IMG/VR virus record: IMGVR_UViG_3300036900_000315
Span: 1-64,000 of that record
Strand: one strand, 5' to 3'
Source of the DNA: a virus
Length of the DNA: 64,000 nucleotides
Of this stretch, positions 1 through 64,000 are shown in pieces. The translations under genes and the position numbers were made by a program. How positions within the stretch are numbered: position 1 is the first letter of the stretch; every line of letters begins with the position of its first letter. A model generated the notes under the pieces. It was not told the origin of the DNA and ran no database searches. It was given only the letters and a program-made list of their open reading frames with translations.

Positions 1-127
1 TTCCCTTTTGAGGGGGAGCCGCGGCCGCGGGCGGATGGACAAGCGGGGAGTTTGCGAATTGCTTCACGACTACATAGTCGGGAGTTCGCGGGAAAAGGTG
101 CCAAAACTGTTTTAATGCACCTGCCGT
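1..127. repeat. Direct repeat copy 1 (127 bp or more, truncated by the window edge)
   Basis: Bases 1-127 are identical to 529-655. The offset of 528 bp equals 176 codons, so both copies are read in the same minus-strand frame. Identity stops sharply at 127/128 versus 655/656. The left limit is unknown because the window starts here. Confidence 0.95.
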
Positions 128-502
128 CGTGCACACGATCCTGCGTCCGCCGGTGCGAGCTTCGGTCACAAACTGCCCGCGATCCGCCTCAGTCACCGCC
201 GCTTCGAACGCCTCAATCGTCAGGGAGCAGAGGCTGAAAAACACCGTGGGCGTGATGAACTTGCAGAGCTTCATTAACCCCGTTACCTTGCGCTCGTTTC
301 CCTTCGCCCCGATATCGAGGTCGTAGAGGTCGCCGCGGGCTACATCGGTTTCAGCCGGCAGCAGGTGCGCGAATTCGGCCATCACTCGCAGCCGGAGGAC
401 TTCCTTGCGGGCGTTGGGTGCTTTGGTGCTCTCGACCAGCAGGGCATATTCGTCGTAATCGGCGCGCTGTTCGGGCGTCGCTGGAGCCTTCGCAACTGGC
501 AT
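1..502 (-). CDS. Unknown protein, 3' end off the window, contains half of a duplicated segment
   Basis: This minus-strand frame is open from ATG 502 to the window edge, so the C terminus is missing. The protein begins MPVAKAPATPEQRADYDEY, continues as a charged alpha-helical stretch, and ends with a segment carrying WHLFPRTPDYVV followed by an Ala/Pro-rich linker. The frame is also open upstream of 502, through the second copy of the 127-bp repeat and back to a stop near 781. That extension has no convincing start and would be antisense to the small gene at 695-841. The same WHLFP-PDYVV motif recurs in the short ORF next to the integrase. I do not recognise the family. Codon usage matches its neighbours, so I believe the frame but not the exact start. 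Confidence 0.5.
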   Translation of the reverse strand, partial: MPVAKAPATPEQRADYDEYALLVESTKAPNARKEVLRLRVMAEFAHLLPAETDVARGDLYDLDIGAKGNERKVTGLMKLCKFITPTVFFSLCSLTIEAFEAAVTEADRGQFVTEARTGGRRIVCTTAGALKQFWHLFPRTPDYVVVKQFANSPLVHPPAAAAPPQKG

Positions 503-528
503 GGGGAGGACCTTGGCGGGGGCCGCAG

Positions 529-655
529 TTCCCTTTTGAGGGGGAGCCGCGGCCGCGGGCGGATGGACAAGCGGGGAGTTTGCGAATTGCTTCACGACTA
601 CATAGTCGGGAGTTCGCGGGAAAAGGTGCCAAAACTGTTTTAATGCACCTGCCGT
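529..655. repeat. Direct repeat copy 2
   Basis: Exact copy of bases 1-127. Bases 598-633 inside it also match 22778-22813 beside the integrase at 32 of 36 positions. Confidence 0.95.
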
Positions 656-656
656 A

Positions 657-685
657 TAGACATGCGCTTTGGCTTCCCGCACACT
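657..685 (+). promoter_or_regulatory. Sigma-70-type promoter for the 695 gene
   Basis: A TAGACA -35 box (657-662), a 17-bp spacer and a CACACT -10 box (680-685) end nine bases before the ATG at 695. No Shine-Dalgarno sequence lies in between, so the transcript would be leaderless or nearly so. The sequence resembles the promoter at 30060-30088, sharing TTCCCGCACA. Confidence 0.45.
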
Positions 686-694
686 TGGAACCGC

Positions 695-841
695 ATGAGT
701 AAGCCTTATTCCAAGTTGCAACGCGAGGACGCTGGGCACCGTATCAGAGAGCGCGTTTTGGTGTTTTCCGTGGTTCTATTGGTGTTCGGCGCCCTCTTCG
801 TGAAACTCTACTATTTTCCTTATCTCTGGACCATAAGCTAG
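695..841 (+). CDS. Small single-pass membrane protein (48 aa)
   Basis: Starts MSKPYSKLQRED, a basic N-terminal arm, followed by one hydrophobic helix around residues 21-38 and a C-terminal YFPYLWTIS tail. It lies alone on the plus strand with its own promoter. Its stop shares the CTAG at 838-841 with the stop of the convergent fibre gene. Isolated small membrane proteins with a private promoter in a prophage are often expressed from the lysogen, for example for superinfection exclusion. That role is inferred from context only. Confidence 0.55.
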   Translation: MSKPYSKLQREDAGHRIRERVLVFSVVLLVFGALFVKLYYFPYLWTIS

Positions 842-3800
842 CGGATCGATGTTCTCTGTGCGTCTGAAGCACCTTTCCCGACCGCTCCCGCGAGCCACTG
901 GCGTGCGACGGAGTAATCGCCGACTGGAATGGTCGAAGGAGCGCATGATACCCCGGTGCTCGTGCACGTTACCGGGCTACCGCTGATTGGCGTCATGGTC
1001 ACAATGCAAGAAGTGGCCCCGGAGAATGCCGCGATATTGCAGGTGATGGTTGGGGTGACCGAGGCCGAAGCCAGTGTGGTAGCCGTGCCGTTCGTTTGAA
1101 GGTTGGAAGGATCAGGCGGGAATGATAGCCACCCAATACTAATAGCCTCCGTCTGATCGAAATAGCCGTTAATTCGGTACAGGTAGGCATGGGAAGCGGT
1201 CAGCCCCGTAAAGGCCACCGAACGCGCCCTACTTCCTCCGCTATCCGATTGCCGCGTCCAGTTGGTACCGCCGTCTCCTGAAAGATCCACTGAGCATGTG
1301 CGGCTGTCCGGAGCCGTGTAGTTGACTGCGATCGAAAAGGCGGACACGGATGTGCTGATATGGGAAACGATCCCGAGTGCGCTTTCGAGCAAGTTCATAT
1401 TGGCACCCGATGCACATGGGTTAGCCGCCGTTGGAGTACAGGTGGCATCCCCGGTATCAATGCCAGGAACGCCAGCGAGCACCTGCCTTCCAGCCACGGT
1501 AGAGGACAGAGGCCACGTGTCTCCTGTAGGCATCGTGGATGTGACAGAAGATCCGCCGGACTGCTGGCACTGGGCCGACGTCATAGCGACGCCACCGTAA
1601 GTTCCGCAGATCATTGTATTGCTGCCCCAAGACGAAAGTGGGCGCAGTCCGTAATGAGGACGGAGCGATGCTCCGGTTCCAGTAGACGCGGTTGCTGTCC
1701 AAGAAGCAGGATTACAGTTGGTTCCGAGTGCGGAAAATGTTGTCGAAGTAACGGCCCCACCGCTGGCACCTATCGTCGCTGTCGTTCCGGTGCAGTTGGT
1801 GATTGTTAGCGATGCGCCATTTGTATAGCCCGATCCTCCCGCTATGACCGACACGGACGACATGCCAAGGTTTGGCGTGCCGTCAGTTACTCCAGTTACA
1901 CTGTTATACGCATCGGAATAATGATTGACGTTGAGCCCAGCCGGGGTGTAGAGATGACTCGGGAGCCCGATGGTATTCTGAGCGAGGATTCCACCTCCCG
2001 ATACAACGCCACCGCCACCAACACCGAACGTCATAACGTTATTACGATTAGAGAAGCCAGCATAAGGCCCCCCGCCGCCAAAGAAAAAAACCTGTGTCCC
2101 GTAAGCCCCCCCAACATCGGACATAGTGCCTATGGTGTTATTTGTGATGCTGAGATTGTCTATCCCGCTTTCAAGGTCGAATAATTCAGAGTTTCCTCCC
2201 CCCTGCCCTCCGAATAGCGTACGCCCAAGGTTGTAGGCGTAGTTGTTGACGACTGCCATTCGGTTGGATGACGAGACGAACGATTGCGTCGAGGTGGCCG
2301 TATTAGATCCTATAAAGGAGAAGATTCCGGCCGATCTCGTGATAAGGTTCGATCGTACGACCGCATCCACGGAATTTAGCAGGAGAATAGATGGCCCGAT
2401 ATTCGCGCAAGCACCTTGCCCATTTAAAAAGTTTCCCTCGATCAGGCCATTGCTTATCCCCTTAAGTTCGATTCTGGCCCGGCTACACGCACCATTTACA
2501 TTCAGAGCCTGCATGTACGCCATCTCCGCTGGGGACATATAAGTAGCATTGTGCGTGATGGTGAAATCATTCGGGTTCGGGTTGATATGGTTGTTCACCT
2601 CGACATAGATTGGCTCTCCCATGCTGTCCACGTAGTTGTTATCGACAAGCACAGGGCCGCCGTACCCGGAGGTATTGGTGAAACCACCATCTGAGAACTG
2701 AATGGGTATTGGGTAGGCGCCGGTTACGTTGTTGGCGTAGGAATTGTCCGCGTAGTTTCCGACGATCGCCCACTGCATGTTGGTCTGCATCGTCCCGTAA
2801 ATCAACCCCTGGACATTCGGGTATACGACTGCCGGAGACAAGGCGGATCGAGCGGGCGAGTGAAAGTAGATATCACGCACCGAGATGTATCGAGGGAACG
2901 GCGCAGGCTGCCCATTACTCCCTAAGCCGAATGAGAGATAAACCCCATAGCTCACGAGATTCGTAGGGTGCAAAGAGAACTCTAGGTTCTCTATCCAGAA
3001 GTGGTGGAACTGCCCGGTCGCAGCAGCTTTGAATATGGTGCCGTTCTGAACAAAGGTTCCAATCGTCGCCGCCAGCTGCTGAAAGCCGCCCAATTTCAAA
3101 GAGGTGGCGTAGCTGGGATTGATGCGCGATCCGAATGGAGGAAAGTCCGATGCTGCCACTTTGTGAGTCCGGAAGATGATCCATCGATGATTGGCTGCTG
3201 TGATAAGTCCCCCCGTGGCGTTGGGATCGATGGCCATCACTGGCAGGTTGTATCCGGTGCCGTTTCCAGTGTCAGGCACGATGCAGGTTACCCCTTGTGG
3301 AACCTCGAACACGGTGCCGAACCATAATTTGGTTCCTGGCGCGGCCAGGATCGCAGTGAGCGTGTCGCCTATGGAGATCGATCCCGAGTAACCAGACGGC
3401 GCGCTTACGCTAGCAGTTGAGATGCATTCTCCGCCGGACCCGGTCGCCGCAAGTGGAACGATTACGTAGGGAATAGAGTACGACGAGCACGTTGAATCGT
3501 CCGGCTCGCACAGCAGGTTTGCCTGCACGCTTGCAGGAGGCGCGGGTAGATGGGAGGCCGAGGCCGATGGCGTAGTAGCCGACACCTCAGCGGTCCCACA
3601 GCCTTGCGCTACGGTCATGCACCCGTTGACTTCGTCGTCGTCATTTGGCCGAGATGTTGGCAGGAAATAGTAAGTGGTTCCGTCCGCCAGCCCGGTAATG
3701 GGCATGGAGCAAACGCCGCTGGTGAACAGGCCGCCGCTCCGAGAACTGCTGGAACTCCAGAGGTAGACTCCAGACGAGACGCCGTACTGTACCCAACACT

Positions 3801-3930
3801 GAGAATCAGGCGACACCGTCCACTTCACCAACGCTGAATTGGTGCTGGTGGTGACTGAAATCGCACTGATGGTCGGCACCTGCGCCACTGCGGTTATCGC
3901 TAAAATGCCCATTAATATAAGCGTTTTCAT
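838..3930 (-). CDS. Large secreted beta-helix protein with fibronectin-type modules (tail-fibre or surface protein)
   Basis: 1,030 aa. Residues 1-16 (MKTLILMGILAITAVA) form a Sec signal peptide with a probable A16|Q17 cleavage. Residues about 20-110 look like a fibronectin type III domain. Residues about 220-700 are rich in short N/G/S/T repeats with asparagine ladders, as in right-handed parallel beta-helix proteins. A second FN3-like module lies near residues 850-930. A clear SD (AAAGGAA) precedes ATG 3930. It is the last gene of the 5.8-0.8 kb cluster. A beta-helix fits a fibre or polysaccharide-degrading tailspike, but a Sec signal is unexpected for a virion protein. A lysogen-expressed surface protein is the alternative. 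Confidence 0.7.
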   Translation of the reverse strand: MKTLILMGILAITAVAQVPTISAISVTTSTNSALVKWTVSPDSQCWVQYGVSSGVYLWSSSSSRSGGLFTSGVCSMPITGLADGTTYYFLPTSRPNDDDEVNGCMTVAQGCGTAEVSATTPSASASHLPAPPASVQANLLCEPDDSTCSSYSIPYVIVPLAATGSGGECISTASVSAPSGYSGSISIGDTLTAILAAPGTKLWFGTVFEVPQGVTCIVPDTGNGTGYNLPVMAIDPNATGGLITAANHRWIIFRTHKVAASDFPPFGSRINPSYATSLKLGGFQQLAATIGTFVQNGTIFKAAATGQFHHFWIENLEFSLHPTNLVSYGVYLSFGLGSNGQPAPFPRYISVRDIYFHSPARSALSPAVVYPNVQGLIYGTMQTNMQWAIVGNYADNSYANNVTGAYPIPIQFSDGGFTNTSGYGGPVLVDNNYVDSMGEPIYVEVNNHINPNPNDFTITHNATYMSPAEMAYMQALNVNGACSRARIELKGISNGLIEGNFLNGQGACANIGPSILLLNSVDAVVRSNLITRSAGIFSFIGSNTATSTQSFVSSSNRMAVVNNYAYNLGRTLFGGQGGGNSELFDLESGIDNLSITNNTIGTMSDVGGAYGTQVFFFGGGGPYAGFSNRNNVMTFGVGGGGVVSGGGILAQNTIGLPSHLYTPAGLNVNHYSDAYNSVTGVTDGTPNLGMSSVSVIAGGSGYTNGASLTITNCTGTTATIGASGGAVTSTTFSALGTNCNPASWTATASTGTGASLRPHYGLRPLSSWGSNTMICGTYGGVAMTSAQCQQSGGSSVTSTMPTGDTWPLSSTVAGRQVLAGVPGIDTGDATCTPTAANPCASGANMNLLESALGIVSHISTSVSAFSIAVNYTAPDSRTCSVDLSGDGGTNWTRQSDSGGSRARSVAFTGLTASHAYLYRINGYFDQTEAISIGWLSFPPDPSNLQTNGTATTLASASVTPTITCNIAAFSGATSCIVTMTPISGSPVTCTSTGVSCAPSTIPVGDYSVARQWLAGAVGKGASDAQRTSIR

Positions 3931-3940
3931 TAGATTCCTT

Positions 3941-4672
3941 TTAGTGATATGCAGCTGCCGTGCAAGACCAAACTCCAGAACCAGATAGCGTCAGTGTCGG
4001 AGAATAGGTACCTGGACCGACCAATCTATGAGCAATCGCAACAGCAACTCCACCGGGGCTTGCCTGCGAATCCACTGTTAGACCAGATCCAGATCCCGGC
4101 GTAACGGTGGCAGGATAGGATTCCAGTGAAACCATGATAATAGAACTAGCGGCCGTTGTGGTCAGTGATCCACACGTCACGGCAGTGCCACTGCCGTCTG
4201 CACTGGAAACTACATCGTGAGCGGGACTTGAAAGGCCGCTGACCTCTATCGCCGCAATGCCGGGGTATGAAAATAAGCCAGAATTCGGCGTTGACGTTAC
4301 CGTAAACGGAGAGCCCGTTGACGTAACCGGAGCGTGCCCGATGCTAGACCACACGTTAGCGTCTGTGGTGGCCGCATGGTTTGTGTCCTGGGTATACGTG
4401 TTGGAGTGATTATCACTCCCGCCGAAAGATGCGGTGCCGGCCCCAAAATAACCATTCGCCGCGTAGATAATTACGTTCGATGTCGTCGCAGGGGACGGGA
4501 ACGACGCAGATTGCGGCGCAGAGTCACCAGCGCTGTTCTGCCCTGACAGCACCTGACCAGACACCAGCGCAATAGTTGAGCCGCCCGCCGCTGGCGCGAC
4601 GTTCGTGCCAATCAGGGGGATTTGCGCGTTGAGCGTCGCGACAAACGCAATCAGGAATAGGAAGTTCTTCAT
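3941..4672 (-). CDS. Secreted protein of the fibre cluster, unknown function
   Basis: 243 aa from ATG 4672, which overlaps the stop of the upstream gene (ATGA) and indicates translational coupling. Residues 1-16 are a Sec signal peptide (MKNFLFLIAFVATLNA) followed by Q17. The mature part is Ser/Thr/Gly-rich and beta-strand-like, with few charged residues. This composition is typical of phage adhesin or fibre segments and of bacterial surface proteins. A longer reading from 4738 is open but would begin inside the upstream gene. Confidence 0.65.
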   Translation of the reverse strand: MKNFLFLIAFVATLNAQIPLIGTNVAPAAGGSTIALVSGQVLSGQNSAGDSAPQSASFPSPATTSNVIIYAANGYFGAGTASFGGSDNHSNTYTQDTNHAATTDANVWSSIGHAPVTSTGSPFTVTSTPNSGLFSYPGIAAIEVSGLSSPAHDVVSSADGSGTAVTCGSLTTTAASSIIMVSLESYPATVTPGSGSGLTVDSQASPGGVAVAIAHRLVGPGTYSPTLTLSGSGVWSCTAAAYH

Positions 4673-5811
4673 CGGTCTACCCGCCAGTTGAGGGTCACGG
4701 CCCCGAGGGTGGGAGACGTGCTCGTCAGTGCGTTGCACTGATCGAAGTTCACGTTATCCGCGGTTGCATAAGCGTTGATCGTAATGCCACCCCCTGGAGT
4801 GTAGCCCGCGAGCGCCTTGATGGAGGCGTTGGCCGATGCGGTAACCGTGTCGGTTGCCTTCACGCCTGGCGCGCTCACCGTTACCACTGTGGCGCACAAT
4901 CCGGCGCCGAGCGCGGTAGTGCCCATGGTTGCCGTTCCGGAGAACCCGTTCCCACCGCTGATGATCCTATAACCGCCAGCGCCCGAGTTGAGAGCGGTAG
5001 CGTAGACGGCCCAGAACGGCTGTCCCGACGCGCACTGCGAAGGGTTGGGGTTACTCACTCCGTCAAGCTGGTAAACGTTCCTGGCACCTTGTCCGTTGCC
5101 GATGTCGAGCGAAAGGCCAGCCGCGCAGTTGGCGTTCGACTCAACCAGGACCCGCATACCCTCCCCTAGAGCCGGGGCCGCATTGCCTATTGGCGCTCCG
5201 ACGAATGCGGTAGTGGAGGCAGAGGTCAGCGCGATTGTCGTGTCAGCCGCTTGAACGGCGGTCGCTCTGGAGAGCATCACCGCCGTGTTAGCCGAAAAGG
5301 TTGTACCTGTGAGATTGAGCGTGGTGCCATCTGCTGAGTAGGTCGTTCCCGCACCTCCACCGCAGCCACTAGAAGCGCTTCCGTCAGGGTGGACGCAATC
5401 AGTAGTGGGTGCCCCCGAGGATACAGCAGAGGGAACGCCGCTCGCGTATTTAATGATGCCAGTGAGTGCCGAAGTGGGAAGATTTGCTGACGGAATGACG
5501 CTGTTTGGCGTGTCGAGAACGCCACCTGTGACGTGGACGTAGCCAGTGCCACTCGGTGCGACTCCGCTACTGCCCACAATCTGCGACCAGTCGTGGAAGT
5601 ACCCGCAGACCCAATCGGTCGGCACGGCGGGCGAAGAGGTTGTCAGTTGCCACTTTTGCCCTAGCCCGCAACCGCCGGGAAGATTAGGCCCCTGCGATGT
5701 CGGCCAGGTTGCGAGGTTCATCCGGAAATCGTGCGTCTCCTGTGCCAATAGGCCAGAGGCGCCCACGATCGCGCAGAGCGCGAGTGCCGCGCCCGTTCGA
5801 ATACTCTTCAT
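4669..5811 (-). CDS. Secreted fibre-like protein
   Basis: 380 aa from ATG 5811, preceded by AAAGGAAA. Residues 1-23 are a Sec signal peptide ending SGLLA before Q24. The mature protein has a Gly-rich CGGG linker near residue 150 and many short beta-prone segments. The GSSGVAPSGTGYVHVTGG stretch recalls phage tail-fibre shaft repeats. It is the first of three coupled secreted genes. The upstream sigma-factor gene ends 26 bp before it, so the cluster may be co-transcribed with that factor. Confidence 0.65.
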   Translation of the reverse strand: MKSIRTGAALALCAIVGASGLLAQETHDFRMNLATWPTSQGPNLPGGCGLGQKWQLTTSSPAVPTDWVCGYFHDWSQIVGSSGVAPSGTGYVHVTGGVLDTPNSVIPSANLPTSALTGIIKYASGVPSAVSSGAPTTDCVHPDGSASSGCGGGAGTTYSADGTTLNLTGTTFSANTAVMLSRATAVQAADTTIALTSASTTAFVGAPIGNAAPALGEGMRVLVESNANCAAGLSLDIGNGQGARNVYQLDGVSNPNPSQCASGQPFWAVYATALNSGAGGYRIISGGNGFSGTATMGTTALGAGLCATVVTVSAPGVKATDTVTASANASIKALAGYTPGGGITINAYATADNVNFDQCNALTSTSPTLGAVTLNWRVDR

Positions 5812-5837
5812 AAATCTATTTCCTTTTCGGTGTTGCT

Positions 5838-6377
5838 TCAAGCGGCCTTCGCGGCAAGCGAGGAACGCAGTATTTGGATTGCAGACCCGTGCCTGCGGAT
5901 GACGGTGCGGCGGGAGGCTTTGACGCCTAACGCGATTTCGGGGAAGGTGGCGCCGCTGAGCTTCATGGCGATTACTTTGCGCTCGGGGGCCGGCAGGGAG
6001 AGAATGGCGACGGCGACGCGGGTTTCACGGCGGTTCGCGTCAATCTCTTCGACGAGAGAGGGGTGCGGGGTCGAGAATTGGTGGAGCTCGTCCACCGGGA
6101 GACCGTCGATCGGGATGGCCTGGTGAGCCCGAGGCTGGGCCCGTACCGAGTCGAGCATGCCGCCTCGCAAGCGGGTGATCAGGTAATTTTCCAAGCGGTC
6201 GGCGACGCAGAGCAAAACCTCTTCGCCGGTTTGCTTGAGGTCCTGCTCGTCGATCGACCGGGGCAAGGTGGCCTTCAGCCGGCGGACGGTTGCGGAGATC
6301 AGCGGACGGTAAATAGCTGCTACCTGGTCGCGGCGGAACATAGAGACGGTACTCGGGCTACGCAGGGGAGATGGCAT
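5838..6377 (-). CDS. Phage-encoded RNA polymerase sigma factor, FliA/WhiG-like
   Basis: 179 aa from ATG 6377, which has GGAGG five bases upstream. Residues about 20-60 resemble sigma region 2 of the sigma-28 family (LKATLPRSIDEQDLKQTGEE). The segment ITRLRGGMLDSVR near residues 66-80 matches the family signature RIRGAMLDELR. Residues about 125-175 form a region 4 helix-turn-helix (LPAPERKVIAMKLSG then TFPEIALGVKASRRTV). It should redirect host RNA polymerase, plausibly to late promoters. It lies divergent from the XRE regulator across 41 bp, a switch-like arrangement. Confidence 0.75.
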   Translation of the reverse strand: MPSPLRSPSTVSMFRRDQVAAIYRPLISATVRRLKATLPRSIDEQDLKQTGEEVLLCVADRLENYLITRLRGGMLDSVRAQPRAHQAIPIDGLPVDELHQFSTPHPSLVEEIDANRRETRVAVAILSLPAPERKVIAMKLSGATFPEIALGVKASRRTVIRRHGSAIQILRSSLAAKAA

Positions 6378-6406
6378 GGGTGCCTCCAGTGTGCGCCCCC
6401 GCACGC

Positions 6407-6412
6407 CACAAT
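6407..6412 (+). promoter_or_regulatory. Candidate -10 box of the XRE gene
   Basis: CACAAT lies six bases before ATG 6419, with no Shine-Dalgarno sequence between. That spacing fits a leaderless transcript. The GC-rich dyad GTGCGCCCCCGCAC just upstream could be an operator shared with the divergent sigma-factor gene. I see no good -35 box. Confidence 0.3.
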
Positions 6413-6418
6413 AGGGGT

Positions 6419-6937
6419 ATGAGTACTGATAAACCGGACGACGTGTCGATGGAGCGGACGGCGCCGCCAGGGGCTCAGCTCAGAACGACGCTGCCTCAAA
6501 CGCTCGCGAAGGTGCGGGGCCTCCGGGGGATGAGCATGAGAAGGCTCGCCCTTGAGTCTGGGGTGGCGAAGTCGACCATCTGCGATCTCGAGTCCGGCCA
6601 GGCAACCGACGTGATGATGACCACGCTCTGCAAGCTCTGTGGGGTTTTGCGGGTCACGCCGGACTACCTGCTCAACATCTATCCCGACGAAACGTTAGCG
6701 AGCGCCTCCCCGGTGGTGGAGCCACCTACAGTCCGGGAATCCCGCACCTGCGCGTATTGCTCAAAACGATTGAGAGCAGGGGAGCCTCACATGCCGGGTG
6801 AGTGTATGATGCACGCAGCCGACCACAATCCCTCAGCCGAATACCTCGCTGCGAAGTACGGTTTCTGTGTTGCTGCGATCGCCGCCATCCTCGCAGCGGA
6901 ATACGATCGCCGCAATCACAAAACTGCTGAAGGTTAG
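6419..6937 (+). CDS. XRE-family helix-turn-helix regulator with C-terminal cysteine motif
   Basis: 172 aa from ATG 6419 (MSTDKPDD). Residues about 25-85 form a Cro/CI-type HTH: MSMRRLALESGVAKSTICDL gives the two DNA-binding helices, and CKLCGVLRVTPDYLLN the trailing helices. The C-terminal part starts with CAYCSKRL and later has ECMMHAADH, suggesting a small zinc site in place of a LexA-like peptidase, so RecA-driven self-cleavage is unlikely. Divergent orientation to the sigma gene makes it a candidate lysogeny repressor. An alternative is a repressor of the sigma gene only. Confidence 0.75.
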   Translation: MSTDKPDDVSMERTAPPGAQLRTTLPQTLAKVRGLRGMSMRRLALESGVAKSTICDLESGQATDVMMTTLCKLCGVLRVTPDYLLNIYPDETLASASPVVEPPTVRESRTCAYCSKRLRAGEPHMPGECMMHAADHNPSAEYLAAKYGFCVAAIAAILAAEYDRRNHKTAEG

Positions 6938-7293
6938 GCGCCAGCTCCAGCAGTTCGAGCTTTCCCCTTCGTTACGGCCTTCGCTACCGGGGCCTTCTTC
7001 TCAGCCTTCAGTTTCGCCCAACGTGCCTTTTGCGCTTCGGCCATCTTCCTGCGGACTGCCGCTGAGCGCTTCTTCCTGGGGGCTGGCGTATCACTCACGG
7101 TGACCTGTGGCGCTTTGCCGATCATTCCGGCGCCCGTCTTTTGGGGTCCGTCGAGGCGACGCCGCACGATCTCCGAGATGGCATTCGGGGCAATGCCTAA
7201 AGCCTCACTCAATTCGCGGATACGGATGTTCAATGCATCCCGTTCTGCGATCATCCCTCGTAGTGCGAACTCCTGAAGCTCTCGTGTATTCAT
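6934..7293 (-). CDS. Basic DNA-associated protein, unknown
   Basis: 119 aa from ATG 7293 (MNTRELQEF), with GGGAG upstream. The N-terminal half is helical and contains an HTH-like stretch (ELSEALGIAPNAISEIVRRR, residues about 28-47). The C-terminal half is Lys/Ala-rich (RRKMAEAQKARWAKLKAEKK) like histone-H1 or H-NS-type tails. It probably binds DNA. It is convergent with, and overlaps by 4 bp, the XRE gene. Confidence 0.6.
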   Translation of the reverse strand: MNTRELQEFALRGMIAERDALNIRIRELSEALGIAPNAISEIVRRRLDGPQKTGAGMIGKAPQVTVSDTPAPRKKRSAAVRRKMAEAQKARWAKLKAEKKAPVAKAVTKGKARTAGAGA

Positions 7294-7376
7294 TCGGTTC
7301 TCCCATTGTTCCTTTCGTATTTTGGACAGCGACAGCATTTCCTCGATCGGTACTCGTCTCCAACTCACTCTCCAGC

Positions 7377-7610
7377 TCAATTGAACCCCTCAATCCAGTG
7401 CCTCATTGCCTCCGGTCCACGGTGAATCTCCAGCATCCCCAACTCAATCGCCGTCCTGGCGCCGGGATGATTGCGATCATACACGGCCCGGTTCTTCCCA
7501 AGGTCTGAGGCCATCGAGGCGTAAGCGCCTAGGAGATCGCCGCTATCCACGTATTCGAGGGCTCGTTTCTTCGCCCAGTCGAGGAACTGTTCTCGGGTTT
7601 CAGCTTTCAA
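7377..7610 (-). CDS. Small protein of unknown function (TTG start)
   Basis: 77 aa. The best start is TTG 7610: it overlaps the stop of the upstream 32-aa gene (TTGA) and has GGAGGAGGCGAGG about nine bases upstream. A longer ATG frame from 7712 runs across that upstream gene and gives an implausible Gly/Cys-rich head. The protein is helical with the motif DSGDLLGAYASMASDLGKN. Family not recognised. It is the last gene of the early small-gene array. Confidence 0.55.
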   Translation of the reverse strand: MKAETREQFLDWAKKRALEYVDSGDLLGAYASMASDLGKNRAVYDRNHPGARTAIELGMLEIHRGPEAMRHWIEGFN

Positions 7611-7705
7611 AATAGCCTCGCCTCCTCCATCACCACATCCACATCCTCGCCCTCCTCGAGGCATTTCCGGATGTTGGCGATGGTTTGCTCCTGCTGTTTC
7701 GTCAT
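7607..7705 (-). CDS. 32-aa peptide gene in the early array
   Basis: ATG 7705 overlaps the stop of the upstream gene (ATGA) and its own stop overlaps the next start (TTGA). The coupling on both sides is the main evidence. The product, MTKQQEQTIANIRKCLEEGE and 12 more residues, is acidic and helical. Function unknown. Confidence 0.45.
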   Translation of the reverse strand: MTKQQEQTIANIRKCLEEGEDVDVVMEEARLF

Positions 7706-7971
7706 CGATCATGCTCCATCATCGCTACAGCCCCACAGACGTGCCTTTCCGGCTCCGTTACTGTCTCCCCACAGTGCGCGCATCTCGAGGGTGTGTGAGG
7801 CGTCGTATCTTCGGTCGGGTGCTGCGTCTGTTCGTAGGCCCAGTTGTAAAGGTCCGAGAGGCGCGTCGTTGTCATCAAATCGCCGGGGTGGTGATGGAGG
7901 TAGTCCTGTGCCAAGTCGTCGAATTGCGCAAATAGGCGTTGGTGGCGGGCTTTGTGTTCTTCCGGGGTCAA
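7702..7971 (-). CDS. Small protein with C-terminal zinc-ribbon-like motif
   Basis: 89 aa. The N-terminal part is helical and His-rich. Residues about 64-79 carry CAHCGETVTEPERHVC, two cysteine pairs expected to bind zinc. ATG 7971 overlaps the upstream stop (ATGA). Zinc-knuckle proteins of this size in phage early regions are usually nucleic-acid or host-protein binders. Function unknown. Confidence 0.6.
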   Translation of the reverse strand: MTPEEHKARHQRLFAQFDDLAQDYLHHHPGDLMTTTRLSDLYNWAYEQTQHPTEDTTPHTPSRCAHCGETVTEPERHVCGAVAMMEHDR

Positions 7972-8207
7972 AACGAGCCTTGCCTTTCGTTGAGTCGCTG
8001 AGTCGCTTCGATGTTCTTTCGGGTCTTGTCGCGGTTCGTGCCTTTGATTACCGGGCCGGGTCCAAACCGCGCATCACGAACAAAGCCCTGCATACATGCC
8101 TTGCCCCATTCGCTGATCGGCTTGATACCAGTTTCTGGGTCAATCGTCGGCTGATCGGCCTCGGTTGCCAGGATGGATCGGATTACGTCTTTCTGCTCGT
8201 TGGTCAT
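7968..8207 (-). CDS. Small protein, unknown
   Basis: 79 aa from ATG 8207 (MTNEQKDVIRSIL), chosen because it overlaps the upstream stop by ATGA. A longer frame to 8348 would overlap the upstream gene by 145 bp. Mixed alpha/beta with a basic C-terminal helix. No family recognised. Confidence 0.6.
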   Translation of the reverse strand: MTNEQKDVIRSILATEADQPTIDPETGIKPISEWGKACMQGFVRDARFGPGPVIKGTNRDKTRKNIEATQRLNERQGSF

Positions 8208-8512
8208 AACGGATCGATTCCTATTCCAAGCGCTTCCCACAACCAGTCGTGGATAGCCTTCTGAGTCGTCAAACCGTCTACGCCGCTCCTCAGTTTCTCC
8301 AACTCCGGAGACGGCTCCCCACGATCCCAAGCGGGGGCCATGATCCACTGACGTAAGTAGGCCCGCATGGCTGCGATTTGATGGACGTCGAGGGCCTTCC
8401 CGTTGATGTAGGCTTCGATTGCTGGCTTCAAGACTCCTGATGTTTCGTTGCGCCAGAATCCAGGGGCAGAAGCGAGGAGCATGAAGGGGACGTTCTGCGT
8501 TTTGCTATTCAT
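8204..8512 (-). CDS. Small protein, unknown
   Basis: 102 aa, coupled at both ends by ATGA overlaps. It contains a helical middle (VHQIAAMRAYLRQWIMAPAW) and ends in hydrophobic residues. No motif or family recognised. Confidence 0.6.
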   Translation of the reverse strand: MNSKTQNVPFMLLASAPGFWRNETSGVLKPAIEAYINGKALDVHQIAAMRAYLRQWIMAPAWDRGEPSPELEKLRSGVDGLTTQKAIHDWLWEALGIGIDPL

Positions 8513-8739
8513 ACGCCCTCAATCCTCCAGTTGTAATTACCCTCGCCGGTTTCAAACATAGTCACTACCGACCTGTCGGGCAGGTTGAATTTGGCGGTGA
8601 GCGGATCGACGCCGCTCTCCTTCAGGAACTCGACGAACATCAGGAGCCAGGAGCGTTGCAACTTGGGCACCTGCTGGCCGTCTACGCACACGGCGGTGTT
8701 TCCATTCGGAAAGAAGAATACTTCGACAGGGACTGGCAT
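8509..8739 (-). CDS. Small protein, unknown
   Basis: 76 aa, compact and beta-rich (MPVPVEVFFFPNGNTAVCVD), with a helix near RSWLLMFVEFLKESG. ATG 8739 overlaps the upstream stop as TAATG. Probably a small globular early protein. Family not recognised. Confidence 0.6.
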   Translation of the reverse strand: MPVPVEVFFFPNGNTAVCVDGQQVPKLQRSWLLMFVEFLKESGVDPLTAKFNLPDRSVVTMFETGEGNYNWRIEGV

Positions 8740-9035
8740 TAGTTTTGGTTCGCTCCTCCCAGAATTGCCCGCGCGATCGCATTCTGCCGCTCTATTTCTC
8801 TCAGGTGCGGTTCGGCCTCCGCCATCGTTCGAAAGCGGGTCCCGCCTACCTCATAGTGGAAGTCGCGCGATTTGCAAATGCCGCACCACGGGTTGAACAT
8901 TCCGAGGGCGATCCCGTTCGTAACCATCGTCCGCAAGGCATCGACCGCTTCTTCCGCTGGCATCGATTCCGGATTGAACCCGATTGCCAGCATGCAGTGA
9001 CGAGATGGGCAGAGGCATTGAACGATGCAGATCAC
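8739..9035 (-). CDS. Small Cys/His-rich protein, unknown
   Basis: 98 aa. It has an early cluster CLCPSRHC (residues about 8-15) and CGIC near residue 52, so one or two metal sites are likely. A helical tail (LREIERQNAIARAILGG) follows. ATGA coupling to the upstream gene. Function unknown. Confidence 0.6.
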   Translation of the reverse strand: MICIVQCLCPSRHCMLAIGFNPESMPAEEAVDALRTMVTNGIALGMFNPWCGICKSRDFHYEVGGTRFRTMAEAEPHLREIERQNAIARAILGGANQN

Positions 9036-9274
9036 GGCTTACCTCCCGCCACCTGGGGCTTCGATGCAACCGTCGTGTGCATCTGCGCCGAGAAACGGCA
9101 GTCTCTGTTCTGGCATCGGATGTTCGTGGTGATGACGCCCACCACGGTCTGCCGCTGAGCGAAGCCTTCCTTGAACTTCGTGCCGCCACAGTCTGGACAG
9201 CGGCCAGAAAATAGCCACTCTCTGTCACGCTTCGAGAGTTCCTGTCCGATCTTTGTTGGTGAGGTTGCGCTCAT
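9032..9274 (-). CDS. Zinc-ribbon protein
   Basis: 80 aa. CPDCGG (residues about 26-31) and CQNRDC (residues about 54-59) form a four-cysteine zinc ribbon spaced by 22 residues, the topology of TFIIS/Ogr-like nucleic-acid-binding ribbons. No extra domain. Possibly a transcription-modulating early protein, by analogy with phage Ogr/Delta proteins. Confidence 0.65.
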   Translation of the reverse strand: MSATSPTKIGQELSKRDREWLFSGRCPDCGGTKFKEGFAQRQTVVGVITTNIRCQNRDCRFSAQMHTTVASKPQVAGGKP

Positions 9275-9400
9275 CGTGCGCCTCCTGCAGCCTGGCGCGC
9301 CTTTTGACGCCGTGTTTCGCGTGGCATATTCGGACCTCGAAGCCGCTGTAACCGATCAAACTATCTTTCGGTCCCGACGCTTGAGTTCGTGGCCGATCAT
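9225..9400 (-). other. Gap with overlapping very short ORFs, coding status open
   Basis: Three tiny minus-strand frames fit the stop/start coupling pattern. One is 14 aa from ATG 9400 to 9356. One is 44 aa from TTG 9359 to 9225. One is 18 aa from ATG 9327 to 9271 (MPRETRRQKARQAAGGAR), whose stop overlaps the 9274 start as ATGA. At most one or two can be real. The Arg-rich 18-mer has a weak GAGG upstream and is the most credible. Confidence 0.3.
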
Positions 9401-9597
9401 GGCGCGGCTCCCTTTGTGTGGCGATCCCTGTGCCATTGGTTATTGGCGCGCCGATGAAACTCCTTCTGTGTTTCGTTGCTGGCCGGGGGCAGTGCCGCTG
9501 ACAGTGGTTTGGGATTGCGTGCATCGAGCGCCGCGCGTAGCTTGCGTCCGTATTCATGCCAAATCTCGGCAAGCCGTTGCTTTTCTTCGGGGGTCAC
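9397..9597 (-). CDS. Small charged protein, unknown
   Basis: 66 aa, MTPEEKQRLAEIWHEYGRKL then a basic His/Arg-rich tail (EFHRRANNQWHRDRH). ATGA overlap with the upstream gene. Helical and hydrophilic. No family recognised. Confidence 0.55.
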   Translation of the reverse strand: MTPEEKQRLAEIWHEYGRKLRAALDARNPKPLSAALPPASNETQKEFHRRANNQWHRDRHTKGAAP

Positions 9598-9812
9598 GCT
9601 GCTCCTTTCGCTTGCCGCCGCTCCATCAAGCGCTCACTCTCACGCCATCCCAGATCGAATGCCCACGCCTTCAGTCTTTCTTCGCTATCTCGGAAATACC
9701 TGTATGAATATGGGTTCGATCCCTGTGCGAAGCCCGCACGATTTGACGCAATACCGGCGCGCCAAGCTGAGGCGATTTCGAGGAGGTCGGGGGTGAGGGG
9801 TTGTGGAATCAT
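9594..9812 (-). CDS. Small protein resembling the ribosome-modulation-factor-like fold
   Basis: 72 aa from ATG 9812, which overlaps the upstream stop. The pattern IASAWRAGIASNRAGFAQG, NPY, then WAFDLGWRES matches in outline the small Rmf/CrpP-like phage proteins (xAGxxA...G..NPY...W..GW). That likeness is by eye. If right, the protein may bind RNA or ribosomes. Otherwise unknown. Confidence 0.5.
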   Translation of the reverse strand: MIPQPLTPDLLEIASAWRAGIASNRAGFAQGSNPYSYRYFRDSEERLKAWAFDLGWRESERLMERRQAKGAA

Positions 9813-10078
9813 CAGTCGCTCTCCACGCGGTAGAACTTGTCGTACTCCGGATCTATGCAAACCGTGCCTTCGAAATAGTGCCCCTGATCGATAAAGTCTT
9901 GTTGCGTTGTCTCAGCTACGACTCGCAGCGGTTGACTAACGGTGCTCCCGTTCTTGATGTACACGTTCGTCAGGATCTCGCCTATTTCGCAGGGGCCATT
10001 GAACTTGTATCGGGCGATGACAAGGTAGCCGCGCGCCGCATATATCTGGGAGATCCTCTCGCTTTCTGTTGTCGTCAT
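9812..10078 (-). CDS. Small protein, unknown
   Basis: 88 aa from ATG 10078 (MTTTESERISQIYAARGYL). A start at 10111 would overlap the upstream gene by 29 bp. Beta-rich middle (YLVIARYKFNGPCEIGEILT) and an acidic C terminus. Family not recognised. Confidence 0.55.
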   Translation of the reverse strand: MTTTESERISQIYAARGYLVIARYKFNGPCEIGEILTNVYIKNGSTVSQPLRVVAETTQQDFIDQGHYFEGTVCIDPEYDKFYRVESD

Positions 10079-10082
10079 GGCG

Positions 10083-10502
10083 CTAATTCCGGAAGTCCAA
10101 CGCGCCTTCAACGCTTCTAATTTCGATCAGGTCCTGATCAGCAAGCCACTTCACGGTGTTCGACCCGTCGCCGTGATCATCAGGTGGATTGAATACCTTC
10201 ACCGCTCCCTTCGGCAAGGGTGTTCCTTTAATTGCGGCGCCCGATTCCAGCATGTACACGACGCCATCACGCAGTTTTGCCACCACATCTTGGCCCTGAT
10301 CTGTTGGTGTGAGTTGAGACCAGGAGCGCTTACCGTCGCGATATGTAAAGCGGAACTTGAGGGTTATCTTGTGGGTTGTGCGGTCCTCGACGATGAAGGC
10401 ACGGAAGAAGGCATCGCCGGCTCCGGGGCTGAGTATCCGCGCGTAGCGATCGTCGAGCACGATGTGCGCCAGCAGTTTTTCCTGATCTACTACCCAGCTC
10501 AT
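10083..10502 (-). CDS. Protein of unknown function
   Basis: 139 aa. Mostly beta-strands with alternating hydrophobic residues (KITLKFRFTYRDGKRSWSQL) and a glycine/proline-rich end (PPDDHGDGSN). ATGA overlap at both its 5' boundary and its neighbour. No catalytic motif visible. Confidence 0.6.
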   Translation of the reverse strand: MSWVVDQEKLLAHIVLDDRYARILSPGAGDAFFRAFIVEDRTTHKITLKFRFTYRDGKRSWSQLTPTDQGQDVVAKLRDGVVYMLESGAAIKGTPLPKGAVKVFNPPDDHGDGSNTVKWLADQDLIEIRSVEGALDFRN

Positions 10503-10735
10503 TCGGCTTTCTTCGCCTTCCGGACTGTGAACTGCTTGGTTGAAGCCGTTTCTTTGGTGAGGTCGCCGGTGTATCCGCGTTTTCCGAGGTCTTCAATTGC
10601 GCGGGTCATCATTCCGGCATTCGCGCCTTTTGCCATTCCGAGAACCACATCCTTGAGATCGACGCCCTCTGTATCGTTCTCGGCACTGAACCGCACCGAG
10701 AGACTCTTCTTGTTTTTCGTCAGACGTATTTTCAT
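10499..10735 (-). CDS. Small basic protein, unknown
   Basis: 78 aa from ATG 10735 (MKIRLTKNKKSLSVRF), chosen for the TGATG overlap with the upstream stop. Residues 38-55 include AKGANAGMMTRAIEDLG, a helix. The C terminus is Lys-rich (FTVRKAKKAE), compatible with nucleic-acid binding. Confidence 0.55.
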   Translation of the reverse strand: MKIRLTKNKKSLSVRFSAENDTEGVDLKDVVLGMAKGANAGMMTRAIEDLGKRGYTGDLTKETASTKQFTVRKAKKAE

Positions 10736-11010
10736 CAGTTCCTCGATCCGTAGATTCGCGGGGTCGGCCACGGCGTTCTACTCGCGTTCCTCGCGTCCAG
10801 GGCGCGCGCTGCACGTCTTGCTGACTCCCTCGGTGTCAAACCCTCCGGCTCATGAACGGCTTCCCCCTTGGGCCGGAAACAACTGCACTCGCCGTTTATG
10901 TGCTCAGCACTGCCGACTAGTCGAATCCCACACTCACGGTGGAACGGGCCATTAATAGGCGAGAGCGGTTCGTCAGGCAAGATTTCCTCGTTGCAGTACG
11001 CACACGTCAT
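10735..11010 (-). CDS. Zinc-finger-like small protein
   Basis: 91 aa from ATG 11010, coupled to the upstream stop. The N terminus MTCAYCNEEILPDEP plus FHRECG and NGECSCF gives two or more Cys/His pairs. This opening CAYC echoes the C-terminal motif of the XRE regulator at 6419-6937 (CAYCSKRLRAGEP), suggesting shared zinc-module ancestry. Basic Arg/Ala tail. Function unknown. Confidence 0.6.
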   Translation of the reverse strand: MTCAYCNEEILPDEPLSPINGPFHRECGIRLVGSAEHINGECSCFRPKGEAVHEPEGLTPRESARRAARALDARNASRTPWPTPRIYGSRN

Positions 11011-11207
11011 TTCGTCGCCACTTTCGCGGCTTCCATCGCCGCAACCTTCGCCTTCTCGCGCTCCTTCACAATCTCGACGTCCCACTGAACTGACCACACA
11101 CACTGGCACTTGATACAGCAGGCAGGCCCAATTGGACCGCGCAATTCTATGGGCTCCTTCCACTTGCCGCAGATGCATTCGAACTTGTAGGTGGATGTCG
11201 TGTTCAT
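11007..11207 (-). CDS. Zinc-ribbon small protein
   Basis: 66 aa. CICG (residues about 11-14) and CCIKC (residues about 30-34) form a metal site. It is followed by a long charged helix (VKEREKAKVAAMEAAK). Coupled by ATGA on both sides. Confidence 0.6.
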   Translation of the reverse strand: MNTTSTYKFECICGKWKEPIELRGPIGPACCIKCQCVWSVQWDVEIVKEREKAKVAAMEAAKVATK

Positions 11208-11398
11208 TTACTTTCCTGCGGTCCCTCTAATTTCTTGCCGTAGTACGCTTCCCAAAACGCTCGCCATCCAGCAGTGACGGCAGCTTGCAACTTTGGATTC
11301 GGAGGAGCGTCTTTGTTCTGCTGGAACCAACTGATGCACTTTCCGTCGTTGACATAGATCCCCAAACGCTTCCTGCTCAGACTGAACGGGGTCATCAT
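11204..11398 (-). CDS. Small protein, unknown
   Basis: 64 aa from ATG 11398 (MMTPFSLSRKRLGIY), where ATGA overlaps the upstream stop. Aromatic-rich C-terminal half (GWRAFWEAYYGKKLEG). No family recognised. Confidence 0.55.
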   Translation of the reverse strand: MMTPFSLSRKRLGIYVNDGKCISWFQQNKDAPPNPKLQAAVTAGWRAFWEAYYGKKLEGPQESK

Positions 11399-11628
11399 GA
11401 CTTTTTCTCCCGCGCCCACGCCTCGAAGATAATGCCGGCTGCCTGGATCGAGGTTGCCTTGGACGCGTTGTAGAGCAAGCGACGGTCGGGCTTCAGGTTC
11501 GCGTTCTCAGCGAGCACCGTTACCAGTCCCATGGCGTAGGCTCCCAATTCCGTGCAGCCTTTCAGGAGTTCGTTTAGGTTTGTGAAGTAATCTTCGGGCA
11601 GGAACTCGCAGAGGGTATCGTGGTTCAC
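11395..11628 (-). CDS. Small helical protein, unknown
   Basis: 77 aa, predicted all-helical (LNELLKGCTELGAYAMGLVT), with moderately hydrophobic middle helices that are too polar for membrane spans. ATGA-coupled to both neighbours. Confidence 0.55.
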   Translation of the reverse strand: MNHDTLCEFLPEDYFTNLNELLKGCTELGAYAMGLVTVLAENANLKPDRRLLYNASKATSIQAAGIIFEAWAREKKS

Positions 11629-11939
11629 GGCGTGCCTCCGTCGACATCATTACCCCAAGAGATGGGGATGCAGTTCTTCGGCCAGGGGTATAGCTCGTAG
11701 GTCAGTCGGTCTTTCAAGTATTCCAGGGCGTGGATCAGCGTACAAGATGCGCCCTTTTCCTCGTGGTTGTACAGCCACTCTGCTAGATCGATAAGGAGCA
11801 TGCGGGCCTGAAGATCGCAAGCGGACCAGATTATACGGCGGCCCTGCAAATCCAACCTTGCCATATCAACACTGGCATACGGAGCGGGTTTTGGCATCGC
11901 GACCCTGAGCACGCCGTCGGAAGTAATTCGCGCCTTCAT
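11625..11939 (-). CDS. Small protein, unknown
   Basis: 104 aa, MKARITSDGVLRVAMPKPAP start, then a helical hydrophobic core (ARMLLIDLAEWLYNHEEKG) and a Pro/Trp-rich tail. ATGA-coupled. Family not recognised. Confidence 0.55.
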   Translation of the reverse strand: MKARITSDGVLRVAMPKPAPYASVDMARLDLQGRRIIWSACDLQARMLLIDLAEWLYNHEEKGASCTLIHALEYLKDRLTYELYPWPKNCIPISWGNDVDGGTP

Positions 11940-12205
11940 GACGCAATCACCTCACCCCGAATCCTCGCCAACTTATCCGGCACCAGATACGGACACTTCA
12001 CCCGCGTCAAACATCCCCCACACCTCGCTCGCTTATGCGGCAGCGTTGGGTAGTGGTCCTTCACACCTTCCATGCGAATAAATAGTGAGCAGTACGTCCA
12101 GAAGCCTCCGCCAGCCTCAACGTAGACGGCGTGATATCGACCCTGTTTCTCCCAGCGGATCCAGGTGGTGGTGGGCAGGTTCTGTAAGTCGCCGCGAATC
12201 GTCAT
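11936..12205 (-). CDS. Small protein with C-terminal cysteine cluster
   Basis: 89 aa. Beta-rich N-terminal two-thirds (WIRWEKQGRYHAVYVEAGGG). Residues about 62-72 have CGGCLTRVKC, plausibly a zinc or iron-sulphur site completed by C39. ATGA-coupled. Unknown. Confidence 0.55.
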   Translation of the reverse strand: MTIRGDLQNLPTTTWIRWEKQGRYHAVYVEAGGGFWTYCSLFIRMEGVKDHYPTLPHKRARCGGCLTRVKCPYLVPDKLARIRGEVIAS

Positions 12206-12465
12206 CTGAACCCGTTCCTCTCGATGGCTTCGATCAGATCCACCGCCGACCTGAGGATTTTGAGCGACGTTTCAAACAGAATCGTTTCGCCTGACGGGGC
12301 GTCGACGCGGAAGGTAACGAAGGTATTCCCGCTCTCCATCCCACCCTGCAACGGAACGACTGAGATCTTTGTGAGCGGCCCCATGGCGTTGATATAGGGC
12401 TTCTCTCGAAGATCCTTCCACGCGTCCGAGTCTTCTCTGCAAATGTTGATTACAGGCATGGCCAC
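12202..12465 (-). CDS. First gene of the early small-gene array, unknown protein
   Basis: 87 aa. MAMPVINICREDSDAWKD start. The rest is beta-strands followed by a helix (SAVDLIEAIERNG). A clear GGAGG lies upstream (CTCCTGGAGGTGGCC). It is the promoter-proximal gene of the coupled array reaching to 7377, and a 12-bp stem-loop lies just upstream at 12479-12511. Confidence 0.6.
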   Translation of the reverse strand: MAMPVINICREDSDAWKDLREKPYINAMGPLTKISVVPLQGGMESGNTFVTFRVDAPSGETILFETSLKILRSAVDLIEAIERNGFR

Positions 12466-12478
12466 CTCCAGGAGTTAA

Positions 12479-12511
12479 CGCCCGGCGAGTACGAGAAAAA
12501 CTCACCGGGCG
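12479..12511. other. Stem-loop at the head of the early array
   Basis: CGCCCGGCGAGT pairs with ACTCACCGGGCG (11 of 12 pairs) around a 9-base loop. It sits 14 bp upstream of the 12465 start. Not followed by a T-run on the minus strand, so more likely an attenuator, an RNA-stability element or a factor site than a classical terminator. Confidence 0.5.
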
Positions 12512-12872
12512 CCAGATTTACAAAGATGCACCAGTTGTTCTATCCCCAATGCCGGGGGCTCGGCACTACGACCGCAAACGAGGAACCCACGTTGGACCCG
12601 GGTGTGTGGGAACCGCGAACTTGTGGAGAGAAGAGAGTAGGAAACGACGCGGGCGCGGTCTCCAAGGAGGGCAAAAGGCCGCGCCCACAGGGGGAGGCGC
12701 CGTCCCGCTCAGCCATGAAGTTGAGGCAACAGGCCAAGGCGAAACCGTGAAACAATGAACCCATTGACCGTTGTACATGTTGTAGCCCTCCGGGGGCTGC
12801 AGCAGCGCTAAAGAGTATCCCAACTTGTTCGGGGCTCATCGTTGATGCGACTGAGCCCCATCGTTCCTTCCT
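12512..12872. other. 360-bp non-coding stretch rich in stem-loops, possible structured RNA
   Basis: No convincing protein: the two open frames here (12540-12839 and 12566-12823, minus) have skewed Pro/Ser/Cys composition and overlap each other. GGGCGCGG near 12650 pairs with CCGCGCCC near 12679, AGCCC/GGGCT flank 12787, and a perfect 8-bp hairpin sits at 12831-12859. Such density of GC-rich hairpins suggests a structured leader or non-coding RNA. The strand is undetermined. Confidence 0.35.
12831..12859. other. Perfect 8-bp hairpin downstream of the 12873 gene
   Basis: GGGGCTCA (12831-12838) and TGAGCCCC (12852-12859) pair around a 13-base loop. It lies immediately 3' of the minus-strand gene ending at 12873. 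A rho-independent terminator is possible but there is no T-run, so a 3' mRNA-stabilising hairpin is as likely. Confidence 0.5.
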
Positions 12873-13115
12873 CTACCCGCCGGTCTTACCACCCGCACCT
12901 GAAGCCTGCGCGTTGCCGCCCTGCGCGATTGTCGTGCACAGCTCCGGAATCAGGTTTTTGGTAGCCGTTATCCACTCACCGAACGCCACCGGTCCGGCCT
13001 TCTGCGCTACCTCCGCCTGCTTCAGCAGTCCGCGAAGCTGCGTTTCGTTGCGTGTCTCGACGGTCTGACCCCTGCGGATCGACGTCATCAAATCGTTTGA
13101 GATTGCTCCTGGCAT
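12873..13115 (-). CDS. Small protein, unknown
   Basis: 80 aa from ATG 13115 (MPGAISNDLMTSIRRGQTVE), with GGGAGAG six to ten bases upstream. Helical, ending in a Gly/Ala-rich flexible tail. It is the last gene before the 12.5-12.9 kb non-coding gap. Function unknown. Confidence 0.6.
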   Translation of the reverse strand: MPGAISNDLMTSIRRGQTVETRNETQLRGLLKQAEVAQKAGPVAFGEWITATKNLIPELCTTIAQGGNAQASGAGGKTGG

Positions 13116-13219
13116 GTTCTTCTCTCCCTTGTCACAAAAGAACGGGTATCGTACCCGATGTTTCCTTTTCTGCCGGCACACTCTCCGGTTCGAGTTGCCT
13201 TTTCGATTGGCAAAAATCG

Positions 13220-13600
13220 TTATGCTGCCGGTGCTGGCGTGTTGGCTGTGACCGCGGCCTGGAGCCCCGTCGTGTTGGCTTCGAGGGCGGTGTTGAGGCT
13301 GTCCATCCCATCGGCTACGGCCTGGATCGCTACCGGGTCGTTTCCGTTCGCGATCGCGGCTTGCAGCTGGGTGCTGAGGTCGGTCAATTGAGCCTTAAAG
13401 CCCTGTATCAGTGTGAGGATGGACGTATCCACCGTCGTGTTTGCCGCGACACTCGCCTGGAGCGCCGCCATCTTGGTCTGAATATCTTTCAACGTTGCCG
13501 CCATATCGCTTTGTCCTTTTACCAACTGGTTGAGCAGGTTAATGGTCGTGGCCTGTCCCGCGAGGAGCGCCTTGATGTGTTGCTCGAATACGAATTCCAT
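13220..13600 (-). CDS. Coiled-coil protein, unknown
   Basis: 126 aa from ATG 13600 (MEFVFEQHIKALLAG), SD AAGGA. Almost wholly alpha-helical with heptad-like Leu/Ile/Ala spacing (MAATLKDIQTKMAALQASV and LTDLSTQLQAAIANG), ending PAPAA. It should form a homo-oligomeric coiled coil. No enzymatic motif. Confidence 0.6.
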   Translation of the reverse strand: MEFVFEQHIKALLAGQATTINLLNQLVKGQSDMAATLKDIQTKMAALQASVAANTTVDTSILTLIQGFKAQLTDLSTQLQAAIANGNDPVAIQAVADGMDSLNTALEANTTGLQAAVTANTPAPAA

Positions 13601-13842
13601 AAACGTCCTTCGCACCTGGCGCCCGGCCGGCGTCTCGGCTGCCCCACGCTTCTCAATTCAGATACCATGGGGGTGTCTAAGCCATACCTGATGATCCTTA
13701 AGGCCTCTGCGACGGTGGTGTTCTGCAGGGGCCTTTTGCCGTTTTTGAATAAGGGGGCGGCGAGTCGTAGAGGCTCCCATACCCCCCTCGAACGGCGAAG
13801 CGGTGCCCCGTCCGGATCGGCTTGCAGCCGGAAGTTGTTCAT
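13519..13842 (-). CDS. Small protein overlapping the coiled-coil gene, coding end uncertain
   Basis: 107 aa if read to the stop at 13519. ATG 13842 overlaps the upstream stop (ATGA), a strong sign the start is real. Residues 1-66 look protein-like (TTVAEALRIIRYGLDTPMV). The last 45 residues are Arg/Ser-rich and overlap the 13600 gene by 82 bp, as an over-run or a frameshift would. Treat the C terminus with caution. Confidence 0.45.
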   Translation of the reverse strand: MNNFRLQADPDGAPLRRSRGVWEPLRLAAPLFKNGKRPLQNTTVAEALRIIRYGLDTPMVSELRSVGQPRRRPGARCEGRLWNSYSSNTSRRSSRDRPRPLTCSTSW

Positions 13843-14027
13843 GACAAGTTGTCCTTTGGCTTCCCAACACGATCCCAGTTCTCAGCCCGCGTGAAGATTG
13901 AGCAGACCAGGTTGCGCAGGTCGGCGCGTGTTGCCCAGGAGAGATTGTCGCGAGACTCGGGTGGAGTGTTTAGCCATTGAGTTACTCGGTCGTCTGGTGA
14001 TGGTTTTTTTCCCTTGGTACGTTCCAT
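13839..14027 (-). CDS. Small protein, unknown
   Basis: 62 aa, highly charged N terminus (MERTKGKKPSPDDRVTQWL). It directly follows the stop of the wHTH gene at 14028 with no gap and is coupled to the next gene. Unknown. Confidence 0.5.
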   Translation of the reverse strand: MERTKGKKPSPDDRVTQWLNTPPESRDNLSWATRADLRNLVCSIFTRAENWDRVGKPKDNLS

Positions 14028-14576
14028 TTAGGCTTTCCCTACCTTCTTCAGGCCCTTGCGCGAGAACATCCAAGCGGGTGTTTCCTTGCCAACGTTGACG
14101 GCGTGAATCGTGCCAGCTTCTGCCTGTCCCTGGAGCCACTCTTCGGGTAGTCCAGAGTATTCCGCGGCCTGGGAAAGAGTTAACCATGGCCGTTTCGGGG
14201 CTGCGGTGAGGACCTTAACCGAGTCGGGATGGCCGTCTGGCATGTTGCCACCATTACCGCTGGTGCCGCGCCCACTGTCGCCGGCTTGCCCATCGTTACC
14301 ACCGTTTCCCGATGTCGATCTTTGGGACGTCGCGACCGGGTACCTGTTCGGCTTCCCCTCCAAAATTGCGAGTATGTCGGCTCTTGAAAAGTACCTCCTC
14401 GCCTTTCGTTGCCATGGCTGCTCTTCGCGTCTCGTCTCGATAAAGCCCTGCTTGGCCCTCCGGTCAATCTGGCGCTTATCCCTCCCGAGCAACTTCGCGG
14501 CTTCCTCTTTCTCTAGCCAGTTGCTGTTATCAATCTGCCGGTGATCTCTCTGGATTTCGTTGGGGTCTTCGGTCAC
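14028..14576 (-). CDS. Protein with two winged-HTH/excisionase-like domains
   Basis: 182 aa. Residues about 19-75 (WLEKEEAAKLLGRDKRQIDR then a basic wing and FSRADILAILEG) form a MerR/excisionase-type DNA-binding domain. A Gly/Ser/Asn-rich linker spans residues about 85-118. Residues about 128-180 form a second such domain (WLTLSQAAEYSGLPEEWLQG then MFSRKGLKKV). The same two-domain plan occurs in the plus-strand gene 19998-20564. It likely bridges two DNA sites. A role in replication or excision control is inferred from its place beside the initiator genes. Confidence 0.65.
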   Translation of the reverse strand: MTEDPNEIQRDHRQIDNSNWLEKEEAAKLLGRDKRQIDRRAKQGFIETRREEQPWQRKARRYFSRADILAILEGKPNRYPVATSQRSTSGNGGNDGQAGDSGRGTSGNGGNMPDGHPDSVKVLTAAPKRPWLTLSQAAEYSGLPEEWLQGQAEAGTIHAVNVGKETPAWMFSRKGLKKVGKA

Positions 14577-15148
14577 CTCTTAAAATCTCCTCTCGTGTTC
14601 TTGCCTGCTGTAACGAGTCCGTCTTCCTCGCCTTCAGGTTCATCGCCCGGCTCTCGCTCGGGGTCCTGCTCCGTCTTGTTCGGCGCCATCGGTATCACGT
14701 TGCCGATTGTTGCCGTGGCGCGCCTGAATCCGCCTTTGACTGCCTGATGGCGTTTCGCCTGCGCTTCGAAGTCTGCAAGTTTGCCTGCCCACCACTCATC
14801 GTGCCGGCGGCGTTCCTCGGGCGACCACGAGCGCTCGTCCTTCATTGACCGGTCGGGCTTCCAGGGGATCGCCGCGCGCGCCTCGGCCCGTCTTAATTCA
14901 GCCATTGCCGCAAAATCGGCAGCCGATGGGCAAACGCTGCCCCTGATTTCCCCTCGCGGAGTGATGGACGTATCGCGCAAACGCTGAAAGACCATCTCGG
15001 CGGCACCTTCCTGTGAATCGTTCGAGTCACACAGTGAGGTGGCGAGGTCAGCGAGACATAGTGAGCTTAGGCCCGCATAGTACGCCGTGTTTTCAAACCG
15101 CCTTATCTGCGCTCGACAGAAACGCATATTTTCGTCATTCCGGTCCAT
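14573..15148 (-). CDS. Protein of unknown function in the replication cluster
   Basis: 191 aa. MDRNDENMRFCRAQIRRFEN start. The middle is helical with a WSPEERRRHDEWW motif. The C terminus is acidic and Pro/Glu-rich (TEQDPEREPGDEPEGEEDG). It overlaps the initiator gene by 14 bp and the wHTH gene by ATGA, so it belongs to the same operon. Possible replication accessory protein by position only. Confidence 0.55.
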   Translation of the reverse strand: MDRNDENMRFCRAQIRRFENTAYYAGLSSLCLADLATSLCDSNDSQEGAAEMVFQRLRDTSITPRGEIRGSVCPSAADFAAMAELRRAEARAAIPWKPDRSMKDERSWSPEERRRHDEWWAGKLADFEAQAKRHQAVKGGFRRATATIGNVIPMAPNKTEQDPEREPGDEPEGEEDGLVTAGKNTRGDFKR

Positions 15149-16331
15149 GAGAAGTCATTCCTTTCCGATGGATTTTTTCGACTTCAGCCCACTTGCGCTC
15201 CTCTCTTAAATCAGCCGCGGTCTTGTGAACTGCTGCCGGTGAGGGGGTGTTACCTGCGCGTTCGTCCGCCAGTTCTTCGAGATAGGCTTCGCTCGCTTTT
15301 TTGGCCAGCAGTACGAGGAACGGCCACTTCCTTACACGGTGCGCATTCTCCGTCAACTGCGGCTCGAAGAACTCCCGCCACGCGCGCCCGGTCGGGATCA
15401 GGTTGTGAATCTGGGCGCCGAATTCCTTGGGTAGGACCTCCCCGATCTTCTTCCGGAATAACCGGTTCAGTCGCTCCTTCAGTTGCTCGTAGCTTAGTGC
15501 GTCTTCATTCTGGGATGGGGCCTTCGGGGGGGCCGCGGCGGCCGGCGCCGGGGTGGGGGTGACGTCCAGGATTCGACCGGTTATACTGAGTGTCGTTACC
15601 AGATCGAAGCTGTTGGGATTGCGTAGGCGAATTGTGTCGATTGCAGCCCAGAGGGGCAGGGGAGGGGATTGCTCCCCTGGTTTAACGACGATGGTTTGAG
15701 GTGAAAACGTGCGCTCTGGCTGATCAGCTAAAGATTGCGTAAAACTGCCGAGTTCGGCAGTCTGTGATAATTCGCACTGCGGTAAATTGTTGATTTCGCT
15801 AGGTAATTCAATTTCTGACGTTGACGGCGCGTCCGTCGGAATATTGGTTTCCTCAGCCTTCGGTGAGACTCTCCGCACCGTCGCCCGCGCGGCCGCCCGA
15901 AGCTTTTCGGGTGCCAGGCGATACCATGTCTGGCCATCCATTCGCTGCGTCTCCAGTCCAATCTCGCGCAACTCCGCGACTGCCTTGTTCACGCCCGATT
16001 CGGTGGCGATCCCGATCCGCATCAAGTCGGCCATCGAGAACGGCACCCATCCCGGGTGTGGATACGCACTCTTTTCCGCCAGGTAGGCCGCGGCTTCCGC
16101 TCCATAAACTCTCGGATCGACCCGGCCGCCATAGGTCCCCCGAACGACCGCGTACACGAGACGGAAGCCGATGGCTGATGTGACCGCGGCGTCGAGCTTC
16201 TCCCAATCATCGTTCGAGAACAGCGTGCCGTTCTTTTTGACTTCGGGTGCCAGTTGGAAACGGAGGTCGAGAGTTTGCTGCCGACCGTCTGCCGGCTTCT
16301 TTTTCGCTCGGGCTGCTGAACCAGTACTCAT
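15135..16331 (-). CDS. Probable replication initiator with winged-helix domain
   Basis: 398 aa from ATG 16331 (MSTGSAARAKKK), coupled to the upstream stop. Residues about 20-165 include FSMADLMRIGIATESGVNKA and VAELREIGL, a winged-helix domain of the type found in phage and plasmid replication initiators. A low-complexity Pro/Ala linker lies near residue 275. A C-terminal helical domain follows (EQLKERLNRLFRKKIGEVL). The N-terminal domain is duplicated as the next gene upstream. A perfect 18-bp palindrome inside this gene (15744-15761) shares its first 11 bases with the iterons at 18.2 kb. Initiator is my best call; a transcription regulator cannot be excluded. Confidence 0.6.
   Translation of the reverse strand: MSTGSAARAKKKPADGRQQTLDLRFQLAPEVKKNGTLFSNDDWEKLDAAVTSAIGFRLVYAVVRGTYGGRVDPRVYGAEAAAYLAEKSAYPHPGWVPFSMADLMRIGIATESGVNKAVAELREIGLETQRMDGQTWYRLAPEKLRAAARATVRRVSPKAEETNIPTDAPSTSEIELPSEINNLPQCELSQTAELGSFTQSLADQPERTFSPQTIVVKPGEQSPPLPLWAAIDTIRLRNPNSFDLVTTLSITGRILDVTPTPAPAAAAPPKAPSQNEDALSYEQLKERLNRLFRKKIGEVLPKEFGAQIHNLIPTGRAWREFFEPQLTENAHRVRKWPFLVLLAKKASEAYLEELADERAGNTPSPAAVHKTAADLREERKWAEVEKIHRKGMTSHGPE
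15744..15761. promoter_or_regulatory. Iteron-like perfect palindrome inside the initiator gene
   Basis: ACTGCCGAGTTCGGCAGT is an exact 18-bp palindrome around a central GT. Its first 11 bases equal those of the first iteron (ACTGCCGAGTA) at 18.2 kb apart from the eleventh base context. It may be an autoregulatory or origin binding site. Confidence 0.45.
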
Positions 16332-16762
16332 ACGGCACCTGCGTTCTGTGCCTTCTCGGCCGCTGCCAAAACCTTTTCCGGGACAATGCGGTACCAGAGC
16401 TGACCATTCAGGCGCTCCGTCTCCACTACTCCTATTTCCCGTAGTTTTGCGATTGCCTTCTTTACTCCGGATTCCGTGGCGATCCCGATCCGCGTCATGT
16501 CGGCCATCGAGAACGGAGTCCATTCCGGGTGCGGATATCCGCCCTTTGCCGCCACGAATTCCGCGGCATCGTTGCCGTAGATCTTCGGATCGATCCTCCC
16601 GTCATAGGTGCGCAGGACAATCTCGTCGGCCAGACGTAAACCAGTCAGCGATGTGCACACGGCATTCAGCCCGCGTTTGAGATCCGTTGAAAAGAGAACG
16701 CCGTGGTTCTTGACTTCCGGAGCGAGCCTAAAGCGGAGATCGGGTTTTTCGGGGGTGGGCAT
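16328..16762 (-). CDS. Single-domain paralogue of the initiator N terminus
   Basis: 144 aa, aligning along its whole length with residues about 25-175 of the downstream 398-aa protein. Shared stretches include FRLAPEVK, YPHPEWTPFSMADMTRIGIA and ATESGVKKAI. It lacks the linker and C-terminal domain. The two are adjacent and ATGA-coupled, so this is a tandem duplication. It could compete for, or pair at, the same DNA sites. Confidence 0.6.
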   Translation of the reverse strand: MPTPEKPDLRFRLAPEVKNHGVLFSTDLKRGLNAVCTSLTGLRLADEIVLRTYDGRIDPKIYGNDAAEFVAAKGGYPHPEWTPFSMADMTRIGIATESGVKKAIAKLREIGVVETERLNGQLWYRIVPEKVLAAAEKAQNAGAV

Positions 16763-17419
16763 TTACTCGACCCCCTTTCCGGTCTCGAGTAATTCTGCTT
16801 GGCATTTACTCTCCCAGTCCTTGCGGGCCTGGCGCAACTCTTCTTTGATTCGGATGCGCCTGACTTGCAGGGTGGCCAACTCCGCCGCTTTCTCGGGAGC
16901 GAGGTTCCTGATCTGTTCTTTGATCTCCAATTTCAACTTGATCAGGTAGAGACCTGCCTGCGTCGGCTCGCCGTTCCAATCCCTTAACAGCGGGAAAGGC
17001 GAGCGCTCGCCGGATTCAACCGAATTCTTCAATTGCTCCTGTTGCGCTTTACTGAAGCGAAACGGCTCCTGTTTCACTTCCCATTTCTTGAGCGCTCGCT
17101 GTCCCGATGGCGTCAGAGTGCCGTCGTCACGAACGAAACAGCGGGCGAATTGATCCGCTCGTTTCCCGCCTGTCATGTAAGATCCATCGCTAGTCAGGCG
17201 GCCATTGCGGATCAGTGCGGATTTCTGAGAGCCGGAAGACCTCAACTGTTGGGCTACTGCCTTCGCCTCTAAGATATTTCGCATCTCGGCGTCCAGGGCG
17301 CGAGCCACTTCCAGGTCAAGAAAAGTTTCAGTGGGGGATTGTGACGTGTCTGTTTCAGGCACCACGACAGTCTTATCAGTCACGATGGCTGTCGTTTTTA
17401 CTGTGATGGAGGACGACAT
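16763..17419 (-). CDS. Protein of unknown function, first gene of the replication operon
   Basis: 218 aa. Thr/Val-rich N terminus, then helical segments with KKWEVKQEPFRFSKAQQEQL, and a coiled-coil-like C terminus (KLKLEIKEQIRNLAPEKAAE). A GAGAAGGA SD lies upstream. It heads the 17.4-13.2 kb operon and directly abuts the small initiator paralogue. Function not recognised. Confidence 0.6.
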   Translation of the reverse strand: MSSSITVKTTAIVTDKTVVVPETDTSQSPTETFLDLEVARALDAEMRNILEAKAVAQQLRSSGSQKSALIRNGRLTSDGSYMTGGKRADQFARCFVRDDGTLTPSGQRALKKWEVKQEPFRFSKAQQEQLKNSVESGERSPFPLLRDWNGEPTQAGLYLIKLKLEIKEQIRNLAPEKAAELATLQVRRIRIKEELRQARKDWESKCQAELLETGKGVE

Positions 17420-17575
17420 ATAAATCCTTCTCTTGTTACAGCTTGGGAGTTGAATTTATAAGCGTAGGAGGCTAAAATCTTGATATGCCCGCGATGCCAG
17501 CACTCTCTGGTTTTGTGGGCTAGGGGCGTAACTAAGTTACAAACCCCGACCTCAGACGCTTATGCTGATTTGCCC
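17420..17575. promoter_or_regulatory. Likely promoter/operator region of the replication operon
   Basis: AT-richer 156-bp gap holding the 13-bp palindrome GTAACTAAGTTAC at 17528-17540, embedded between GGGGC and AACCCC. No gene fits well. It sits upstream of the 17419 start and is the obvious place for operon control. No clear -35/-10 pair found by eye. Confidence 0.35.
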
Positions 17576-17896
17576 TCACTTACTACTTCCACCTCCTAAG
17601 ATGATTGGTAGTAGTGTGGGATTTTTCGACGCGAGCGTCGGAGGCGGACGTATGACAATTTTAGCCTGCAACAAAACACCAAAGGGCGCGGTGGTTATGG
17701 AGCGATTGCGGCTAGACGTGGAATCGAATTCCCGTAATGGAGTGCTTTCGAATGCCAAGTAATAACTTAGCTTCCGATAACATACATTATTGTCAAACGT
17801 CCCGAATTGAAGGCGATACGCGCCCTTATCCAGCAAGTCGCCAGTTAGTACTAGCAGTACCAGCCAACTTACATCTATAGACAAGGCGTGAATCAT
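17576..17896 (-). CDS. Possible small protein with hydrophobic N terminus
   Basis: 106 aa from ATG 17896, which overlaps the stop of the 18111 gene (ATGA). Residues 1-22 are hydrophobic (MIHALSIDVSWLVLLVLTGD). The rest is Ser/Thr/Pro-rich and less gene-like, and a plus-strand frame also exists here. The coupling is the only strong argument. Confidence 0.35.
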   Translation of the reverse strand: MIHALSIDVSWLVLLVLTGDLLDKGAYRLQFGTFDNNVCYRKLSYYLAFESTPLREFDSTSSRNRSITTAPFGVLLQAKIVIRPPPTLASKNPTLLPIILGGGSSK

Positions 17897-18111
17897 GCCG
17901 ATGCCTCTTGGCTCTTCGCCAGCGCACGATTTCGCAGACTGTTTTGACGGCATGCCTCGCGACACGACGCACAACGGCATCCGTAGTTGTTGTACTCGCC
18001 CCACGTGCCGTGCTTCGCTTTGCGCGGTTCGGTCCAGCGTGCACGCGCGGCGCGACGCATTCTCTCTTTGAGTTGCGCAGCGGTCTCAGCGGGAAAAACA
18101 CCTTGGGGCAT
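17893..18111 (-). CDS. Small phage protein with CRCASC motif
   Basis: 72 aa. HGTWGEYNNYGCRCASCREA (residues about 34-53) matches the recurrent phage signature HGT..Y..GCRC..C, known mostly from actinophage and prophage proteins of unknown function; the cysteines probably bind zinc. Basic N-terminal helix (RMRRAARARWTEPRKAK). It is transcribed away from the iteron region. Confidence 0.65.
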   Translation of the reverse strand: MPQGVFPAETAAQLKERMRRAARARWTEPRKAKHGTWGEYNNYGCRCASCREACRQNSLRNRALAKSQEASA

Positions 18112-18199
18112 CTTCTATGGATACTAGTTCAATTTTCTACAGAATGCCACCCTTATTTTTTCCTGCGGCCCATCGTCCCGCACCAAACCCAAACGAAAA

Positions 18200-18290
18200 C
18201 TGCCGAGTAGGGCAGAATTGATGCCAACCTCTGCCGAGCAGGGCAGAAAAACCTGCCGAACAGGGCAGAGATTTATGCCGAGTAGGGCAG
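18200..18290. repeat. Four iterons, probable replication origin or repressor array
   Basis: Four 16-bp units with at most one or two changes each: CTGCCGAGTAGGGCAG at 18200-18215, CTGCCGAGCAGGGCAG at 18231-18246, CTGCCGAACAGGGCAG at 18253-18268 and ATGCCGAGTAGGGCAG at 18275-18290. Each is itself a dyad (CTGCC/GGCAG). Start spacings are 31, 22 and 22 bp, the latter two helical turns. AT-rich tandem repeats follow at 18308. Confidence 0.8.
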
Positions 18291-18307
18291 ATTTTCGCGG
18301 GCCATTA

Positions 18308-18347
18308 TATTCTTTAAAGAGGTAAGGTATTCTTTAAAGAGGTAAGG
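18308..18347. repeat. Two exact 20-bp tandem repeats, AT-rich, beside the iterons
   Basis: TATTCTTTAAAGAGGTAAGG occurs at 18308-18327 and again at 18328-18347. Each contains the palindrome CTTTAAAG. Position next to the iterons and low GC fit a DNA-unwinding element, or alternatively a pair of promoter/operator sites. The remaining sequence to 18464 holds an imperfect inverted repeat (TAGGTAGGTTC and GACCTGCCTAC) and no gene. Confidence 0.75.
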
Positions 18348-18464
18348 GCGCGCAGAAAGAATTTATGCAGATCGTGGGGGTAGCTAGGTAGGTTCTTTCT
18401 TCGACAGCGGCGACCTGCCTACTTACCTAACTCGGCCCGCAACACAACAAACAACGAAGGCAAA

Positions 18465-19163
18465 TCAAAACACCCGCGGCGAAGGTCCGAAACCCGCGCG
18501 CTCGAATTCCGAACCGCTCCATTCCGCGATCCGGCCGGCGAGCTCGTCATGCACCAGCGTGAGCAACCGCGCACGGTCCCCATTTCCCACCATGTCGAGC
18601 TCCGCTGCAATTACCCGCGTAATGCGCGAACGGATCAGATCAAAATCGAGTGCCACAAATCCCGCCTCGCGCGCCATGGCATCGCGCACCAAAGGCTCCA
18701 GCAGCATACGCCACATCCCCGCTGGCGCGACGACGCGACCCACCTCGACGAACTTCCCGTCCTTCCCCTCCGAACGTTCGTAGCGCCACAGGATCACGGT
18801 ATTGTCCGACAGGTGACGGGCGTGTCCGCGTGCTGGAGTTTCGGCACCGGCGAATTCAACAATAAGTGGAGTCCGGGGGAAAGTTCCGTTCGGCCACAAG
18901 TTCGCTTCGGGGATCGTGGTGCCCGGCGAAAGGAAGTTTCCCTTCCACTCGAAAGCCGTGCGCGATCGCGGGTCGACGAGCTTCAGGAGTTTCGCGTAGG
19001 TTGCCTGGCTACGCTTGGTTCGCGAGAGCGGAAGACGTACGTGGCGAGCGGGTTCCAACGCCCCAAGTATGGCGTGTCGAGATGCGTTTTCGCCTTTATA
19101 CAAACGGCTTAAAGCAAATGCATTATGGAAAACTGCCAGTACTCCAAGAGGTTCAGAATACAA
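18465..19163 (-). CDS. Protein of unknown function beside the putative origin
   Basis: Up to 232 aa. The frame opens with TTG 19163 and has no ATG near its 5' end. A TTG about 70 codons or fewer in (LEPARHVRLPLSR) follows a TATAAA box and may be the real start. The body is well-formed alpha/beta (LIVEFAGAETPARGHARHLS, NTVILWRYERSEGKDGKFVE), with Arg-rich helices in the C-terminal half. No family recognised. It is a lone gene reading toward the iterons and may belong to plasmid-like maintenance or to the lysogen. Confidence 0.55.
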   Translation of the reverse strand: MYSEPLGVLAVFHNAFALSRLYKGENASRHAILGALEPARHVRLPLSRTKRSQATYAKLLKLVDPRSRTAFEWKGNFLSPGTTIPEANLWPNGTFPRTPLIVEFAGAETPARGHARHLSDNTVILWRYERSEGKDGKFVEVGRVVAPAGMWRMLLEPLVRDAMAREAGFVALDFDLIRSRITRVIAAELDMVGNGDRARLLTLVHDELAGRIAEWSGSEFERAGFGPSPRVF

Positions 19164-19346
19164 TCAATCGACCAACCAACCTACCTCGCCAAATGTAACT
19201 CAACATGCAACTACCCGTGCGAGAGCGCATGAGAAAATTCGGCGTTAAGCTTGAAGATGCCGGCTGATCACCGGTGTCTTTGCGGGGAGACTGGGCGGAT
19301 TGGCCTTCTACTTTCCGCTCTCCCGCGGCCTTAGAAGGAGGCAACA

Positions 19347-19817
19347 ATGGAAGAAAAAAAGGGAAGTGAGATGAGCTGGACTTCTAGTAGAATAGCCGAA
19401 CGTCTCAAGATCGAAGACGAGCGCAAACGCGTCAGTGAAGCATTCAAGGGCGTGTGGGACAGTCTTTGGAACGAGATCGTGAGTCACGTTCGGGAATACC
19501 GGCAACAATACGGCGAATTATCCGTAATCACATCCGGCGACTACGAAGAGCGGCGGATCTCGATTCCCAATCAGATTATCGGCGGCGTTGTTCAGAACTT
19601 CAAACGGCATGTGGTGCTGAAGCAGGGGCAGAACAAGACTTCGATAAAAGCAGAGTCTTCGACCCACGCCGATTCCCTGAAGTTCGACCTCAAGGTCTGC
19701 TCGTCCGGTCTGGTGTGTCTCGTGTTGGACGAGAAAGAGCTATCGCTTGAACAGGCTGCGATCCTGATCCTGGACCCTATCGAGTTTCCGGACCTGCCAC
19801 GAACCGAGGTTTCATAA
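19347..19817 (+). CDS. Protein of unknown function, first gene of a plus-strand cluster
   Basis: 156 aa. A strong SD (AAGGAGG) precedes ATG 19347. Helical N-terminal half (RVSEAFKGVWDSLWNEIVSH) then beta-rich (RHVVLKQGQNKTSIKAESS, LVCLVLDEKELS). The 19164-19346 gap upstream contains the divergent promoters and nothing else clear. Unknown function. Confidence 0.6.
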   Translation: MEEKKGSEMSWTSSRIAERLKIEDERKRVSEAFKGVWDSLWNEIVSHVREYRQQYGELSVITSGDYEERRISIPNQIIGGVVQNFKRHVVLKQGQNKTSIKAESSTHADSLKFDLKVCSSGLVCLVLDEKELSLEQAAILILDPIEFPDLPRTEVS

Positions 19818-19823
19818 GCGAGT

Positions 19824-19988
19824 ATGCCTGATCCGAAATTGATCTTCTGGCCCTGCGTCCGCATCGCATTCATAATCGGCGTGGGTATCGGGTACTGGCG
19901 GACGCACAGAGCGCGAGTCAAAGCTCAGAAGGCACTGCGGGCAGCTAGCGCACTTGTACTATGGCCGTATTCCCAGGACCCGTGTTAG
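19824..19988 (+). CDS. Small single-pass membrane protein (54 aa)
   Basis: Starts six bases after the previous stop with MPDPKLIFWPCVRIAFIIG. Residues 6-25 are one hydrophobic helix, followed by a strongly basic tail (RTHRARVKAQKALRAA), so the positive-inside rule puts the C terminus in the cytoplasm. No SD is obvious; coupling to the 19347 gene is likely. Unknown role. Confidence 0.5.
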   Translation: MPDPKLIFWPCVRIAFIIGVGIGYWRTHRARVKAQKALRAASALVLWPYSQDPC

Positions 19989-19997
19989 TGTGCAGCT

Positions 19998-20564
19998 ATG
20001 CCAACAGCCCAGATGCAACCCAGCACACCTGCACAAACCGGTGTTCGAGAGTGGATTACGAAGGAGGAAACCGCCAAGCAACTCGACCGGAGCGTCAGAA
20101 CCGTACTTGCGATGGCCGCGGCGGGAACGATCAAAAGCAAGACGGAGCGAGATCCGAAAAGGCGCGGTCAGAAGGTGACGCTATTCCACGCAGGCGCGGT
20201 GGCTGCGCTTGCCGAAAAGCGGGAAAACGGAACTGCAGCGGAAAAACCCGCGCAAGATCGCAAGCCTGCAATCATCCCACCTGCAGCCCTGCAATCTACC
20301 GATATCAGCCTCACCCAGGCGTTAGTCGAGCGTCTGCTGAATCCCCCACCTGCAGTCGCTGTTCCGCCGGCGCCGCGGCCGTGGCTGACCTTGGACGAGG
20401 CGGCAGAATTCAGTGGGCTGACCAAGCGCTGGCTGGAAGCGGAGGCGATAAGAATTCTGCGGGACGAAGGTACAACTCCTATTGCCATCAAAGTTCGCGA
20501 TATGGGCAGGGGTACCCACGGTGGACGCTGGCGGTTCCTGCGCAGTGATCTGGAGAAGGGCTAA
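19998..20564 (+). CDS. Second two-domain winged-HTH protein
   Basis: 188 aa. Residues about 18-75 (WITKEETAKQLDRSVRTVLA ... LFHAGAVAALAEK) and about 128-185 (WLTLDEAAEFSGLTKRWLEA ... WRFLRSDLEK) repeat the paired excisionase-like domains of the minus-strand gene 14028-14576. The linker differs (Pro/Ala-rich rather than Gly/Asn-rich). The C-terminal domains share PRPWLTL-AAE-SGL. Probable DNA-bridging regulator. The paralogues flank the replication module. Confidence 0.65.
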   Translation: MPTAQMQPSTPAQTGVREWITKEETAKQLDRSVRTVLAMAAAGTIKSKTERDPKRRGQKVTLFHAGAVAALAEKRENGTAAEKPAQDRKPAIIPPAALQSTDISLTQALVERLLNPPPAVAVPPAPRPWLTLDEAAEFSGLTKRWLEAEAIRILRDEGTTPIAIKVRDMGRGTHGGRWRFLRSDLEKG

Positions 20565-20788
20565 TGCCAACCGACCTGGCCGCCCAGCAATACGAGATCG
20601 ACGCCGCTGTAGACCGCGCCGTTATGGCAGTGCACCGCGAAGCCTCGATCCTAGATTCGTGTGCAGAGCAAAGCCTCATCCTTGCGCTCGTCGCGCAGAA
20701 ACTGGTGCACTCGATGGTCTGTGAGCGCCAATCAGCCGTGTTGAAGCTGCAATTTCTAAAAAAGGGTGACGATCTCGAAAAGGGCTGA
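20564..20788 (+). CDS. Small helical protein, unknown
   Basis: 74 aa, coupled to the wHTH gene by TAATG. Helices with MAVHREASILDSCAEQSLIL, ending KKGDDLEKG, which resembles the wHTH end SDLEKG. Possibly a partner of the upstream regulator. Unknown. Confidence 0.55.
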   Translation: MPTDLAAQQYEIDAAVDRAVMAVHREASILDSCAEQSLILALVAQKLVHSMVCERQSAVLKLQFLKKGDDLEKG

Positions 20789-21021
20789 TTGGCGGGGGAT
20801 TTAGGGGCGCGCAAAAAGGTAGGGTACAAGCCGGTGGTATTGCGCACTCGCGCAAAATGGGTGTTTCGCGCAGCACGCTATGTTCACTTATCGTGCGTTC
20901 GAAGGGCGAGCGACCTGGCTTGGGCACCTCCCCCGAGATTTACCCCAACCAAGCCGCCGTAAGGGACATTCGACAAGGGAAAGTGTACCGCGCCCGGGGA
21001 GCAGTCAATTAGAATTGACCG
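20789..21021. other. 233-bp intergenic region
   Basis: No gene seen. Contains the dyad GCGCACTCGCGC near 20840 and, at its right end, TAGAAT (21010-21015) six bases before ATG 21022, a plausible leaderless -10 box. No good -35 box. Confidence 0.4.
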
Positions 21022-21216
21022 ATGGGAACCCCGGATCCGCTCAACGACGAACGCCTCGACCGCGCGGAGATCGACTTCATCAAACGAGTGATTGTGGCAG
21101 TAGGTAAGGACGTCGAAGATCCGAAAACGTTCGACTACTACTTGCGGGGCTACATCCGGATGCGGGCTCTCATGCGCTTTGCTGCGCCGGTTACACCGGT
21201 GGGGGAGCCGAACTGA
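21022..21216 (+). CDS. Small helical protein, unknown
   Basis: 64 aa. MGTPDPLNDERLDRAEIDFI start, then VGKDVEDPKTFDYYLRGYIR. No SD; TAGAAT six bases upstream suggests a leaderless message. Convergent with the 21265 gene. Function unknown. Confidence 0.55.
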   Translation: MGTPDPLNDERLDRAEIDFIKRVIVAVGKDVEDPKTFDYYLRGYIRMRALMRFAAPVTPVGEPN

Positions 21217-21264
21217 TAGCGCGTTTTCCGTTGCTGCTTCATTGCCGGGTTGTGGCCATTGTGG

Positions 21265-21954
21265 CTACTTCATCCTCACCAGCCGGAAGCCGTCAGAGTC
21301 GGCTTCGAGGTGCCAGCCTGGACCAATCTTCTGCTTTGGCAGCGACTGGGCTGCCGAGGCGTTGTTGTCGGCGCTGTCGGGGATGTAGCCGTTATCGGGG
21401 CTGTAGCCGTCCTTAAAGTACGGACCGGGTGCGCTGTGGATAACAGAGGGGGCCGGTGGCGCCCATTTGATACCGGAGACCTTGGGCATTGCCGGGTACA
21501 TGCCGTGGGCCTCGCAATCGGCCTTGCTGAGGTTGTCGCGGGTGAACGCAGCGGAGAAACTCTTCGCATCCATTGCCTGAACGTGGATATTGACGGACGC
21601 GCCGGCGTATTTCGCGACGATTGCCCGTGCTTCGTTGAGTTCCACGCGCAGTCCTTCCTCACTCTTGGCGCGTATGTGGCACTCGTCATTGGCTTGTCCG
21701 AGGCGTTTCTCGAGATAGTCCCGTTGCTCAATCACAGCCTTGAGCTGGGTTCTGAAGTTGCCGGCATCGAGCAGGGAGGCCCGCAGCTCTGCGTCGAGCT
21801 TATTGCGTTCCGGTACAACCCGGGCTACAATCTCACGGTTTGCCTCGAGGCATGCAGAAAGCTCGATCGCTCGGTCTTTGTAGACTTTGCTTTGTTGTTC
21901 GGCGTTCTGCCACAGCTCGTAGTAGATTCCGTTAAGTTCCATTTCGTTTACCAT
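21265..21954 (-). CDS. Coiled-coil protein next to the integrase
   Basis: 229 aa from ATG 21954, or 225 aa from ATG 21942 (MELNGIYYEL). Residues about 10-115 are a charged coiled coil (RNKLDAELRASLLDAGNFRT). Residues 140-229 are disordered Pro/Ser/Gly-rich sequence ending WHLEADSDGFRLVRMK. The start overlaps the integrase stop, so both are one transcript. Not a recognisable excisionase. Confidence 0.6.
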   Translation of the reverse strand: MVNEMELNGIYYELWQNAEQQSKVYKDRAIELSACLEANREIVARVVPERNKLDAELRASLLDAGNFRTQLKAVIEQRDYLEKRLGQANDECHIRAKSEEGLRVELNEARAIVAKYAGASVNIHVQAMDAKSFSAAFTRDNLSKADCEAHGMYPAMPKVSGIKWAPPAPSVIHSAPGPYFKDGYSPDNGYIPDSADNNASAAQSLPKQKIGPGWHLEADSDGFRLVRMK

Positions 21955-22643
21955 TCCCCTTTTAGCTTTTCGTCTTTCCGTCTGCGCTTGCTGTTTGTGA
22001 CCTTGGCGTAGATGGATGTACTTCTGATGTCCTGGTGGCCCACGTGGTCCTGGATCTCTTCAATGGGCACGTCGCGCTCCATCAGCGAGGTTGCGCACGA
22101 ATGCCGCAGACAGTGGAAGTGCTGTTTCTCAACCGGCAGATCAGCCTTGCGCCCGTACTTCTTCATCAATTTGTCCAGCATGAAGCGGCCGATTCCCGCC
22201 GTCCCTTGCCGGGAGATAAATAGTGGACCTGGCCGGGCCACCCGTTTGCGAAGGTAGGCCCGCAGTGCCTTTGCCTCGCGATCGGTGACCAGGTATTCGC
22301 CGCTGATGCCGTTCTTCAACCGGGTGACGTAGAGCCGCTGCTGGTTCGCGCGCCAGTGTCCGAATTGGACCAGCGCAACTTCAGAGGCACGGAGACCACG
22401 GTGATAGGAGACCTCGAAGATTGCAATATCGCGCACGCTGCCGGCGCCGCGCACGGCTGCGAATAGCCGGGTGAGCTCTTCCTCGGTCAGATACTTGATC
22501 GATTGATTTTTTTTTCGCGGCCGCCGAGATGTTGGAGGGGGGGTGGCGCCGCCCGGGTCCGGCCAGCCGTCGCGGGCGTTGCGTCTGGCAATCAACTGCT
22601 CGAAGAGGGCCTTATCGGCCTCGTCGAGGGTCTCATAACTCAT
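21948..22643 (-). CDS. int: Tyrosine recombinase (phage integrase)
   Basis: 231 aa. All catalytic residues are visible: R85 in HRGLRASE, K110 in RLKNG, H177-x-x-R180 in HCLRHS, H203 in GHQD and nucleophile Y212 in STSIYAKV. The catalytic domain starts near residue 50. The preceding 50 residues are too short for a normal SAM-like core-binding domain, so the protein is shorter than typical integrases (300-400 aa). It should catalyse integration and excision between attP and attB. A 36-bp sequence also present at the left end of the window lies 135 bp upstream and is a candidate attachment site. Confidence 0.9.
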   Translation of the reverse strand: MSYETLDEADKALFEQLIARRNARDGWPDPGGATPPPTSRRPRKKNQSIKYLTEEELTRLFAAVRGAGSVRDIAIFEVSYHRGLRASEVALVQFGHWRANQQRLYVTRLKNGISGEYLVTDREAKALRAYLRKRVARPGPLFISRQGTAGIGRFMLDKLMKKYGRKADLPVEKQHFHCLRHSCATSLMERDVPIEEIQDHVGHQDIRSTSIYAKVTNSKRRRKDEKLKGEW

Positions 22644-22715
22644 TTAGAATCAGCCTTCCGGGACTTCCACAGAATACTGATTTTGTTGATCTCAGCAGCC
22701 TGCTTTTACGTGGAA

Positions 22716-22817
22716 TCAACGACTTACGGGTAGGTTCTGGAGGGAGAAAAGCGTAGTTCTGTTGATCTGGTCCCAAACTACATAATCGGGATCTGGCGGG
22801 AAAAGGTGCCAAACCAT
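22716..22817 (-). CDS. Short ORF with WHLFP-PDYVV motif
   Basis: 33 aa from ATG 22817 (MVWHLFPPDPDYVVWDQINR), or 60 aa if read from 22898 over the end of the lipoprotein gene. The motif matches WHLFPRTPDYVV in the left-edge ORF at protein and DNA level. It may be a gene fragment left by recombination rather than a functional gene. Confidence 0.35.
   Translation of the reverse strand: MVWHLFPPDPDYVVWDQINRTTLFSLQNLPVSR
22778..22813. repeat. 36-bp sequence shared with the left-edge repeat, candidate att-type site
   Basis: Matches 598-633 (and 70-105) at 32 of 36 bases, including an uninterrupted 18-bp core GCGGGAAAAGGTGCCAAA at 22796-22813. It lies between the integrase and the lipoprotein gene, where attP is often found. 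The flanking divergence and coding overlap make homologous gene fragments the alternative. Confidence 0.4.
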
Positions 22818-22860
22818 CAGGCGCCGGGCTACAGTTCGCCTGCGGGTTGGGTGGTGGTGA

Positions 22861-23097
22861 CTAGTACGGATCGACGCGATCGCTGTTGGTCGTGCCATTT
22901 GCCCAGGCGTAAACCCGATACGTCCGGTGCTCTCTTTCGTCCATCGGATCGGCTGGACTCATGGTGCCGTTGAAGTCGACGGTGAATCCCATACACTCCG
23001 CTGGGCAGCCGGCACTGGGACGGTGGATTATTCCATTCGTCGACTCAACCCGCTCGCATCCCGCGAGCCCGATCGCGAGCAGTAGTATCCGGATCAT
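22861..23097 (-). CDS. Small lipoprotein
   Basis: 78 aa. MIRILLLAIGLAGC is a type II signal peptide with lipobox LAGC, so C14 would be lipidated after cleavage. The mature 65 residues contain two further cysteines (AGCPAEC). Prophage-encoded small lipoproteins sometimes block superinfection (for example T5 Llp, family not implied here). Role inferred only. Confidence 0.65.
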   Translation of the reverse strand: MIRILLLAIGLAGCERVESTNGIIHRPSAGCPAECMGFTVDFNGTMSPADPMDEREHRTYRVYAWANGTTNSDRVDPY

Positions 23098-23106
23098 CCC
23101 CCAAGC

Positions 23107-23313
23107 TTAACGCTCAGACGGTATCGGGCGAAGCTGCGCTATCGGGCGCCCTGCCTTGGGTCGAGACTTGGCGCGATCGACGTCGGCCGGACTGACGAGG
23201 TGATCCCGTCCGATGCGCGTGGTCCGCAGTTTGCCGCGTTCGATCATCTTTTGCACGCCGCGGAGGGAGATGCCGAGCTCGTCGGCGGCTTGGGTGGTGG
23301 TGAGCAGGGTCAT
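23107..23313 (-). CDS. Excisionase-like helix-turn-helix protein
   Basis: 68 aa from ATG 23313 (MTLLTTTQAADELGISLRGV), coupled to the upstream stop by ATGA. Residues about 5-60 fit the DNA-binding domain of excisionase/MerR type: TTQAADELGI first helix pair, MIERGKLRTTRIGRDHLVS recognition helix and wing. Location 460 bp from int suggests a recombination directionality factor. A transcription regulator is equally possible. Confidence 0.7.
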   Translation of the reverse strand: MTLLTTTQAADELGISLRGVQKMIERGKLRTTRIGRDHLVSPADVDRAKSRPKAGRPIAQLRPIPSER

Positions 23314-23543
23314 GTCCACAGCTCCCGGTATCCCTTGCGGGGTCGCACTGCGCAGCCATAGACACCCGCTCCAGCACCAGCCAAATCCACTATCTCGGTA
23401 TTTCCGGGCCGTCGCAGTTCTTCCGCTCGACGTACGCACATTTCGCGAGTCCCCGTGTAGATTTGGGTATTATGCTCCGGGTTGTCGCACAGCGCCACGA
23501 CCGCGTAATCGTGGATGGTTTCGGAATACTGCTTCGCGGCCAT
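23310..23543 (-). CDS. Small protein, unknown
   Basis: 77 aa from ATG 23543 (MAAKQYSETIHDYAVVALCD), chosen for the TAATG overlap with the upstream stop. Compact alpha/beta with VRRAEELRRPG. Unknown. Confidence 0.55.
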   Translation of the reverse strand: MAAKQYSETIHDYAVVALCDNPEHNTQIYTGTREMCVRRAEELRRPGNTEIVDLAGAGAGVYGCAVRPRKGYRELWT

Positions 23544-23863
23544 TAATCGAACCATCCTTTGCGTTCTTTCATCGCCGCCTTGAGCGCTTCCATAGCGGCT
23601 TCGCGGGTCGGATAAACCGTGTCGCCCAGATCGTCCGAGGGGCCGTCCGCGTCGTCGCTGGTATACAACACATAGCCGATGGCGTCATTGCCGCGAATGG
23701 CCACGTCGATCACGCATGTTTTCTCTACTATGACTTGCTCGCCATCTTCTCCGGGATCGCCGAAGACATCGTATGGCTCGCTTGTGTAATGGGCGATCTT
23801 TTCGGCGAAATCAGACTCGCTGACAACCTCGGAATGGCTGAGGGTTGCTGTGTTGTTTTCCAT
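23543..23863 (-). CDS. Acidic small protein, unknown
   Basis: 106 aa, strongly acidic (VLYTSDDADGPSDDLGDTVY), ending AAMKERKGWFD. An excellent sigma-70 promoter ends six bases upstream of its ATG, so it heads the 23.9-22.9 kb unit containing the excisionase-like gene and is probably expressed by host polymerase. Low pI recalls DNA-mimic proteins, but nothing else supports that. Confidence 0.6.
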   Translation of the reverse strand: MENNTATLSHSEVVSESDFAEKIAHYTSEPYDVFGDPGEDGEQVIVEKTCVIDVAIRGNDAIGYVLYTSDDADGPSDDLGDTVYPTREAAMEALKAAMKERKGWFD

Positions 23864-23869
23864 GTCTTA

Positions 23870-23899
23870 ATTGTACGCTACGACGTACGCGGTTTGCAA
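23870..23899 (-). promoter_or_regulatory. Strong sigma-70 promoter, leaderless
   Basis: On the minus strand TTGCAA (23899-23894), an 18-bp spacer, then TACAAT (23875-23870). ATG 23863 begins after only six further bases (TAAGAC), the distance at which transcription normally starts. The mRNA should therefore begin at the start codon. Confidence 0.65.
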
Positions 23900-23946
23900 G
23901 CGAAAAAGCGCGAACCCGCGAAAATAAATCACGAGCCCGCGCCGCA

Positions 23947-24042
23947 TTACATCAGCCTCCAAAGAATCCACGCGAGCGCGCAGCATAACGCGATGAGCCC
24001 GGGTCCGGCGGGCTTCGGATCACCGCCGCCCCAGAGCATCAT
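23947..24042 (-). CDS. Tiny membrane protein (31 aa)
   Basis: ATG 24042 overlaps the previous stop (ATGA). MMLWGGGDPKPAGPGLIALC then CALAWILWRLM: one transmembrane helix over residues about 14-31. An ATG of a further 26-codon frame overlaps its stop (TAATG) but runs through the promoter at 23870-23899, so I leave that out. Confidence 0.45.
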   Translation of the reverse strand: MMLWGGGDPKPAGPGLIALCCALAWILWRLM

Positions 24043-24176
24043 TTGCCACCGCCCTTCAGCAGCCGGGCTTCCCTCGCCTTGCGAGCCTTCCGTGAGTACC
24101 ACGCCCTCCGAATTGCGATGATGGCTGCGCGCACGACAGGTATCCGCTGCCGGCGAAGATAGTGATAGTCAGCCAT
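24039..24176 (-). CDS. Small basic protein (45 aa)
   Basis: ATG 24176 overlaps the stop of the LuxR-type gene (TGATG). MADYHYLRRQRIPVVRAAII then a very basic helix (RRAWYSRKARKAREAR). Probably binds nucleic acid or membrane surface. Coupling on both sides supports it. Confidence 0.5.
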   Translation of the reverse strand: MADYHYLRRQRIPVVRAAIIAIRRAWYSRKARKAREARLLKGGGK

Positions 24177-24427
24177 CACGAAGTGCCTCCAAAGCCGTGG
24201 TGAAGCGCCCACAGTACCAACTCCGCGCGGTGCTTTACTTCGAGCTTTTTGTAGATAGAGTACATCTGGACTCTGACCGTGTGGATCGAGACTGTGCGTG
24301 CGTCGGCTGCCTGGCGTGTAGTCTTGCCGGCCACTATCAGCCGGAGAACGTCGAGTTCTGCGTCGCTCAGTGCTGAGATACCGATGCGGGGTGCTACCGC
24401 GGCGGGGTCCATCACGAAGGCAGTCAT
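24176..24427 (-). CDS. LuxR/GerE-type HTH regulator, stand-alone domain
   Basis: 83 aa from ATG 24427 (MTAFVMDPAAVAPRIG), coupled to the upstream stop. Residues about 20-80 are a complete LuxR-type HTH: LSDAELDVLRLIVAGKTTRQ, then AADARTVSIHTVRVQMYSIY and KKLEVKHRAELV. No receiver or ligand domain, so DNA binding is probably constitutive or partner-controlled. Transcription regulator of the early region. Confidence 0.75.
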   Translation of the reverse strand: MTAFVMDPAAVAPRIGISALSDAELDVLRLIVAGKTTRQAADARTVSIHTVRVQMYSIYKKLEVKHRAELVLWALHHGFGGTS

Positions 24428-24624
24428 CGGCGCACCGCCTTTTTCTGGGTGACTACGATGGTGGCGCCGAGGACCTGGGGTATCTCGCCCATGCGGGATA
24501 GCTGGTGGTTTGAGATGGTAGATCGGAGGTAGCCGAGGCCTCCACACTTGCGGCAGTGGTTCGGCTGGGAGTCTGATTGTTTGATGCAGGCCGGGCAGGG
24601 GAGTTGGATGTTGAGCATGATCAT
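24424..24624 (-). CDS. DnaJ-type zinc-finger small protein, copy A
   Basis: 66 aa from ATG 24624 (MIMLNIQLPCPACIKQSD). CPAC (residues 10-13) and CRKCGGLGYL (residues about 23-32) form a CxxC...CxxCxGxG half-motif like the DnaJ/RecR-type zinc finger. Residues 1-56 are nearly identical, also at DNA level, to copy B at 25010-25294. The C termini diverge. Confidence 0.65.
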   Translation of the reverse strand: MIMLNIQLPCPACIKQSDSQPNHCRKCGGLGYLRSTISNHQLSRMGEIPQVLGATIVVTQKKAVRR

Positions 24625-25013
24625 CGCTTCTCCTTCTTTCGGGGCCATGGGCGCACTACGTAGCCCGGTTCGACCATGCCGCCATGAATGAGTTCCGTGT
24701 CATATTGTTCGCGATTCGCCAGCGCGTTCCGGCCGGCTTCCGTTATCTGGATAGAGCGAGCACAGCGCTCCTCAGACCAATCGCCACGTACCCACCAATC
24801 CTTGTGCGAGTCCAGCCAGTGGAAAAACTCATTGCTTCCAATCAATCCGAAAACGTAAACACCATCCCCATCCTTATGGCGTTTGTACTTATCCCAGGGG
24901 CATATCCAGACGATCCCTTCCCGAGCAACCCGCTCCATGAACTCCCATTGGCTGTCACGCTCCTTACGCGCGAACATCCTGGACTGTCGATCCGTGAGTC
25001 TTTTCGGTTTCAC
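24621..25013 (-). CDS. Protein of unknown function between the duplicated zinc-finger genes
   Basis: 130 aa from GTG 25013, whose GTGA overlaps the stop of copy B. Contains aromatic clusters (WICPWDKYKRHKDGDGVYVF, FFHWLDSHKDWWVRGDWSEE) and a C-terminal helix resembling winged-helix endings (ITEAGRNALANREQYD), so a DNA-binding role is possible. Sandwiched inside the duplication. Confidence 0.55.
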   Translation of the reverse strand: MKPKRLTDRQSRMFARKERDSQWEFMERVAREGIVWICPWDKYKRHKDGDGVYVFGLIGSNEFFHWLDSHKDWWVRGDWSEERCARSIQITEAGRNALANREQYDTELIHGGMVEPGYVVRPWPRKKEKR

Positions 25014-25294
25014 GGCTTCTCCTTCACAGGCACACACGCATCGAGCGCCACGCATCCCGATCCCGATTCATCCTCGAGAAACACGACTGCCGTATGGTTG
25101 GCGTAAGCGCCGCGCGACTTTACCGTGACGGTGGCGCCCAATACTTGGGGTATCTCGCCCATGCGGGATAGCTGGTATTTCGAGATGGTGGAGCGGAGAT
25201 ACCCGAGGCCTCCGCATTTGCGGCAGTGGTTCGGCTGGGAGTCTGATTGTTTGATGCAGGCAGGGCAGGGGATCTGGATGTTGAGCATGATCAC
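25010..25294 (-). CDS. DnaJ-type zinc-finger small protein, copy B
   Basis: 94 aa from GTG 25294, with GGGGAGGAAA upstream. Same N-terminal 56 residues as copy A (CPAC and CRKCGGLGYL), then a unique beta-rich C-terminal part (AVVFLEDESGSGCVALDACV). The near-identity of about 150 bp with copy A indicates a recent duplication. Confidence 0.65.
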   Translation of the reverse strand: MIMLNIQIPCPACIKQSDSQPNHCRKCGGLGYLRSTISKYQLSRMGEIPQVLGATVTVKSRGAYANHTAVVFLEDESGSGCVALDACVPVKEKP

Positions 25295-25297
25295 GGG

Positions 25298-25924
25298 CTA
25301 TTTCCTCCCCAGTGAAGTTTTGTCCGTGATCAGTTTTGCGCCGGCAACCGTTCCCGCCTCGAGGGCGCCCTTCAGCGCCCGTTTGTCGACGTCGACCGAA
25401 AACCCACCCGGGCCCGCGGCCGCGATCGCGGTGTCGAGCAGCTCGGGGTCGAGTGCGCGGAACAGGGTATCCATGAGCGGCGCCGGCAGGGTGACTGTGG
25501 TGCGTTTGAAGTTGAGCGGTACCGCTGCCTCGTCGGTAATCTCGACCGATGCCGGGCAGGCGCGGAGGAACATCGTGGTGGTGTTTCCTTCGAGCTTCTT
25601 GAATTTGCCTTTGGCGTCCCTGCCCATGGCGTCGATGCAATACGTGACGTAGTTCTCAAGCCGGGCCTGGTCTGCCTCCTTGGCCTTCTTGAATTCCTGC
25701 AGGCGCTTGATTTCCGCGGCCGCGAAGGCTTGCTGGTTTTCGAGTTTGGCGATCATGCCGGCGACGCGATCGCGTTTGTCGACGGCGCCGGATAGAGCGG
25801 CCTTGAACTCGACCAGGAACTGTTGCTCCTGGTCGGGGGTTACCGTCTCGACCGAATTAGTCAGAGCTTCGAGACGCTCCTCAAGGTCGAAGAGCGTCTG
25901 CGGTACGAGGGCTATTGCCGCCAT
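25298..25924 (-). CDS. Siphovirus Gp157-family protein
   Basis: 208 aa. Long N-terminal coiled coil (residues about 10-95: AALSGAVDKRDRVAGMIAKL, IKRLQEFKKAKEADQARLEN), then the family pattern YCIDAMGRDAKGKFKKLEGN, and RACPASVEITDEAAVP. Gp157 was described in Streptococcus thermophilus phage with a resistance-linked phenotype; its homologues sit in phage recombination/replication modules. A C-terminal extension (GPGGFSVDVDKRALKGALEA) is also usual. Confident on family, not on mechanism. Confidence 0.75.
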   Translation of the reverse strand: MAAIALVPQTLFDLEERLEALTNSVETVTPDQEQQFLVEFKAALSGAVDKRDRVAGMIAKLENQQAFAAAEIKRLQEFKKAKEADQARLENYVTYCIDAMGRDAKGKFKKLEGNTTTMFLRACPASVEITDEAAVPLNFKRTTVTLPAPLMDTLFRALDPELLDTAIAAAGPGGFSVDVDKRALKGALEAGTVAGAKLITDKTSLGRK

Positions 25925-26679
25925 GGTTGAGCACCCCCGTTAGTTTTCTGGGCGCTCACGAAGGCGGGATCTTTCGAGAGCTGAATGAAAATCGTGTTGC
26001 TAATGGCCCTGATATCTTCTGAGTCGAACTCGAGTTCCATGCCTTTGCTGTGGGCGTAGCGTTCAGCTTCCTGGGTGGCGTCGATCGATGCGCAGAGAGC
26101 CGATGCCATGATGCGGCTGATGACGGTATGAGCGATCGGCGCGCTAACATTGGAGGTGTTTGGAGTGCTCTGTGGTGTTGAAGACTGCTGAGTGCTTTGC
26201 GGCCGGGCGGGCGTCTCTAGCGCACGCTCGGCTTTACGCTGGTTGACCTGATTGATCGAGGTTGTAAGCTTCCGCTCGATCGGTGTCGAGTCGATCGAAG
26301 TGGGAAGCGCATCGAAGGGCGTAACCTGGCCGTTTTCGTCCGGGTAGCGGCGGGGGTCGAGCGCGGGCTCCGAAGCATCCGATAACTTCCGGACGTCGTA
26401 ATACTCAGCTCCTGCCGCCGTCTTGCGGAATTGGATCCGGAAGAGTTCGTTCAGGCCGATACCCTGGTCGGTGAAAATCTGCCCGCACTCTGCAGGAAGA
26501 TAAACCTTTGCCTCAGTCGAGCCGTCCTCCGTAAATTGGGCAACGTTGCCTCCGCCCAACGTGCAGAGGATCTGGTCATCATCACCGGGCCAGCGGTGCT
26601 TCGCGGGTTCAAAGCGCACGGCGCGCATCAGTTGGCCATCGACCGGTTTTTTTAGCTTCTTCAGATTCAATATCGCCAT
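25912..26679 (-). CDS. Phage early protein, probable DNA-metabolism partner of Gp157
   Basis: 255 aa, SD TAGGAG. N-terminal beta-rich domain (residues about 1-110), a Thr/Ser/Pro/Gln-rich linker (residues about 150-185), and a C-terminal helical domain (SIDATQEAERYAHSKGMELE, DSEDIRAISNTIFIQLSKD). Layout with a globular domain and disordered linker next to Gp157 recalls phage single-strand-binding or annealing factors. I cannot assign a family. Confidence 0.55.
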   Translation of the reverse strand: MAILNLKKLKKPVDGQLMRAVRFEPAKHRWPGDDDQILCTLGGGNVAQFTEDGSTEAKVYLPAECGQIFTDQGIGLNELFRIQFRKTAAGAEYYDVRKLSDASEPALDPRRYPDENGQVTPFDALPTSIDSTPIERKLTTSINQVNQRKAERALETPARPQSTQQSSTPQSTPNTSNVSAPIAHTVISRIMASALCASIDATQEAERYAHSKGMELEFDSEDIRAISNTIFIQLSKDPAFVSAQKTNGGAQPWRQ

Positions 26680-26691
26680 CGTCTTTTTCTC

Positions 26692-26865
26692 CTATGCGGT
26701 CTTCTTCTGGGTTTGAACTACGTTCATAATCGGCATCGGCGTTACCGCGAAGTAAGTGCCGCGCCTGGTCACCCGCTCGATGTCGGGCTCTTCATCCGGC
26801 TCCGGTTCGTCTCTTTGATCGAAGTCGTCGTAACCGGTTTCGGGGTCTATTCTTGAAAGCTTCAT
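26692..26865 (-). CDS. Small acidic protein, first gene of the minus early operon
   Basis: 57 aa, MKLSRIDPETGYDDFDQRDE then EPEPDEEPDIERVTRRG. SD GAGAGG before ATG 26865. It heads the leftward operon leaving the operator region. Highly acidic N-terminal half. Function unknown. Confidence 0.55.
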   Translation of the reverse strand: MKLSRIDPETGYDDFDQRDEPEPDEEPDIERVTRRGTYFAVTPMPIMNVVQTQKKTA

Positions 26866-26881
26866 TGCTGCCTCTCTAGTA

Positions 26882-26974
26882 CCCCTTCATTATCACCTGA
26901 AGGGGGGTTAAGGTGCAAGATAAATCTGCACCTGGTGAACATATTTCTCAACGGGGGTTAAGATGGGTTGAGAA
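26882..26974. promoter_or_regulatory. Divergent control region with three inverted repeats
   Basis: Between the leftward 26865 gene and the rightward 26974 gene lie three perfect dyads. CCCCTTCA/TGAAGGGG is at 26882-26889/26898-26905. AGGTGCA/TGCACCT is at 26911-26917/26927-26933. TTCTCAAC/GTTGAGAA is at 26945-26952/26967-26974, reaching into the start codon. GGGGGTTAAG also occurs twice (26904 and 26954). The layout is that of an operator array controlling divergent early transcription. Confidence 0.65.
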
Positions 26975-27186
26975 TGGGCAAAGGACGATTTAAGGGACAG
27001 CTTCCCGACGAGCTAGTTGCGTTCTTCCGGAATGCCGGCAAGAAAGGCGGAAAGCTGAGTGCTGCCGCGCGAATGGAGAAACTGACTCCCGAACAGCGCA
27101 GTGCGATCGCGAAGAAGGCGTCGGCGGCCGCGGCTGAGAAACGGAGCCAGGCGGCGGCGGAGCGGAAGGCGAAGGAGCGAAAATGA
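26974..27186 (+). CDS. Small highly basic protein
   Basis: 70 aa from ATG 26974 (MGKGRFKGQLPDELVAFFRN). Residues 30-45 have ARMEKLTPEQRSAIAKKASA, a motif repeated in the GIY-YIG protein at 29340 (SLTPEQRSAISKKG), followed by an Ala/Lys/Arg tail. Likely DNA-binding. Its start codon lies inside the third operator dyad. Confidence 0.6.
   Translation: MGKGRFKGQLPDELVAFFRNAGKKGGKLSAAARMEKLTPEQRSAIAKKASAAAAEKRSQAAAERKAKERK
27145..27184 (+). repeat. 40-bp direct repeat, copy 1, carrying a ribosome binding site
   Basis: Matches 27487-27526 with one mismatch (g/c). It covers the 3' end of the 26974 gene and the AAGGAG SD that serves ATG 27183. Confidence 0.9.
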
Positions 27187-27488
27187 GCGAACAAGATCAG
27201 GATGCGGTAATCGGTCGACTGGTGAAAGAGCGGGCAGATGTTCGCCGCCAGCTTGCGCTGCTGAGAGAGGATATCCGGGACAGGGGAAGAGTCCTGCAGG
27301 AAACGGGTAACCGTCTCTCGCAGAGTACTCCCGATGAATCGAGCCTCCAAACCGGCATTGGGATGTTGGGGCAACTCGAAGCGAGCAATGCGATTTCGCG
27401 CCTGAAAGCAGCGGTCGAAGATTGCCACCGGCTCACTGTGCGCGATCGCGAGATCAACACGGCACTCAAAAACGCCGGCATTGAATAG
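27183..27488 (+). CDS. Small coiled-coil protein, unknown
   Basis: 101 aa, ATGA-coupled to the upstream gene with AAGGAG eight bases away. Helical throughout (LVKERADVRRQLALLREDIR, ASNAISRLKAAVEDCHRLTV). No family recognised. Confidence 0.6.
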   Translation: MSEQDQDAVIGRLVKERADVRRQLALLREDIRDRGRVLQETGNRLSQSTPDESSLQTGIGMLGQLEASNAISRLKAAVEDCHRLTVRDREINTALKNAGIE

Positions 27489-27526
27489 CCAGGCGGCGGC
27501 GGAGCGGAAGGCCAAGGAGCGAAAAT
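27487..27526 (+). repeat. 40-bp direct repeat, copy 2, carrying a ribosome binding site
   Basis: Second copy of 27145-27184. It now supplies AAGGAG ahead of the GTG start at 27531, so duplication of gene-end-plus-RBS added a translation start. Confidence 0.9.
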
Positions 27527-27530
27527 AATC

Positions 27531-27803
27531 GTGGCCGAGAATCGAAACGAAGAGTTCGACGAGCGACTTGCAGGGCTCGAAAGGAACGTGTCCAAGCTGG
27601 CTAAGATGTTCCTGGAAATGAACGCGTCGCTGAATTCCCTGAAGATCTATCTCGCTGAGAACAAAATTATGGACGGGCCAAACTTCACCGCCTGGAACGA
27701 AAAAGCGGTCGCGGAAACTATGGAGACGATGAAGCGGGAGAATCCGGAACTGTTTGCAGAATTCGAATGGTTTGACGATTCTGAGAACGAGCCGCGTCAG
27801 TGA
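27531..27803 (+). CDS. Coiled-coil protein, unknown (GTG start)
   Basis: 90 aa. EEFDERLAGLERNVSKLAKM and NASLNSLKIYLAENKIMDG form a coiled coil; acidic end (FEWFDDSENEPRQ). GTG 27531 lies nine bases after the duplicated AAGGAG. Its end overlaps the convergent 27718-27996 gene by 86 bp. Confidence 0.55.
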   Translation: MAENRNEEFDERLAGLERNVSKLAKMFLEMNASLNSLKIYLAENKIMDGPNFTAWNEKAVAETMETMKRENPELFAEFEWFDDSENEPRQ

Positions 27804-27996
27804 CGGCATCGAGCAGTTCCTTCGAACCACGTAGCTTCGCCCGAATTTGCTTCCTTGATTCGTAAAGCGCTGAGACTGCGGTAGCGGCGAGATTGCCGGC
27901 GCGATTCCACTTGGCCTGCTCCGCTTCGATCGCGTCCAGCCGTCGTTCGATCGCGTCCAGGCGTGGATCGCGCTTAGCGGGCTGTTGAGCGTCCAT
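27718..27996 (-). CDS. Small coiled-coil protein, unknown
   Basis: 92 aa. DPRLDAIERRLDAIEAEQAK is a clear heptad coiled coil, followed by an Ala-rich helix. The C-terminal 28 residues overlap the plus-strand gene, which makes the stop position the least certain part. Confidence 0.5.
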   Translation of the reverse strand: MDAQQPAKRDPRLDAIERRLDAIEAEQAKWNRAGNLAATAVSALYESRKQIRAKLRGSKELLDAVTDAARSQNRQTIRILQTVPDSPASSSP

Positions 27997-28003
27997 ACCT
28001 CAA

Positions 28004-28360
28004 TCATAGCTGCGTTTCCGCATCAAACCGCCGGTTGAAATCGGCGATCAGTTCAAAGCGATCGAGCCCGAAGTGCGACCAGAACCTTTTCCCCAACACG
28101 TGATGCGAGTGCGGCCCCGCCGTGTGATGTTCGATGCAGAGCGGTAAACACTGCCTGTCCGGACACCGTTGTCCGAGGCCTCGCTCCCCAACATGAGCAG
28201 CCTCGATCGTGAGAAATGTAAACCGGTAGCTTAGGATCCTCATCGCCTCGCACACGACACAAGGCTGCTTCCGGATCCACATCTTGTAGGGCTCGTCGAC
28301 CTCGGTACCGCGGCGTGGTGGACCGCGCCTGACGCGCCGAATTGGGGTCCTGGTGGTCAT
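28004..28360 (-). CDS. HNH-type nuclease-like protein
   Basis: 118 aa. CVVCE (residues 34-38), then IEAAHVGERGLGQRCPDRQC and LPLCIEHHTAGPHSH give the Cys/His pattern of phage HNH endonuclease-like proteins that substitute for Rap/RecU-type resolvases (DUF968-like). Basic N terminus (TPIRRVRRGPPRRG). Predicted structure-specific or nicking nuclease of the recombination module; activity is inferred. Confidence 0.65.
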   Translation of the reverse strand: MTTRTPIRRVRRGPPRRGTEVDEPYKMWIRKQPCVVCEAMRILSYRFTFLTIEAAHVGERGLGQRCPDRQCLPLCIEHHTAGPHSHHVLGKRFWSHFGLDRFELIADFNRRFDAETQL

Positions 28361-28743
28361 GAGGCGTCGTCCTCAAACATCTCGAACAGCGCCGCCACAG
28401 CCTCTTCACGGCTACGTCCATATCCATAGAAGCCGCGCTCCTCCATGCCGTCCTCATACGCGCACCAGTCGAAATTGCAAGTGGGAATCGGCGGTGGGTC
28501 GTAGTGCACCTGGATGCAGGCGGGACGCTGATAGATTTTCGACTGCCGGCCGCACAGGCGGAAGTTGAGAGCCTCGACGGGAGAGATCACACCCATGCTC
28601 CCCCGTCCATCCGAAACGATTGATACGCCGGACTTCCAGAAGGATTCCGGGTAGCGCCGGCTGTGGAGATTGGTGTGGCAGCGCAGGCACGCTTGCTCAT
28701 CTCCCATTGGAGCGGATGCGATGTGAACTTTTCGGTTTGCCAT
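28357..28743 (-). CDS. Cysteine-containing protein, unknown
   Basis: 128 aa, ATGA-coupled to the HNH gene. Zinc-like pattern CLRCHTNLH (residues 19-27), further Cys near 64, 75, 89 and 94, and a helix at the end (SREEAVAALFEMFED). Possible nucleic-acid binder. No family recognised. Confidence 0.55.
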   Translation of the reverse strand: MANRKVHIASAPMGDEQACLRCHTNLHSRRYPESFWKSGVSIVSDGRGSMGVISPVEALNFRLCGRQSKIYQRPACIQVHYDPPPIPTCNFDWCAYEDGMEERGFYGYGRSREEAVAALFEMFEDDAS

Positions 28744-28745
28744 GA

Positions 28746-29072
28746 TTAGGCCACCTTCTTTCGCGGAATCTCGATCGGGCTGACGTCGCAGAACTCGACC
28801 ACTGGGCCTGGCGTATGCTCGTCGATGGGTTCCCAGGTCCGGGGGTAGGAGATCATCGGCGTGTTCTCTACCGTGCTCCCGATTGGCCCCGCGTCGTCCT
28901 GCATCCAGGCCGGGAATTGGGCGCGGATGAGTTCGCCCTTGGTCTCGCGGGGCGTCGATTCTATTGTGACGTCCTCCATATTCATGGCTTCCCAGGAGAC
29001 TTCGGCCACTTCGCGCGCCGCTTCGTCCATCTGGTAATCGCTCTCGTCGTAGTCGGATGTGTAAGTCATCAT
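28746..29072 (-). CDS. Acidic protein, unknown
   Basis: 108 aa. Very acidic N terminus (MMTYTSDYDESDYQMDEAAR) and a Pro-rich C-terminal part. Two bp before the next gene. It heads a leftward unit starting from the 29073-29196 divergent gap, in which I see no further element. Unknown. Confidence 0.5.
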   Translation of the reverse strand: MMTYTSDYDESDYQMDEAAREVAEVSWEAMNMEDVTIESTPRETKGELIRAQFPAWMQDDAGPIGSTVENTPMISYPRTWEPIDEHTPGPVVEFCDVSPIEIPRKKVA

Positions 29073-29196
29073 TGGGTGGCCTTTTATTGAGGTTTCGGCT
29101 GCTTCTTAGTAAGGGCGTTTAGTACGTTTGCCTAATTGCGCCCCATGAATCAATAGTATATGATGATGAGCATGGAGTCAATAGGAAAAGCAGGCG

Positions 29197-29415
29197 ATGA
29201 ACGAGAAAAAGTATATGATGTTGATGATGGAGAGATTTTGCAAGTGCCTGAGATGCGGGAATACTTGGACGCCGAGGGTGTCGGGGCGGCCCAAGCAGTG
29301 CCCGAGTTGTCACCAAGCGAAGTGGGACACCCCATCGCAGTGGGTCGGCGCGAGATCCGCAGGCAAGAAGCGGGCTGCGTCTACTTCATCGAGACGCACG
29401 ACCGGGCCTTCGTAA
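29197..29415 (+). CDS. Zinc-ribbon protein overlapping the GIY-YIG gene
   Basis: 72 aa. CLRCGNTWTPRVSGRPKQCP and SCHQAKWDTP form a CxxC-W-R-P-CxxC-W ribbon found in small phage and mobile-element regulators. The reading frame is +1 relative to the GIY-YIG frame. The ribbon must be translated from here, because the other frame encodes featureless sequence over the same DNA. It may be a separate gene or the first half of a frameshifted fusion. Confidence 0.6.
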   Translation: MNEKKYMMLMMERFCKCLRCGNTWTPRVSGRPKQCPSCHQAKWDTPSQWVGARSAGKKRAASTSSRRTTGPS

Positions 29416-30059
29416 AAATCGGCTTCAGTACGTACATGTATGCGCGATTGAATACCATCAAGTGTAATTGCCCTGGCGCGCGGCTGATCGGATATATGCC
29501 CGGCACTAGAGCCACAGAGGAATCGCTTCACTTGAAGTTCGCCGCAGTACGTGGTGACGGCGAGTGGTTCACGAACACGGAAGAATTGCGAGCGTTCATC
29601 CAAACGCTTGAACTAACGACTACACTAAACCCACCTAAGTCTAGAGGTCCAAGAACATCCGAAGAGCGCACCGCCATAGCGATAAAAATTAATGCAAACA
29701 GAACGCCGGAAGAGAGAAGAGCCTGTACCGAAAATGCACGTGAAGCCATGGCGGGAAAAAGACGAAATATCGTGAGGCCGAGTGAAGAGGAAAAGGAAGC
29801 AGCCAAAAAGATCCGTGACGCTATCACGCTGGAGAAGCGTAGGGCGAATCAGGCAAAATTTGCTGCGTCTTTGACACCCGAGCAGCGCAGTGCGATTTCA
29901 AAGAAGGGACATAAAAATAGGGTATGGTCGATCGAGGATAGAGGTAGAGTACGTGACCGGTTCGCCGCGGCGCGCGCAAAAGCTGCCAAATGCAGGCAAG
30001 AAGAAAGAGAAAACTTCAGCCCGCGGCAGATAGATTCCCAATTTAGTACATCCGGCTAA
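29340..30059 (+). CDS. GIY-YIG nuclease of the T5orf172 type, possible homing endonuclease
   Basis: 239 aa from GTG 29340; the frame is open back to ATG 29160, but the extra 60 residues overlap the zinc-ribbon gene and look spurious. GCVYFIETHDRAFVKIGFST (residues about 12-31) gives the YF...KIG core, then the arginine-containing helix (MYARLNTIKC) and the glutamate in GEWF. The C-terminal half has repeated basic helices (RTPEERRACTENAREAM, SLTPEQRSAISKKG) that resemble DNA-binding tails of homing endonucleases. Predicted to cleave DNA. Confidence 0.7.
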   Translation: MGRREIRRQEAGCVYFIETHDRAFVKIGFSTYMYARLNTIKCNCPGARLIGYMPGTRATEESLHLKFAAVRGDGEWFTNTEELRAFIQTLELTTTLNPPKSRGPRTSEERTAIAIKINANRTPEERRACTENAREAMAGKRRNIVRPSEEEKEAAKKIRDAITLEKRRANQAKFAASLTPEQRSAISKKGHKNRVWSIEDRGRVRDRFAAARAKAAKCRQEERENFSPRQIDSQFSTSG

Positions 30060-30088
30060 TTGTAAACCCTCTCGACTTCCCGCACAAT
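30060..30088 (+). promoter_or_regulatory. Sigma-70-type promoter, leaderless
   Basis: TTGTAA (30060-30065), 17-bp spacer, CACAAT (30083-30088), then seven bases to ATG 30096. No SD. Shares TTCCCGCACA and the short distance to ATG with the promoter at 657-685. Confidence 0.5.
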
Positions 30089-30095
30089 TGACCGC

Positions 30096-30338
30096 ATGAA
30101 GGAAACATGTTTCGTTTACGTAAAAGAAAATCTGGCGATCAACGTCGACTTGATAGCCGGGTTCACAGTGCAGGAAGGGGGCTCAGTGAAAGTCCACCTC
30201 CTCACCGATAAGTTAGGCGGGGAAGAAATCGATCTCACGGGCGAGGATGCCGTGAGGTTTCTCAAAGTCGCGAAAGATATCAGTATCGGCGCGCCGCCAT
30301 CGAAGCCCAGTGGCACGCGCTCACAGATCCTCACGTAG
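30096..30338 (+). CDS. Small protein, unknown
   Basis: 80 aa. Beta-rich (MKETCFVYVKENLAINVDLI, GGSVKVHLLTDKLGGEEIDL) ending in a short helix. Its 3' end overlaps the convergent 30321 gene by 18 bp. Probably expressed independently from its own promoter. Confidence 0.55.
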   Translation: MKETCFVYVKENLAINVDLIAGFTVQEGGSVKVHLLTDKLGGEEIDLTGEDAVRFLKVAKDISIGAPPSKPSGTRSQILT

Positions 30339-30503
30339 CGTCGCGAACTTACAGACCACGTCCAAATGAGCAAGTGCGGCGTTCATCGCGGAATGGATGA
30401 CCGCATTGCTTGCTCCGGACGCCGCCAGCAAACGCAGTATTTCGTGGCAGAGCGTCAGGCTCATATCCACTGACTTGCTGAATTCGTCGTCGACGTGTTC
30501 CAT
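30321..30503 (-). CDS. Small helical protein, unknown
   Basis: 60 aa, MEHVDDEFSKSVDMSLTLCH, then ALAHLDVVCKFATLREDL. Wholly helical. Divergent from the 30530 gene across 26 bp. Unknown. Confidence 0.45.
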   Translation of the reverse strand: MEHVDDEFSKSVDMSLTLCHEILRLLAASGASNAVIHSAMNAALAHLDVVCKFATLREDL

Positions 30504-30529
30504 GTGCCAATTATCCCGAAAGGAAAACT

Positions 30530-30739
30530 ATGTCTGCCAAGTTGCTGAAATTCCCAGAGCCCAAAAAGAAGGCCGAGCCGGTCGGTGAGCCGATCGAGCT
30601 TCCAGGAATCTCCATCAGTTTCGGAGATGAAGTTTACAGTCTCGCCCTTACAGGCGTGATCACTCGCGAGCGCGGGGGACAATCGGCGCGACCTGCCAAA
30701 GAGCCAGGCGCGCCGGTTGATAAATTACCTACGTCGTGA
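30530..30739 (+). CDS. Small protein, unknown
   Basis: 69 aa. SD AAAGGAAA before ATG 30530. Basic/Pro-rich N terminus (LLKFPEPKKKAEPVGEP), then a beta hairpin-like core (ISISFGDEVYSLALTG). Last plus-strand gene before the lysis block. Unknown. Confidence 0.5.
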   Translation: MSAKLLKFPEPKKKAEPVGEPIELPGISISFGDEVYSLALTGVITRERGGQSARPAKEPGAPVDKLPTS

Positions 30740-31076
30740 CTGCAGGAAACAGAATGTGATGGCGCGCTTCGTCACGCTGTCCGAGAACCACCCACACCGC
30801 GTGTTTCAGCGCCTTGACCTGGTCGCTATCTCCAGGCTCAGGCCGGATGTCCACTCCAGCAGGAGGCCACGTATCGGCCTTCGGTCCCAGGTTCAACCGC
30901 TCGCAGAGCGAATAAGCCTCAGCGCGGGCGCCAGGCATGCGTTCGAAGAACGAAGCAATCTTGAAGTTGGGCGAGATCTCCGAACCAGGCTCGTACACGT
31001 TGTACCACTCATCGCCCTCCGGACCGTGAACCGGTTCGTTCACTCGGTAGCGGGCTGTGATCTTCGGATCGTTCAC
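30729..31076 (-). CDS. Protein of unknown function at the end of the lysis operon
   Basis: 115 aa. ATG 31076 overlaps the stop of the DUF2778 gene (ATGA). Alpha/beta, with ARAEAYSLCERLNLG and VKALKHAVWVVLGQRDEARH helices. Coupling suggests joint production with the hydrolase, possibly as an accessory or immunity protein. That is speculative. Confidence 0.55.
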   Translation of the reverse strand: MNDPKITARYRVNEPVHGPEGDEWYNVYEPGSEISPNFKIASFFERMPGARAEAYSLCERLNLGPKADTWPPAGVDIRPEPGDSDQVKALKHAVWVVLGQRDEARHHILFPAVTT

Positions 31077-31456
31077 GCTATTACCTCCAAAGATCGATCG
31101 GAACTCGCGGCGATCGCGCTGCGCGTCGGGTTATCCGCGACGATACAGCCCTCTGAGGCCTTGCCTGGGTGAGCGATCGAGTCCGGATGAATAAAGAAGC
31201 CGTCGCGCCCGTGCATCACGTTCTTGGGGTCCGGTGTGAGCCGCATGGCGACCGGTCCGAGGCGAGGTTCCGTGTGCGCCGGGCCGATCGTATAGAAGCC
31301 TCGAGGGAGCGGTCCGACGCAGGACTCAAACTGGCGATCCGGGTTGTTCTTGGCCGAGGCGTCGAAGTGCGGCGGAATGTTGCCGCCCGCGTAGCCGGTG
31401 CCGACGAGCTGCCCGTCGTGGGACATGCGTCCGGTGGATTGCTGATATTGCCACAT
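31073..31456 (-). CDS. DUF2778 (Tlde1-like) peptidoglycan hydrolase, candidate endolysin
   Basis: 127 aa. The full family pattern is visible: MWQYQQSTGRM, VGTGYAGG, NNPDRQF, VGPLPRGFYTIG, GRDGFFIH and GKASEGCIV. H90 and C104 are the expected catalytic pair of this L,D-transpeptidase-like fold, known from type VI effector Tlde1, which acts on peptidoglycan tetrapeptides. No signal peptide, so access to the wall would need the holin. It takes the place of a classical lysozyme-type endolysin here. Confidence 0.8.
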   Translation of the reverse strand: MWQYQQSTGRMSHDGQLVGTGYAGGNIPPHFDASAKNNPDRQFESCVGPLPRGFYTIGPAHTEPRLGPVAMRLTPDPKNVMHGRDGFFIHPDSIAHPGKASEGCIVADNPTRSAIAASSDRSLEVIA

Positions 31457-31480
31457 GGATTGTTTTCCTTTTCCGTTGCC

Positions 31481-32227
31481 CTAAAACAGCCGCGCCGCGC
31501 CCATGATGCCGACCTTGGCGAAGTCCTCCACGTGGTTCCACCAGCGCTTCGGTTTCGTTAACTCGGTCACCTCGCGGTCTACGCTCTTTGATATGCTGGC
31601 CGCGCTTCCCTCGATTTTCACTGCACTGTCTGCCATCTGTGGAGCTGCCTTCGCAATCTCCTTCGTCATCAGGTCGATCGACCGCGAGATCCCCTGGATA
31701 TGGTTGAACAGGCAATTTCCTGAATCGCAGTCGAGATACAGCGGCGCAGCATCGTTGAGCTGAGCAGCCAAAGAAGCTGCCGGCGTCGTGACCTGGTGAA
31801 CGTCCGCTGCGATCCCACCAAGCGCCTGAGATACTGATCCTGTTAAAACTGGCAGCGCGGAGGATGCGGCACGGGAAATTGTGGCGATCGACTCGATCGA
31901 CTGGTTTGCATCCCCGAGCTGCTGGGCTGCTACCGCCTGAATTCCTGCCAGTCGCTTGTCTGCGACCCGTACGGCGCCGTTGACCGTGGCTTCGATCCGC
32001 GTCATGTGTTGGTCCACGAGGCCCAAAGTTTGCGTCTGAATTGCAGCCAGTCGGCTGTCCACGATTCCCGGTACCGCCGCGGCCATCTGTGCGATCGCGT
32101 TTTCGTTTGCCACCGTTGCCGCGGTGATGGCCCGTGCGTGAAAGATCGTCTCGACCACGAGCCATGCGCCCACCGCGAGGAATACAGAGGCAGACGCGTA
32201 CAGGATGCCGCGAAGGATCTGAATCAT
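31481..32227 (-). CDS. Membrane-anchored coiled-coil protein, spanin- or lysis-related candidate
   Basis: 248 aa. Residues 4-27 form one transmembrane helix (GILYASASVFLAVGAWLVVE); the remainder is a long coiled coil in the periplasm with Ala/Ile/Val heptads, two Cys (DCDSGNC) and an amphipathic C terminus. Topology fits an inner-membrane spanin, but length is unusual. Coupled to the Dam gene. Function inferred from layout. Confidence 0.5.
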   Translation of the reverse strand: MIQILRGILYASASVFLAVGAWLVVETIFHARAITAATVANENAIAQMAAAVPGIVDSRLAAIQTQTLGLVDQHMTRIEATVNGAVRVADKRLAGIQAVAAQQLGDANQSIESIATISRAASSALPVLTGSVSQALGGIAADVHQVTTPAASLAAQLNDAAPLYLDCDSGNCLFNHIQGISRSIDLMTKEIAKAAPQMADSAVKIEGSAASISKSVDREVTELTKPKRWWNHVEDFAKVGIMGAARLF

Positions 32228-32661
32228 GCGGCTTTCTTTATGGCGCTTACTGAGGGCCGGAAAATAACCAGTGCGCTTGGGAATGGAGCGGAGTTCTTAT
32301 GGCCGCCGAACTTCAGACGACCACGCAGGAATCGAACCTCGCCCTTGATTGCATAGTCGTGCCACCAAGCCGTATCTGTCCGAGCGGGAACGAGGCAGAC
32401 GACAGTGGCACCTTGCAATGCCGACTCGTGCGCCTTTCGCATCCATAGGCCGATGGTTCGTCCGTAGGGAGGGTTCATCCAACAGACGCCGCGCCACGGC
32501 TGCGATAGGCCATCCTGCGCCTCGGTAAAGTATCGAAGGCATTTGGCGTTTTCGCCAGTGGCGCAAACATCCAACCTGAAGACAAACTCCTGCCGCAACC
32601 CGTCGAAAAACTCCTGGGGAGTCGCCCACATATCGGTCGCGGAACTGAAATGCACGTTCAT
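32224..32661 (-). CDS. dam: Phage DNA N6-adenine methyltransferase (Dam-type)
   Basis: 145 aa from ATG 32661, which overlaps the holin-like gene stop (TGATG). TPQEFFDGLRQEFVFRLDVC then NAKCLRYF, and catalytic NPPYGR (residues 63-68) match the compact phage Dam family (PF05869). Expected to methylate adenine in short sites and so protect phage DNA from restriction. The product is at the usual length for the family. Its place inside the lysis operon is odd. Confidence 0.85.
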   Translation of the reverse strand: MNVHFSSATDMWATPQEFFDGLRQEFVFRLDVCATGENAKCLRYFTEAQDGLSQPWRGVCWMNPPYGRTIGLWMRKAHESALQGATVVCLVPARTDTAWWHDYAIKGEVRFLRGRLKFGGHKNSAPFPSALVIFRPSVSAIKKAA

Positions 32662-32909
32662 CAAGCCCCTGTTTCCGTCTTCGTGATCTGCACACCCGGC
32701 GTCTGCACTGAGGAGTCGGCAGTTTTGTGCATGCTGTACCCGCCGATTCCGCCAGCGAGTCCCGTAACTGCTGAGCAGAGAGCAGTGGTGATGACGCCAC
32801 TTTCCGACGCCTTGCCAGACCAGACGAGCACACCCACGGTTGCGGTGACGAAGATCAAGGCCAGGAGCATGGAGAGCGTGGCGAAATTCTTATCCAAGAG
32901 GGTGAGCAT
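32661..32909 (-). CDS. Holin-like small membrane protein
   Basis: 82 aa with two transmembrane helices, residues about 9-30 (FATLSMLLALIFVTATVGVL) and about 38-60 (GVITTALCSAVTGLAGGIGG), and a hydrophilic C-terminal tail. Length and topology fit a class II holin (both ends cytoplasmic). Position between lipase and hydrolase genes supports it. Abuts the lipase gene by 0 bp. Confidence 0.65.
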   Translation of the reverse strand: MLTLLDKNFATLSMLLALIFVTATVGVLVWSGKASESGVITTALCSAVTGLAGGIGGYSMHKTADSSVQTPGVQITKTETGA

Positions 32910-33548
32910 TTATTCCTTTTGGGCCAATACCCCAGCCCGGTAGCTCGTCACGTGGTGCGAGAGCAGAGCGTCCCACCTCGAGCCAGGCCCGTAAACCTGG
33001 ACTTCTGTCCCGCCGTGCCGAAAGAGCGGGGGGAGCGGAACGTCTGGCACGATGTCGAATTGGTTGCAGACGCGGATTGTTCCCTTGAGCGTCTTCGCAA
33101 AAAGCGAATCCCCCACCCGCGGCCCGCCGAACGTCATGAGCTGCCCGCCGCCGTCCGCATAGCAGAGGCTTGCGATCGCGGCGCCCAAAGAATGCCCGGT
33201 GATGATGGCATCCGGGGAGACTGTCACGCTGCCCCGTATTGCCTCATAGATCGAGTGGAAGCCGTAGTGGGCGTGCGGTCGAAGCGGTAGCGGGAGGAAA
33301 TCTGCGACCCATTCCGGAAAGTCACGGGTGCCACGAAACACGATGTACTGCTGGGTATCCTTCCAGGTGCTGAATCCCCATATCGGCATGGCGTCGTGCT
33401 CCAGCAGCTCCGGGATAACGCCTGCAATTCGGATTGGGACGGCAGGAGAGAAGCCGTCAGGGAGTGTGAAGGGTAGCCCCAGCGCGAGTTCGTAGGCCGC
33501 GGCGATGAGGTCGAGCAGGAGTAGCGCGGAGGACTTCGAGTAGATCAT
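32910..33548 (-). CDS. Class 3 lipase-type serine hydrolase in the lysis region
   Basis: 212 aa. QYIVFRGTRDFPEW (oxyanion region), DAIITGHSLGAA with nucleophile S120, FDIVPDVP with D165 or D169, and LSHHVTSY with H198/H199 give a complete catalytic triad of the lipase_3 family (PF01764). The N terminus MIYSKSSALLLLDLI is hydrophobic and could associate with membrane. A phage lipase next to a holin could attack inner or outer membrane phospholipids at lysis. Its first 49 bp are duplicated at 34312-34360. Confidence 0.8.
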   Translation of the reverse strand: MIYSKSSALLLLDLIAAAYELALGLPFTLPDGFSPAVPIRIAGVIPELLEHDAMPIWGFSTWKDTQQYIVFRGTRDFPEWVADFLPLPLRPHAHYGFHSIYEAIRGSVTVSPDAIITGHSLGAAIASLCYADGGGQLMTFGGPRVGDSLFAKTLKGTIRVCNQFDIVPDVPLPPLFRHGGTEVQVYGPGSRWDALLSHHVTSYRAGVLAQKE

Positions 33549-33581
33549 GTGCGACGTGGTTTTAGTGTTCGTCAGGAATCG

Positions 33582-33875
33582 TCAGAGTTGGATGCCCAAA
33601 GACTCTCCGGCCGCCCAAAGGAGTTCGGTAACGCCTCCGTTAATCAAATCCAGAGATTGAGGGGAGGCGCTCCTTCTCAGTTCAGCGAGATGCTGTAGTC
33701 TTTCCTCGATCTGTTGCCTGGTTTTGACCTGCAGGGGGCCATCTGACGGCGTCGCCTTTTCAAGAGCGTTGGCAACCCGTTGATTGATGGCCACGAGGAC
33801 AGGTTCGGCTTCACGGACCTGTGATGGGTCAATGTAACCGGTTTTTATTAAATCTACAGTTTGTTTGATTGTCAT
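33582..33875 (-). CDS. Small protein, unknown
   Basis: 97 aa. MTIKQTVDLIKTGYIDPSQV start, helical, with KTRQQIEERLQHLAELRRS. Ends 33 bp before the lipase start. No signal peptide or membrane span. Unknown. Confidence 0.55.
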   Translation of the reverse strand: MTIKQTVDLIKTGYIDPSQVREAEPVLVAINQRVANALEKATPSDGPLQVKTRQQIEERLQHLAELRRSASPQSLDLINGGVTELLWAAGESLGIQL

Positions 33876-33907
33876 GATTGTTTACTCTCTGACGGTTAAA
33901 ATTCGGA

Positions 33908-34285
33908 CTACACGCTGCGGTTCGCTACGATCTGCTTATAGACTTCAAGAGTTCGATCCATTAGTGATCCAGCGGCCTGCATAAATTCGCGTTCCGCCTC
34001 GCGACGCTCCACCGTGGCGAAGCCGCCCTGCCAAGTGACGCGGAACAAGGGAGACAAGTCCTCCCGCGACCCATCCATGTCGGCATAAGGGTAAGACCCG
34101 TGATCGGGATCGGGAAAGCGCTCCCAGTCCGGCTGACCCATTAGAATCGCCTGCATGATGGCCCACTTGATGGCATCAGTGCCCGCTTGGAACACACACG
34201 ACCCGGAGGCTCCATTGGCATCGCTCCATTCGGCCACGTAGATGATGGGCCGATTCCATTTCGAGAACTCCAAGTGGGTAGTCAT
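33908..34285 (-). CDS. Protein of unknown function with a recombinant 5' flank
   Basis: 125 aa from ATG 34285 (MTTHLEFSKWNRPIIYVAEW). The open frame extends to 34360, but those 25 codons are a patchwork: a copy of the lipase 5' end followed by a copy of the 3' end of the 34636 gene. I therefore start after them. The protein is alpha/beta with WERFPDPDHGSYPYADMDG and a helical end. Unknown. Confidence 0.55.
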   Translation of the reverse strand: MTTHLEFSKWNRPIIYVAEWSDANGASGSCVFQAGTDAIKWAIMQAILMGQPDWERFPDPDHGSYPYADMDGSREDLSPLFRVTWQGGFATVERREAEREFMQAAGSLMDRTLEVYKQIVANRSV

Positions 34286-34286
34286 T

Positions 34287-34360
34287 GTCAGAAGCTTTTG
34301 CCGAAACCGAACGGCGATGAGATCGAGCAGGAGTAGCGCGGAGGCCTTGGAGTAGGTCAT
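34287..34360 (-). other. Recombination scar: lipase 5' end fused to the beta-barrel gene 3' end
   Basis: 34312-34360 matches 33500-33548 (lipase start) at 45 of 49 bases. 34287-34311 matches 34635-34659 (the end of the beta-barrel gene) at 22 or 23 of 25 bases. The two copies meet without a spare base at 34311/34312. This is the footprint of a duplication followed by a deletion between a lipase gene and a beta-barrel gene. Confidence 0.8.
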
Positions 34361-34439
34361 TATAAAAGTTGCAATCGTAATCCCAACCCCACAGACGGGG
34401 GTGTCGGTGCGCAGGCGCAGTAAAGGAATCGGGGAATCC

Positions 34440-34617
34440 GACGGGCATAGTCAGTACCTATCCGGTTGTGAGTGCCTGGATAGGGAATCGAAGCCGCGAT
34501 AACGTCAAGGCGGGAGGCTCTAAGGAACTCAACGGGTCCCGTGAACGAAGCCAGGCGGTCGGCATCCCACCATAGAGCGAAGGGCCATCTGCAAGTATTG
34601 GGGTGGCCCTTTTTGAT
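34440..34617 (+). ncRNA. Candidate small RNA on the plus strand, ending in an intrinsic terminator
   Basis: No minus-strand gene covers 34361-34635, and the plus strand here folds into stem-loops. CCTATCC/GGATAGG encloses 14 bases near 34455-34482, ACGGG/CCCGT lies near 34532, and a perfect terminator ends it at 34581-34615. TATAAA near 34362 is one possible -10 box; the 5' end is otherwise unknown. Because it opposes the surrounding genes and carries a rho-independent terminator, it may be a regulatory RNA. I do not recognise the family. Confidence 0.45.
34581..34615 (+). terminator. Rho-independent terminator (plus strand)
   Basis: AGGGCCA (34581-34587) pairs with TGGCCCT (34604-34610), followed by TTTTT. 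The T-run exists only on the plus strand although all neighbouring genes are on the minus strand. Confidence 0.75.
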
Positions 34618-34635
34618 CAGAATCGTCAGGTATCG

Positions 34636-35136
34636 TCAGAAACTCTTGCCGAAACCGAAAAATAATCCCGGCGTTATCTGATTCGGCACAGCGGGGGTTG
34701 CCTGCGTCGCCGCAGTGATGCGAAGTTCACCCACCAGATAGATGCCGGCCAACTTTGGTTTCAAGCCCTTGAGGTCGTAAAGCATAATGGCGCCGCCCGA
34801 GAAGGAGCCGATAGTAGGGGTGGCAGCCGCTACTCCAGCATCGACCCGGCCGCCAAGGGAGAAATTCCCGGATCTCGAGAATAGCTTCATGAACCCGGTC
34901 CGGATCGTGGACACGTTGGACAGCATGTCGATGGTGGTGATCGAGTAGTTTCCGCCGCCCAGGCCAACCGCCGCGGACACCCAGCCCTCCGCCACGTTAG
35001 GAGTGCCATTGTTGCGCGTGTATCCCCCGCCTGTTGCGACGAAGTAGCTGGGATAGGGTTCAGGGCTCGGTGCAGGCGTGACTGTCTGGGCCGAGGCGAC
35101 GAAAGCGAACAGCAAGAGGGCGAGGGCGTGTTTCAT
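34636..35136 (-). CDS. Outer-membrane beta-barrel-like protein with signal peptide
   Basis: 166 aa. Signal peptide residues 1-16 (MKHALALLLFAFVASA) then Q17. The mature part consists of short amphipathic strands (YFVATGGGYTRNN, WVSAAVGLGGGNYSITTIDM, AGIYLVGELRITAATQ). It ends FFGFGKSF, with the C-terminal Phe that marks BAM substrates. About eight strands fit the OmpA/OmpX/Lom size. Phage-borne barrels of this kind (lambda Lom) alter the host surface. Assignment rests on pattern, not homology. Confidence 0.6.
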   Translation of the reverse strand: MKHALALLLFAFVASAQTVTPAPSPEPYPSYFVATGGGYTRNNGTPNVAEGWVSAAVGLGGGNYSITTIDMLSNVSTIRTGFMKLFSRSGNFSLGGRVDAGVAAATPTIGSFSGGAIMLYDLKGLKPKLAGIYLVGELRITAATQATPAVPNQITPGLFFGFGKSF

Positions 35137-35145
35137 TGGAGGGAG

Positions 35146-35457
35146 TTACCTTTTGGCGGGTGCCGCCGGCTTCGCTTCTTCCGGCTTTGGTTCCGGATCG
35201 ACCACCCAGCGCAGAGTCTGGGGGTCCAGGTGGATCTTCAGGGTGGGGTGGGCCGCCTTGACTGCCTTCTCATACTCGATAATCTGGGTGCCCAGAAGGT
35301 TCGCCTGTGTGGTGAGGAGATCGCGCCTTGCTTGCAGGGTTTCGACCTTCGAGGCTTCTAGTTCCGTCATGCCGTCCTGTTGAGGTGGCGCTGGTTTGGG
35401 AGCTTCGGCTGCGAGGCAGAGGCCCACTGAAACAATTGCAAAAATTATAGCTTTCAT
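35146..35457 (-). CDS. Secreted coiled-coil protein
   Basis: 103 aa from ATG 35457 (MKAIIFAIVSVGLCLAAEA). Signal peptide residues 1-16. The mature part has a coiled coil (ASKVETLQARRDLLTTQANL, IIEYEKAVKAAH) between Pro/Lys-rich ends (EPKPEEAKPAAPAKR). It directly precedes the beta-barrel gene in the same transcript, so it may act with it in the periplasm. Unknown. Confidence 0.6.
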   Translation of the reverse strand: MKAIIFAIVSVGLCLAAEAPKPAPPQQDGMTELEASKVETLQARRDLLTTQANLLGTQIIEYEKAVKAAHPTLKIHLDPQTLRWVVDPEPKPEEAKPAAPAKR

Positions 35458-35491
35458 AAATGTTTTCTTTGGTTGCGTTTTTTTTAACGAC

Positions 35492-38400
35492 CTAGCAGCC
35501 GGACGATCCGTAGAAGATTCCAGCCGCGAAGTCCATCGTGCAGGTGCCAGTATTGGCGAAGTTTCGCACGCCAAGGGTGCCGGTGAATCCAGCGTGGCCA
35601 CCAGCAGAGATACCCGAAGACCCCATGATGATTCCAGAATTGAAAGTCACGGCCTGCTGGAACGTCGAGAACGACGCCGAGGTGAAGTTGATGTTGCCGG
35701 ATGCGTCGATCTGGATGCGGTCAGTATTACTGGTGCGGATGCCGAGCGATATGGCGTTAAACGATCCAAAGAAAGCACCGCCGCCGCTGCCGCCTGTCAT
35801 CCCCATGTAGGCTTTGTTGCCAAAGTCATTCTTGACGACGAAATAGACGTTTCCGCCAATGACACCGGTTTGCCCTAGCAATTCAAGTTTGTTTCCTGCG
35901 TCGATGTCAGTGTTTTGGTTACCGGCAAATACGACCCCACCGAAGGCGCCGCCGCCGTTTGGCACGTTGAGCGAATTCTGAAGGGTACCGCTTACAGTGC
36001 TATACAGTGAAGCAATACCTCCGCCTGTCACGTCCAGCGCATTAAAGGAATTGGTTGATGTGATTGCTCCGGTTAAAGTCGTAAAGCCGCCGCTAGGCAG
36101 GTTTAGAGCGGTTCCTGATGAACTGGCCGAATGAAATCCGTCACCCGATTGAACCCATCCTGCGGTCGCTGTGATGCTGGCCTGTGACGCGGTGCCGTCG
36201 ATCAGAATATTTCCAATCGGCGTGAACCTTATGAACTTGGCGTTGCCAGAGCTGCACGATGGTGGGTTGGGGCACTGATTCGTGATGATGTTGAACTGCC
36301 CGTTCACATCGTTCCACATGCGGGTGATCATCGGCGTAGAAGGGAGTCCGCTGACGATCGGCCCAGAAACAATATCAATGAACTGTGAGTTTGTGGCATA
36401 GGCCGCGCCCGTGCAAGACCCCAGTACCGTGGTGCAGGCCGAGCCCGAGTAGCCCACGTTTCCATGGCCGATATGCAAACCGACGATAGCAGCACCATCA
36501 TTGGTGATGTACCCGTAATCCCAATAGTTCGCCGCACTACCAGTGAGGTTGATGTTCACGGCCTGGGTGGTGAGATTGGTATGGGTGATACCCAGGTACG
36601 CGACGCCCATATTGAGGCTAGACACACTAGATCCGGTGTTGCCCACCTGCTGATCGAATTCCGCGCCGACAACCGAGCCTGCATGGTTGTGCGAATAGTC
36701 AAACACGCTCGTAGCCAAGGACCGATCAACGTCCGAGACAAAAATATTAACGCCCCAGGCCTGCGCGTTGGTTGCATTCACGAGGCCGTAGAACGCGCCC
36801 CCGTTGCATCCCACGTGGTGGCCGCCGCCGAAGCCGAAGGTAAAGGCTGCGTTACTGACGCACATGCCAGTGACACCGTTGCTCTCCCAGTTAGCATCCG
36901 AGGAAGATGAAACCGCGCCGCCGACGATACCCGACTCGCGCCGCAATGTTTCGTAGGCGTAGGGGTGGAAGTATTCTAAGACCGCCGTCTGGCTGGTGGC
37001 GCCTGCGCCCAATAGGCCAATGACGGGAGAGTAGTCGTGAACGTCATCGAACGCGCCCGCGCTGTTGGCCTCCAGGGGGATGCTGCCGGTAAAGGATGTC
37101 GACCCGAGTAGTAGGGGAGCCGTCGCTGCGGGGCACAGCGAAGACCGAATGAAGCCGCTACCGTCCAAGCACAGAAGAGAACCCGATCCGCTGAGTGCGC
37201 CGAGCCCTGTGGCATTGACTGTGCCGCCGATCCCCATTGGTGCGGCGAAGCTAACCGTGCTCGCTGCGTTGCTTTGTACGAAGTTGCTGACGTTGCCCAT
37301 GTTGATGCAGGGCAGCAGCGTTGTGCAGCCAGTCCCGCTCGTGGTGGTCGCTACGAACTGATTTGCGCCGGTGACGCTGGAACCTCCCCAGAAGCCGATG
37401 CCGGTGTGGTTATTGGATGCATCGATGGCCTTAAGCGGGCTGGAGCCGTTGACGCCGATGAAAACCGTATTGAAGAACGTGTTTCGCAGGTTGTCCACTG
37501 CTAGCCCGGCTGTTGAGTTTGCTACGGCCCCGGTGCCGATGGATAAGGAATTCACCCGGCTATTGCGGGCCGAATCCAAGGTCAACGTGCTGGTACCCGT
37601 GTCGGTGATGCTGTTCAGATAGGAGTTACGTACGTTGTCAATCGCAAGATTACCGGTGATGTTCAGCGAATGGAACCAAGAGTCCTGCGTTTCATCGATC
37701 AGCGGCGTTGCGCCCCAGTAGAGGCCGCCAGTCGTCGTGCCGTTGCCCAAATACGTGCGCCCATTCGAGGAGAGGCTCAGGATCAGGTTGCTCGTCGTGG
37801 TGGGGGTTGCGCCAGAGTAAAAACGCGACAAAACGATGCCGGTTCCCAACTCGATCTGATTGCGAAATGTCGCCACCGCCGTGCTGCCGTGCTGCGAAAT
37901 TCCCAGGTTGTAGCCGGCGGAGGTCACGCCCGAGGTCGTGGTGGAGTTTCCGCCGTACTCGACCGAACTGCTATTGATGTCCTTTGAGAACTGCGCCAGG
38001 GGCCCGGTCAGGTCGTTGTCGAAAACCCGGTTGACGTCCGCGGTGACGAATGCGCCGTATTGCGCGTCCTCGATCGCTGCGTTTATTCCGCCGCTGCCTG
38101 AATACGTGATCTTGTTTTTGGTGACTGTGACGGCGTTGGCCTGCTGGTTGCTTCCGGTGCCTATCGTCCCTAGCGTGATCGGCGCGCAGAAATTATGATC
38201 GGAAGTTCCGTTGCTATTGCCGGGGATCGTGAGGGTGTTTCCCGAGACCAGAGAATTGCGGGCGCCATACATTTTGATGCTACAGCCGAGGCCATAGAAC
38301 GAGTTATCTGTGATGCTGAGATTGTTTTCGGCCTGCGTGTTTCCGTTGCTGTTGCCCGCGTTGTAGCCGTAGTTCCAATTCTGCCCGGCACTCGTGATTC

Positions 38401-39772
38401 CGCTTGGACTATAAACCGCGGGTCCCATCTGGCCAGCCACCGTTCCGTCATAATCGACGTCGCCGATCAGCGGATTTGTGCAGTCATTGCCTGCAATCTT
38501 TGCGCCGCCCAGTCCGTCGCCGTCGATGCAGCCGCCATTCACAAACTTGACGGTATTGTTGGCGATGGTCCCTCGCACTACCAAACTGGCGTGATCGAAC
38601 GCAACAGCCGGAACGTTGCCCGAGGCATTGTTGTACCACTTCGCAGTTCCGACCAAGTCGCTATCCGAGGTCGAAACGAACCCGACGTGATCACCGGTAT
38701 TGTTGGCAACTTGGAATCCGGTAACGCCGGAGAGTTCGATGAAGTCCAGGCCAATCGTCTTGAAAATATTGCCGCTGATTTTGATGTTGGAATTGAGCAG
38801 GCTATTGCCGTTCCTCGCGTCCATAAAGAAGGCGTGCCCGGTGTTTTGCTTGAACGTGCTATCGATCAGCTTGAGACTATGGACGCCAAACGTGCTCGCC
38901 GAAACGATAAAGACGCCGCCCTGCCACGATCCATAAGTTTCGTCGCCCGGGCTGCCGAATAGGAAGGAGCGGTTGTATTGAAAGGTGAGGTTCGACAGAA
39001 AAACGTTATCGATGCTGACTGTGCGCGCATCGAGGATCAGCGGATAACCCGCGCTGTGCTGGACAGTCGAGTTCTTGAAAGTGAGCGATCCGCCATGAAC
39101 CCAGATGCTGGAATTGTCCGTGAAGATCGAGGACGTCGACGTGTATGTGGGGATGCCGCCGATGAGGTTCGCTCGATCCATACCAGCAGGTGTCGTGGTC
39201 TGGCCGTCGAAAGAGCAGCCGTCGATTGCGACGCCTGTCCCATCCGGGATATCGAACCAACCGAAGCCTGAAGTAATGGAGCCCGTGCGCTTGAATAGCG
39301 TCGTCCCTGCATCGCAGAGGACGTATACGTTTGCCGGAATCGTTACCGTGCCCGAGACGCTATAGAACCCCGTTGCGCCCGTGGATGGCACGCGAATCGC
39401 AGCGCCGGCCGCCGCGGCGAACGCCGTATTGAGGCACGAGGTCGAGTCAGTGGCGCCGGTGGGGTCGCATCCTGCAGTGAGCAGGACGGTAGGCATGGCG
39501 ATGCCGGTGACAGGCGTTACGTTGAGGTTATAGGCGCCGTCCGTTACGACGAAGCCGCCGCCGCTTGTATCCGCTGCGGGTAAGCGAAAGGTATGGTCTG
39601 CCGTCGTGACGTCCGGAGAGGCGAGGCCCACGTGGTGAGTGTTGGCCTTGTTCTGGAATTGGACTTCGCCCACGGCCGACCCGTTGGCCGCGGGAATCAC
39701 CTTGAGTTTATTGGTGTCTTGCTGTGCGAGGCAAGCTGAAGCCACGCAAAGGAAAAGCAGAAGTTTGTGCAT
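35492..39772 (-). CDS. Giant secreted beta-helix fibre or tailspike-like protein
   Basis: 1,426 aa from ATG 39772 (MHKLLLFLCVASACLA|Q), with GGAGGAG upstream and TAATG overlap with the tail-tip gene. Residues about 25-100 resemble a fibre-attachment head. Residues about 120-700 show right-handed beta-helix features (many N/G/S/T/V repeats, NNxxxxN turns). The C-terminal 250 residues are Gly/Ser-rich (VGFTGTLG-type repeats) and end with paired Cys (GTCTMDFAAG ... SSGC). Position after the tail-tip protein argues for receptor binding. The signal peptide contradicts simple cytoplasmic tail assembly. Confidence 0.7.
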   Translation of the reverse strand: MHKLLLFLCVASACLAQQDTNKLKVIPAANGSAVGEVQFQNKANTHHVGLASPDVTTADHTFRLPAADTSGGGFVVTDGAYNLNVTPVTGIAMPTVLLTAGCDPTGATDSTSCLNTAFAAAAGAAIRVPSTGATGFYSVSGTVTIPANVYVLCDAGTTLFKRTGSITSGFGWFDIPDGTGVAIDGCSFDGQTTTPAGMDRANLIGGIPTYTSTSSIFTDNSSIWVHGGSLTFKNSTVQHSAGYPLILDARTVSIDNVFLSNLTFQYNRSFLFGSPGDETYGSWQGGVFIVSASTFGVHSLKLIDSTFKQNTGHAFFMDARNGNSLLNSNIKISGNIFKTIGLDFIELSGVTGFQVANNTGDHVGFVSTSDSDLVGTAKWYNNASGNVPAVAFDHASLVVRGTIANNTVKFVNGGCIDGDGLGGAKIAGNDCTNPLIGDVDYDGTVAGQMGPAVYSPSGITSAGQNWNYGYNAGNSNGNTQAENNLSITDNSFYGLGCSIKMYGARNSLVSGNTLTIPGNSNGTSDHNFCAPITLGTIGTGSNQQANAVTVTKNKITYSGSGGINAAIEDAQYGAFVTADVNRVFDNDLTGPLAQFSKDINSSSVEYGGNSTTTSGVTSAGYNLGISQHGSTAVATFRNQIELGTGIVLSRFYSGATPTTTSNLILSLSSNGRTYLGNGTTTGGLYWGATPLIDETQDSWFHSLNITGNLAIDNVRNSYLNSITDTGTSTLTLDSARNSRVNSLSIGTGAVANSTAGLAVDNLRNTFFNTVFIGVNGSSPLKAIDASNNHTGIGFWGGSSVTGANQFVATTTSGTGCTTLLPCINMGNVSNFVQSNAASTVSFAAPMGIGGTVNATGLGALSGSGSLLCLDGSGFIRSSLCPAATAPLLLGSTSFTGSIPLEANSAGAFDDVHDYSPVIGLLGAGATSQTAVLEYFHPYAYETLRRESGIVGGAVSSSSDANWESNGVTGMCVSNAAFTFGFGGGHHVGCNGGAFYGLVNATNAQAWGVNIFVSDVDRSLATSVFDYSHNHAGSVVGAEFDQQVGNTGSSVSSLNMGVAYLGITHTNLTTQAVNINLTGSAANYWDYGYITNDGAAIVGLHIGHGNVGYSGSACTTVLGSCTGAAYATNSQFIDIVSGPIVSGLPSTPMITRMWNDVNGQFNIITNQCPNPPSCSSGNAKFIRFTPIGNILIDGTASQASITATAGWVQSGDGFHSASSSGTALNLPSGGFTTLTGAITSTNSFNALDVTGGGIASLYSTVSGTLQNSLNVPNGGGAFGGVVFAGNQNTDIDAGNKLELLGQTGVIGGNVYFVVKNDFGNKAYMGMTGGSGGGAFFGSFNAISLGIRTSNTDRIQIDASGNINFTSASFSTFQQAVTFNSGIIMGSSGISAGGHAGFTGTLGVRNFANTGTCTMDFAAGIFYGSSGC

Positions 39773-42700
39773 TAGGAAAGTGCTCCTCCGGTACGGAATG
39801 AATCGAGGCCCCACACGGTGCCGTGCCAGGTGAGGATATAAGTGGTCCGGGTACTGAGATCTCCCGCAATACCCTGCAGCGGAACGTCAGAGGCGAAGCC
39901 GCCCGCGCCGGCCGCGAAGTTGGGGACAGGCCAGCCGCCCGTTGCATCCTGGTCGATGTAGAGAGTGAAGCTCATGCCGGCAGAGATCGTGCCTCCGGTG
40001 AATATTGGGGCTACGATTGTCGCGATGGTGGCTGCAGGGACTCCGGTCGCCGTCGTGGTGTCGAGGACGATCCGGAAGTTTAGCCCGTTGGCTAAATCGA
40101 TATTGAAGTTGTTCGAGCCGTCCAGCGGGACCGTTGAGTAGCCGCCGCCGGCAGTGTTTGGCCCCGCCTGCCCGAAAACATACAGCTCACGGAATGGCGC
40201 GTAAAGATCAGGGAACGACGCATTATTCACGTCTTCCGTCTGCACTTCGATCAAGAACGACTGCCCGCCCTGGTTGTCTAAAGGCAAACTGCCGATTGAG
40301 TTACCGGGGATAATTCCGCTGGTTGCGGTGTTGAGCTTCTTACCCGTCACGTCGTACGGATAGTGCGAGTCGATGATGATGAAGACGCTGGTGGCATCGG
40401 GGATTGTGCCCCATACCCCGTTGATCGTTAGGGTGGTGTTGGTGTTCGAGAGAATCGTCCGCTCTTGCCCTGCGCCTGCGCCCGCGATAATCAGCACGTT
40501 GTCGCCACCGAATGCATCCACAGCGAGCCCTGATGGGTTCAGCGAGTTCACATACAACGCATCGCCGATTGTGTTCGCGCTGAAGATATTGGCCTGAGCC
40601 CGGATCGTCACGAAGTCGCCGACAGAGAAGGCGATCCCGTTTGTTGAGATGCTTAGCGCCGACTGATTCATGTGGAGGTTCGGCGTTGCTGAGGACGTGA
40701 TACCGAAGCTCGAAGCGTCGAATGGGCCGGTGGCGACTCCACCCGGAATGGCTCCCAGTTTCGAAACGACCCTACCTGCAAAGTTGTCGGTGAACGCCGG
40801 GATTCCGAGCCGCACATAGGGACCGCCGGGAACGATGACGGTTGCGGTAACCAGCGCGCCTTCCCAGATGCCAGCCTTGAAGATCTTCCTACCGTAGAAA
40901 TGGAAGTGGTCGAAGTTGATATCCGGAGGGCCGCCGATTGTGGGCGAGAACAATGCCGTCAGATTGATAGCGCCGCCGACGAGTGCCCCGACCAGCGCGT
41001 TAGCCTGCCATGTTTGCGTGGGGTCCTGCAGGCCGCCGTAGACGTTAAATGAAACTGTGGCTGCGTCATACGAGGGAATCGGAATGGAGACCACGGCGGT
41101 TGTGGTGCCAGGCGCAATATAAGCCTTGCAGTCTGAAGAGACGCCTGATTCGTCGCCGTTCGAATCGACTGCCGTGACCGTGAAGTGATAGGTCCCCGAG
41201 GGGATGTTGCCCCCACTCGACGCCACGACTGCCTGCCGGCCAACCTGGGGAGGATGAACGAGATTCGACGTCACATTGACGACTGCCGCGCCGCCGATAT
41301 CCGCTACAACTTGCGCGGACCCGTCCGTGTTGGTCGTATATTCGGTGACGATGCTGAACGTCGGAGTGCCCGGAAATAGCGCGTCGGTGAAGGGCCGGGC
41401 GAGGTCGACGTTATGCCAGGGGAGTGAAGGCCGGTTGGGCGGGTTTTTGCGCGGGTCCGAGTACTGAGGTGGGACAGATTGCCCGAAGGCGTCCGCATAC
41501 CATGAAGATTCCGTCCACTCGACCGTGGTGGTCATCTGCTCGAAATTGGTGGTGCCTTCGATCTTGATGACGCGGCCGAGGAATCCTAAGCCGGCGAGAT
41601 GCGTATCGACCGAGGTGTAGCTATTCGGTGGCTGCGAGAAGCGGCAAAGCACGATCTGGCCGACTCGTAAATGCGAGATCCGGAATGTCGTCTTGATCTC
41701 GAAGCGCCGTGTGCCTCGGGTGTCCTGCTGCTCGTTGCCGCGGAGCTGCTCGGCAAGATAGGTGCGCGAAACGCGAAACGCCTGATCGAACGAGGTGATG
41801 CCAGTCGCCACAAAGTTCGAATTGACGATGGAGCCCGAGTTGGCCCACTGCCCGCGCGCCGCGTCGTCGACGTCGGTGACGGAACTCCAGTCCTGCACGA
41901 AGCCGTTATCAGCATCTAAAATCGGGATGATGATCTTGTTCCCAGAGGCCGCGTTGGGCGACATAACCGTGCGGATTGAGACCGTGTTCGATTCGTCGAA
42001 GGCGTACGCTGGATACCCCGTTCCCGTGCCACCCGCGGCGATGATGGCCGTAATCCCGGTGTTGTAATTGCTGCCGTCGATGGGCGCCGGCTGCTGGTCC
42101 GCAATACTCTGGCGGATCATAATGCCGACCAGGCCGGTCACCTTGTCTCGATAGACCTGCGCATTGAAGCCGCGCAGCATCGAGTTCAGAAGCTCGCTGC
42201 CTAATTTCGCGTCGCCAATATAGGTGCCGATGATGTAGCGCGCGTGACTGTTCGTGTTGCCGTTGTTGTCGATATAGGAAACGGCCGTGGCGCAGATCGC
42301 CGCCGCGGTAATGAAGCTTTGGATGTTCAAATCTGCCCACCTGAGTCCAGCGCGCAGCAGGAGATCCGCCACGCAAAATGCCGGGTTATCCGAATAGCTG
42401 TACGGCCACGAATTGACGTCCGCCGGGTTCGTCGTATTTGGCTGCTTCACCCACAAACGCTGGGCGAGGACGTTCACGCTGGGGACTGCGTTCGAAGCCG
42501 CCAGCTCCACAAACAGGACAGCGTAAGCCATGGCAATGCCGCCGTAGGGGTCGCCCTGCGAGTTGTAGCCTGCGTCCGCTGTCGGCGCGCCGCTCCGGAG
42601 GCCCTGCGTCACCAGGTCCCAGCGGAGGCCGTTGTTTGTTGGGTCGCTTGATCCCGTGTTGTGCGGGACGGTCACGCCGTTCATGACCACCTGCAGGATC

Positions 42701-43671
42701 GGTCCGTTGCCGTTGTAGGGGCCGATATTGCCGCCGCAGACGATCAGTTCGAACCGGGTGAGGTTGCCGTCGCCGATGGTGTTCGCGATGAGCGGTGCGC
42801 CCCACGCAGTGCCGTAGCCCAGTGGGATCGGCTTGCCCATGATCGAACCGTTCGCAAGACGAAATGAAGGGACCTTGTTGCCGGTGCCGTAGTTGATGTA
42901 ATTCTTGATCTGGCTATCCGGTACCCACTGGATACCGCCATATCGCCCGGTGATGCGGTTCGTGGAGTCCTTGGTGTACATGCCCCGAGCCACGCAATCG
43001 CCCTTGGTGAGATTGCACGTCGTGAACAGCCCGTTGCCGCGCAGCGCGCTGCCGCCGGTATCCGGATCCGTGCCAGCCTGGTCGGGATTGTAGCCGCACG
43101 AGAAGAAGAGCGAGTAGCGATCCGTGCCGGCCGCGAGACGCTGTGCCGCGGTTGCGGGAAACGTGTAGGGGCAACGCGCCTGCGCCTGCAGGACGGGGAG
43201 GTATTTCTTTTGCAGGTTGTTCGAACTGGCTGCGGAAATCGTTATTGTGCCATCGGGATCAATTGATACCGGTGCGTCACAGATGCCGATGAAGACGCTG
43301 TAGGAATCACTCGAGAAGGTGTAGCCGTTCGTTTCGCCGAAGATCAGTTGGACCGTGCAGGTCGCGTCTCTGAAGCCGAGCGTCGATTCGTAGTTCGACC
43401 AGACGAAGAAATCATCGTCCAGAATTTTGACGCTGATAGAGGGAAGCTTTTCGATGCCCTGCTCGCTGCGCTCCTGCACTGCGCCAAGGGTTTGCATGGC
43501 GATGCGCGCGAAGTAATCGTGGCCACCATATTGCGCGCCGCCCTCTGCCACGTTCAGCGGGTGAGTCGATAGACGCAAAAAGGTCCCATCGTAGAACTGG
43601 AACGTGAACAGCAGCATCGGCTGAAAGCTCTGCTCTGCCTCTTTTGCGAGGGCGATGGTAGTAAGTGACAC
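39772..43671 (-). CDS. Tail-tip/host-specificity protein, gpL-gpJ-like fusion
   Basis: 1,299 aa. Residues 1-250 resemble minor tail protein L/DUF2163 (early LLFTFQFYDGTFLRLSTHPL; cysteines CPYTF, FFSCGY, TTCNLTKGDC that could hold an Fe-S or zinc centre as in lambda gpL). Residues about 390-720 resemble the hub region of gpJ-type proteins (AFCVADLLLRAGLRWADLNI). FN3-like modules follow, and a beta-rich C terminus ends FRTGGALS. It should form the baseplate hub at the tail tip. Coupled to the fibre gene. Confidence 0.75.
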   Translation of the reverse strand: MSLTTIALAKEAEQSFQPMLLFTFQFYDGTFLRLSTHPLNVAEGGAQYGGHDYFARIAMQTLGAVQERSEQGIEKLPSISVKILDDDFFVWSNYESTLGFRDATCTVQLIFGETNGYTFSSDSYSVFIGICDAPVSIDPDGTITISAASSNNLQKKYLPVLQAQARCPYTFPATAAQRLAAGTDRYSLFFSCGYNPDQAGTDPDTGGSALRGNGLFTTCNLTKGDCVARGMYTKDSTNRITGRYGGIQWVPDSQIKNYINYGTGNKVPSFRLANGSIMGKPIPLGYGTAWGAPLIANTIGDGNLTRFELIVCGGNIGPYNGNGPILQVVMNGVTVPHNTGSSDPTNNGLRWDLVTQGLRSGAPTADAGYNSQGDPYGGIAMAYAVLFVELAASNAVPSVNVLAQRLWVKQPNTTNPADVNSWPYSYSDNPAFCVADLLLRAGLRWADLNIQSFITAAAICATAVSYIDNNGNTNSHARYIIGTYIGDAKLGSELLNSMLRGFNAQVYRDKVTGLVGIMIRQSIADQQPAPIDGSNYNTGITAIIAAGGTGTGYPAYAFDESNTVSIRTVMSPNAASGNKIIIPILDADNGFVQDWSSVTDVDDAARGQWANSGSIVNSNFVATGITSFDQAFRVSRTYLAEQLRGNEQQDTRGTRRFEIKTTFRISHLRVGQIVLCRFSQPPNSYTSVDTHLAGLGFLGRVIKIEGTTNFEQMTTTVEWTESSWYADAFGQSVPPQYSDPRKNPPNRPSLPWHNVDLARPFTDALFPGTPTFSIVTEYTTNTDGSAQVVADIGGAAVVNVTSNLVHPPQVGRQAVVASSGGNIPSGTYHFTVTAVDSNGDESGVSSDCKAYIAPGTTTAVVSIPIPSYDAATVSFNVYGGLQDPTQTWQANALVGALVGGAINLTALFSPTIGGPPDINFDHFHFYGRKIFKAGIWEGALVTATVIVPGGPYVRLGIPAFTDNFAGRVVSKLGAIPGGVATGPFDASSFGITSSATPNLHMNQSALSISTNGIAFSVGDFVTIRAQANIFSANTIGDALYVNSLNPSGLAVDAFGGDNVLIIAGAGAGQERTILSNTNTTLTINGVWGTIPDATSVFIIIDSHYPYDVTGKKLNTATSGIIPGNSIGSLPLDNQGGQSFLIEVQTEDVNNASFPDLYAPFRELYVFGQAGPNTAGGGYSTVPLDGSNNFNIDLANGLNFRIVLDTTTATGVPAATIATIVAPIFTGGTISAGMSFTLYIDQDATGGWPVPNFAAGAGGFASDVPLQGIAGDLSTRTTYILTWHGTVWGLDSFRTGGALS

Positions 43672-43865
43672 GGGGTAAGGTGGAGGTGGAGCGCCGCTCG
43701 AGTGGCGGAAACTGGAATACGCTGTATGGGCGAAGCGGACGCGTTTCGCGGACTACTGCCGGGAGGAGTACTTCCTGGGGCGCGCCGGCGTCGGGCTTGT
43801 CCCCTTGTGGGCGGCAGAACCCACCTCATAGAACCGGCGAACGTGGCGCTCCCTATGATTGAGTT
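43672..43865 (+). promoter_or_regulatory. Gap upstream of the plus-strand moron, with a -10 box
   Basis: 194 bp without a credible gene. TATGAT at 43854-43859 lies six bases before ATG 43866, the spacing of a leaderless start. No convincing -35 box (TAGAAC at 43829 has a 19-bp spacer). Confidence 0.35.
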
Positions 43866-44042
43866 ATGAAGAGCAAGCGCGATCCGGCAAACCCTGGTGA
43901 CGTGGTCATGCTGTCCAAACGCCAAGTGGAGGAAATATGCAACGCTACCCTGAAAGCCGCGCTTTCCATCAAAGACAGCAATCCCACTGTGGCCTGGGAG
44001 CTAGTTAAAAAGGTAGTAATCCTGCAGGAGCTTAAATGCTGA
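43866..44042 (+). CDS. Small protein of the moron (58 aa)
   Basis: MKSKRDPANPGDVVMLSKRQ, then helical VEEICNATLKAALSIKDSNP. It stands on the opposite strand to the tail operon. Its stop overlaps the next start (ATGCTGA), so the two are coupled. Unknown. Confidence 0.5.
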   Translation: MKSKRDPANPGDVVMLSKRQVEEICNATLKAALSIKDSNPTVAWELVKKVVILQELKC

Positions 44043-44368
44043 ACCGCCGCGCCTTCATTACCGCGATCGGCGCGGCACTTGGGCTGCACGGGAAGGTTAA
44101 ACCGAATACCGCGGTGCTCTGCGAAACCATTAGCTTTGCGGGAATTCCGTACGCCCAAAGAGGAAGAGTTCAACCCCGGATAACATTCGAATTCTCAAGC
44201 TCCCGTCGCCTCTTTTGCGGGGACCTGATCCATCTGGAGATGAAGACTTGCAGGATCGATCAAGTGGTGTGGACTTCAATGTCAGGCGAAATTCTTGGGC
44301 CTTATCGTTATTTCGCCACCCAAATACAGAGCGAGGAGCTTACGGAACCTGCGCCAGCTTCACAGTGA
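44036..44368 (+). CDS. Protein with a Tat-like signal, part of the moron
   Basis: 110 aa. MLNRRAFITAIGAALGLHG carries the twin-arginine motif N-R-R-A-F with a hydrophobic stretch, so export in folded form is likely. The mature part is beta-rich with three Cys (VLCETIS, RLFCGD, KTCRID), suggesting a disulphide or a cofactor. Its end overlaps the convergent distal-tail gene by 29 bp. Unknown function. Confidence 0.55.
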   Translation: MLNRRAFITAIGAALGLHGKVKPNTAVLCETISFAGIPYAQRGRVQPRITFEFSSSRRLFCGDLIHLEMKTCRIDQVVWTSMSGEILGPYRYFATQIQSEELTEPAPASQ

Positions 44369-45107
44369 AGCTTGAAGCGTTCTTCTGTTCGTACGTGATA
44401 TCGAGCGACGCCTGATCGAATCTGCACTTCGAAATAACGTCCGGTCCGGCGGGATCCGCAAATGCGAACGTTGACCAGGCGCCGCCTGCTGCGAGGAACC
44501 AGTTGATGTACGTCGCGAGATCAGCATCCGAAACGCTGACGTAGCTCAGCGTCAGGCCGTTCAGAGGTCCACCAGGATACGGGTTGCCAGCTCCATCGGT
44601 TAGCCCGAAGCCGTAGTACCCCGACGCGTAGCGCGGTCCATTGGGATTCTTGCCGCACAGCGTCTTTTCCTGGGGGCTATTTTCGTGCGGGTAGCAGCAC
44701 ACCGCCCCGCTTGTCATCAGTGGATAACTGCCGGTGAGCGCCGGAATCGTCGGTGCGTTCTGCGTCTGCGAGCACTTCAGATCGAGCGAATATCGGCGGT
44801 CGTTTCTGATGGTCCACGTGTCCGAGTCGAGCCCGAGGTTCGAGTACGTCACGCCGTCCAGAGTCATCGACCACGTGCTGTTGAACATACCCTGTGCCGT
44901 GGTCGAGAGGAACGTATTTAGCGCGCTTGCATCAGTCGAGTTGAGCCGGGCATAGTGGAGGTTGAAGGAGTTCAACGGAGCATGTCGCTTCCACCGCTGT
45001 TCGGCGCCGGACATGAATTTGACTATGGCGACGTCCAGGTTGAGGGAGCGATTTAGTGGGTAGAGCGCCGGAGCGCCGCCGCGGACTGTGGGTAGAGTGC
45101 CTGGCAT
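44340..45107 (-). CDS. Distal tail/minor tail protein (DUF2460-like)
   Basis: 255 aa. It follows the tape measure and precedes the tail tip, the position of gpM/Dit. RWKRHAPLNSFNLHYARLNS and the C-terminal SKCRFDQASLDITYEQKNAS ... VKLAQVP resemble the pattern of DUF2460/tail-joining proteins. An internal Cys-rich loop (GAVCCYPHE ... TLCGKN) is unusual. It should link the tail tube to the tip complex. Confidence 0.65.
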   Translation of the reverse strand: MPGTLPTVRGGAPALYPLNRSLNLDVAIVKFMSGAEQRWKRHAPLNSFNLHYARLNSTDASALNTFLSTTAQGMFNSTWSMTLDGVTYSNLGLDSDTWTIRNDRRYSLDLKCSQTQNAPTIPALTGSYPLMTSGAVCCYPHENSPQEKTLCGKNPNGPRYASGYYGFGLTDGAGNPYPGGPLNGLTLSYVSVSDADLATYINWFLAAGGAWSTFAFADPAGPDVISKCRFDQASLDITYEQKNASSFTVKLAQVP

Positions 45108-45109
45108 GA

Positions 45110-48100
45110 TTAACCTGCGTACCCAGGATTGAGTTGCGCGCGCAGCTCGTCGGTAACCGGGTGTCCTGCGGTGATGGCCTTGTGCATTGCATCCGTGAGG
45201 ATGGAGGCATTGTCCATGATCGATTTACTGTCGAGCGCGTTGATGTTGATCTGGTACGACGGTCCCTGGCTACCGCCAGCCTGCGAAGGAGATCCCGCTG
45301 CGCCTGCTGTCTGGCTATTGGCTGGGTTGGTGTTCGGTCCACCAAAGGGCGAGATAACCGAGCCAGGAACTTCGGCGTGTTTCTCCCAGTCGTAGTAGCT
45401 CTCCGCGATTTGCGGCATGGCTGACAGGTTCGAGCTTCGGGCGTTGCCTTGGGCGTCGGTGTCGGAGTAGTTGCCGTTCAGGCCCATCGATTTTGAGATC
45501 GAGGTCGGGGCCTGGTATTGGTTCTGCTGCGCTTCCTTTTCCATGGTGTGGAGGTACTGTTGCTTGGGGTCTCCGAGCAAGCTCCCGATAACGCCGACGA
45601 CTCCGCCAACTGCTGCGAGTACTCCGCCGACGAGTTGGCCGCCGGGAATCAGTGATGCAATTCCAGCCGCGGTGCCGATAACGCCTGCAGCACCTTCGAC
45701 GCCACCCTTCGCTCCGCCCTTTTTAAAGCCGTCGTAGGCTGCGAATGCACCAGCAGCGATTTCAGCGATGCCAGCGACGTTCTTGCCGAGAGTGCCGGTC
45801 AAGCCTTTACTGGTCGATGCGATTTTGGAGGTGGCTCCTTCCGCCGCAGACTCGCCGCTGCTGTTATCCGCACTTCCGGGAATCGCGGAACCTTCCACGC
45901 CAGCTTCGCCCGATCCGGTAGGCGATGTACTGCTGCCGCTGAGAAGAGGCGCGATCTTCGAGAAGGCACTCATCACGCCAGGGGGAAGGATGGAGCTGAG
46001 GCCCGATGCTACGCTTCCTGCTCCCGCTCCGGCTGGTGGCGTCCCACCGTGCGCTGCAGTGTTCGCATTGACAGACGTAGTGAGCGAGGTTATGGCGGTC
46101 GTATTCGCATCGAGTTCAGGATGCTTCTTGGGCGAGAGGATTGTTCCGCCCAGCGCCGTGCTGAGGATCTTGCCAAAGGGGCCATCGGTTGGGATGTTGC
46201 TCGTTACCGCGCTGATTCCCTTGTCGATCACCGGGCCAGCAACGTTACCCGCAACCTGAGATGCGAGCTTGCGTCCTTCACCGGCGAAGAACCCGCGCAC
46301 TCCTTTGCTTCCGCCGAATGCTGATTCGGTCAGTCCGGAGGCGAGCGAGTGCGCATCCTCTGCACTCTTCCGGTTGGCTTCGGCCTGTTTGAGCGCGTCT
46401 TCCTCGTGGATATCCTTGACGGTTTGCGCGTTCTTTACGCGTGCCTCTTCCGCCGCAATGCCCTGTTGTTCCTGGTTCCCCTTGGTGGTGGCGATGTTGA
46501 GTTCGTACTGGAGGACCTTTGCGGCAGTCTGCAGGCGTAGGTCGGAGATGGCTTTCTGTGTTGCGAGTTCCTGACCGGGCCTGGAGTTTACCTCGAGGAG
46601 CCGTTCCTGGCGCCGTTCATCGTCTGTCGTTTGCTTGAGCAGATCCTGCGACGTTGCCTGACGTGGAGCGTTCGTAAGCGCGTCCTGGCCGGAGCCTGCG
46701 CGCAACACGCGACCAAGCGCCGTGGTGATACCGCCCTTGTCCCCGAACTTGTCCTCATCTTTGCTGGCCGCCGCCGATTCCTTGGCGGATTCCCGCGCCA
46801 GACGTCCCGACACGCTAAATGCTTCGTCACCGAGTACATCCAGGTTTTGAAGACGCTTTGCCGCGTCGTCCGTTTTCTTCTTCTCTGCCTTCTCGTCTTT
46901 TTTGCGCTGTTCCTCGTCGAGATTGGCCTTGGCGAGTAACGAGCCCCCGATCACATTGCCACGTGCGCGCGCGAGGTCGTCGCCATGCAGATTGGTCAGC
47001 TTCGCGAGTTCGGTATCGGTGTCGAGCTGCAGTTTCTCCTGTGGCGTGTCGCCCCTACCGCTCAATCTACGTCCGGCGGACGCCGCGCCCTTTAACGTGG
47101 AGACGCGCTCCCGTTCGAGCTTCGCCGCATCGCGCACCGCGCCGGTGAGGTCTTTCAGTTGGCCGTTGAGCGTCTCGATTTGGGCTTCGCGCGAGTGAAT
47201 TTCGTCCTTGGTGTCCTGCGCCGCTGTTTTGCCGAGGGCGCCGGAGAGTAGGTCTCTACGCAAATCCGCGAGACTGCGCGATGCGGTGCCTTCCTTGCCG
47301 GTGCCGGATTCCAGACCCTTAATCTGGCCGTGGATACCGTCCTTCGTTTTCAGGTACTCGGTGCGGTATTGGTCTGAAATTGCCTTGCCGCCGGCTTGCG
47401 TGGCAGCCGCTTGCGCTTCGAAGGGAGTAGGCCCGAATAAACCCGGTGGCCGGAACAGCCCACTTGGGTCTGAGGCTAGACGCAGATTGTGGCTGGCCTG
47501 ATTATTTGCATCCTGAAGGAAGCCGTTCAAGTCTCCAGGTCGCCGATTTCCCGGACCATGCTCAGGAAGGTGGAGGCCGGGATTCCCGCCTCCAGGATCA
47601 GAGATGGCATTGACGAACTGCCCGATTACGGACACGACAATAGGCGCGAGCTTTTCGCCTAGCTTGTCCCTGAGAATCTTAAACGCCACGGCCATCGTGG
47701 CAAACTTCTTCTCCGCTTCGTCTCCCTTTTCGATGATGTCGCGTGTGACGTTAAAGCCGAGTGCGGTAAGTTCCGAATTCAGTTCGGAATATTGATTGAT
47801 AAGCGGAATTAGCTCTTTCGCGCCGCGCCCCAGAATTGCAGTAGCCTCGCGAGCCCGCTCCGTTTTGTCCGTCATCATCGAGAGCTTCTCGATGGTTTCC
47901 AGGATAACGGAGCCCATTTCACGAGCGCCGCCGCCCGATTCGGTAAAGTCGATGCCGAGGCGATGCAGCGCGTCTGCGGTTTTCTTGCCGGAGCCGGCCT
48001 GGTCCTCTAACGCCGTGCTGACAAGGCGAATTCCGCCCTCGAGGGACCGGGCACTGACGCCGGTAATTTCTGCGATCTGTTCGAAGCGCCGCGCCTCGGT

Positions 48101-48688
48101 AGTCGAGATGTCCAGCCGGTCTGCGAAATTCTTAGTTTCGCGGGCGGCTGCCGCATAGCTCGAGGTGATCGATACGATGGCGTTTTTGAGTTCGTCAACT
48201 GCCTGACGGCCCACCTGCAGGCCGATTCCACCAACCGCCCCTAAGCCAAAAGCGCCGAGAACCGCGCCTTTGCCGATGCCATCGATATTTACGCCGCCCT
48301 TGTTGGCAGCCTCCTCGCGCCGCTTGTTTTCCGCATGCGCCGCCTCTTGCGCCTTGCCGAGCTGCTGGAGCGCAGCCTGCTGACGGCGGGAAGACTTCTC
48401 CGCTTCGTCTGCTGCCCGTTGGTTGGCCTTGTCCAGTTCGAGCAGGTCCTTTGCGATTCCAGCCACACCCGCGCCAACAGACTTTGCCGACTTCGCGAGG
48501 TCCTCGAGGCCTTTGCGCGTCGTATCTCCGGAGCGTGTGACCGTGTTCAGTAGCGTGCTGAACTGTTGGAGTTCGGCGCTGCTGTACTTGGTCTCGAGCG
48601 TGATCGCCTTCGTCGAACCCGCGACCTTATCTAGGGCGTCGATGCCTTGCGTTTGAATCTTGAAGAGTAGGTCGAGGGTTTCGGACAT
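45110..48688 (-). CDS. Tail tape measure protein
   Basis: 1,192 aa, the second longest structural gene. It starts with the typical alpha-helical MSETLDLLFKIQTQGIDALD, followed by long coiled coils (TELAKLTNLHGDDLARARGN, EQQGIAAEEARVKNAQTVKD). Hydrophobic Gly/Ala-rich segments near residues 835-860 and 1015-1075 (GVEGAAGVIGTAAGIASLIP) are likely membrane-insertion parts. At roughly 0.15 nm per residue it predicts a tail of about 180 nm. Position after G/GT chaperones is diagnostic. Confidence 0.85.
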   Translation of the reverse strand: MSETLDLLFKIQTQGIDALDKVAGSTKAITLETKYSSAELQQFSTLLNTVTRSGDTTRKGLEDLAKSAKSVGAGVAGIAKDLLELDKANQRAADEAEKSSRRQQAALQQLGKAQEAAHAENKRREEAANKGGVNIDGIGKGAVLGAFGLGAVGGIGLQVGRQAVDELKNAIVSITSSYAAAARETKNFADRLDISTTEARRFEQIAEITGVSARSLEGGIRLVSTALEDQAGSGKKTADALHRLGIDFTESGGGAREMGSVILETIEKLSMMTDKTERAREATAILGRGAKELIPLINQYSELNSELTALGFNVTRDIIEKGDEAEKKFATMAVAFKILRDKLGEKLAPIVVSVIGQFVNAISDPGGGNPGLHLPEHGPGNRRPGDLNGFLQDANNQASHNLRLASDPSGLFRPPGLFGPTPFEAQAAATQAGGKAISDQYRTEYLKTKDGIHGQIKGLESGTGKEGTASRSLADLRRDLLSGALGKTAAQDTKDEIHSREAQIETLNGQLKDLTGAVRDAAKLERERVSTLKGAASAGRRLSGRGDTPQEKLQLDTDTELAKLTNLHGDDLARARGNVIGGSLLAKANLDEEQRKKDEKAEKKKTDDAAKRLQNLDVLGDEAFSVSGRLARESAKESAAASKDEDKFGDKGGITTALGRVLRAGSGQDALTNAPRQATSQDLLKQTTDDERRQERLLEVNSRPGQELATQKAISDLRLQTAAKVLQYELNIATTKGNQEQQGIAAEEARVKNAQTVKDIHEEDALKQAEANRKSAEDAHSLASGLTESAFGGSKGVRGFFAGEGRKLASQVAGNVAGPVIDKGISAVTSNIPTDGPFGKILSTALGGTILSPKKHPELDANTTAITSLTTSVNANTAAHGGTPPAGAGAGSVASGLSSILPPGVMSAFSKIAPLLSGSSTSPTGSGEAGVEGSAIPGSADNSSGESAAEGATSKIASTSKGLTGTLGKNVAGIAEIAAGAFAAYDGFKKGGAKGGVEGAAGVIGTAAGIASLIPGGQLVGGVLAAVGGVVGVIGSLLGDPKQQYLHTMEKEAQQNQYQAPTSISKSMGLNGNYSDTDAQGNARSSNLSAMPQIAESYYDWEKHAEVPGSVISPFGGPNTNPANSQTAGAAGSPSQAGGSQGPSYQININALDSKSIMDNASILTDAMHKAITAGHPVTDELRAQLNPGYAG

Positions 48689-48691
48689 TGG

Positions 48692-49114
48692 CTATCGTTT
48701 GTTGGTTTCGCGGATTGCGGTCGTGAGTGCGTTCTTGTAACGCGATTCTTCGCACTCGATGATGGCCGCGGCATCTGCAGCTTTGGCTGGCCACTTATCG
48801 AGGGACGGGCCGAATAATGCGACGCCGGTGGCCCGGGCCTGGCCAAAGATCTGGACCAGTTCGTGAGATTCAGGCGTGACAAAACACGCGGGGCAGTCCT
48901 CGATCTCGGTATCTTCTACGGAAAAGGAATCTATGCCCGGGATGGCATAGTACGCATGCCAGCGTGCAGGTTTTTCGGGGTTGGAGGGCGGGTAGCCCGG
49001 CTTATAGCAGCGGCGATCTACGAAATAACCGGCTCGCTGACAGGTGCGGCAATCGTATCGTTCGTCGCTTCTTCCCCCGGTGCGGGCGAAGTGGAAGGCG
49101 ACGGTGAGTTTTTT
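48692..49114 (-). CDS. T extension of the tail assembly chaperone GT, reached by -1 frameshift
   Basis: 138 codons read in the -1 frame after the slippery heptamer at 49108-49114. The fusion (from ATG 49620) would be about 309 aa. This part begins LTVAFHFARTGG and has cysteines CRTCQ and CPACF, which might bind zinc. It has no start of its own in a sensible position, and its frame (48692-49219) fully overlaps the 3' end of G, as in lambda G/GT. GT recruits tape measure to tail tube. Confidence 0.7.
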   Translation of the reverse strand, partial: KKLTVAFHFARTGGRSDERYDCRTCQRAGYFVDRRCYKPGYPPSNPEKPARWHAYYAIPGIDSFSVEDTEIEDCPACFVTPESHELVQIFGQARATGVALFGPSLDKWPAKAADAAAIIECEESRYKNALTTAIRETNKR

Positions 49115-49620
49115 CTTTCGTCGGCGCTCAAGCCTGAAATGCCGGACTGAATCGCGTCGTAGATTTCCTGGACAAGCTCCGGGGGGCCGTGCTCGATCAG
49201 GTCCGGTATGGTGGTGCACGGGACGAAATTGCCGTCGCCTTCGATATCCACGTCGAGGCCTGCGATTGATTTGACCGCTTCGTCGAGGTAGCCGCGCTGG
49301 ACTTCGGAGTAGACGAGGAAATTGATAGAGGCCAGACGGTCTCGGAGGATGCGCTTGTCATCACGGGAGATTAATTTGTCGATGGCTTCGTTGATCGCGT
49401 TATCGCGATCTGCCGTGTCTGCCGGGACGGATGCCTCTGCAGCTTCGCGCGCCGGGTCGATAATTTCGGCCCGCTCGTCGCTCAACTCGCGGATTTTCTC
49501 ACGGGTTTTGGCGAGCGACATATCGATGCGGGTGCGCATGCCATGGGAGAGTTTGCGGACCTTGGCCGTGACGCCGGGGAAGAGGAGGGATTTGAAGGTA
49601 GGCTGGGATTCGAATTTCAT
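49018..49620 (-). CDS. Tail assembly chaperone G
   Basis: 200 aa from ATG 49620 (MKFESQPTFKSLLFPGVTAK). Alpha-helical with conserved-looking acidic patches (REKIRELSDERAEIIDPARE), ending in a Ser/Pro tail. It lies between tail tube and tape measure, the standard chaperone position. The frameshift heptamer lies about 30 codons before its stop. Confidence 0.7.
   Translation of the reverse strand: MKFESQPTFKSLLFPGVTAKVRKLSHGMRTRIDMSLAKTREKIRELSDERAEIIDPAREAAEASVPADTADRDNAINEAIDKLISRDDKRILRDRLASINFLVYSEVQRGYLDEAVKSIAGLDVDIEGDGNFVPCTTIPDLIEHGPPELVQEIYDAIQSGISGLSADERKNSPSPSTSPAPGEEATNDTIAAPVSEPVIS
49108..49114 (-). promoter_or_regulatory. Programmed -1 ribosomal frameshift site
   Basis: On the minus strand A AAA AAC in the zero frame of gene G (reads AGA AAA AAC), the canonical X XXY YYZ heptamer. 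Slippage joins DERK to KLTVAFHFARTGG in the -1 frame. Both frames are long and open past the site, as needed for G and GT products. Confidence 0.75.
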
Positions 49621-49711
49621 GGGGTGGTAATCTGTGGTTTGGGCTGACCGCCCACTACGAACACTTAAAAGAGAACCGGGAGAACCCGTATGGGGAAGCA
49701 CCCGGAAAGCG

Positions 49712-49745
49712 AAGGGCCGCTTCGAAAGGAGCGGCCCTTTTCTTG
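49712..49745 (+). terminator. Intrinsic terminator between tail tube and tail chaperone genes
   Basis: AAGGGCCGCT (49712-49721) pairs with AGCGGCCCTT (49730-49739) around an 8-base loop, followed by TTTTCTTG on the plus strand. On the minus strand the stem lies right after the tail-tube stop (49747), where it may reduce read-through or stabilise the abundant tube mRNA. It shares AGCGAAGGGCC with the terminator at 34581. The rest of 49621-49711 holds no gene. Confidence 0.6.
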
Positions 49746-49746
49746 T

Positions 49747-50745
49747 CTAAGTGAGGACCAGACCGACTTCGTCCTTCGCCGAGAGCGAGGAACCAGTGGC
49801 GCGCGATCGCGCAATGTTGGCCTGCCATTTGCGCGTTCCTTCCGTGATGTCCGGGGTCTCGAGCTGCAGGCCCTTGACGGTGAATGCCGCGATGCTGCCA
49901 GCCACAGTCCCGATTGTGGCGACTGCGGTGATACCGGCCTTCGTCAGGGCCTTGGTGTACAGGTCCTGCGTTCCGGTGGTGTCATCGTCGTAAGTCGAGA
50001 TGGTCAGTCCGATATCGCGGGCGTCCGCTTCGGGCGTTCCACCGTAGTAGGAGCCGAACACGTCCAGCGGAATATCGCTGTTAAGGTTGATGTCGACGTC
50101 CATGGTCCGAATATTGAGGAATGTGTTGGAGTCGAGAACTGCCGAACCGGTGAAACCTGCGACGATGGGACCGTTCGAGGTGGGTGAGCCAGGCTCTGCG
50201 GCGATCGAGGACAGGCCGCCCTTGCCGCCGGCGTCGAGCGTCGAAAAGATGAAGGTGTCGGGAACGAAAAGGGCCACGCCGGAGAACGTGCAGGTGGCGA
50301 TATTCTCACCCAATTTAAAGGTGGCGCGTTGCACGATGCACCCGACAGCGACCTGCTGCGAAACAGTGGACGGGGTGCGGTAGTTGTAGGCGGTGAAGCT
50401 GAGAATCGCGTCATTGAGCGAATAGGTCACGCTGACGCCGGCAGCCACAACGCCGGCCTGCCCGAAGAGCGCTTGCAGGAGCGGATCCATATCGGGCTTG
50501 ACGCCAGGGGCTCCGTTCGGCCGCAGTTCCATCTCGATCGAGAACGTGCCGCTGTGACGGCCGGGGACGCCGGGGAAGACGGTGCGCGTTCCGGTCTTCG
50601 ATTGTGAGACGAGCACGTCGACGTGAGGCTTGAAGACGGCCTTGGTGATCAAACAGTTATTGCTGCCTGTCACGGTAGCGGCGACGCCGAAAGAGCTTTC
50701 AATGGCGAGATAGACTCGCTGATTGCGATTTAAAGAGTAAGCCAC
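49747..50745 (-). CDS. Major tail tube protein
   Basis: 332 aa. MAYSLNRNQRVYLAIESSFG then beta-rich sequence (SGTFSIEMELRPNGAPGVKP, LTISTYDDDTTGTQD) typical of tail-tube proteins with Ig-like insertions. Longer than lambda gpV (246 aa). Position before the G/GT chaperones and the hairpin behind it suit an abundant structural protein. Forms hexameric rings of the tail. Confidence 0.75.
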   Translation of the reverse strand: MAYSLNRNQRVYLAIESSFGVAATVTGSNNCLITKAVFKPHVDVLVSQSKTGTRTVFPGVPGRHSGTFSIEMELRPNGAPGVKPDMDPLLQALFGQAGVVAAGVSVTYSLNDAILSFTAYNYRTPSTVSQQVAVGCIVQRATFKLGENIATCTFSGVALFVPDTFIFSTLDAGGKGGLSSIAAEPGSPTSNGPIVAGFTGSAVLDSNTFLNIRTMDVDINLNSDIPLDVFGSYYGGTPEADARDIGLTISTYDDDTTGTQDLYTKALTKAGITAVATIGTVAGSIAAFTVKGLQLETPDITEGTRKWQANIARSRATGSSLSAKDEVGLVLT

Positions 50746-51255
50746 TTAGACCACTTCCTTTGCTGCGTTCTGTTCATCGGTGATCACCGCTTCGTTCGCG
50801 TTGATCACGCTTGCCGCGCTCGCCCGCTCGAGGTCGGCCTGTTCTGCGCCGGCTACGAGGGCCTCAGCAGCAGCCTTGCGATCTGCCAGGATCTCGTCAA
50901 CGCGAGCTTTCTCTTTGTCGTCCCAGGCCTTGACTGCCGCGTAGTGCAGATTTGTGGCGGCATCGACAGCGGCTTTCTTCTTCGCCTTCAGATCGTCCGG
51001 AGCGCTAAACCAGTGCCCGGGAAACTTGGGGAAGGTCTTCTCCTTCATCTGCGCCTCGGTGAAGAACGTGAGGAACTGGGCTTCGGGAAGGATCATGCCT
51101 CCGCCGCGCAGAACGGTTTCCGCCTGCTCATCGGTCAACAGCGTGCGCTGGCCGAATTGCTTCAATTCGTCGTGCTCGTGGATCAGCGTGTAGACGCCGA
51201 CAAAGCGATAGGGATTGCTGGCAGCGACGGGCTGCACAGGCGTAGTGGTGCTCAT
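50746..51255 (-). CDS. Tail-region protein of unknown function
   Basis: 169 aa, directly adjoining the tail-tube gene (0 bp). N-terminal beta part (NPYRFVGVYTLIHEHDELKQ), then a long charged helix (AKKKAAVDAATNLHYAAVKA, DKEKARVDEILADRKAAAEA). Possibly a tube-associated or connector protein. No family recognised. Confidence 0.55.
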   Translation of the reverse strand: MSTTTPVQPVAASNPYRFVGVYTLIHEHDELKQFGQRTLLTDEQAETVLRGGGMILPEAQFLTFFTEAQMKEKTFPKFPGHWFSAPDDLKAKKKAAVDAATNLHYAAVKAWDDKEKARVDEILADRKAAAEALVAGAEQADLERASAASVINANEAVITDEQNAAKEVV

Positions 51256-51295
51256 GGATTTTTGGGAACTCCTGGGGGGAAATTAGGGAAAAGGA

Positions 51296-51835
51296 TTAGT
51301 TGGTATCGAGGCCGAACGGCAAGTAAAACTTGATCGGTACGCGCCAGTTCTGCGCGCCCATTTGCAAACGCGATCGCTTCACTGCGAGCTTGCGATTGAA
51401 CGTAACTGGGCCGGTGAAGTTTGCAGTTGCGGCGGCTGACGAATCACAGAAGGTGCGGATCACTGCGGCGGTGACGGCGTTCAGCGTCTTCTCGACGTTG
51501 CGCGGCACTCCCGATTGGATGAACGAAATATAGAGGCACAACTCCATCACGATCTGACCGGAGAATGTGATGTAGGTCTGGTCGAGCTGGTTGTCTTCCT
51601 GCAGGACAGAGAGCGTGCACAGCGGGTACTTCAGCGGCGTGGTCGATTCGATGTCGCCGGGGTCGAGTTGCACCTCGAAGAAGTTGATACTCGTGGCGCT
51701 CCAGTCGAACGCGAAGACCGGCAGACCTGCGGCTCCCAGCGTTATCGCGAGCTGGACGTTGAGACCACGTGTCACGTCTTCGAGTTGAGCTACGGCGACG
51801 TCGCGGACCTGGCCGGCATATTCGGGGGAGAGCAT
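51296..51835 (-). CDS. Probable tail terminator or tail-completion protein
   Basis: 179 aa. Alpha/beta with MELCLYISFIQSGVPRNVEK and MGAQNWRVPIKFYLPFGLDT. It lies two genes upstream of the tube, where gpU-type tail terminators occur. Function assigned from position and size, not motif. Confidence 0.5.
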   Translation of the reverse strand: MLSPEYAGQVRDVAVAQLEDVTRGLNVQLAITLGAAGLPVFAFDWSATSINFFEVQLDPGDIESTTPLKYPLCTLSVLQEDNQLDQTYITFSGQIVMELCLYISFIQSGVPRNVEKTLNAVTAAVIRTFCDSSAAATANFTGPVTFNRKLAVKRSRLQMGAQNWRVPIKFYLPFGLDTN

Positions 51836-52132
51836 TTAGTTTTCGATGGCTTCGGCTGTTGGCGTGGCGGTTTGGGCCTGTTTGGCTGCTGCCTTTGCCT
51901 GCTTAACGGCTGCTTTCGCTTGAGCGATGAGCCGTCGATCCTCGTGCTGAACCAATTCTGTTTCGCTGGGAAACGCGATGCCGGCACGTGTGAGCATAGT
52001 GCGCACTTCTGCACGTTCCGCCTCTGGAGTATTTTTCCAGCGGAGTGTGTCGCTTTTAATCAGCGCCATTGCCAGGTTGCGCATGTGCCTGACGCGAGCG
52101 GCGGCGCATTCTTCGAGCGTAATGATGACCAT
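51836..52132 (-). CDS. Small structural-region protein, unknown
   Basis: 98 aa. MVIITLEECAAARVRHMRNL then a Lys/Ala helix (AQAKAAVKQAKAAAKQAQTA). Directly adjoins the next gene. Perhaps a head-tail connector accessory. Unknown. Confidence 0.5.
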   Translation of the reverse strand: MVIITLEECAAARVRHMRNLAMALIKSDTLRWKNTPEAERAEVRTMLTRAGIAFPSETELVQHEDRRLIAQAKAAVKQAKAAAKQAQTATPTAEAIEN

Positions 52133-52153
52133 GGGAGTACCTTGGCGAGAGGT

Positions 52154-52855
52154 TTAGCGCTTGTTTCTGGCGACGATAGAACTGTAGATATCCGCCAGCA
52201 TCTGCTTAACGTCGTGGCTCGATGCCCCGAAGAAACGGCGTTGCTTGCCGCCCTTGGTTTCCCCGGTGTTGTGGCCCGTTGCAATCGCGGCTTTCTGCGG
52301 ATCCTCGATCGACAACCGGATTTCGTTACCTGTGGCGCTCACCTGGATGGCCTGCATCATGTGCGGGGCATGGGGTCCGGTGAGGTCGACGCCAGATCTT
52401 CCGAGAGCCGCTTTGAACGCAGCATACGAGGCGAACTTGATCGTGTCCGATTCGTGAGAATGGATCTCACCAACGCCGACGCCCTTATGCCGGAGTGTTC
52501 CTTTGCCGCCGGAGGTCGTGCCGCCCAGCTTGCGAAGGAATCGGGAGGCCGATGCGTTGCGTGAGAGTTCCGGGACCTTCTTGCGGCGATCGGCGAGGCT
52601 TACACCTTTGCGGCCGCGCCCGATGCTGGGGGTATCCCAGGGGCGGAAATAGTAGGGCCGCGTGGTGTCGTAGGGCTCGAATTCGTTCCCGTCGACGTCG
52701 CGGTGGTCTGCAGTCTTTTCGTGGATGCGCTCGTTCTGGCGCTGCCCGGCATAGAGGAGGTCCTCACGTAGGGGGATGAGGTTGCGGCGGACCTCCAGTA
52801 TCACCTCTTCGGGATCTCTCCCGTTCGATGACTTGAACTCCGCCGCACTTGCCAA
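52154..52855 (-). CDS. Phage virion morphogenesis/tail-completion protein (HK97 gp10-like)
   Basis: 233 aa. The C-terminal half matches the family layout: IQVSATGNEIRLSIEDPQKA then AIATGHNTGETKGGKQRRFF and GASSHDVKQML. The N-terminal region is basic and Arg-rich. Needed for head-tail joining in related phages. Good fit to the family by motif order. Confidence 0.7.
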   Translation of the reverse strand: MASAAEFKSSNGRDPEEVILEVRRNLIPLREDLLYAGQRQNERIHEKTADHRDVDGNEFEPYDTTRPYYFRPWDTPSIGRGRKGVSLADRRKKVPELSRNASASRFLRKLGGTTSGGKGTLRHKGVGVGEIHSHESDTIKFASYAAFKAALGRSGVDLTGPHAPHMMQAIQVSATGNEIRLSIEDPQKAAIATGHNTGETKGGKQRRFFGASSHDVKQMLADIYSSIVARNKR

Positions 52856-52860
52856 TTTAT

Positions 52861-53454
52861 TTACTGAAGAGAAAGGGTAAGAGCTACGCTGTTACCGCCG
52901 TCGATTTGCGCGACAAACACCTGAATGGTTGCGCTTGCCACACCGAAGCGGGCTTGCGGCATTTCGTAACCCCGCATGCTCATCGTCTTACCGCCAACTG
53001 GAAACGCACCCTTTATGTCCATCACCATGATGGTGCGCGCAGTCACGAAGCCGTCCACGCTATCGCGAATATGGATCAGACACCCTTTTGCGGCGGTTTG
53101 GTTTTCGGCCTTGAGGGAAACTGTCACATCACCCGTCAAGCCGGAGATGTCATACGCAATATTTACGGTGCCGGCGGAGGTTGCTCCGTTGCCTGCGACC
53201 GGGATGGTGAGCGCTGCATCGGAGTAGAGGCCGATGGTGGTTGCTGAGAAGCCGGTTACCTTGGCAAATACCAGGGCGTTGGCTGCGGTATTGGTGGCAA
53301 AGCCCGAGCCTTGCACCTGGTCGCCGTCGACGAGGCCGTGAGCCGCCGCAAAGGTGACAACGATTGGCGTGGCGTTAGTAGCTGCTGTTGCGGCGCCGCC
53401 GAAGGCGCCAACTGCTGTGTGAGTGCGGCCGGATTCTACGTATACGGTATTCAT
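52861..53454 (-). CDS. Beta-rich minor structural protein
   Basis: 197 aa. Ala/Thr/Gly/Val-rich with Ig-like strands (VTFAAAHGLVDGDQVQGSGF, GTVNIAYDISGLTGDVTVSL). Such composition is common in head decoration or minor tail proteins. Followed upstream by a short AT-richer gap holding the palindrome ACTAAATTTAGT. No family recognised. Confidence 0.55.
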   Translation of the reverse strand: MNTVYVESGRTHTAVGAFGGAATAATNATPIVVTFAAAHGLVDGDQVQGSGFATNTAANALVFAKVTGFSATTIGLYSDAALTIPVAGNGATSAGTVNIAYDISGLTGDVTVSLKAENQTAAKGCLIHIRDSVDGFVTARTIMVMDIKGAFPVGGKTMSMRGYEMPQARFGVASATIQVFVAQIDGGNSVALTLSLQ

Positions 53455-53470
53455 ATTCTCCCTTTAATCA

Positions 53471-53482
53471 ACTAAATTTAGT
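53471..53482. promoter_or_regulatory. Perfect 12-bp palindrome
   Basis: ACTAAATTTAGT lies in the 55-bp gap between two head genes, upstream of the 53454 start. AT-rich within GC-rich surroundings, so a regulator site or internal promoter element is possible. Confidence 0.35.
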
Positions 53483-53509
53483 GTCCGGCCTAAACCGGGG
53501 TTAACTTCA

Positions 53510-54361
53510 TCATGAGCCCTGGGAGAGGGGCGCGGGGGTTGCAAGGCCCGAAATGAGCCACATGTGCCGGCAGCGAAATCCGCCGCACGTCAGGAAAACG
53601 TTAGGGAGCTGATGATTATTCATCAAATCGATCTCCGCCCGGCTGTACGTCTTGCCGCTCTCTTCGAGGTGGGCACAGAACGGCCTGGTCAAGCGGTCCA
53701 AAGGGCCGTAGTACTTGTACCGGATCGAATCTGCCGGTAGCCCACGCTCGATATCGGCGAACCCGCGCTCGGAGATCGATCTGTAGAAAACGGTCATGGC
53801 CGTGTCTGCAAGCCGCGCCGCCATGGGCAAGGTCTGTTGGAACCGCTCGGCGAGTACTTCCGCCAGGTCGGCGATCGGCATGCCGCCAACCCCGAACAAC
53901 ACCCGCTGTTGAGCCAGCGCGCCGGCGATATCGACCACTGCTTTCAGGCTGTCGGCCGACGCAAGCTGCTGGGACTTGAACCAAGCCTTGTCGTCCGTCG
54001 TGAAGTCGACGCTGCGCCCAGGAGCCACGATGGCCAGCAGCTCGTTGAAGAACCGGAACTGCGTGCTAAACCTTCCGACGTACGCATCCACCAGCGCGTC
54101 GTAGCCCGCCTCCGTCATCTGCTCCTTGAAGAGCTTGTCGATGCCTCGGAGTACCTTGCTGTTCGCCGGGTTGCTGTCGATCAGGTGGACCGAGGTCTTA
54201 CCAATTTCAAGCCGCGATTGCAGGATGGCCAGCGTGCGCGTGGAGGCGGTCTCGATGGTGGCCTTGACGTGGGTCTCGAAGGCTTGCACAAGCGAATCCA
54301 CAGCGGCGTTATGCTCTGTGGCGAGACCTCGGAGGGCTACTGGGATGCTATCTTCAGGCAC
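53510..54361 (-). CDS. Head morphogenesis protein, Mu gpF-like
   Basis: 283 aa from GTG 54361. The C terminus carries the MuF-like pattern YYGPLDRLTRPFCAHLEESG, KTYSRAEIDLMNNH and GGFRCRHMW, with the two Cys typical of the domain. The first 180 residues are helical. In SPP1 and Mu, homologues act in head assembly and are ejected with DNA. Here it is separated from the portal gene by five genes, which is less usual. Confidence 0.7.
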   Translation of the reverse strand: MPEDSIPVALRGLATEHNAAVDSLVQAFETHVKATIETASTRTLAILQSRLEIGKTSVHLIDSNPANSKVLRGIDKLFKEQMTEAGYDALVDAYVGRFSTQFRFFNELLAIVAPGRSVDFTTDDKAWFKSQQLASADSLKAVVDIAGALAQQRVLFGVGGMPIADLAEVLAERFQQTLPMAARLADTAMTVFYRSISERGFADIERGLPADSIRYKYYGPLDRLTRPFCAHLEESGKTYSRAEIDLMNNHQLPNVFLTCGGFRCRHMWLISGLATPAPLSQGS

Positions 54362-54365
54362 GTGG

Positions 54366-54695
54366 CTACTGCCAGATACTGACGAGCGCGCCTTCGTTAT
54401 TTACATCCGCATCGACGCAATATTCCGAGGGTTCGATTTGTTCGCCTGACTCGCACGTGATCGCGAAGTGGTCAAGCAAACCGGTTGCGGTGGGGATCGC
54501 GAATACCCTGATGACGCCGGCGAGGGTTCCCTTCACCATGCCGAGGCGGCCGATGTAGACGGCGCCGGTCTGGCCGGGAAGTTGGGCGAAAAATATACGA
54601 TGAGCCCTTCCGGCAAGCGAAGGGGCTGCTACGGAAATTGGCTTTGGCGTGCCGGCGGCGGCCGGGGCGATCTTGCCGAGAGGTGTGATTGTCAT
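54366..54695 (-). CDS. Small structural protein, unknown
   Basis: 109 aa, beta-rich (AHRIFFAQLPGQTGAVYIGR, VKGTLAGVIRVFAIPTATG). Ends five bases before the MuF-like gene. Possibly a head decoration or adaptor protein. No family recognised. Confidence 0.55.
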   Translation of the reverse strand: MTITPLGKIAPAAAGTPKPISVAAPSLAGRAHRIFFAQLPGQTGAVYIGRLGMVKGTLAGVIRVFAIPTATGLLDHFAITCESGEQIEPSEYCVDADVNNEGALVSIWQ

Positions 54696-54712
54696 AATTT
54701 TCGATTGTGGCC

Positions 54713-55678
54713 TTAAGCCCGTTGCAGCGTATTCAGGAATGCGAAGTTAGCGTCCGCTTGCTGGCCTGGTGCGAGCGGTGCGCCGGAACCGAGCGGATCC
54801 CCGGGAAGCGTATAGGTCAGGGTGGCCACCGGAATAGGTACTGCGTTCTGCAGTACAAGAGTGCCGCCGGTAGGCGCCGCGTACACGTTCCAGCCGGTTG
54901 CCGTCAGCATCGAGAGAACACCGTCGGCGAAGGTGCCTGATTGATAAGGCTTGCCGGGAGGTGTGAGCCCCGCGATACTGAATCTAACGGCATGATCCGC
55001 GGCCGTCGTGACCGGGAGAGTCACGCTCGGCCCGGACTCCGCGTTCATCTTTACTGCAGGGCTCTGATAACGCGACTGGTCGACCCAGGTAATCGCCACG
55101 TCCCAAAGACCGCCTGCAGCACCAATTGCAGCAACACTCGAGACGTTGGTAAGACCCCATGTGCCGGAGTTGCGCTCGTGGAGAGCGCCGGGGCAGGGTA
55201 GCGGCTGTAAAACGATCGGCAGTCCCTTGCTGGAGAACCTGCGCCAGGCGAAGTTGCCGTCCTTCTCGAAGCGGGCGCGTTTCGTCTCGTAGCGATCCAC
55301 AGTCATGCGCTCGGACGCGTCGCGGTAGAACATCTCGAGCGCCTTATAAGAGAGATACCGGCGTAGAGGTGAGCTGCGATTCGCGTAGCCGTCGTCTGCC
55401 ACTATCTGCGAAAGGAAGATGCGCGATCGCGAAAGCCCCATGCCGAAATTATTGATGAGCCAGGCGGTCTGGACGCTCGCGCCAACCAGTAGATTCACCG
55501 CGCCACCGAAGCTGTCCATCTTCGAGAAGATGCGGTCGGCAGTTTCGTCCCACGCGATCCGGACGGCTGTCGACACATCGATCACGGGATCAGCGGCCGC
55601 GGCGACTGCAGCCACCTCGTTATCGAGGTCGAGCATATCTGCGAGCGTGATGATGTCGCTATCGGTGTATTGGGACAT
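54713..55678 (-). CDS. Head-proximal structural protein, unknown
   Basis: 321 aa. N-terminal helical domain (residues 1-150: DSDIITLADMLDLDNEVAAV, RYLSYKALEMFYRDASERMT), C-terminal beta-rich domain with APTGGTLVLQNAVPIPVATL. The helical N-terminal part is compatible with head-tail connectors (gp6-like) but too long for a simple adaptor. Coupled closely with the gene at 55691. Confidence 0.5.
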   Translation of the reverse strand: MSQYTDSDIITLADMLDLDNEVAAVAAAADPVIDVSTAVRIAWDETADRIFSKMDSFGGAVNLLVGASVQTAWLINNFGMGLSRSRIFLSQIVADDGYANRSSPLRRYLSYKALEMFYRDASERMTVDRYETKRARFEKDGNFAWRRFSSKGLPIVLQPLPCPGALHERNSGTWGLTNVSSVAAIGAAGGLWDVAITWVDQSRYQSPAVKMNAESGPSVTLPVTTAADHAVRFSIAGLTPPGKPYQSGTFADGVLSMLTATGWNVYAAPTGGTLVLQNAVPIPVATLTYTLPGDPLGSGAPLAPGQQADANFAFLNTLQRA

Positions 55679-55690
55679 TGAAGCGGGGAG

Positions 55691-56035
55691 TTAGCGAGAG
55701 GATTTAGGTGCAGGCGCCGGGGTGCGCTCTGCGATGGCTTCTTTGCCCTGCGTATACACGTTGAGATTGAGCGGGAAGCGAGACTCTAGGTCGGCCTGGC
55801 GGATCGCATCGCCCTTGGCCTTCTGGTCGACCAGGTGCACTTCGATCTCTTCGGGGGTGGCGAGACGATGGGTCCGTTCGACTAGTCCTCGCGCGGCTGT
55901 GGCACGCGACATTTGCACGATGCAACCCGCGGTTGTGCCTTTGTCCCAGTTGTCGACCGAGACCACGTAAACGTCGCGGTCAGGCATCGCTTCCATCGTT
56001 TCGCGGATGGCCTTGGCTGTTTGTCGGATGTCCAT
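55691..56035 (-). CDS. Small protein downstream of the capsid gene
   Basis: 114 aa. MDIRQTAKAIRETMEAMPDR, then strands (DVYVVSVDNWDKGTTAGCIV). Separated from the major capsid gene by a terminator, so its expression is probably reduced relative to capsid. Unknown. Confidence 0.5.
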   Translation of the reverse strand: MDIRQTAKAIRETMEAMPDRDVYVVSVDNWDKGTTAGCIVQMSRATAARGLVERTHRLATPEEIEVHLVDQKAKGDAIRQADLESRFPLNLNVYTQGKEAIAERTPAPAPKSSR

Positions 56036-56061
56036 AAAATGTGTTGGGTTTTCGTTCGATA

Positions 56062-56108
56062 GAAAAAGAGCCGCACGGTCCAGACCCGGTAGAGTCGGGC
56101 CGTGCGGT
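56062..56108 (-). terminator. Intrinsic terminator after the major capsid gene
   Basis: On the minus strand CCGCACGG (56108-56101) pairs with CCGTGCGG (56079-56072), followed by CTCTTTTTCT. It lies 19 bp past the capsid stop and would cap or attenuate the most abundant head transcript. Confidence 0.75.
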
Positions 56109-56126
56109 GATTCAAGGGAGGAAGGT

Positions 56127-57029
56127 TTAGCTGTTTACCTGGACGGCAAACTGGTTGCGGAGCACGCCGACGCCGTAGAGCACGTCAACCGTGAAGCGCT
56201 GCGACAGGGTGGCCGCGTCGTAGCTGAGCGTTACGCGCACGCCGAAGTTGCCGATTTCGGCATACTCGACGATGGCGCCGGTGCCAGCCAGGGGCGCATC
56301 GAGCTTGCGCATCACGAGGCCGATCGCATCCTTGGCGAACGCCAGGTTATGCGTGTTGTTGCCGGTCTTGGCGACGAGCTGCGAGCGGAGAACGAAGAAA
56401 TCCTTGATCTTGCCGATTTCGCCGGCGATGATCGCGTCGATACCCTGCTGGCCGGTGTTGGTCCAGCTCTGGAATTTCGGAATCTGACGCATCGAGGCGT
56501 AGGTTAGCGGGTCGACGATCAACATCTTCGGCAGGCGAGTGGGGATCTTCGCCACAAAGAGAGCGGTTTCCGCACTGTCGATCACGGCTTCGGTGATGGT
56601 GGTGTTCGCCGCGCCAACCGGGGTGTTGGCCGTAAAGTTGCCGTACAGTGCCAGGATGTCAGACTCAATCTGCTCGCCGAGTGCGTTGATCGCGGGCTGC
56701 ATGTAGGTCTTGACCAAGTCGGGGGTTGCGAGGGCCTTGGTGACATCCGGAATGCGGAACGTGCACTCTTTGTGCTTGTTGAGCACGAGCTGCGCGTTGC
56801 CGAGATTCGGATTCTGCTCGGCTACCGTTCCACCTTCACCGAGGTCGTTTGCAACCAGGGTCGGGGGGATTGCGACGTTGACGGTGTCGCCTGCGTTGGC
56901 GAGGAGGGGCTCGTACTGGCGATTGACCAGGTTGCCCATCACGAGGTTGGCGACGAGAGCTTCAAGTGCCTCGACGGCGACCAATTTGACGATCGCCTGA
57001 GCGACGTTTACTGAGGTAATAGCGGCCAT
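56127..57029 (-). CDS. Major capsid protein (P22 coat gp5-like, HK97 fold)
   Basis: 300 aa. MAAITSVNVAQAIVKLVAVE, then NRQYEPLLANAGDTVNVAIP and VTKALATPDLVKTYMQPAIN show the P22-coat-like family pattern. The C-terminal half holds the A-domain-like segment (PKFQSWTNTGQQGIDAIIAG) and FGVRVTLSYDAATLSQRFTV. Position after scaffold and portal, plus a private terminator, is diagnostic. No long delta-domain, so a separate scaffold is needed and is present. Confidence 0.85.
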   Translation of the reverse strand: MAAITSVNVAQAIVKLVAVEALEALVANLVMGNLVNRQYEPLLANAGDTVNVAIPPTLVANDLGEGGTVAEQNPNLGNAQLVLNKHKECTFRIPDVTKALATPDLVKTYMQPAINALGEQIESDILALYGNFTANTPVGAANTTITEAVIDSAETALFVAKIPTRLPKMLIVDPLTYASMRQIPKFQSWTNTGQQGIDAIIAGEIGKIKDFFVLRSQLVAKTGNNTHNLAFAKDAIGLVMRKLDAPLAGTGAIVEYAEIGNFGVRVTLSYDAATLSQRFTVDVLYGVGVLRNQFAVQVNS

Positions 57030-57086
57030 TTGTTCTGTTTGTTTCCTTTGGGGGTTGGGTTAGATTGTTGAGAGTTAGAGCCGCTA

Positions 57087-57782
57087 TTAACGGCCGGGGG
57101 AAAGTTCAGCGATTCTCGCGTATGCACGCGCCCTGTCTTCGGGCTTCATGCCGGGCTTGATGCTGTCGAGATCGATCACGGTCTCTTTGCGGGTTCCGCC
57201 ATTGCGCGCGCCGGATCCGCCTACATCCTTGACCTTCAGGAAGTAGTCGAATTCGGTGTCCATCATGTGGGCGATGTACACGTCTGCCGGTGAGCCATCG
57301 GGACCGACATAGCTTTCGCCGTCTTCGCCCAGCTTCACGGCATCGAACAGCAGCTTGTTGGCGCTGGTCTTTGCGGATTCACTGGCGAAGGTGTAATCGG
57401 AGAGGGCGGATTTAACCGTGCCGCTCCGCTCTTTCATCTCGGCTTTCTTCTCGCGCTCTTCGTCCTTTGCCGTCTTGGCAGCGAGGTCGGCCTGCAGCTT
57501 CAGAAACTCGGGAGCTTCCTTGACGTTCCAGGGCTTCTGTTTACCGGCGAGAAGGGCGGCTGCTTCGTCGGCCTTACGCTTCTCTTCGGCTGCTGTGGCA
57601 GTTGCGGAGGTCGCGAGGTCGGCATCCTTCTTCCGTTGCGCTTCGGCTGCGATCGTGGCCTGTGCGGCTGCGAGCTTGCCGTAGTCGAGCTTCGAATAGT
57701 CGACCACGAGTTTGGTGTAGTCGATGGGGGGCGGCTGGGCAGCGGCTGCCGCGGCCGCTGCTGCGGTCTCTTCAGGTGTCAT
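57087..57782 (-). CDS. Scaffolding protein
   Basis: 231 aa, Ala/Glu/Lys-rich and almost all helical. An Ala run (residues 6-15) leads into coiled coil (AEEKRKADEAAALLAGKQK, KTAKDEEREKKAEMKERSG). The C-terminal region is more structured (TVIDLDSIKPGMKPEDRARA). Placed between portal and major capsid, the standard scaffold position. Confidence 0.7.
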   Translation of the reverse strand: MTPEETAAAAAAAAAQPPPIDYTKLVVDYSKLDYGKLAAAQATIAAEAQRKKDADLATSATATAAEEKRKADEAAALLAGKQKPWNVKEAPEFLKLQADLAAKTAKDEEREKKAEMKERSGTVKSALSDYTFASESAKTSANKLLFDAVKLGEDGESYVGPDGSPADVYIAHMMDTEFDYFLKVKDVGGSGARNGGTRKETVIDLDSIKPGMKPEDRARAYARIAELSPGR

Positions 57783-57803
57783 GTTGTGTTGAGGTGGGGG
57801 TTA

Positions 57804-59411
57804 CTACTGCTGCTGTGTTTGCTTCGATGCGCCCTTGAAGATCGCGGTATCGAGCGATTTCGAGAAGGCGGTGCCGAGGTCGTTCTGTTGCTGTTTCGCC
57901 TGTTGGGCTGCAAGATCGGCGCGCGAGGGGGCGTCCGCGATTTCCTTCTGGACTTCGGTCTGCTGTTCTTTCGGTGCCTGCCGCATCACGCGGGCTGCGG
58001 TCTTCGAGTACACGTAGGTGTCGAAGGCGGGGCTCGGGATGTTCATATCGAGGGCGGCCTGCCCTTCAGCGATATCGACGATCGCGCCGTTGTCTTCAGC
58101 CTGGAGTCCCGTAACTTCGGCTTCGAGTACTTGCCCGGCTATCAGCGCGGCGTCTTCGGTAATGCCCTTCAGTGCCTCGCGCAGAATGTTTCCAAAAGCA
58201 TTGGCGACGTCTTTCGACGGGGCCATGTCCATTTCTTTGGAGTAGCCGGAGTTGGCGGACGCTGATGCGCTCGAGCTGCGCCCTTGCGCCTGCAGGTGCA
58301 TCTGACGGTAAATCTCTTCGCGCAGGGCCGCGATACGTGCCGCGGCAACGGTAAAGCTCATGCCGGACTGCTCGGCGAAGGTGAGGGTGGTGTCCTTTTC
58401 CTGAAAGTGGATGTAGGCGGTTTCCGACATCACCGGCTTGTCTTCGTAGGGGCCGGCAATCACAGGGACAGCCAGATTCGCCTGTTTCAGCGCCCATGAA
58501 AACGAGTTGTCTTGGTTGAGGTGGTCGAGGACCTGCAGGTAGACACGGTATGCCAGCCAGAGATGATCGGGTAATTCGATCTTGCGGACAGGAACTCGGG
58601 TCCACGGCTTGAGCGCATGCGGGCCGAAGTCGACCACTTCCGCGAGGCGGTCATCACCCGTTGGGACGTCTTTCCCGGACGTAACCGGGGCCTCGTATAG
58701 CGTGAAATTCTGGCGATCGAACAGGTACCACTGATCGATAACCAGCGGCTTCTTGCCAAAGACGCGCTCCGATCGCTGAGTCTTGATCACTACCCACTCG
58801 TAGTTGCCCGCCTGGTCGCAGGACCAGTTGATGACCTGAGAGGCGTCGAACGTGGTGATGTAGGCGTTGAGATCTCCGCGCGCTTTCTGCTCGCGGAAGT
58901 TACTCGCGATTGTGCTGCCCGGCAGGTCAATGAGAACGAAGGCCACGCCGTTCAGCGCGGCATCGGTGAGCCATTTCTTACTGCAGTCGACGAGAGACTT
59001 TCCGCAGCGATCTGCATTCTCGAGGAACTCATCGAGCAACCCGTCTGTTGTGCGTTTGCCGTCTTTGCCTGCGGTGAATACTGCGGGGGAATCGGCATAA
59101 AGGCCGGTCTGATACCAGCCGATTCCCGATTGCAGAATGTTCTGATAGGTGAACTCGAGTGTGCGGGCGAGGTAGACGGCGGGTGGTTCCACCGGCCGCT
59201 TGCGAAGGTAAAGCGAGGCATGCTGCTGGAGTTCGAAGCCGCCGCGGTACAGCGGGCCAATCATCGAATAGAACACCTTCAGCGCGTCGTACTCTTCGTG
59301 GTGGGCGTCGACGGCGGATACCGGGAGTGAGCTGGGGGCTTCGACAGGAGGGGCACTCGCTTGAGTGGTGGCGATCGCCAGCGCTTTCGTTTTGAGTTTG
59401 CGAACGGCCAC
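57804..59411 (-). CDS. Portal protein
   Basis: 535 aa. Contains the helical stem-like core (QVLDHLNQDNSFSWALKQAN), strands with DQWYLFDRQNFTLYEAPVTS, and SKEMDMAPSKDVANAFGNIL; the C terminus is Gln-rich (AAQQAKQQQNDLGTAFSKSL). Length and the terminase-portal-scaffold-capsid order support the call. It forms the dodecameric DNA channel. DUF4055-like by overall layout. Confidence 0.8.
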   Translation of the reverse strand: MAVRKLKTKALAIATTQASAPPVEAPSSLPVSAVDAHHEEYDALKVFYSMIGPLYRGGFELQQHASLYLRKRPVEPPAVYLARTLEFTYQNILQSGIGWYQTGLYADSPAVFTAGKDGKRTTDGLLDEFLENADRCGKSLVDCSKKWLTDAALNGVAFVLIDLPGSTIASNFREQKARGDLNAYITTFDASQVINWSCDQAGNYEWVVIKTQRSERVFGKKPLVIDQWYLFDRQNFTLYEAPVTSGKDVPTGDDRLAEVVDFGPHALKPWTRVPVRKIELPDHLWLAYRVYLQVLDHLNQDNSFSWALKQANLAVPVIAGPYEDKPVMSETAYIHFQEKDTTLTFAEQSGMSFTVAAARIAALREEIYRQMHLQAQGRSSSASASANSGYSKEMDMAPSKDVANAFGNILREALKGITEDAALIAGQVLEAEVTGLQAEDNGAIVDIAEGQAALDMNIPSPAFDTYVYSKTAARVMRQAPKEQQTEVQKEIADAPSRADLAAQQAKQQQNDLGTAFSKSLDTAIFKGASKQTQQQ

Positions 59412-59710
59412 TATTTGGACACCTTGGAATCGATATCTTTGAGGCGGGAAAGCACGTCAGCCAGGCGGCTGTTTTGCTCTTCCCTGAAAATCTGGAACTC
59501 GTTGCGTGACGTCATGCCCTGCAAAATGATCTGTTCGGCGATCAGCGATTTCTCCATCTGGTCAACTCGCGACGTGAGGATCCCCTCGGACGTGTGGGTA
59601 CCGACCAGATACGTGCCTGCGGACATGAGGATGCCCAGAATCACGGTTGCGGGTAGCGGAAGTTTGAAATCGGTGGCTATCACGGAAGCATCTTCGTTAT
59701 TGGGAGGCAC
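59411..59710 (-). CDS. Small membrane-anchored coiled-coil protein
   Basis: 99 aa. Residues 18-38 form one transmembrane helix (LPATVILGILMSAGTYLVGT); residues 45-97 are a coiled coil (RVDQMEKSLIAEQIILQGMT, EQNSRLADVLSRLKDIDSKV). Inserted between large terminase and portal and sharing one base with the portal start. Membrane proteins are unusual here; a one-span holin-like or membrane-docking role is possible. Confidence 0.5.
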   Translation of the reverse strand: MPPNNEDASVIATDFKLPLPATVILGILMSAGTYLVGTHTSEGILTSRVDQMEKSLIAEQIILQGMTSRNEFQIFREEQNSRLADVLSRLKDIDSKVSK

Positions 59711-59713
59711 ATG

Positions 59714-61090
59714 TCACAAAATCACGGTGGTGCGCGGGCCGCTCTTGCCGCGTGTTTCAGCGACTACGAGGTAGCCAAGAGCGTCTGAGGAGTGTCCTCG
59801 TTTCGGATCGGCGCGCGGAATTTCGTCGTCGAGGGTGTTGCCGGCGTTGTCGCGAGGCCAGGCAAGCTGCTCAAAGTCGGTAATCAACTCTTTGCACTTC
59901 GGGTCGACGAACAGAATGCTCGTGCCCGCCGCGGAAAGGAGTGCGCCGTTCACCATATTGGTGCGCGCTTTAACCGGTCCGTTCGATTCCGGAACGCGAG
60001 AGCTTACACTCAACCGCTGTTCTTTTACTCGAAGCGTTTCCTTGATCACCGCCCAGTCGCTGCGGTTACTCTGACGCTGTCGGGAGTTCCCGGTGGCGTC
60101 GCCGTACAGATAGACTTGCCGCAGGCCGAGCGCGATATAGGGCTCCATGCGTTTCAGGAACGCGTCGGCATGCTGGGACGTGGTGCAGTCCTTGATCACG
60201 ATCTCGTCTAAGATCCGGATCTCGATCTGCTTCTTTCCGCGCAGCATGTCTTCTCGCGTCGTCACATCGACGACTTGCGAAATAACGCTGCTAGCGGGGT
60301 CGATGTTGAAGTCGAGACTCCAATAGATCGGCCAGGCCGGATCGAATTTAAGAGAGCGGCAACACGTACGCTTGCGGTCGAAGGCGAAGTAAATCTGCCC
60401 AGTGAACTGCGCGAGGTATTTGCCGAGGACCTCCTGCTCGTAGAAGCGGACGTCGTACGAGTCCTTGAGCCCTTCGTAGTATTCGGCGGTGACAGCCGGG
60501 TTTTCACCCGGCTTCGCGAACACCGCTTCATGGCCCGACTTCTTGTCTGGGCCAACGAACCGAGACCAAACCCAATCAAATCCTTTCGGCGTCCAAACAC
60601 CGAAGCCGCAAAGCCTCTTAGCGTTCGGGTGGCGGAGACGGGCTATCATACGTAGCCACGCGTCCTCCTTGCTATAGGTCAGTTCATCGATTCCAAACCA
60701 CGCGAGGTTTGTACCCATGAGCCGGAGCGGATTGTCCAAACTCCGGAAGCGCACTGTAGATTCAGGCTCGAGAAGTTCGACCTGGTTATCCGCAGCGCGA
60801 AAGGCAAACGGCACGCCGTTCGACTCCAAGATTTCGAGAAACTCTTTCCGGGTGTTGTCGTGCAACATGCGGAAAGTGGGCGCCGCCAGGACACCCGGTA
60901 GGCCGGGATTCTGGTACGCCAATTTCAAAACTTCCTGACAGAGCGCTGCGCTCTTGCCAGTTCCCACCGGGCCGCTGAAGCCTTTGAACTTCGCGGTGAG
61001 CGCGTGAAACTCTAATTGCGTTTCAGTCGGGTACTTGCGTCCGAACTGCGAATACTGGACCTCACGCAGGCACTCCAGGGGCGGGAACAT
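59714..61090 (-). CDS. terL: Terminase large subunit
   Basis: 458 aa from ATG 61090 (MFPPLECLREVQYS); the frame opens at 61177 inside the small-subunit gene. Walker A GPVGTGKS at residues about 40-47, Walker B LAWFGIDEL near residue 130. RNase H-like nuclease acidic residues lie in IYWSLDFNID, YLYGDATG and HSSDALGYL. The ATPase/nuclease packages DNA into the prohead. The nuclease carries the usual three Asp. Confidence 0.85.
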   Translation of the reverse strand: MFPPLECLREVQYSQFGRKYPTETQLEFHALTAKFKGFSGPVGTGKSAALCQEVLKLAYQNPGLPGVLAAPTFRMLHDNTRKEFLEILESNGVPFAFRAADNQVELLEPESTVRFRSLDNPLRLMGTNLAWFGIDELTYSKEDAWLRMIARLRHPNAKRLCGFGVWTPKGFDWVWSRFVGPDKKSGHEAVFAKPGENPAVTAEYYEGLKDSYDVRFYEQEVLGKYLAQFTGQIYFAFDRKRTCCRSLKFDPAWPIYWSLDFNIDPASSVISQVVDVTTREDMLRGKKQIEIRILDEIVIKDCTTSQHADAFLKRMEPYIALGLRQVYLYGDATGNSRQRQSNRSDWAVIKETLRVKEQRLSVSSRVPESNGPVKARTNMVNGALLSAAGTSILFVDPKCKELITDFEQLAWPRDNAGNTLDDEIPRADPKRGHSSDALGYLVVAETRGKSGPRTTVIL

Positions 61091-61691
61091 CTTCAATAGC
61101 GGGTCTGTAAACGATTCCGGTCGGCTTCTGAGCGGTCGACGAGGCGGCTTCTTTGCGTTTCTTCTCGGTCCGCACACCGTTGATTGCTTCAGCCGCAGTC
61201 TCGTTGCGGACCTGGATGGTGCGGGAGTAACCCGCCATCTTCAGCGCTTTGACGCTTGTTTTTGTGCGCGTCTTGGTGATGCTGCCGGTGTTGATGTCCT
61301 CCACCGTTTCGTCCTTGACGACGATCACGTCGGCGACTGGCGACATTTCCGCCTTATCGATCAGCTCGTCCATCCGCTTTGCGCGGCGCTCGAGCGACTC
61401 CTGGTTCGACAGCTCAAACTCCCAGCGGCGTTCCTCGAGCTCGAGAACCTTGCGCGCGCGGAGCTTCAGCTTTTCAGCGTCGAGAAACGCGTCATAGGCA
61501 AGGGCACGCTGCTCCCAGCGAAACTTGCCAGACCAAAGGCCCCACTGACCAGGGCAAATACCCTTCGTCGTGCCGCGGTATTCCGCGTACGCCTTGGCTA
61601 GTGAACGCGAAGCGCCGAGATCTCGGTAGAGGGCGAAGGCGCGGAATGCAGGGGCTGACTCGTATGCGAGTTGTTCGTAGTCAAGGGGCAC
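61062..61691 (-). CDS. Terminase small subunit or DNA-packaging DNA-binding protein
   Basis: 209 aa. N-terminal helices AYESAPAFRAFALYRDLGAS with RSLAKAYAEYRGT resemble an HTH of small terminases. A long coiled coil follows (RRWEFELSNQESLERRAKRM), then a Ser/Thr/Lys-rich tail (TKTRTKTSVKALK). It overlaps TerL by 29 bp. Family not certain, position strong. Confidence 0.65.
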   Translation of the reverse strand: MPLDYEQLAYESAPAFRAFALYRDLGASRSLAKAYAEYRGTTKGICPGQWGLWSGKFRWEQRALAYDAFLDAEKLKLRARKVLELEERRWEFELSNQESLERRAKRMDELIDKAEMSPVADVIVVKDETVEDINTGSITKTRTKTSVKALKMAGYSRTIQVRNETAAEAINGVRTEKKRKEAASSTAQKPTGIVYRPAIEDVPAPGVPA

Positions 61692-61694
61692 ACG

Positions 61695-63095
61695 TTAGGA
61701 GGCCACTCTTCGGGCGTCCGCTACTTGCTGAAACGTCCGTCCGTCGCCTTCAAGGGTAGCTTCCTGGTTGGTGAACGTCTGCCAGCGCTTCACTATGACG
61801 TCGCAATAGTCGGGGCTGAGTTCCATTCCAAAGCAGAAACGGTTTGTTTTCTCGCAGGCGATCAGCGTTGTTCCGGAGCCGAGGAAGCCGTCGAAGCAGG
61901 AGTTGAACTCGAAGTCCGCGAATATCTTAACGAATAAACCTACGGGTTTCTGTGTGGGATGCACGCGTGTCTTCAGTTCGGTTTTACGGTCGCCTGCTCT
62001 GCAAAGACCGTTCCACATGAACTGATAGAGCTTGGCACCACGATCAAATGAGGTCCATGCCATTTCCACATCGGCAAAGTTGCCACTGTTTTGCTTGTCC
62101 CAGATCACCCAGCAAGGCGACGGGGCAAGAAAGTGGGTAAAGTAATTGCCGCCGAAGATAATGAAGTTCTGGATGCCGGATTCCAGCGCGTTGCGAAAAA
62201 ACGCCTCTGCCGCGTCCGGGTTATCGTCGTTCGCAATGGGCGCGTACAGCTTTGGTTTGACGATGTTTTTTCCGCCGCCGACGCCTTTTTTTGCACCGCC
62301 ATACGGATACATATGGCCCGCTGATCCGCCGCCGCCGACGACGCCTTCAGCGCCTTCGGCGCTTTGTAAACCAAATGGTTTTGGGCCGCCGCCGCCGCCT
62401 TTTTTGGATTCGCCTTTGACCTTCACGATGGCGATTCCGTAAGGCGGATCGGTGATCACGATATCCACTTTCGCACCGCCGGTAAGCCGTGCCAACTCTT
62501 CCGGCAGCGTGCTGTCACCGCAGAGCAAGCGATGCTTACCGAGAATCCAGAGGTCCCCTTTTACAGTGGCGACAGTTTCCTCAATATCAGGGCATTCGTT
62601 CTCGCCTTCCGTCTCTTCAACCGGAGCGCCGCCCGAAGCTTCGAGCACTGCATCACCAGCCGCTGCCACAACTGCGTCGAAGGCTTCCTGGGAGTAGCCG
62701 GTGCCCTCAAGCGATCCGTTGGACTCCGCCGCGATTTGCGTGAGCAGTTCCGCTAGCGCGGTGGGATCGTCTATTCCGAGGGACGCTGTGCGATTGTCGG
62801 CGGAAAGAATTCTGCGGGCCTGGACGTCAGAGCATTCCAGCCAGAAACAGGGAATCTGAGCTCCGCCGTCGCGTTTGACGGCAGCCAGGCGGTGGTTCCC
62901 CGCCAGGACGTATCCGGTAGAACGTTGCGCCACGACGGCGCCGTAGAAGCCGTTTGCCGTGATGCTGGCGCTGATAGCGTCTAAATCACCGCGCCGCGGG
63001 TTGTCCGGGTGCGGAATAAGCTTGTCGACGTCGACGAGTTCGAGCGTTTGTTCGTTAATTTGCACTTGTGGTGGAGCGGAGATCCTTCGTCCCAC
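61695..63095 (-). CDS. ParB-domain DNA methyltransferase fusion
   Basis: 466 aa from GTG 63095. Residues about 20-100 are a ParB/Srx-like nuclease-type domain (VDVDKLIPHPDNPRRGD, GYVLAGNHRLAAVKR). Residues about 185-450 are a DNA methyltransferase with DPPYG (216-220), HPTQKP (379-384) and FLGSGTT (404-410), the beta-class motif order. Residues 227-275 are an unusual Gly-rich insert (KKGGGGGPKPFGLQ, GGAKKGVGGGKN). It probably modifies phage DNA before packaging. Target base and site are unknown. Confidence 0.85.
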   Translation of the reverse strand: MGRRISAPPQVQINEQTLELVDVDKLIPHPDNPRRGDLDAISASITANGFYGAVVAQRSTGYVLAGNHRLAAVKRDGGAQIPCFWLECSDVQARRILSADNRTASLGIDDPTALAELLTQIAAESNGSLEGTGYSQEAFDAVVAAAGDAVLEASGGAPVEETEGENECPDIEETVATVKGDLWILGKHRLLCGDSTLPEELARLTGGAKVDIVITDPPYGIAIVKVKGESKKGGGGGPKPFGLQSAEGAEGVVGGGGSAGHMYPYGGAKKGVGGGKNIVKPKLYAPIANDDNPDAAEAFFRNALESGIQNFIIFGGNYFTHFLAPSPCWVIWDKQNSGNFADVEMAWTSFDRGAKLYQFMWNGLCRAGDRKTELKTRVHPTQKPVGLFVKIFADFEFNSCFDGFLGSGTTLIACEKTNRFCFGMELSPDYCDVIVKRWQTFTNQEATLEGDGRTFQQVADARRVAS

Positions 63096-63229
63096 TCCGC
63101 TGGAAAATCTTCGTCAACAAACCAACCGGTTGGCATCTCATAGTGGCCTTGTGTCTTGATTGCGCCGGGACGTTGTGTGCGTCCCAGCGTGCTCGGCCAG
63201 CGACCCGTCACATATGGACGGCATCGCAA
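62981..63229 (-). CDS. Possible small protein overlapping the methyltransferase start
   Basis: 82 aa from TTG 63229, or 51 aa from ATG 63136 (MPTGWFVDEDFPAEWDEGSP). The segment before 63095 looks protein-like; the remainder overlaps the methyltransferase gene by 115 bp and is Ser/Thr-rich. Either a short gene with a long overlap, or the methyltransferase begins later (GTG near 63065). Confidence 0.3.
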   Translation of the reverse strand: MRCRPYVTGRWPSTLGRTQRPGAIKTQGHYEMPTGWFVDEDFPAEWDEGSPLHHKCKLTNKRSNSSTSTSLFRTRTTRGAVI

Positions 63230-63239
63230 CCGGAAAGTG

Positions 63240-63425
63240 TTATTCGCTCGTCTCTGCTGGTTCCTCGGCTACATAGAAGCCCATCGCAGTGGTTTGCACC
63301 GCGGCGACAGGTGGCTTTTGCAGCCGGACCCAGAGTGAACAGAAACAGAAGTCGGGGTCGGCCCGGTCAATCCACAGGATGTGCCCGCGAATATCGAGGC
63401 CGAAAATTCGTAGCGTGAAGCTCAC
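63240..63425 (-). CDS. Small protein, unknown
   Basis: 61 aa. ATG 63425 overlaps the stop of the sigma-like gene (ATGA). Beta-rich MSFTLRIFGLDIRGHILWID with FCFCSLWVRLQKPP. Unknown. Confidence 0.55.
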   Translation of the reverse strand: MSFTLRIFGLDIRGHILWIDRADPDFCFCSLWVRLQKPPVAAVQTTAMGFYVAEEPAETSE

Positions 63426-63751
63426 GCGATGTCCGTATACTTCCGAATCGAGCGCATCTCAAACTCCCGCCGTAATGCGGCGATCGCCCGCCGGTGCATG
63501 GCAAACGCGGCTTCAGGCGAAACGCCCAGCTCAGCCGCTATCGATTCGAACGTCGACTCGCAGTCGTAGTGAAGAAACATGAGCCTCTGTTGAGGAACGG
63601 TGAGCGTCTCGACTAGCTCTTCAAGTAACTCCGCGTTGGCCGCGCGAATTGCGATCGCGTCCGGACCGGGTTCCGAAGGTAGGAAGAAATCGACTTCGTT
63701 GCCGGAGATTACGCGGCAGGCTTCAAGGAGTCGGTTTCGGCTATCAGGCAA
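63422..63751 (-). CDS. Sigma-70 region-4-like DNA-binding protein
   Basis: 109 aa, TTG 63751 start. Residues about 45-100 match sigma region 4: LTVPQQRLMFLHYDCESTFE then SIAAELGVSPEAAFAMHRRA. No region 2, so it cannot bind -10 DNA alone. In phages such proteins act as late activators or small terminase-like factors. It lies just upstream of the packaging genes. Confidence 0.6.
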   Translation of the reverse strand: MPDSRNRLLEACRVISGNEVDFFLPSEPGPDAIAIRAANAELLEELVETLTVPQQRLMFLHYDCESTFESIAAELGVSPEAAFAMHRRAIAALRREFEMRSIRKYTDIA

Positions 63752-64000
63752 TCAGTAACCACCTGCAGGAAATGCTTTCGCTTGTTCCTGGCGATGCGGT
63801 CGATTGTCCAAACATGTTCTGGGTTGTCATCGCGCTCGTGGTCGTGGGAATCGCCCATCGTGCCGCGCTGGCGGATGGAGGTGGGTTTGACCGGCTTAAG
63901 AGAATCGCCAAGGATCGCGTTGGCCTGCATCTTCACGCCGCGGATCTTCTTTTTGTTGGTGCGCAGCCAGATGGCCTTGCCCTCGAAGACCAGCCTCGAG
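63709..64000 (-). CDS. Unknown protein, 5' end off the window
   Basis: Open from the right window edge to the stop at 63709, at least 96 codons. The visible part begins RLVFEGKAIWLRTNKKKIRG and ends LIAETDSLKPAA, with a charged middle (DSHDHERDDNPEHVWTID). A GTG or ATG inside (63936, 63930) could start a shorter version. It overlaps the sigma-like gene by 43 bp. Family not recognised. Confidence 0.5.
   Translation of the reverse strand, partial: SRLVFEGKAIWLRTNKKKIRGVKMQANAILGDSLKPVKPTSIRQRGTMGDSHDHERDDNPEHVWTIDRIARNKRKHFLQVVTDCLIAETDSLKPAA

Follow-up and report, generated by a model that had tools for sequence, protein, structure and literature searches.

Iteron plasmid origins (Rep_3, RepA_N) combine repeats placed about two helical turns apart with an AT-rich stretch and a winged-helix initiator. 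In SPP1, gp38 binds both oriL, which is located in gene 38, and the non-coding oriR, and AT-rich elements are present at both sites (PMC6316719, PMC3485210). In lambda, dyad iterons and an AT tract are located in gene O, the iterons being imperfect dyads of 19 bp (PMC7466680). Integration at dif has been described for IMEX such as CTX-phi (PMC5357621), and domain I of DnaA takes part in DnaB recruitment in E. coli (PMC5448010). No replication origin of an Acidobacteria phage was found in the open-access literature searched.

The window analysed here is the 64,000-nucleotide stretch at positions 1 to 64,000 of IMG/VR record IMGVR_UViG_3300036900_000315, a 66.6-kb siphophage contig (66,594 bases). 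A terminase, portal, major head protein, tape measure, and one tail protein were recognisable on the minus strand between 45 and 61 kb, and a ParB-like domain fused to a DNA methyltransferase (window 61695-63095) adjoins the terminase. The last bases of the record (66501-66594) are an exact 94-base copy of window positions 127-220, and the first 126 bases of the record differ; this terminal repeat fits a circular map and suggests one with a variable or misassembled end. The kin of this phage are phages and prophages of Bryobacterales (Acidobacteriota). The features considered are listed below by position.

15135..16331, minus strand: predicted replication initiator of 398 aa, with a winged-helix N-terminal half, a disordered linker, and a helical C-terminal part
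15745..15760, plus strand: perfect palindrome CTGCCGAGTTCGGCAG in the initiator gene (codons 191-196, within the linker predicted to be disordered)
16328..16762, minus strand: 144-aa winged-helix-only paralogue of the initiator, 59% identical, with a 4-bp overlap with the initiator ORF
16763..17419, minus strand: 218-aa ORF heading the same gene run as the initiator
17774..17796, minus strand: dif-type attachment site, TTGACAATAATGTATGTTATCGG, between the array and the initiator genes
17893..18111, minus strand: 72-aa ORF adjoining the array, with weak HNH/HTH-like matches
18200..18215, plus strand: dyad iteron 4, farthest from the AT stretch, CTGCCGAGTAGGGCAG
18231..18246, plus strand: dyad iteron 3, CTGCCGAGCAGGGCAG
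18253..18268, plus strand: dyad iteron 2, CTGCCGAACAGGGCAG
18275..18290, plus strand: dyad iteron 1, next to the AT stretch, ATGCCGAGTAGGGCAG
18291..18375, no strand: candidate unwinding element, a low-stability AT-rich stretch that includes both 20-bp tandem repeats
18380..18432, no strand: degenerate inverted repeat, weak here (z +1.1), in the position that a GC-rich hairpin occupies in relatives
18465..19163, minus strand: ORF with an uncertain start codon, of which two relatives keep a counterpart between the integrase and the origin module (L209:5776-6327, L214:7263-7889)
21948..22643, minus strand: tyrosine recombinase of 231 aa

The sequence-only reading had placed here four dyad iterons with 31/22/22-bp spacing, two exact AT-rich 20-bp tandem repeats beside them, and a related perfect palindrome inside the initiator gene; all are present, at 18200-18290, 18308-18347, and 15745-15760 (18 bp when extended, 15744-15761), respectively. 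The four 16-bp dyads are intergenic and similar rather than identical, with 1-3 differing positions (A is the first base of copy four), and they are imperfect, their arms pairing at 5 of 7 positions. Nine matches to the dyad with up to 2 mismatches were counted in the window against 0.8 expected (0 of 100 shuffles), and when up to 1 mismatch was allowed the whole 66.6-kb record held only the four array copies. None of 399 GC-matched random palindromes gave four such sites within 100 bp; listed by genome, the dyad clusters were equalled by 0/399 random palindromes for G000, 0/399 for G005, and 0/400 for G040. The G004 array was weak. The tandem repeat TATTCTTTAAAGAGGTAAGG occupies 18308-18327 and 18328-18347, and the least stable 50 bp of the AT stretch start at 18291, a level that only 0.4% of the window's stretches of equal width reach. 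No DnaA box was found near the array. As a collection-wide search pattern a single dyad was uninformative (at least 120 matching stretches), and two adjacent dyads gave no match.

Initiator sequence alone yielded no close relatives among viral contigs, genome contigs, and phage records, and relatives were reached instead via terminase and integrase searches. The same winged-helix domain was present in G001, G003, and G005 when the records of terminase relatives were searched; G040 and G041 were added by the integrase search, and G004 also carries an initiator version. Further versions were found by an order-wide search in the Bryobacterales genomes G171, G169, and G280, and the G003 phage is itself located within a Bryobacterales MAG. 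Eight arrays were compared, a small set consisting mostly of metagenome contigs, in which the dyads of the relatives were located by script and the module boundaries were then read by eye, not blind.

The predicted structure of the window initiator consists of a winged helix at residues ~40-150, a disordered linker at 153-276, and a helical end, with low overall confidence (pLDDT 55). PHROG matches of the initiators were weak and mostly to replication initiators (O-like) or DnaD-like loaders; the O-like family phrog_391 matched the G005 member at 2e-5 and the window initiator at E=0.018, which is not significant, and the latter had no significant family match of its own. No plasmid Rep family sought in Pfam and NCBIfam matched the initiator, and a search of 50,697 phage records for gp38 homology gave no match at E<=1, nor was there a matching profile. 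A fold search with the window initiator returned generic winged-helix regulators only, none at E<=0.001, and searches with each initiator half gave no significant relative; lambda P appeared at E=4.6 and was not counted as evidence. Downstream ORFs tested in the window and in G001 gave no loader match. The G040 initiator has DnaA domain I as its C-terminus: the Pfam match (DnaA_N, E=1.1e-8) passes that database's cut-off, and NCBIfam DnaA positions 1-74 match as well. The 144-aa paralogue was not seen in the relatives examined; it could act as a competitor or regulator.

The C-terminal domain of the G001/G003-type initiators (the C-terminal part of L227:7861-9249) resembles an unnamed protein of ~235 aa (L279:1351-2061, L281:1306-2010, L299:1339-2088), the gene of which is flanked by coaX-like and rlmD-like genes in two of the genomes viewed. 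This protein was present in 101 of 101 sampled genomes of one Acidobacteriota class, and had no Pfam or NCBIfam name and no PDB fold match.

Starting at the hairpin, the inverted repeat is followed by the AT/pyrimidine-rich stretch and then by the dyads in the window, G001, G005, G040, G041, and G280, and weakly in G004; the block of G169 has the reverse orientation with respect to the initiator gene, with its internal order kept. Two dyads could be placed in seven phages (window, G001, G005, G040, G041, G169, G280), and the first spacing is 22 or 23 bp in each of them; the second varies from 22 to 35 bp. The AT stretch falls within the least stable 0.4-4% of comparable stretches in 6 of 8 cases (window 0.4%) and is unexceptional in G005 (15%) and G004 (11%), with the caveat that a higher AT content is a general property of intergenic DNA. 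G041 and G005 have a strong hairpin (z -5.7 at L222, -3.0 at L211), but that of the window is not significant. The intragenic sites lie mostly in DNA of ordinary stability (window 4%, G001 25%, G280 42%); since they are less clearly in unstable DNA, the intergenic array is favoured as the opening site.

The linker coding region of the initiator genes holds 1-5 dyad copies in the window, G001, G003, G004, G005, G040, G169, and G280: two of CCACACTKGAGTGTGG in G003, two of CGGGTCTGCAGACCCG in G005, two in G001, one each in G040, G004, and G169, and five in G280, and the G171 gene has a one-mismatch copy. In G280 there are five near-identical 33-bp repeats (L268:10146-10293) that encode an 11-residue repeat, so that coding sequence serves also as an iteron array. 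The phage-specific dyad recurs as an intergenic array, for example in G005 (13516, 13539, 13573), G040 (L220:8707, 8729, 8754), and G280 (L268:9140, 9163, 9198). When the intragenic dyad of each of seven phages with differing dyads was paired with its own array, the mismatch sum was 24 against a permutation mean of 67, and the identity pairing was the sole permutation out of 5,040 to score that well (1/5,040); there was one near-tie, the G001 intragenic dyad fitting the G004 array as well as the G001 array. Because the phages share ancestry, this test shows within-genome coupling of the two sites, not initiator binding as such. Since the initiator gene is the constant partner, its product would be the obvious ligand of the dyads.

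This arrangement resembles that of SPP1 in that repeats internal to the initiator gene are accompanied, here and in relatives, by a second, non-coding cluster with the same motif, and in that the repeats adjoin an AT-rich unwinding element. It differs in that such an element is present at both SPP1 sites, whereas here it is clear only beside the intergenic array, in that dyads take the place of the SPP1 boxes, and in that no gp39/gp40-type loader or helicase was identified. The likeness to lambda comprises the imperfect dyad iterons, the AT-rich tract alongside, a dyad inside the initiator gene (15745-15760 and in relatives), and the weak O-like PHROG matches; unlike lambda, the main array and AT tract here lie outside the initiator gene, which has one intragenic copy, and no P-type loader was found. 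Repeat spacing, AT-rich stretch, and winged-helix initiator are shared with iteron plasmids, but there is no Rep family match, the dyads are not simple direct iterons, and the module is phage-borne. By analogy, SPP1 oriL/oriR and the lambda ori appear closest in mechanism, except that here the unwinding element lies beside intergenic, not intragenic, sites. Membership in the SPP1 or lambda type is not claimed, given the lack of gp38 homology, the weakness of the O-like matches, the absence of a recognised loader gene, and the location of the unwinding element with the intergenic sites. As with IMEX and CTX-phi, the attachment site resembles the host dif, but the present element is a tailed phage that encodes a tyrosine recombinase of its own, and this likeness concerns integration, not the array.

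The sequence TTGACATAATATNNGTTATCGG occurs in one copy each in 32 of 61 Bryobacterales genomes and is absent from a reversed control, as dif would show. Two further genomes, L272 and L273, have it adjoining the same HAD-family gene, and in L227 and L266 it lies at the junction between host and initiator (L227:7768, L266:9049). These locations suggest that the phages probably integrate at dif. Tailed prophages of Bryobacterales appear to integrate at the host dif beside the HAD-family gene, though relatives carry their own tyrosine recombinase. None of the lysogens showed the second end of the prophage. Since the dif-type site lies between the array and the initiator gene, integration would separate the two. 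IMGVR_UViG_3300036900_000315 is a temperate siphophage, not a plasmid: it carries an integrase gene and a dif-type attachment site. The plasmid-like replication suggested in the sequence-only reading is thus not supported, and theta-type phage replication after infection or excision is the simpler reading.

On the sequence evidence, the module at 18200-18432 is probably an intergenic replication origin of a temperate siphophage of soil Acidobacteria, bound by its own initiator. The origin assignment and its link to the initiator gene, as first proposed, are supported by the cognate pairing in seven phages and the conserved module order. The winged-helix initiator (15135-16331) would bind the four 16-bp dyads, this binding would open the neighbouring AT-rich stretch at 18291-18375, and the C-terminal part of the initiator would then bring in the host helicase. 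The initiator may also bind the palindrome at 15745 in its own gene, which could serve in regulation of expression or copy number, as a second start, or as a fork-stalling point. We infer initiator binding, strand opening, helicase recruitment, and the choice of starting site. A GC-skew change had been expected at 18.2 kb, and in the window the cumulative minimum is located at 18,789, with the strongest change at the 5-, 8-, and 10-kb scales at 18.8 kb, even though the flanking genes are mostly on the minus strand on both sides. The minimum in G040 is 2.6 kb off the array, and G004 and G005 show an uninformative, one-directional skew; as it fails in these two relatives, GC skew was taken as mild support only.

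The array might instead be an operator cluster through which the winged-helix protein or its paralogue regulates the promoters of int and early genes, with replication starting elsewhere, for example at the intragenic dyad as in lambda. Dyads of 16 bp at 22-bp steps do look like repressor operators, the best winged-helix fold matches are transcription regulators, and both lambda and SPP1 keep an origin at intragenic sites (PMC7466680, PMC6316719). We nevertheless consider this unlikely, as the array has no sigma-70 promoter consensus (the host's own consensus may differ), the AT stretch and first spacing are conserved in a module that can have either orientation with respect to the initiator gene (inverted in L267), the intragenic sites of most relatives lie outside unstable DNA, and the G040 initiator carries a DnaA_N fusion.

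That the dyads are accessory recombination sites around the dif-type site, bound by a recombinase or directionality factor in the manner of the lambda attP arm sites, would agree with the position of that site at 17774 between the array and initiator gene, and with the location of the relatives' array directly downstream of int. The distances from array or intragenic dyad to the site vary widely, however, from about 0.4 to 2 kb where the site is recognisable, and every phage has its dyad linked to the initiator gene; moreover, G169, which adjoins a tRNA-Ser gene and has no recombinase homologue in the 20 kb searched, keeps both module and intragenic dyad, so this role is judged very improbable. 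The runs of T that follow two of the four copies on the minus strand were called terminator-like, but with stems of just 5-6 bp, and with no T runs at the other copies or at the perfect dyads of relatives, an identity of the dyads as tandem weak transcription terminators of that strand has a negligible chance of being correct and was rejected. An initiator-bound origin remains the preferred reading of the module.

Tentatively, and with a less than even prospect of proving right, lysogeny might split this replicon: integration at dif would put the array and initiator gene at opposite ends of the prophage, and excision would rejoin them. Under the same proposal the initiators would carry exchangeable helicase-recruiting C-terminal domains. 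One phage would have DnaA domain I in this role, and others the domain in common with the ~235 aa Acidobacteriota protein; that protein would in this case be the helicase-loading factor of the host itself. The C-terminal domains indicate a candidate host factor for helicase recruitment. The cognate pairing would provide an easily testable code of initiator-origin specificity in at least seven phages. It would also offer a natural test case for the evolution of initiator specificity where the initiator gene itself contains the binding site. The module may also offer a compact candidate origin for replicating vectors in Acidobacteriota, a phylum with few genetic tools.
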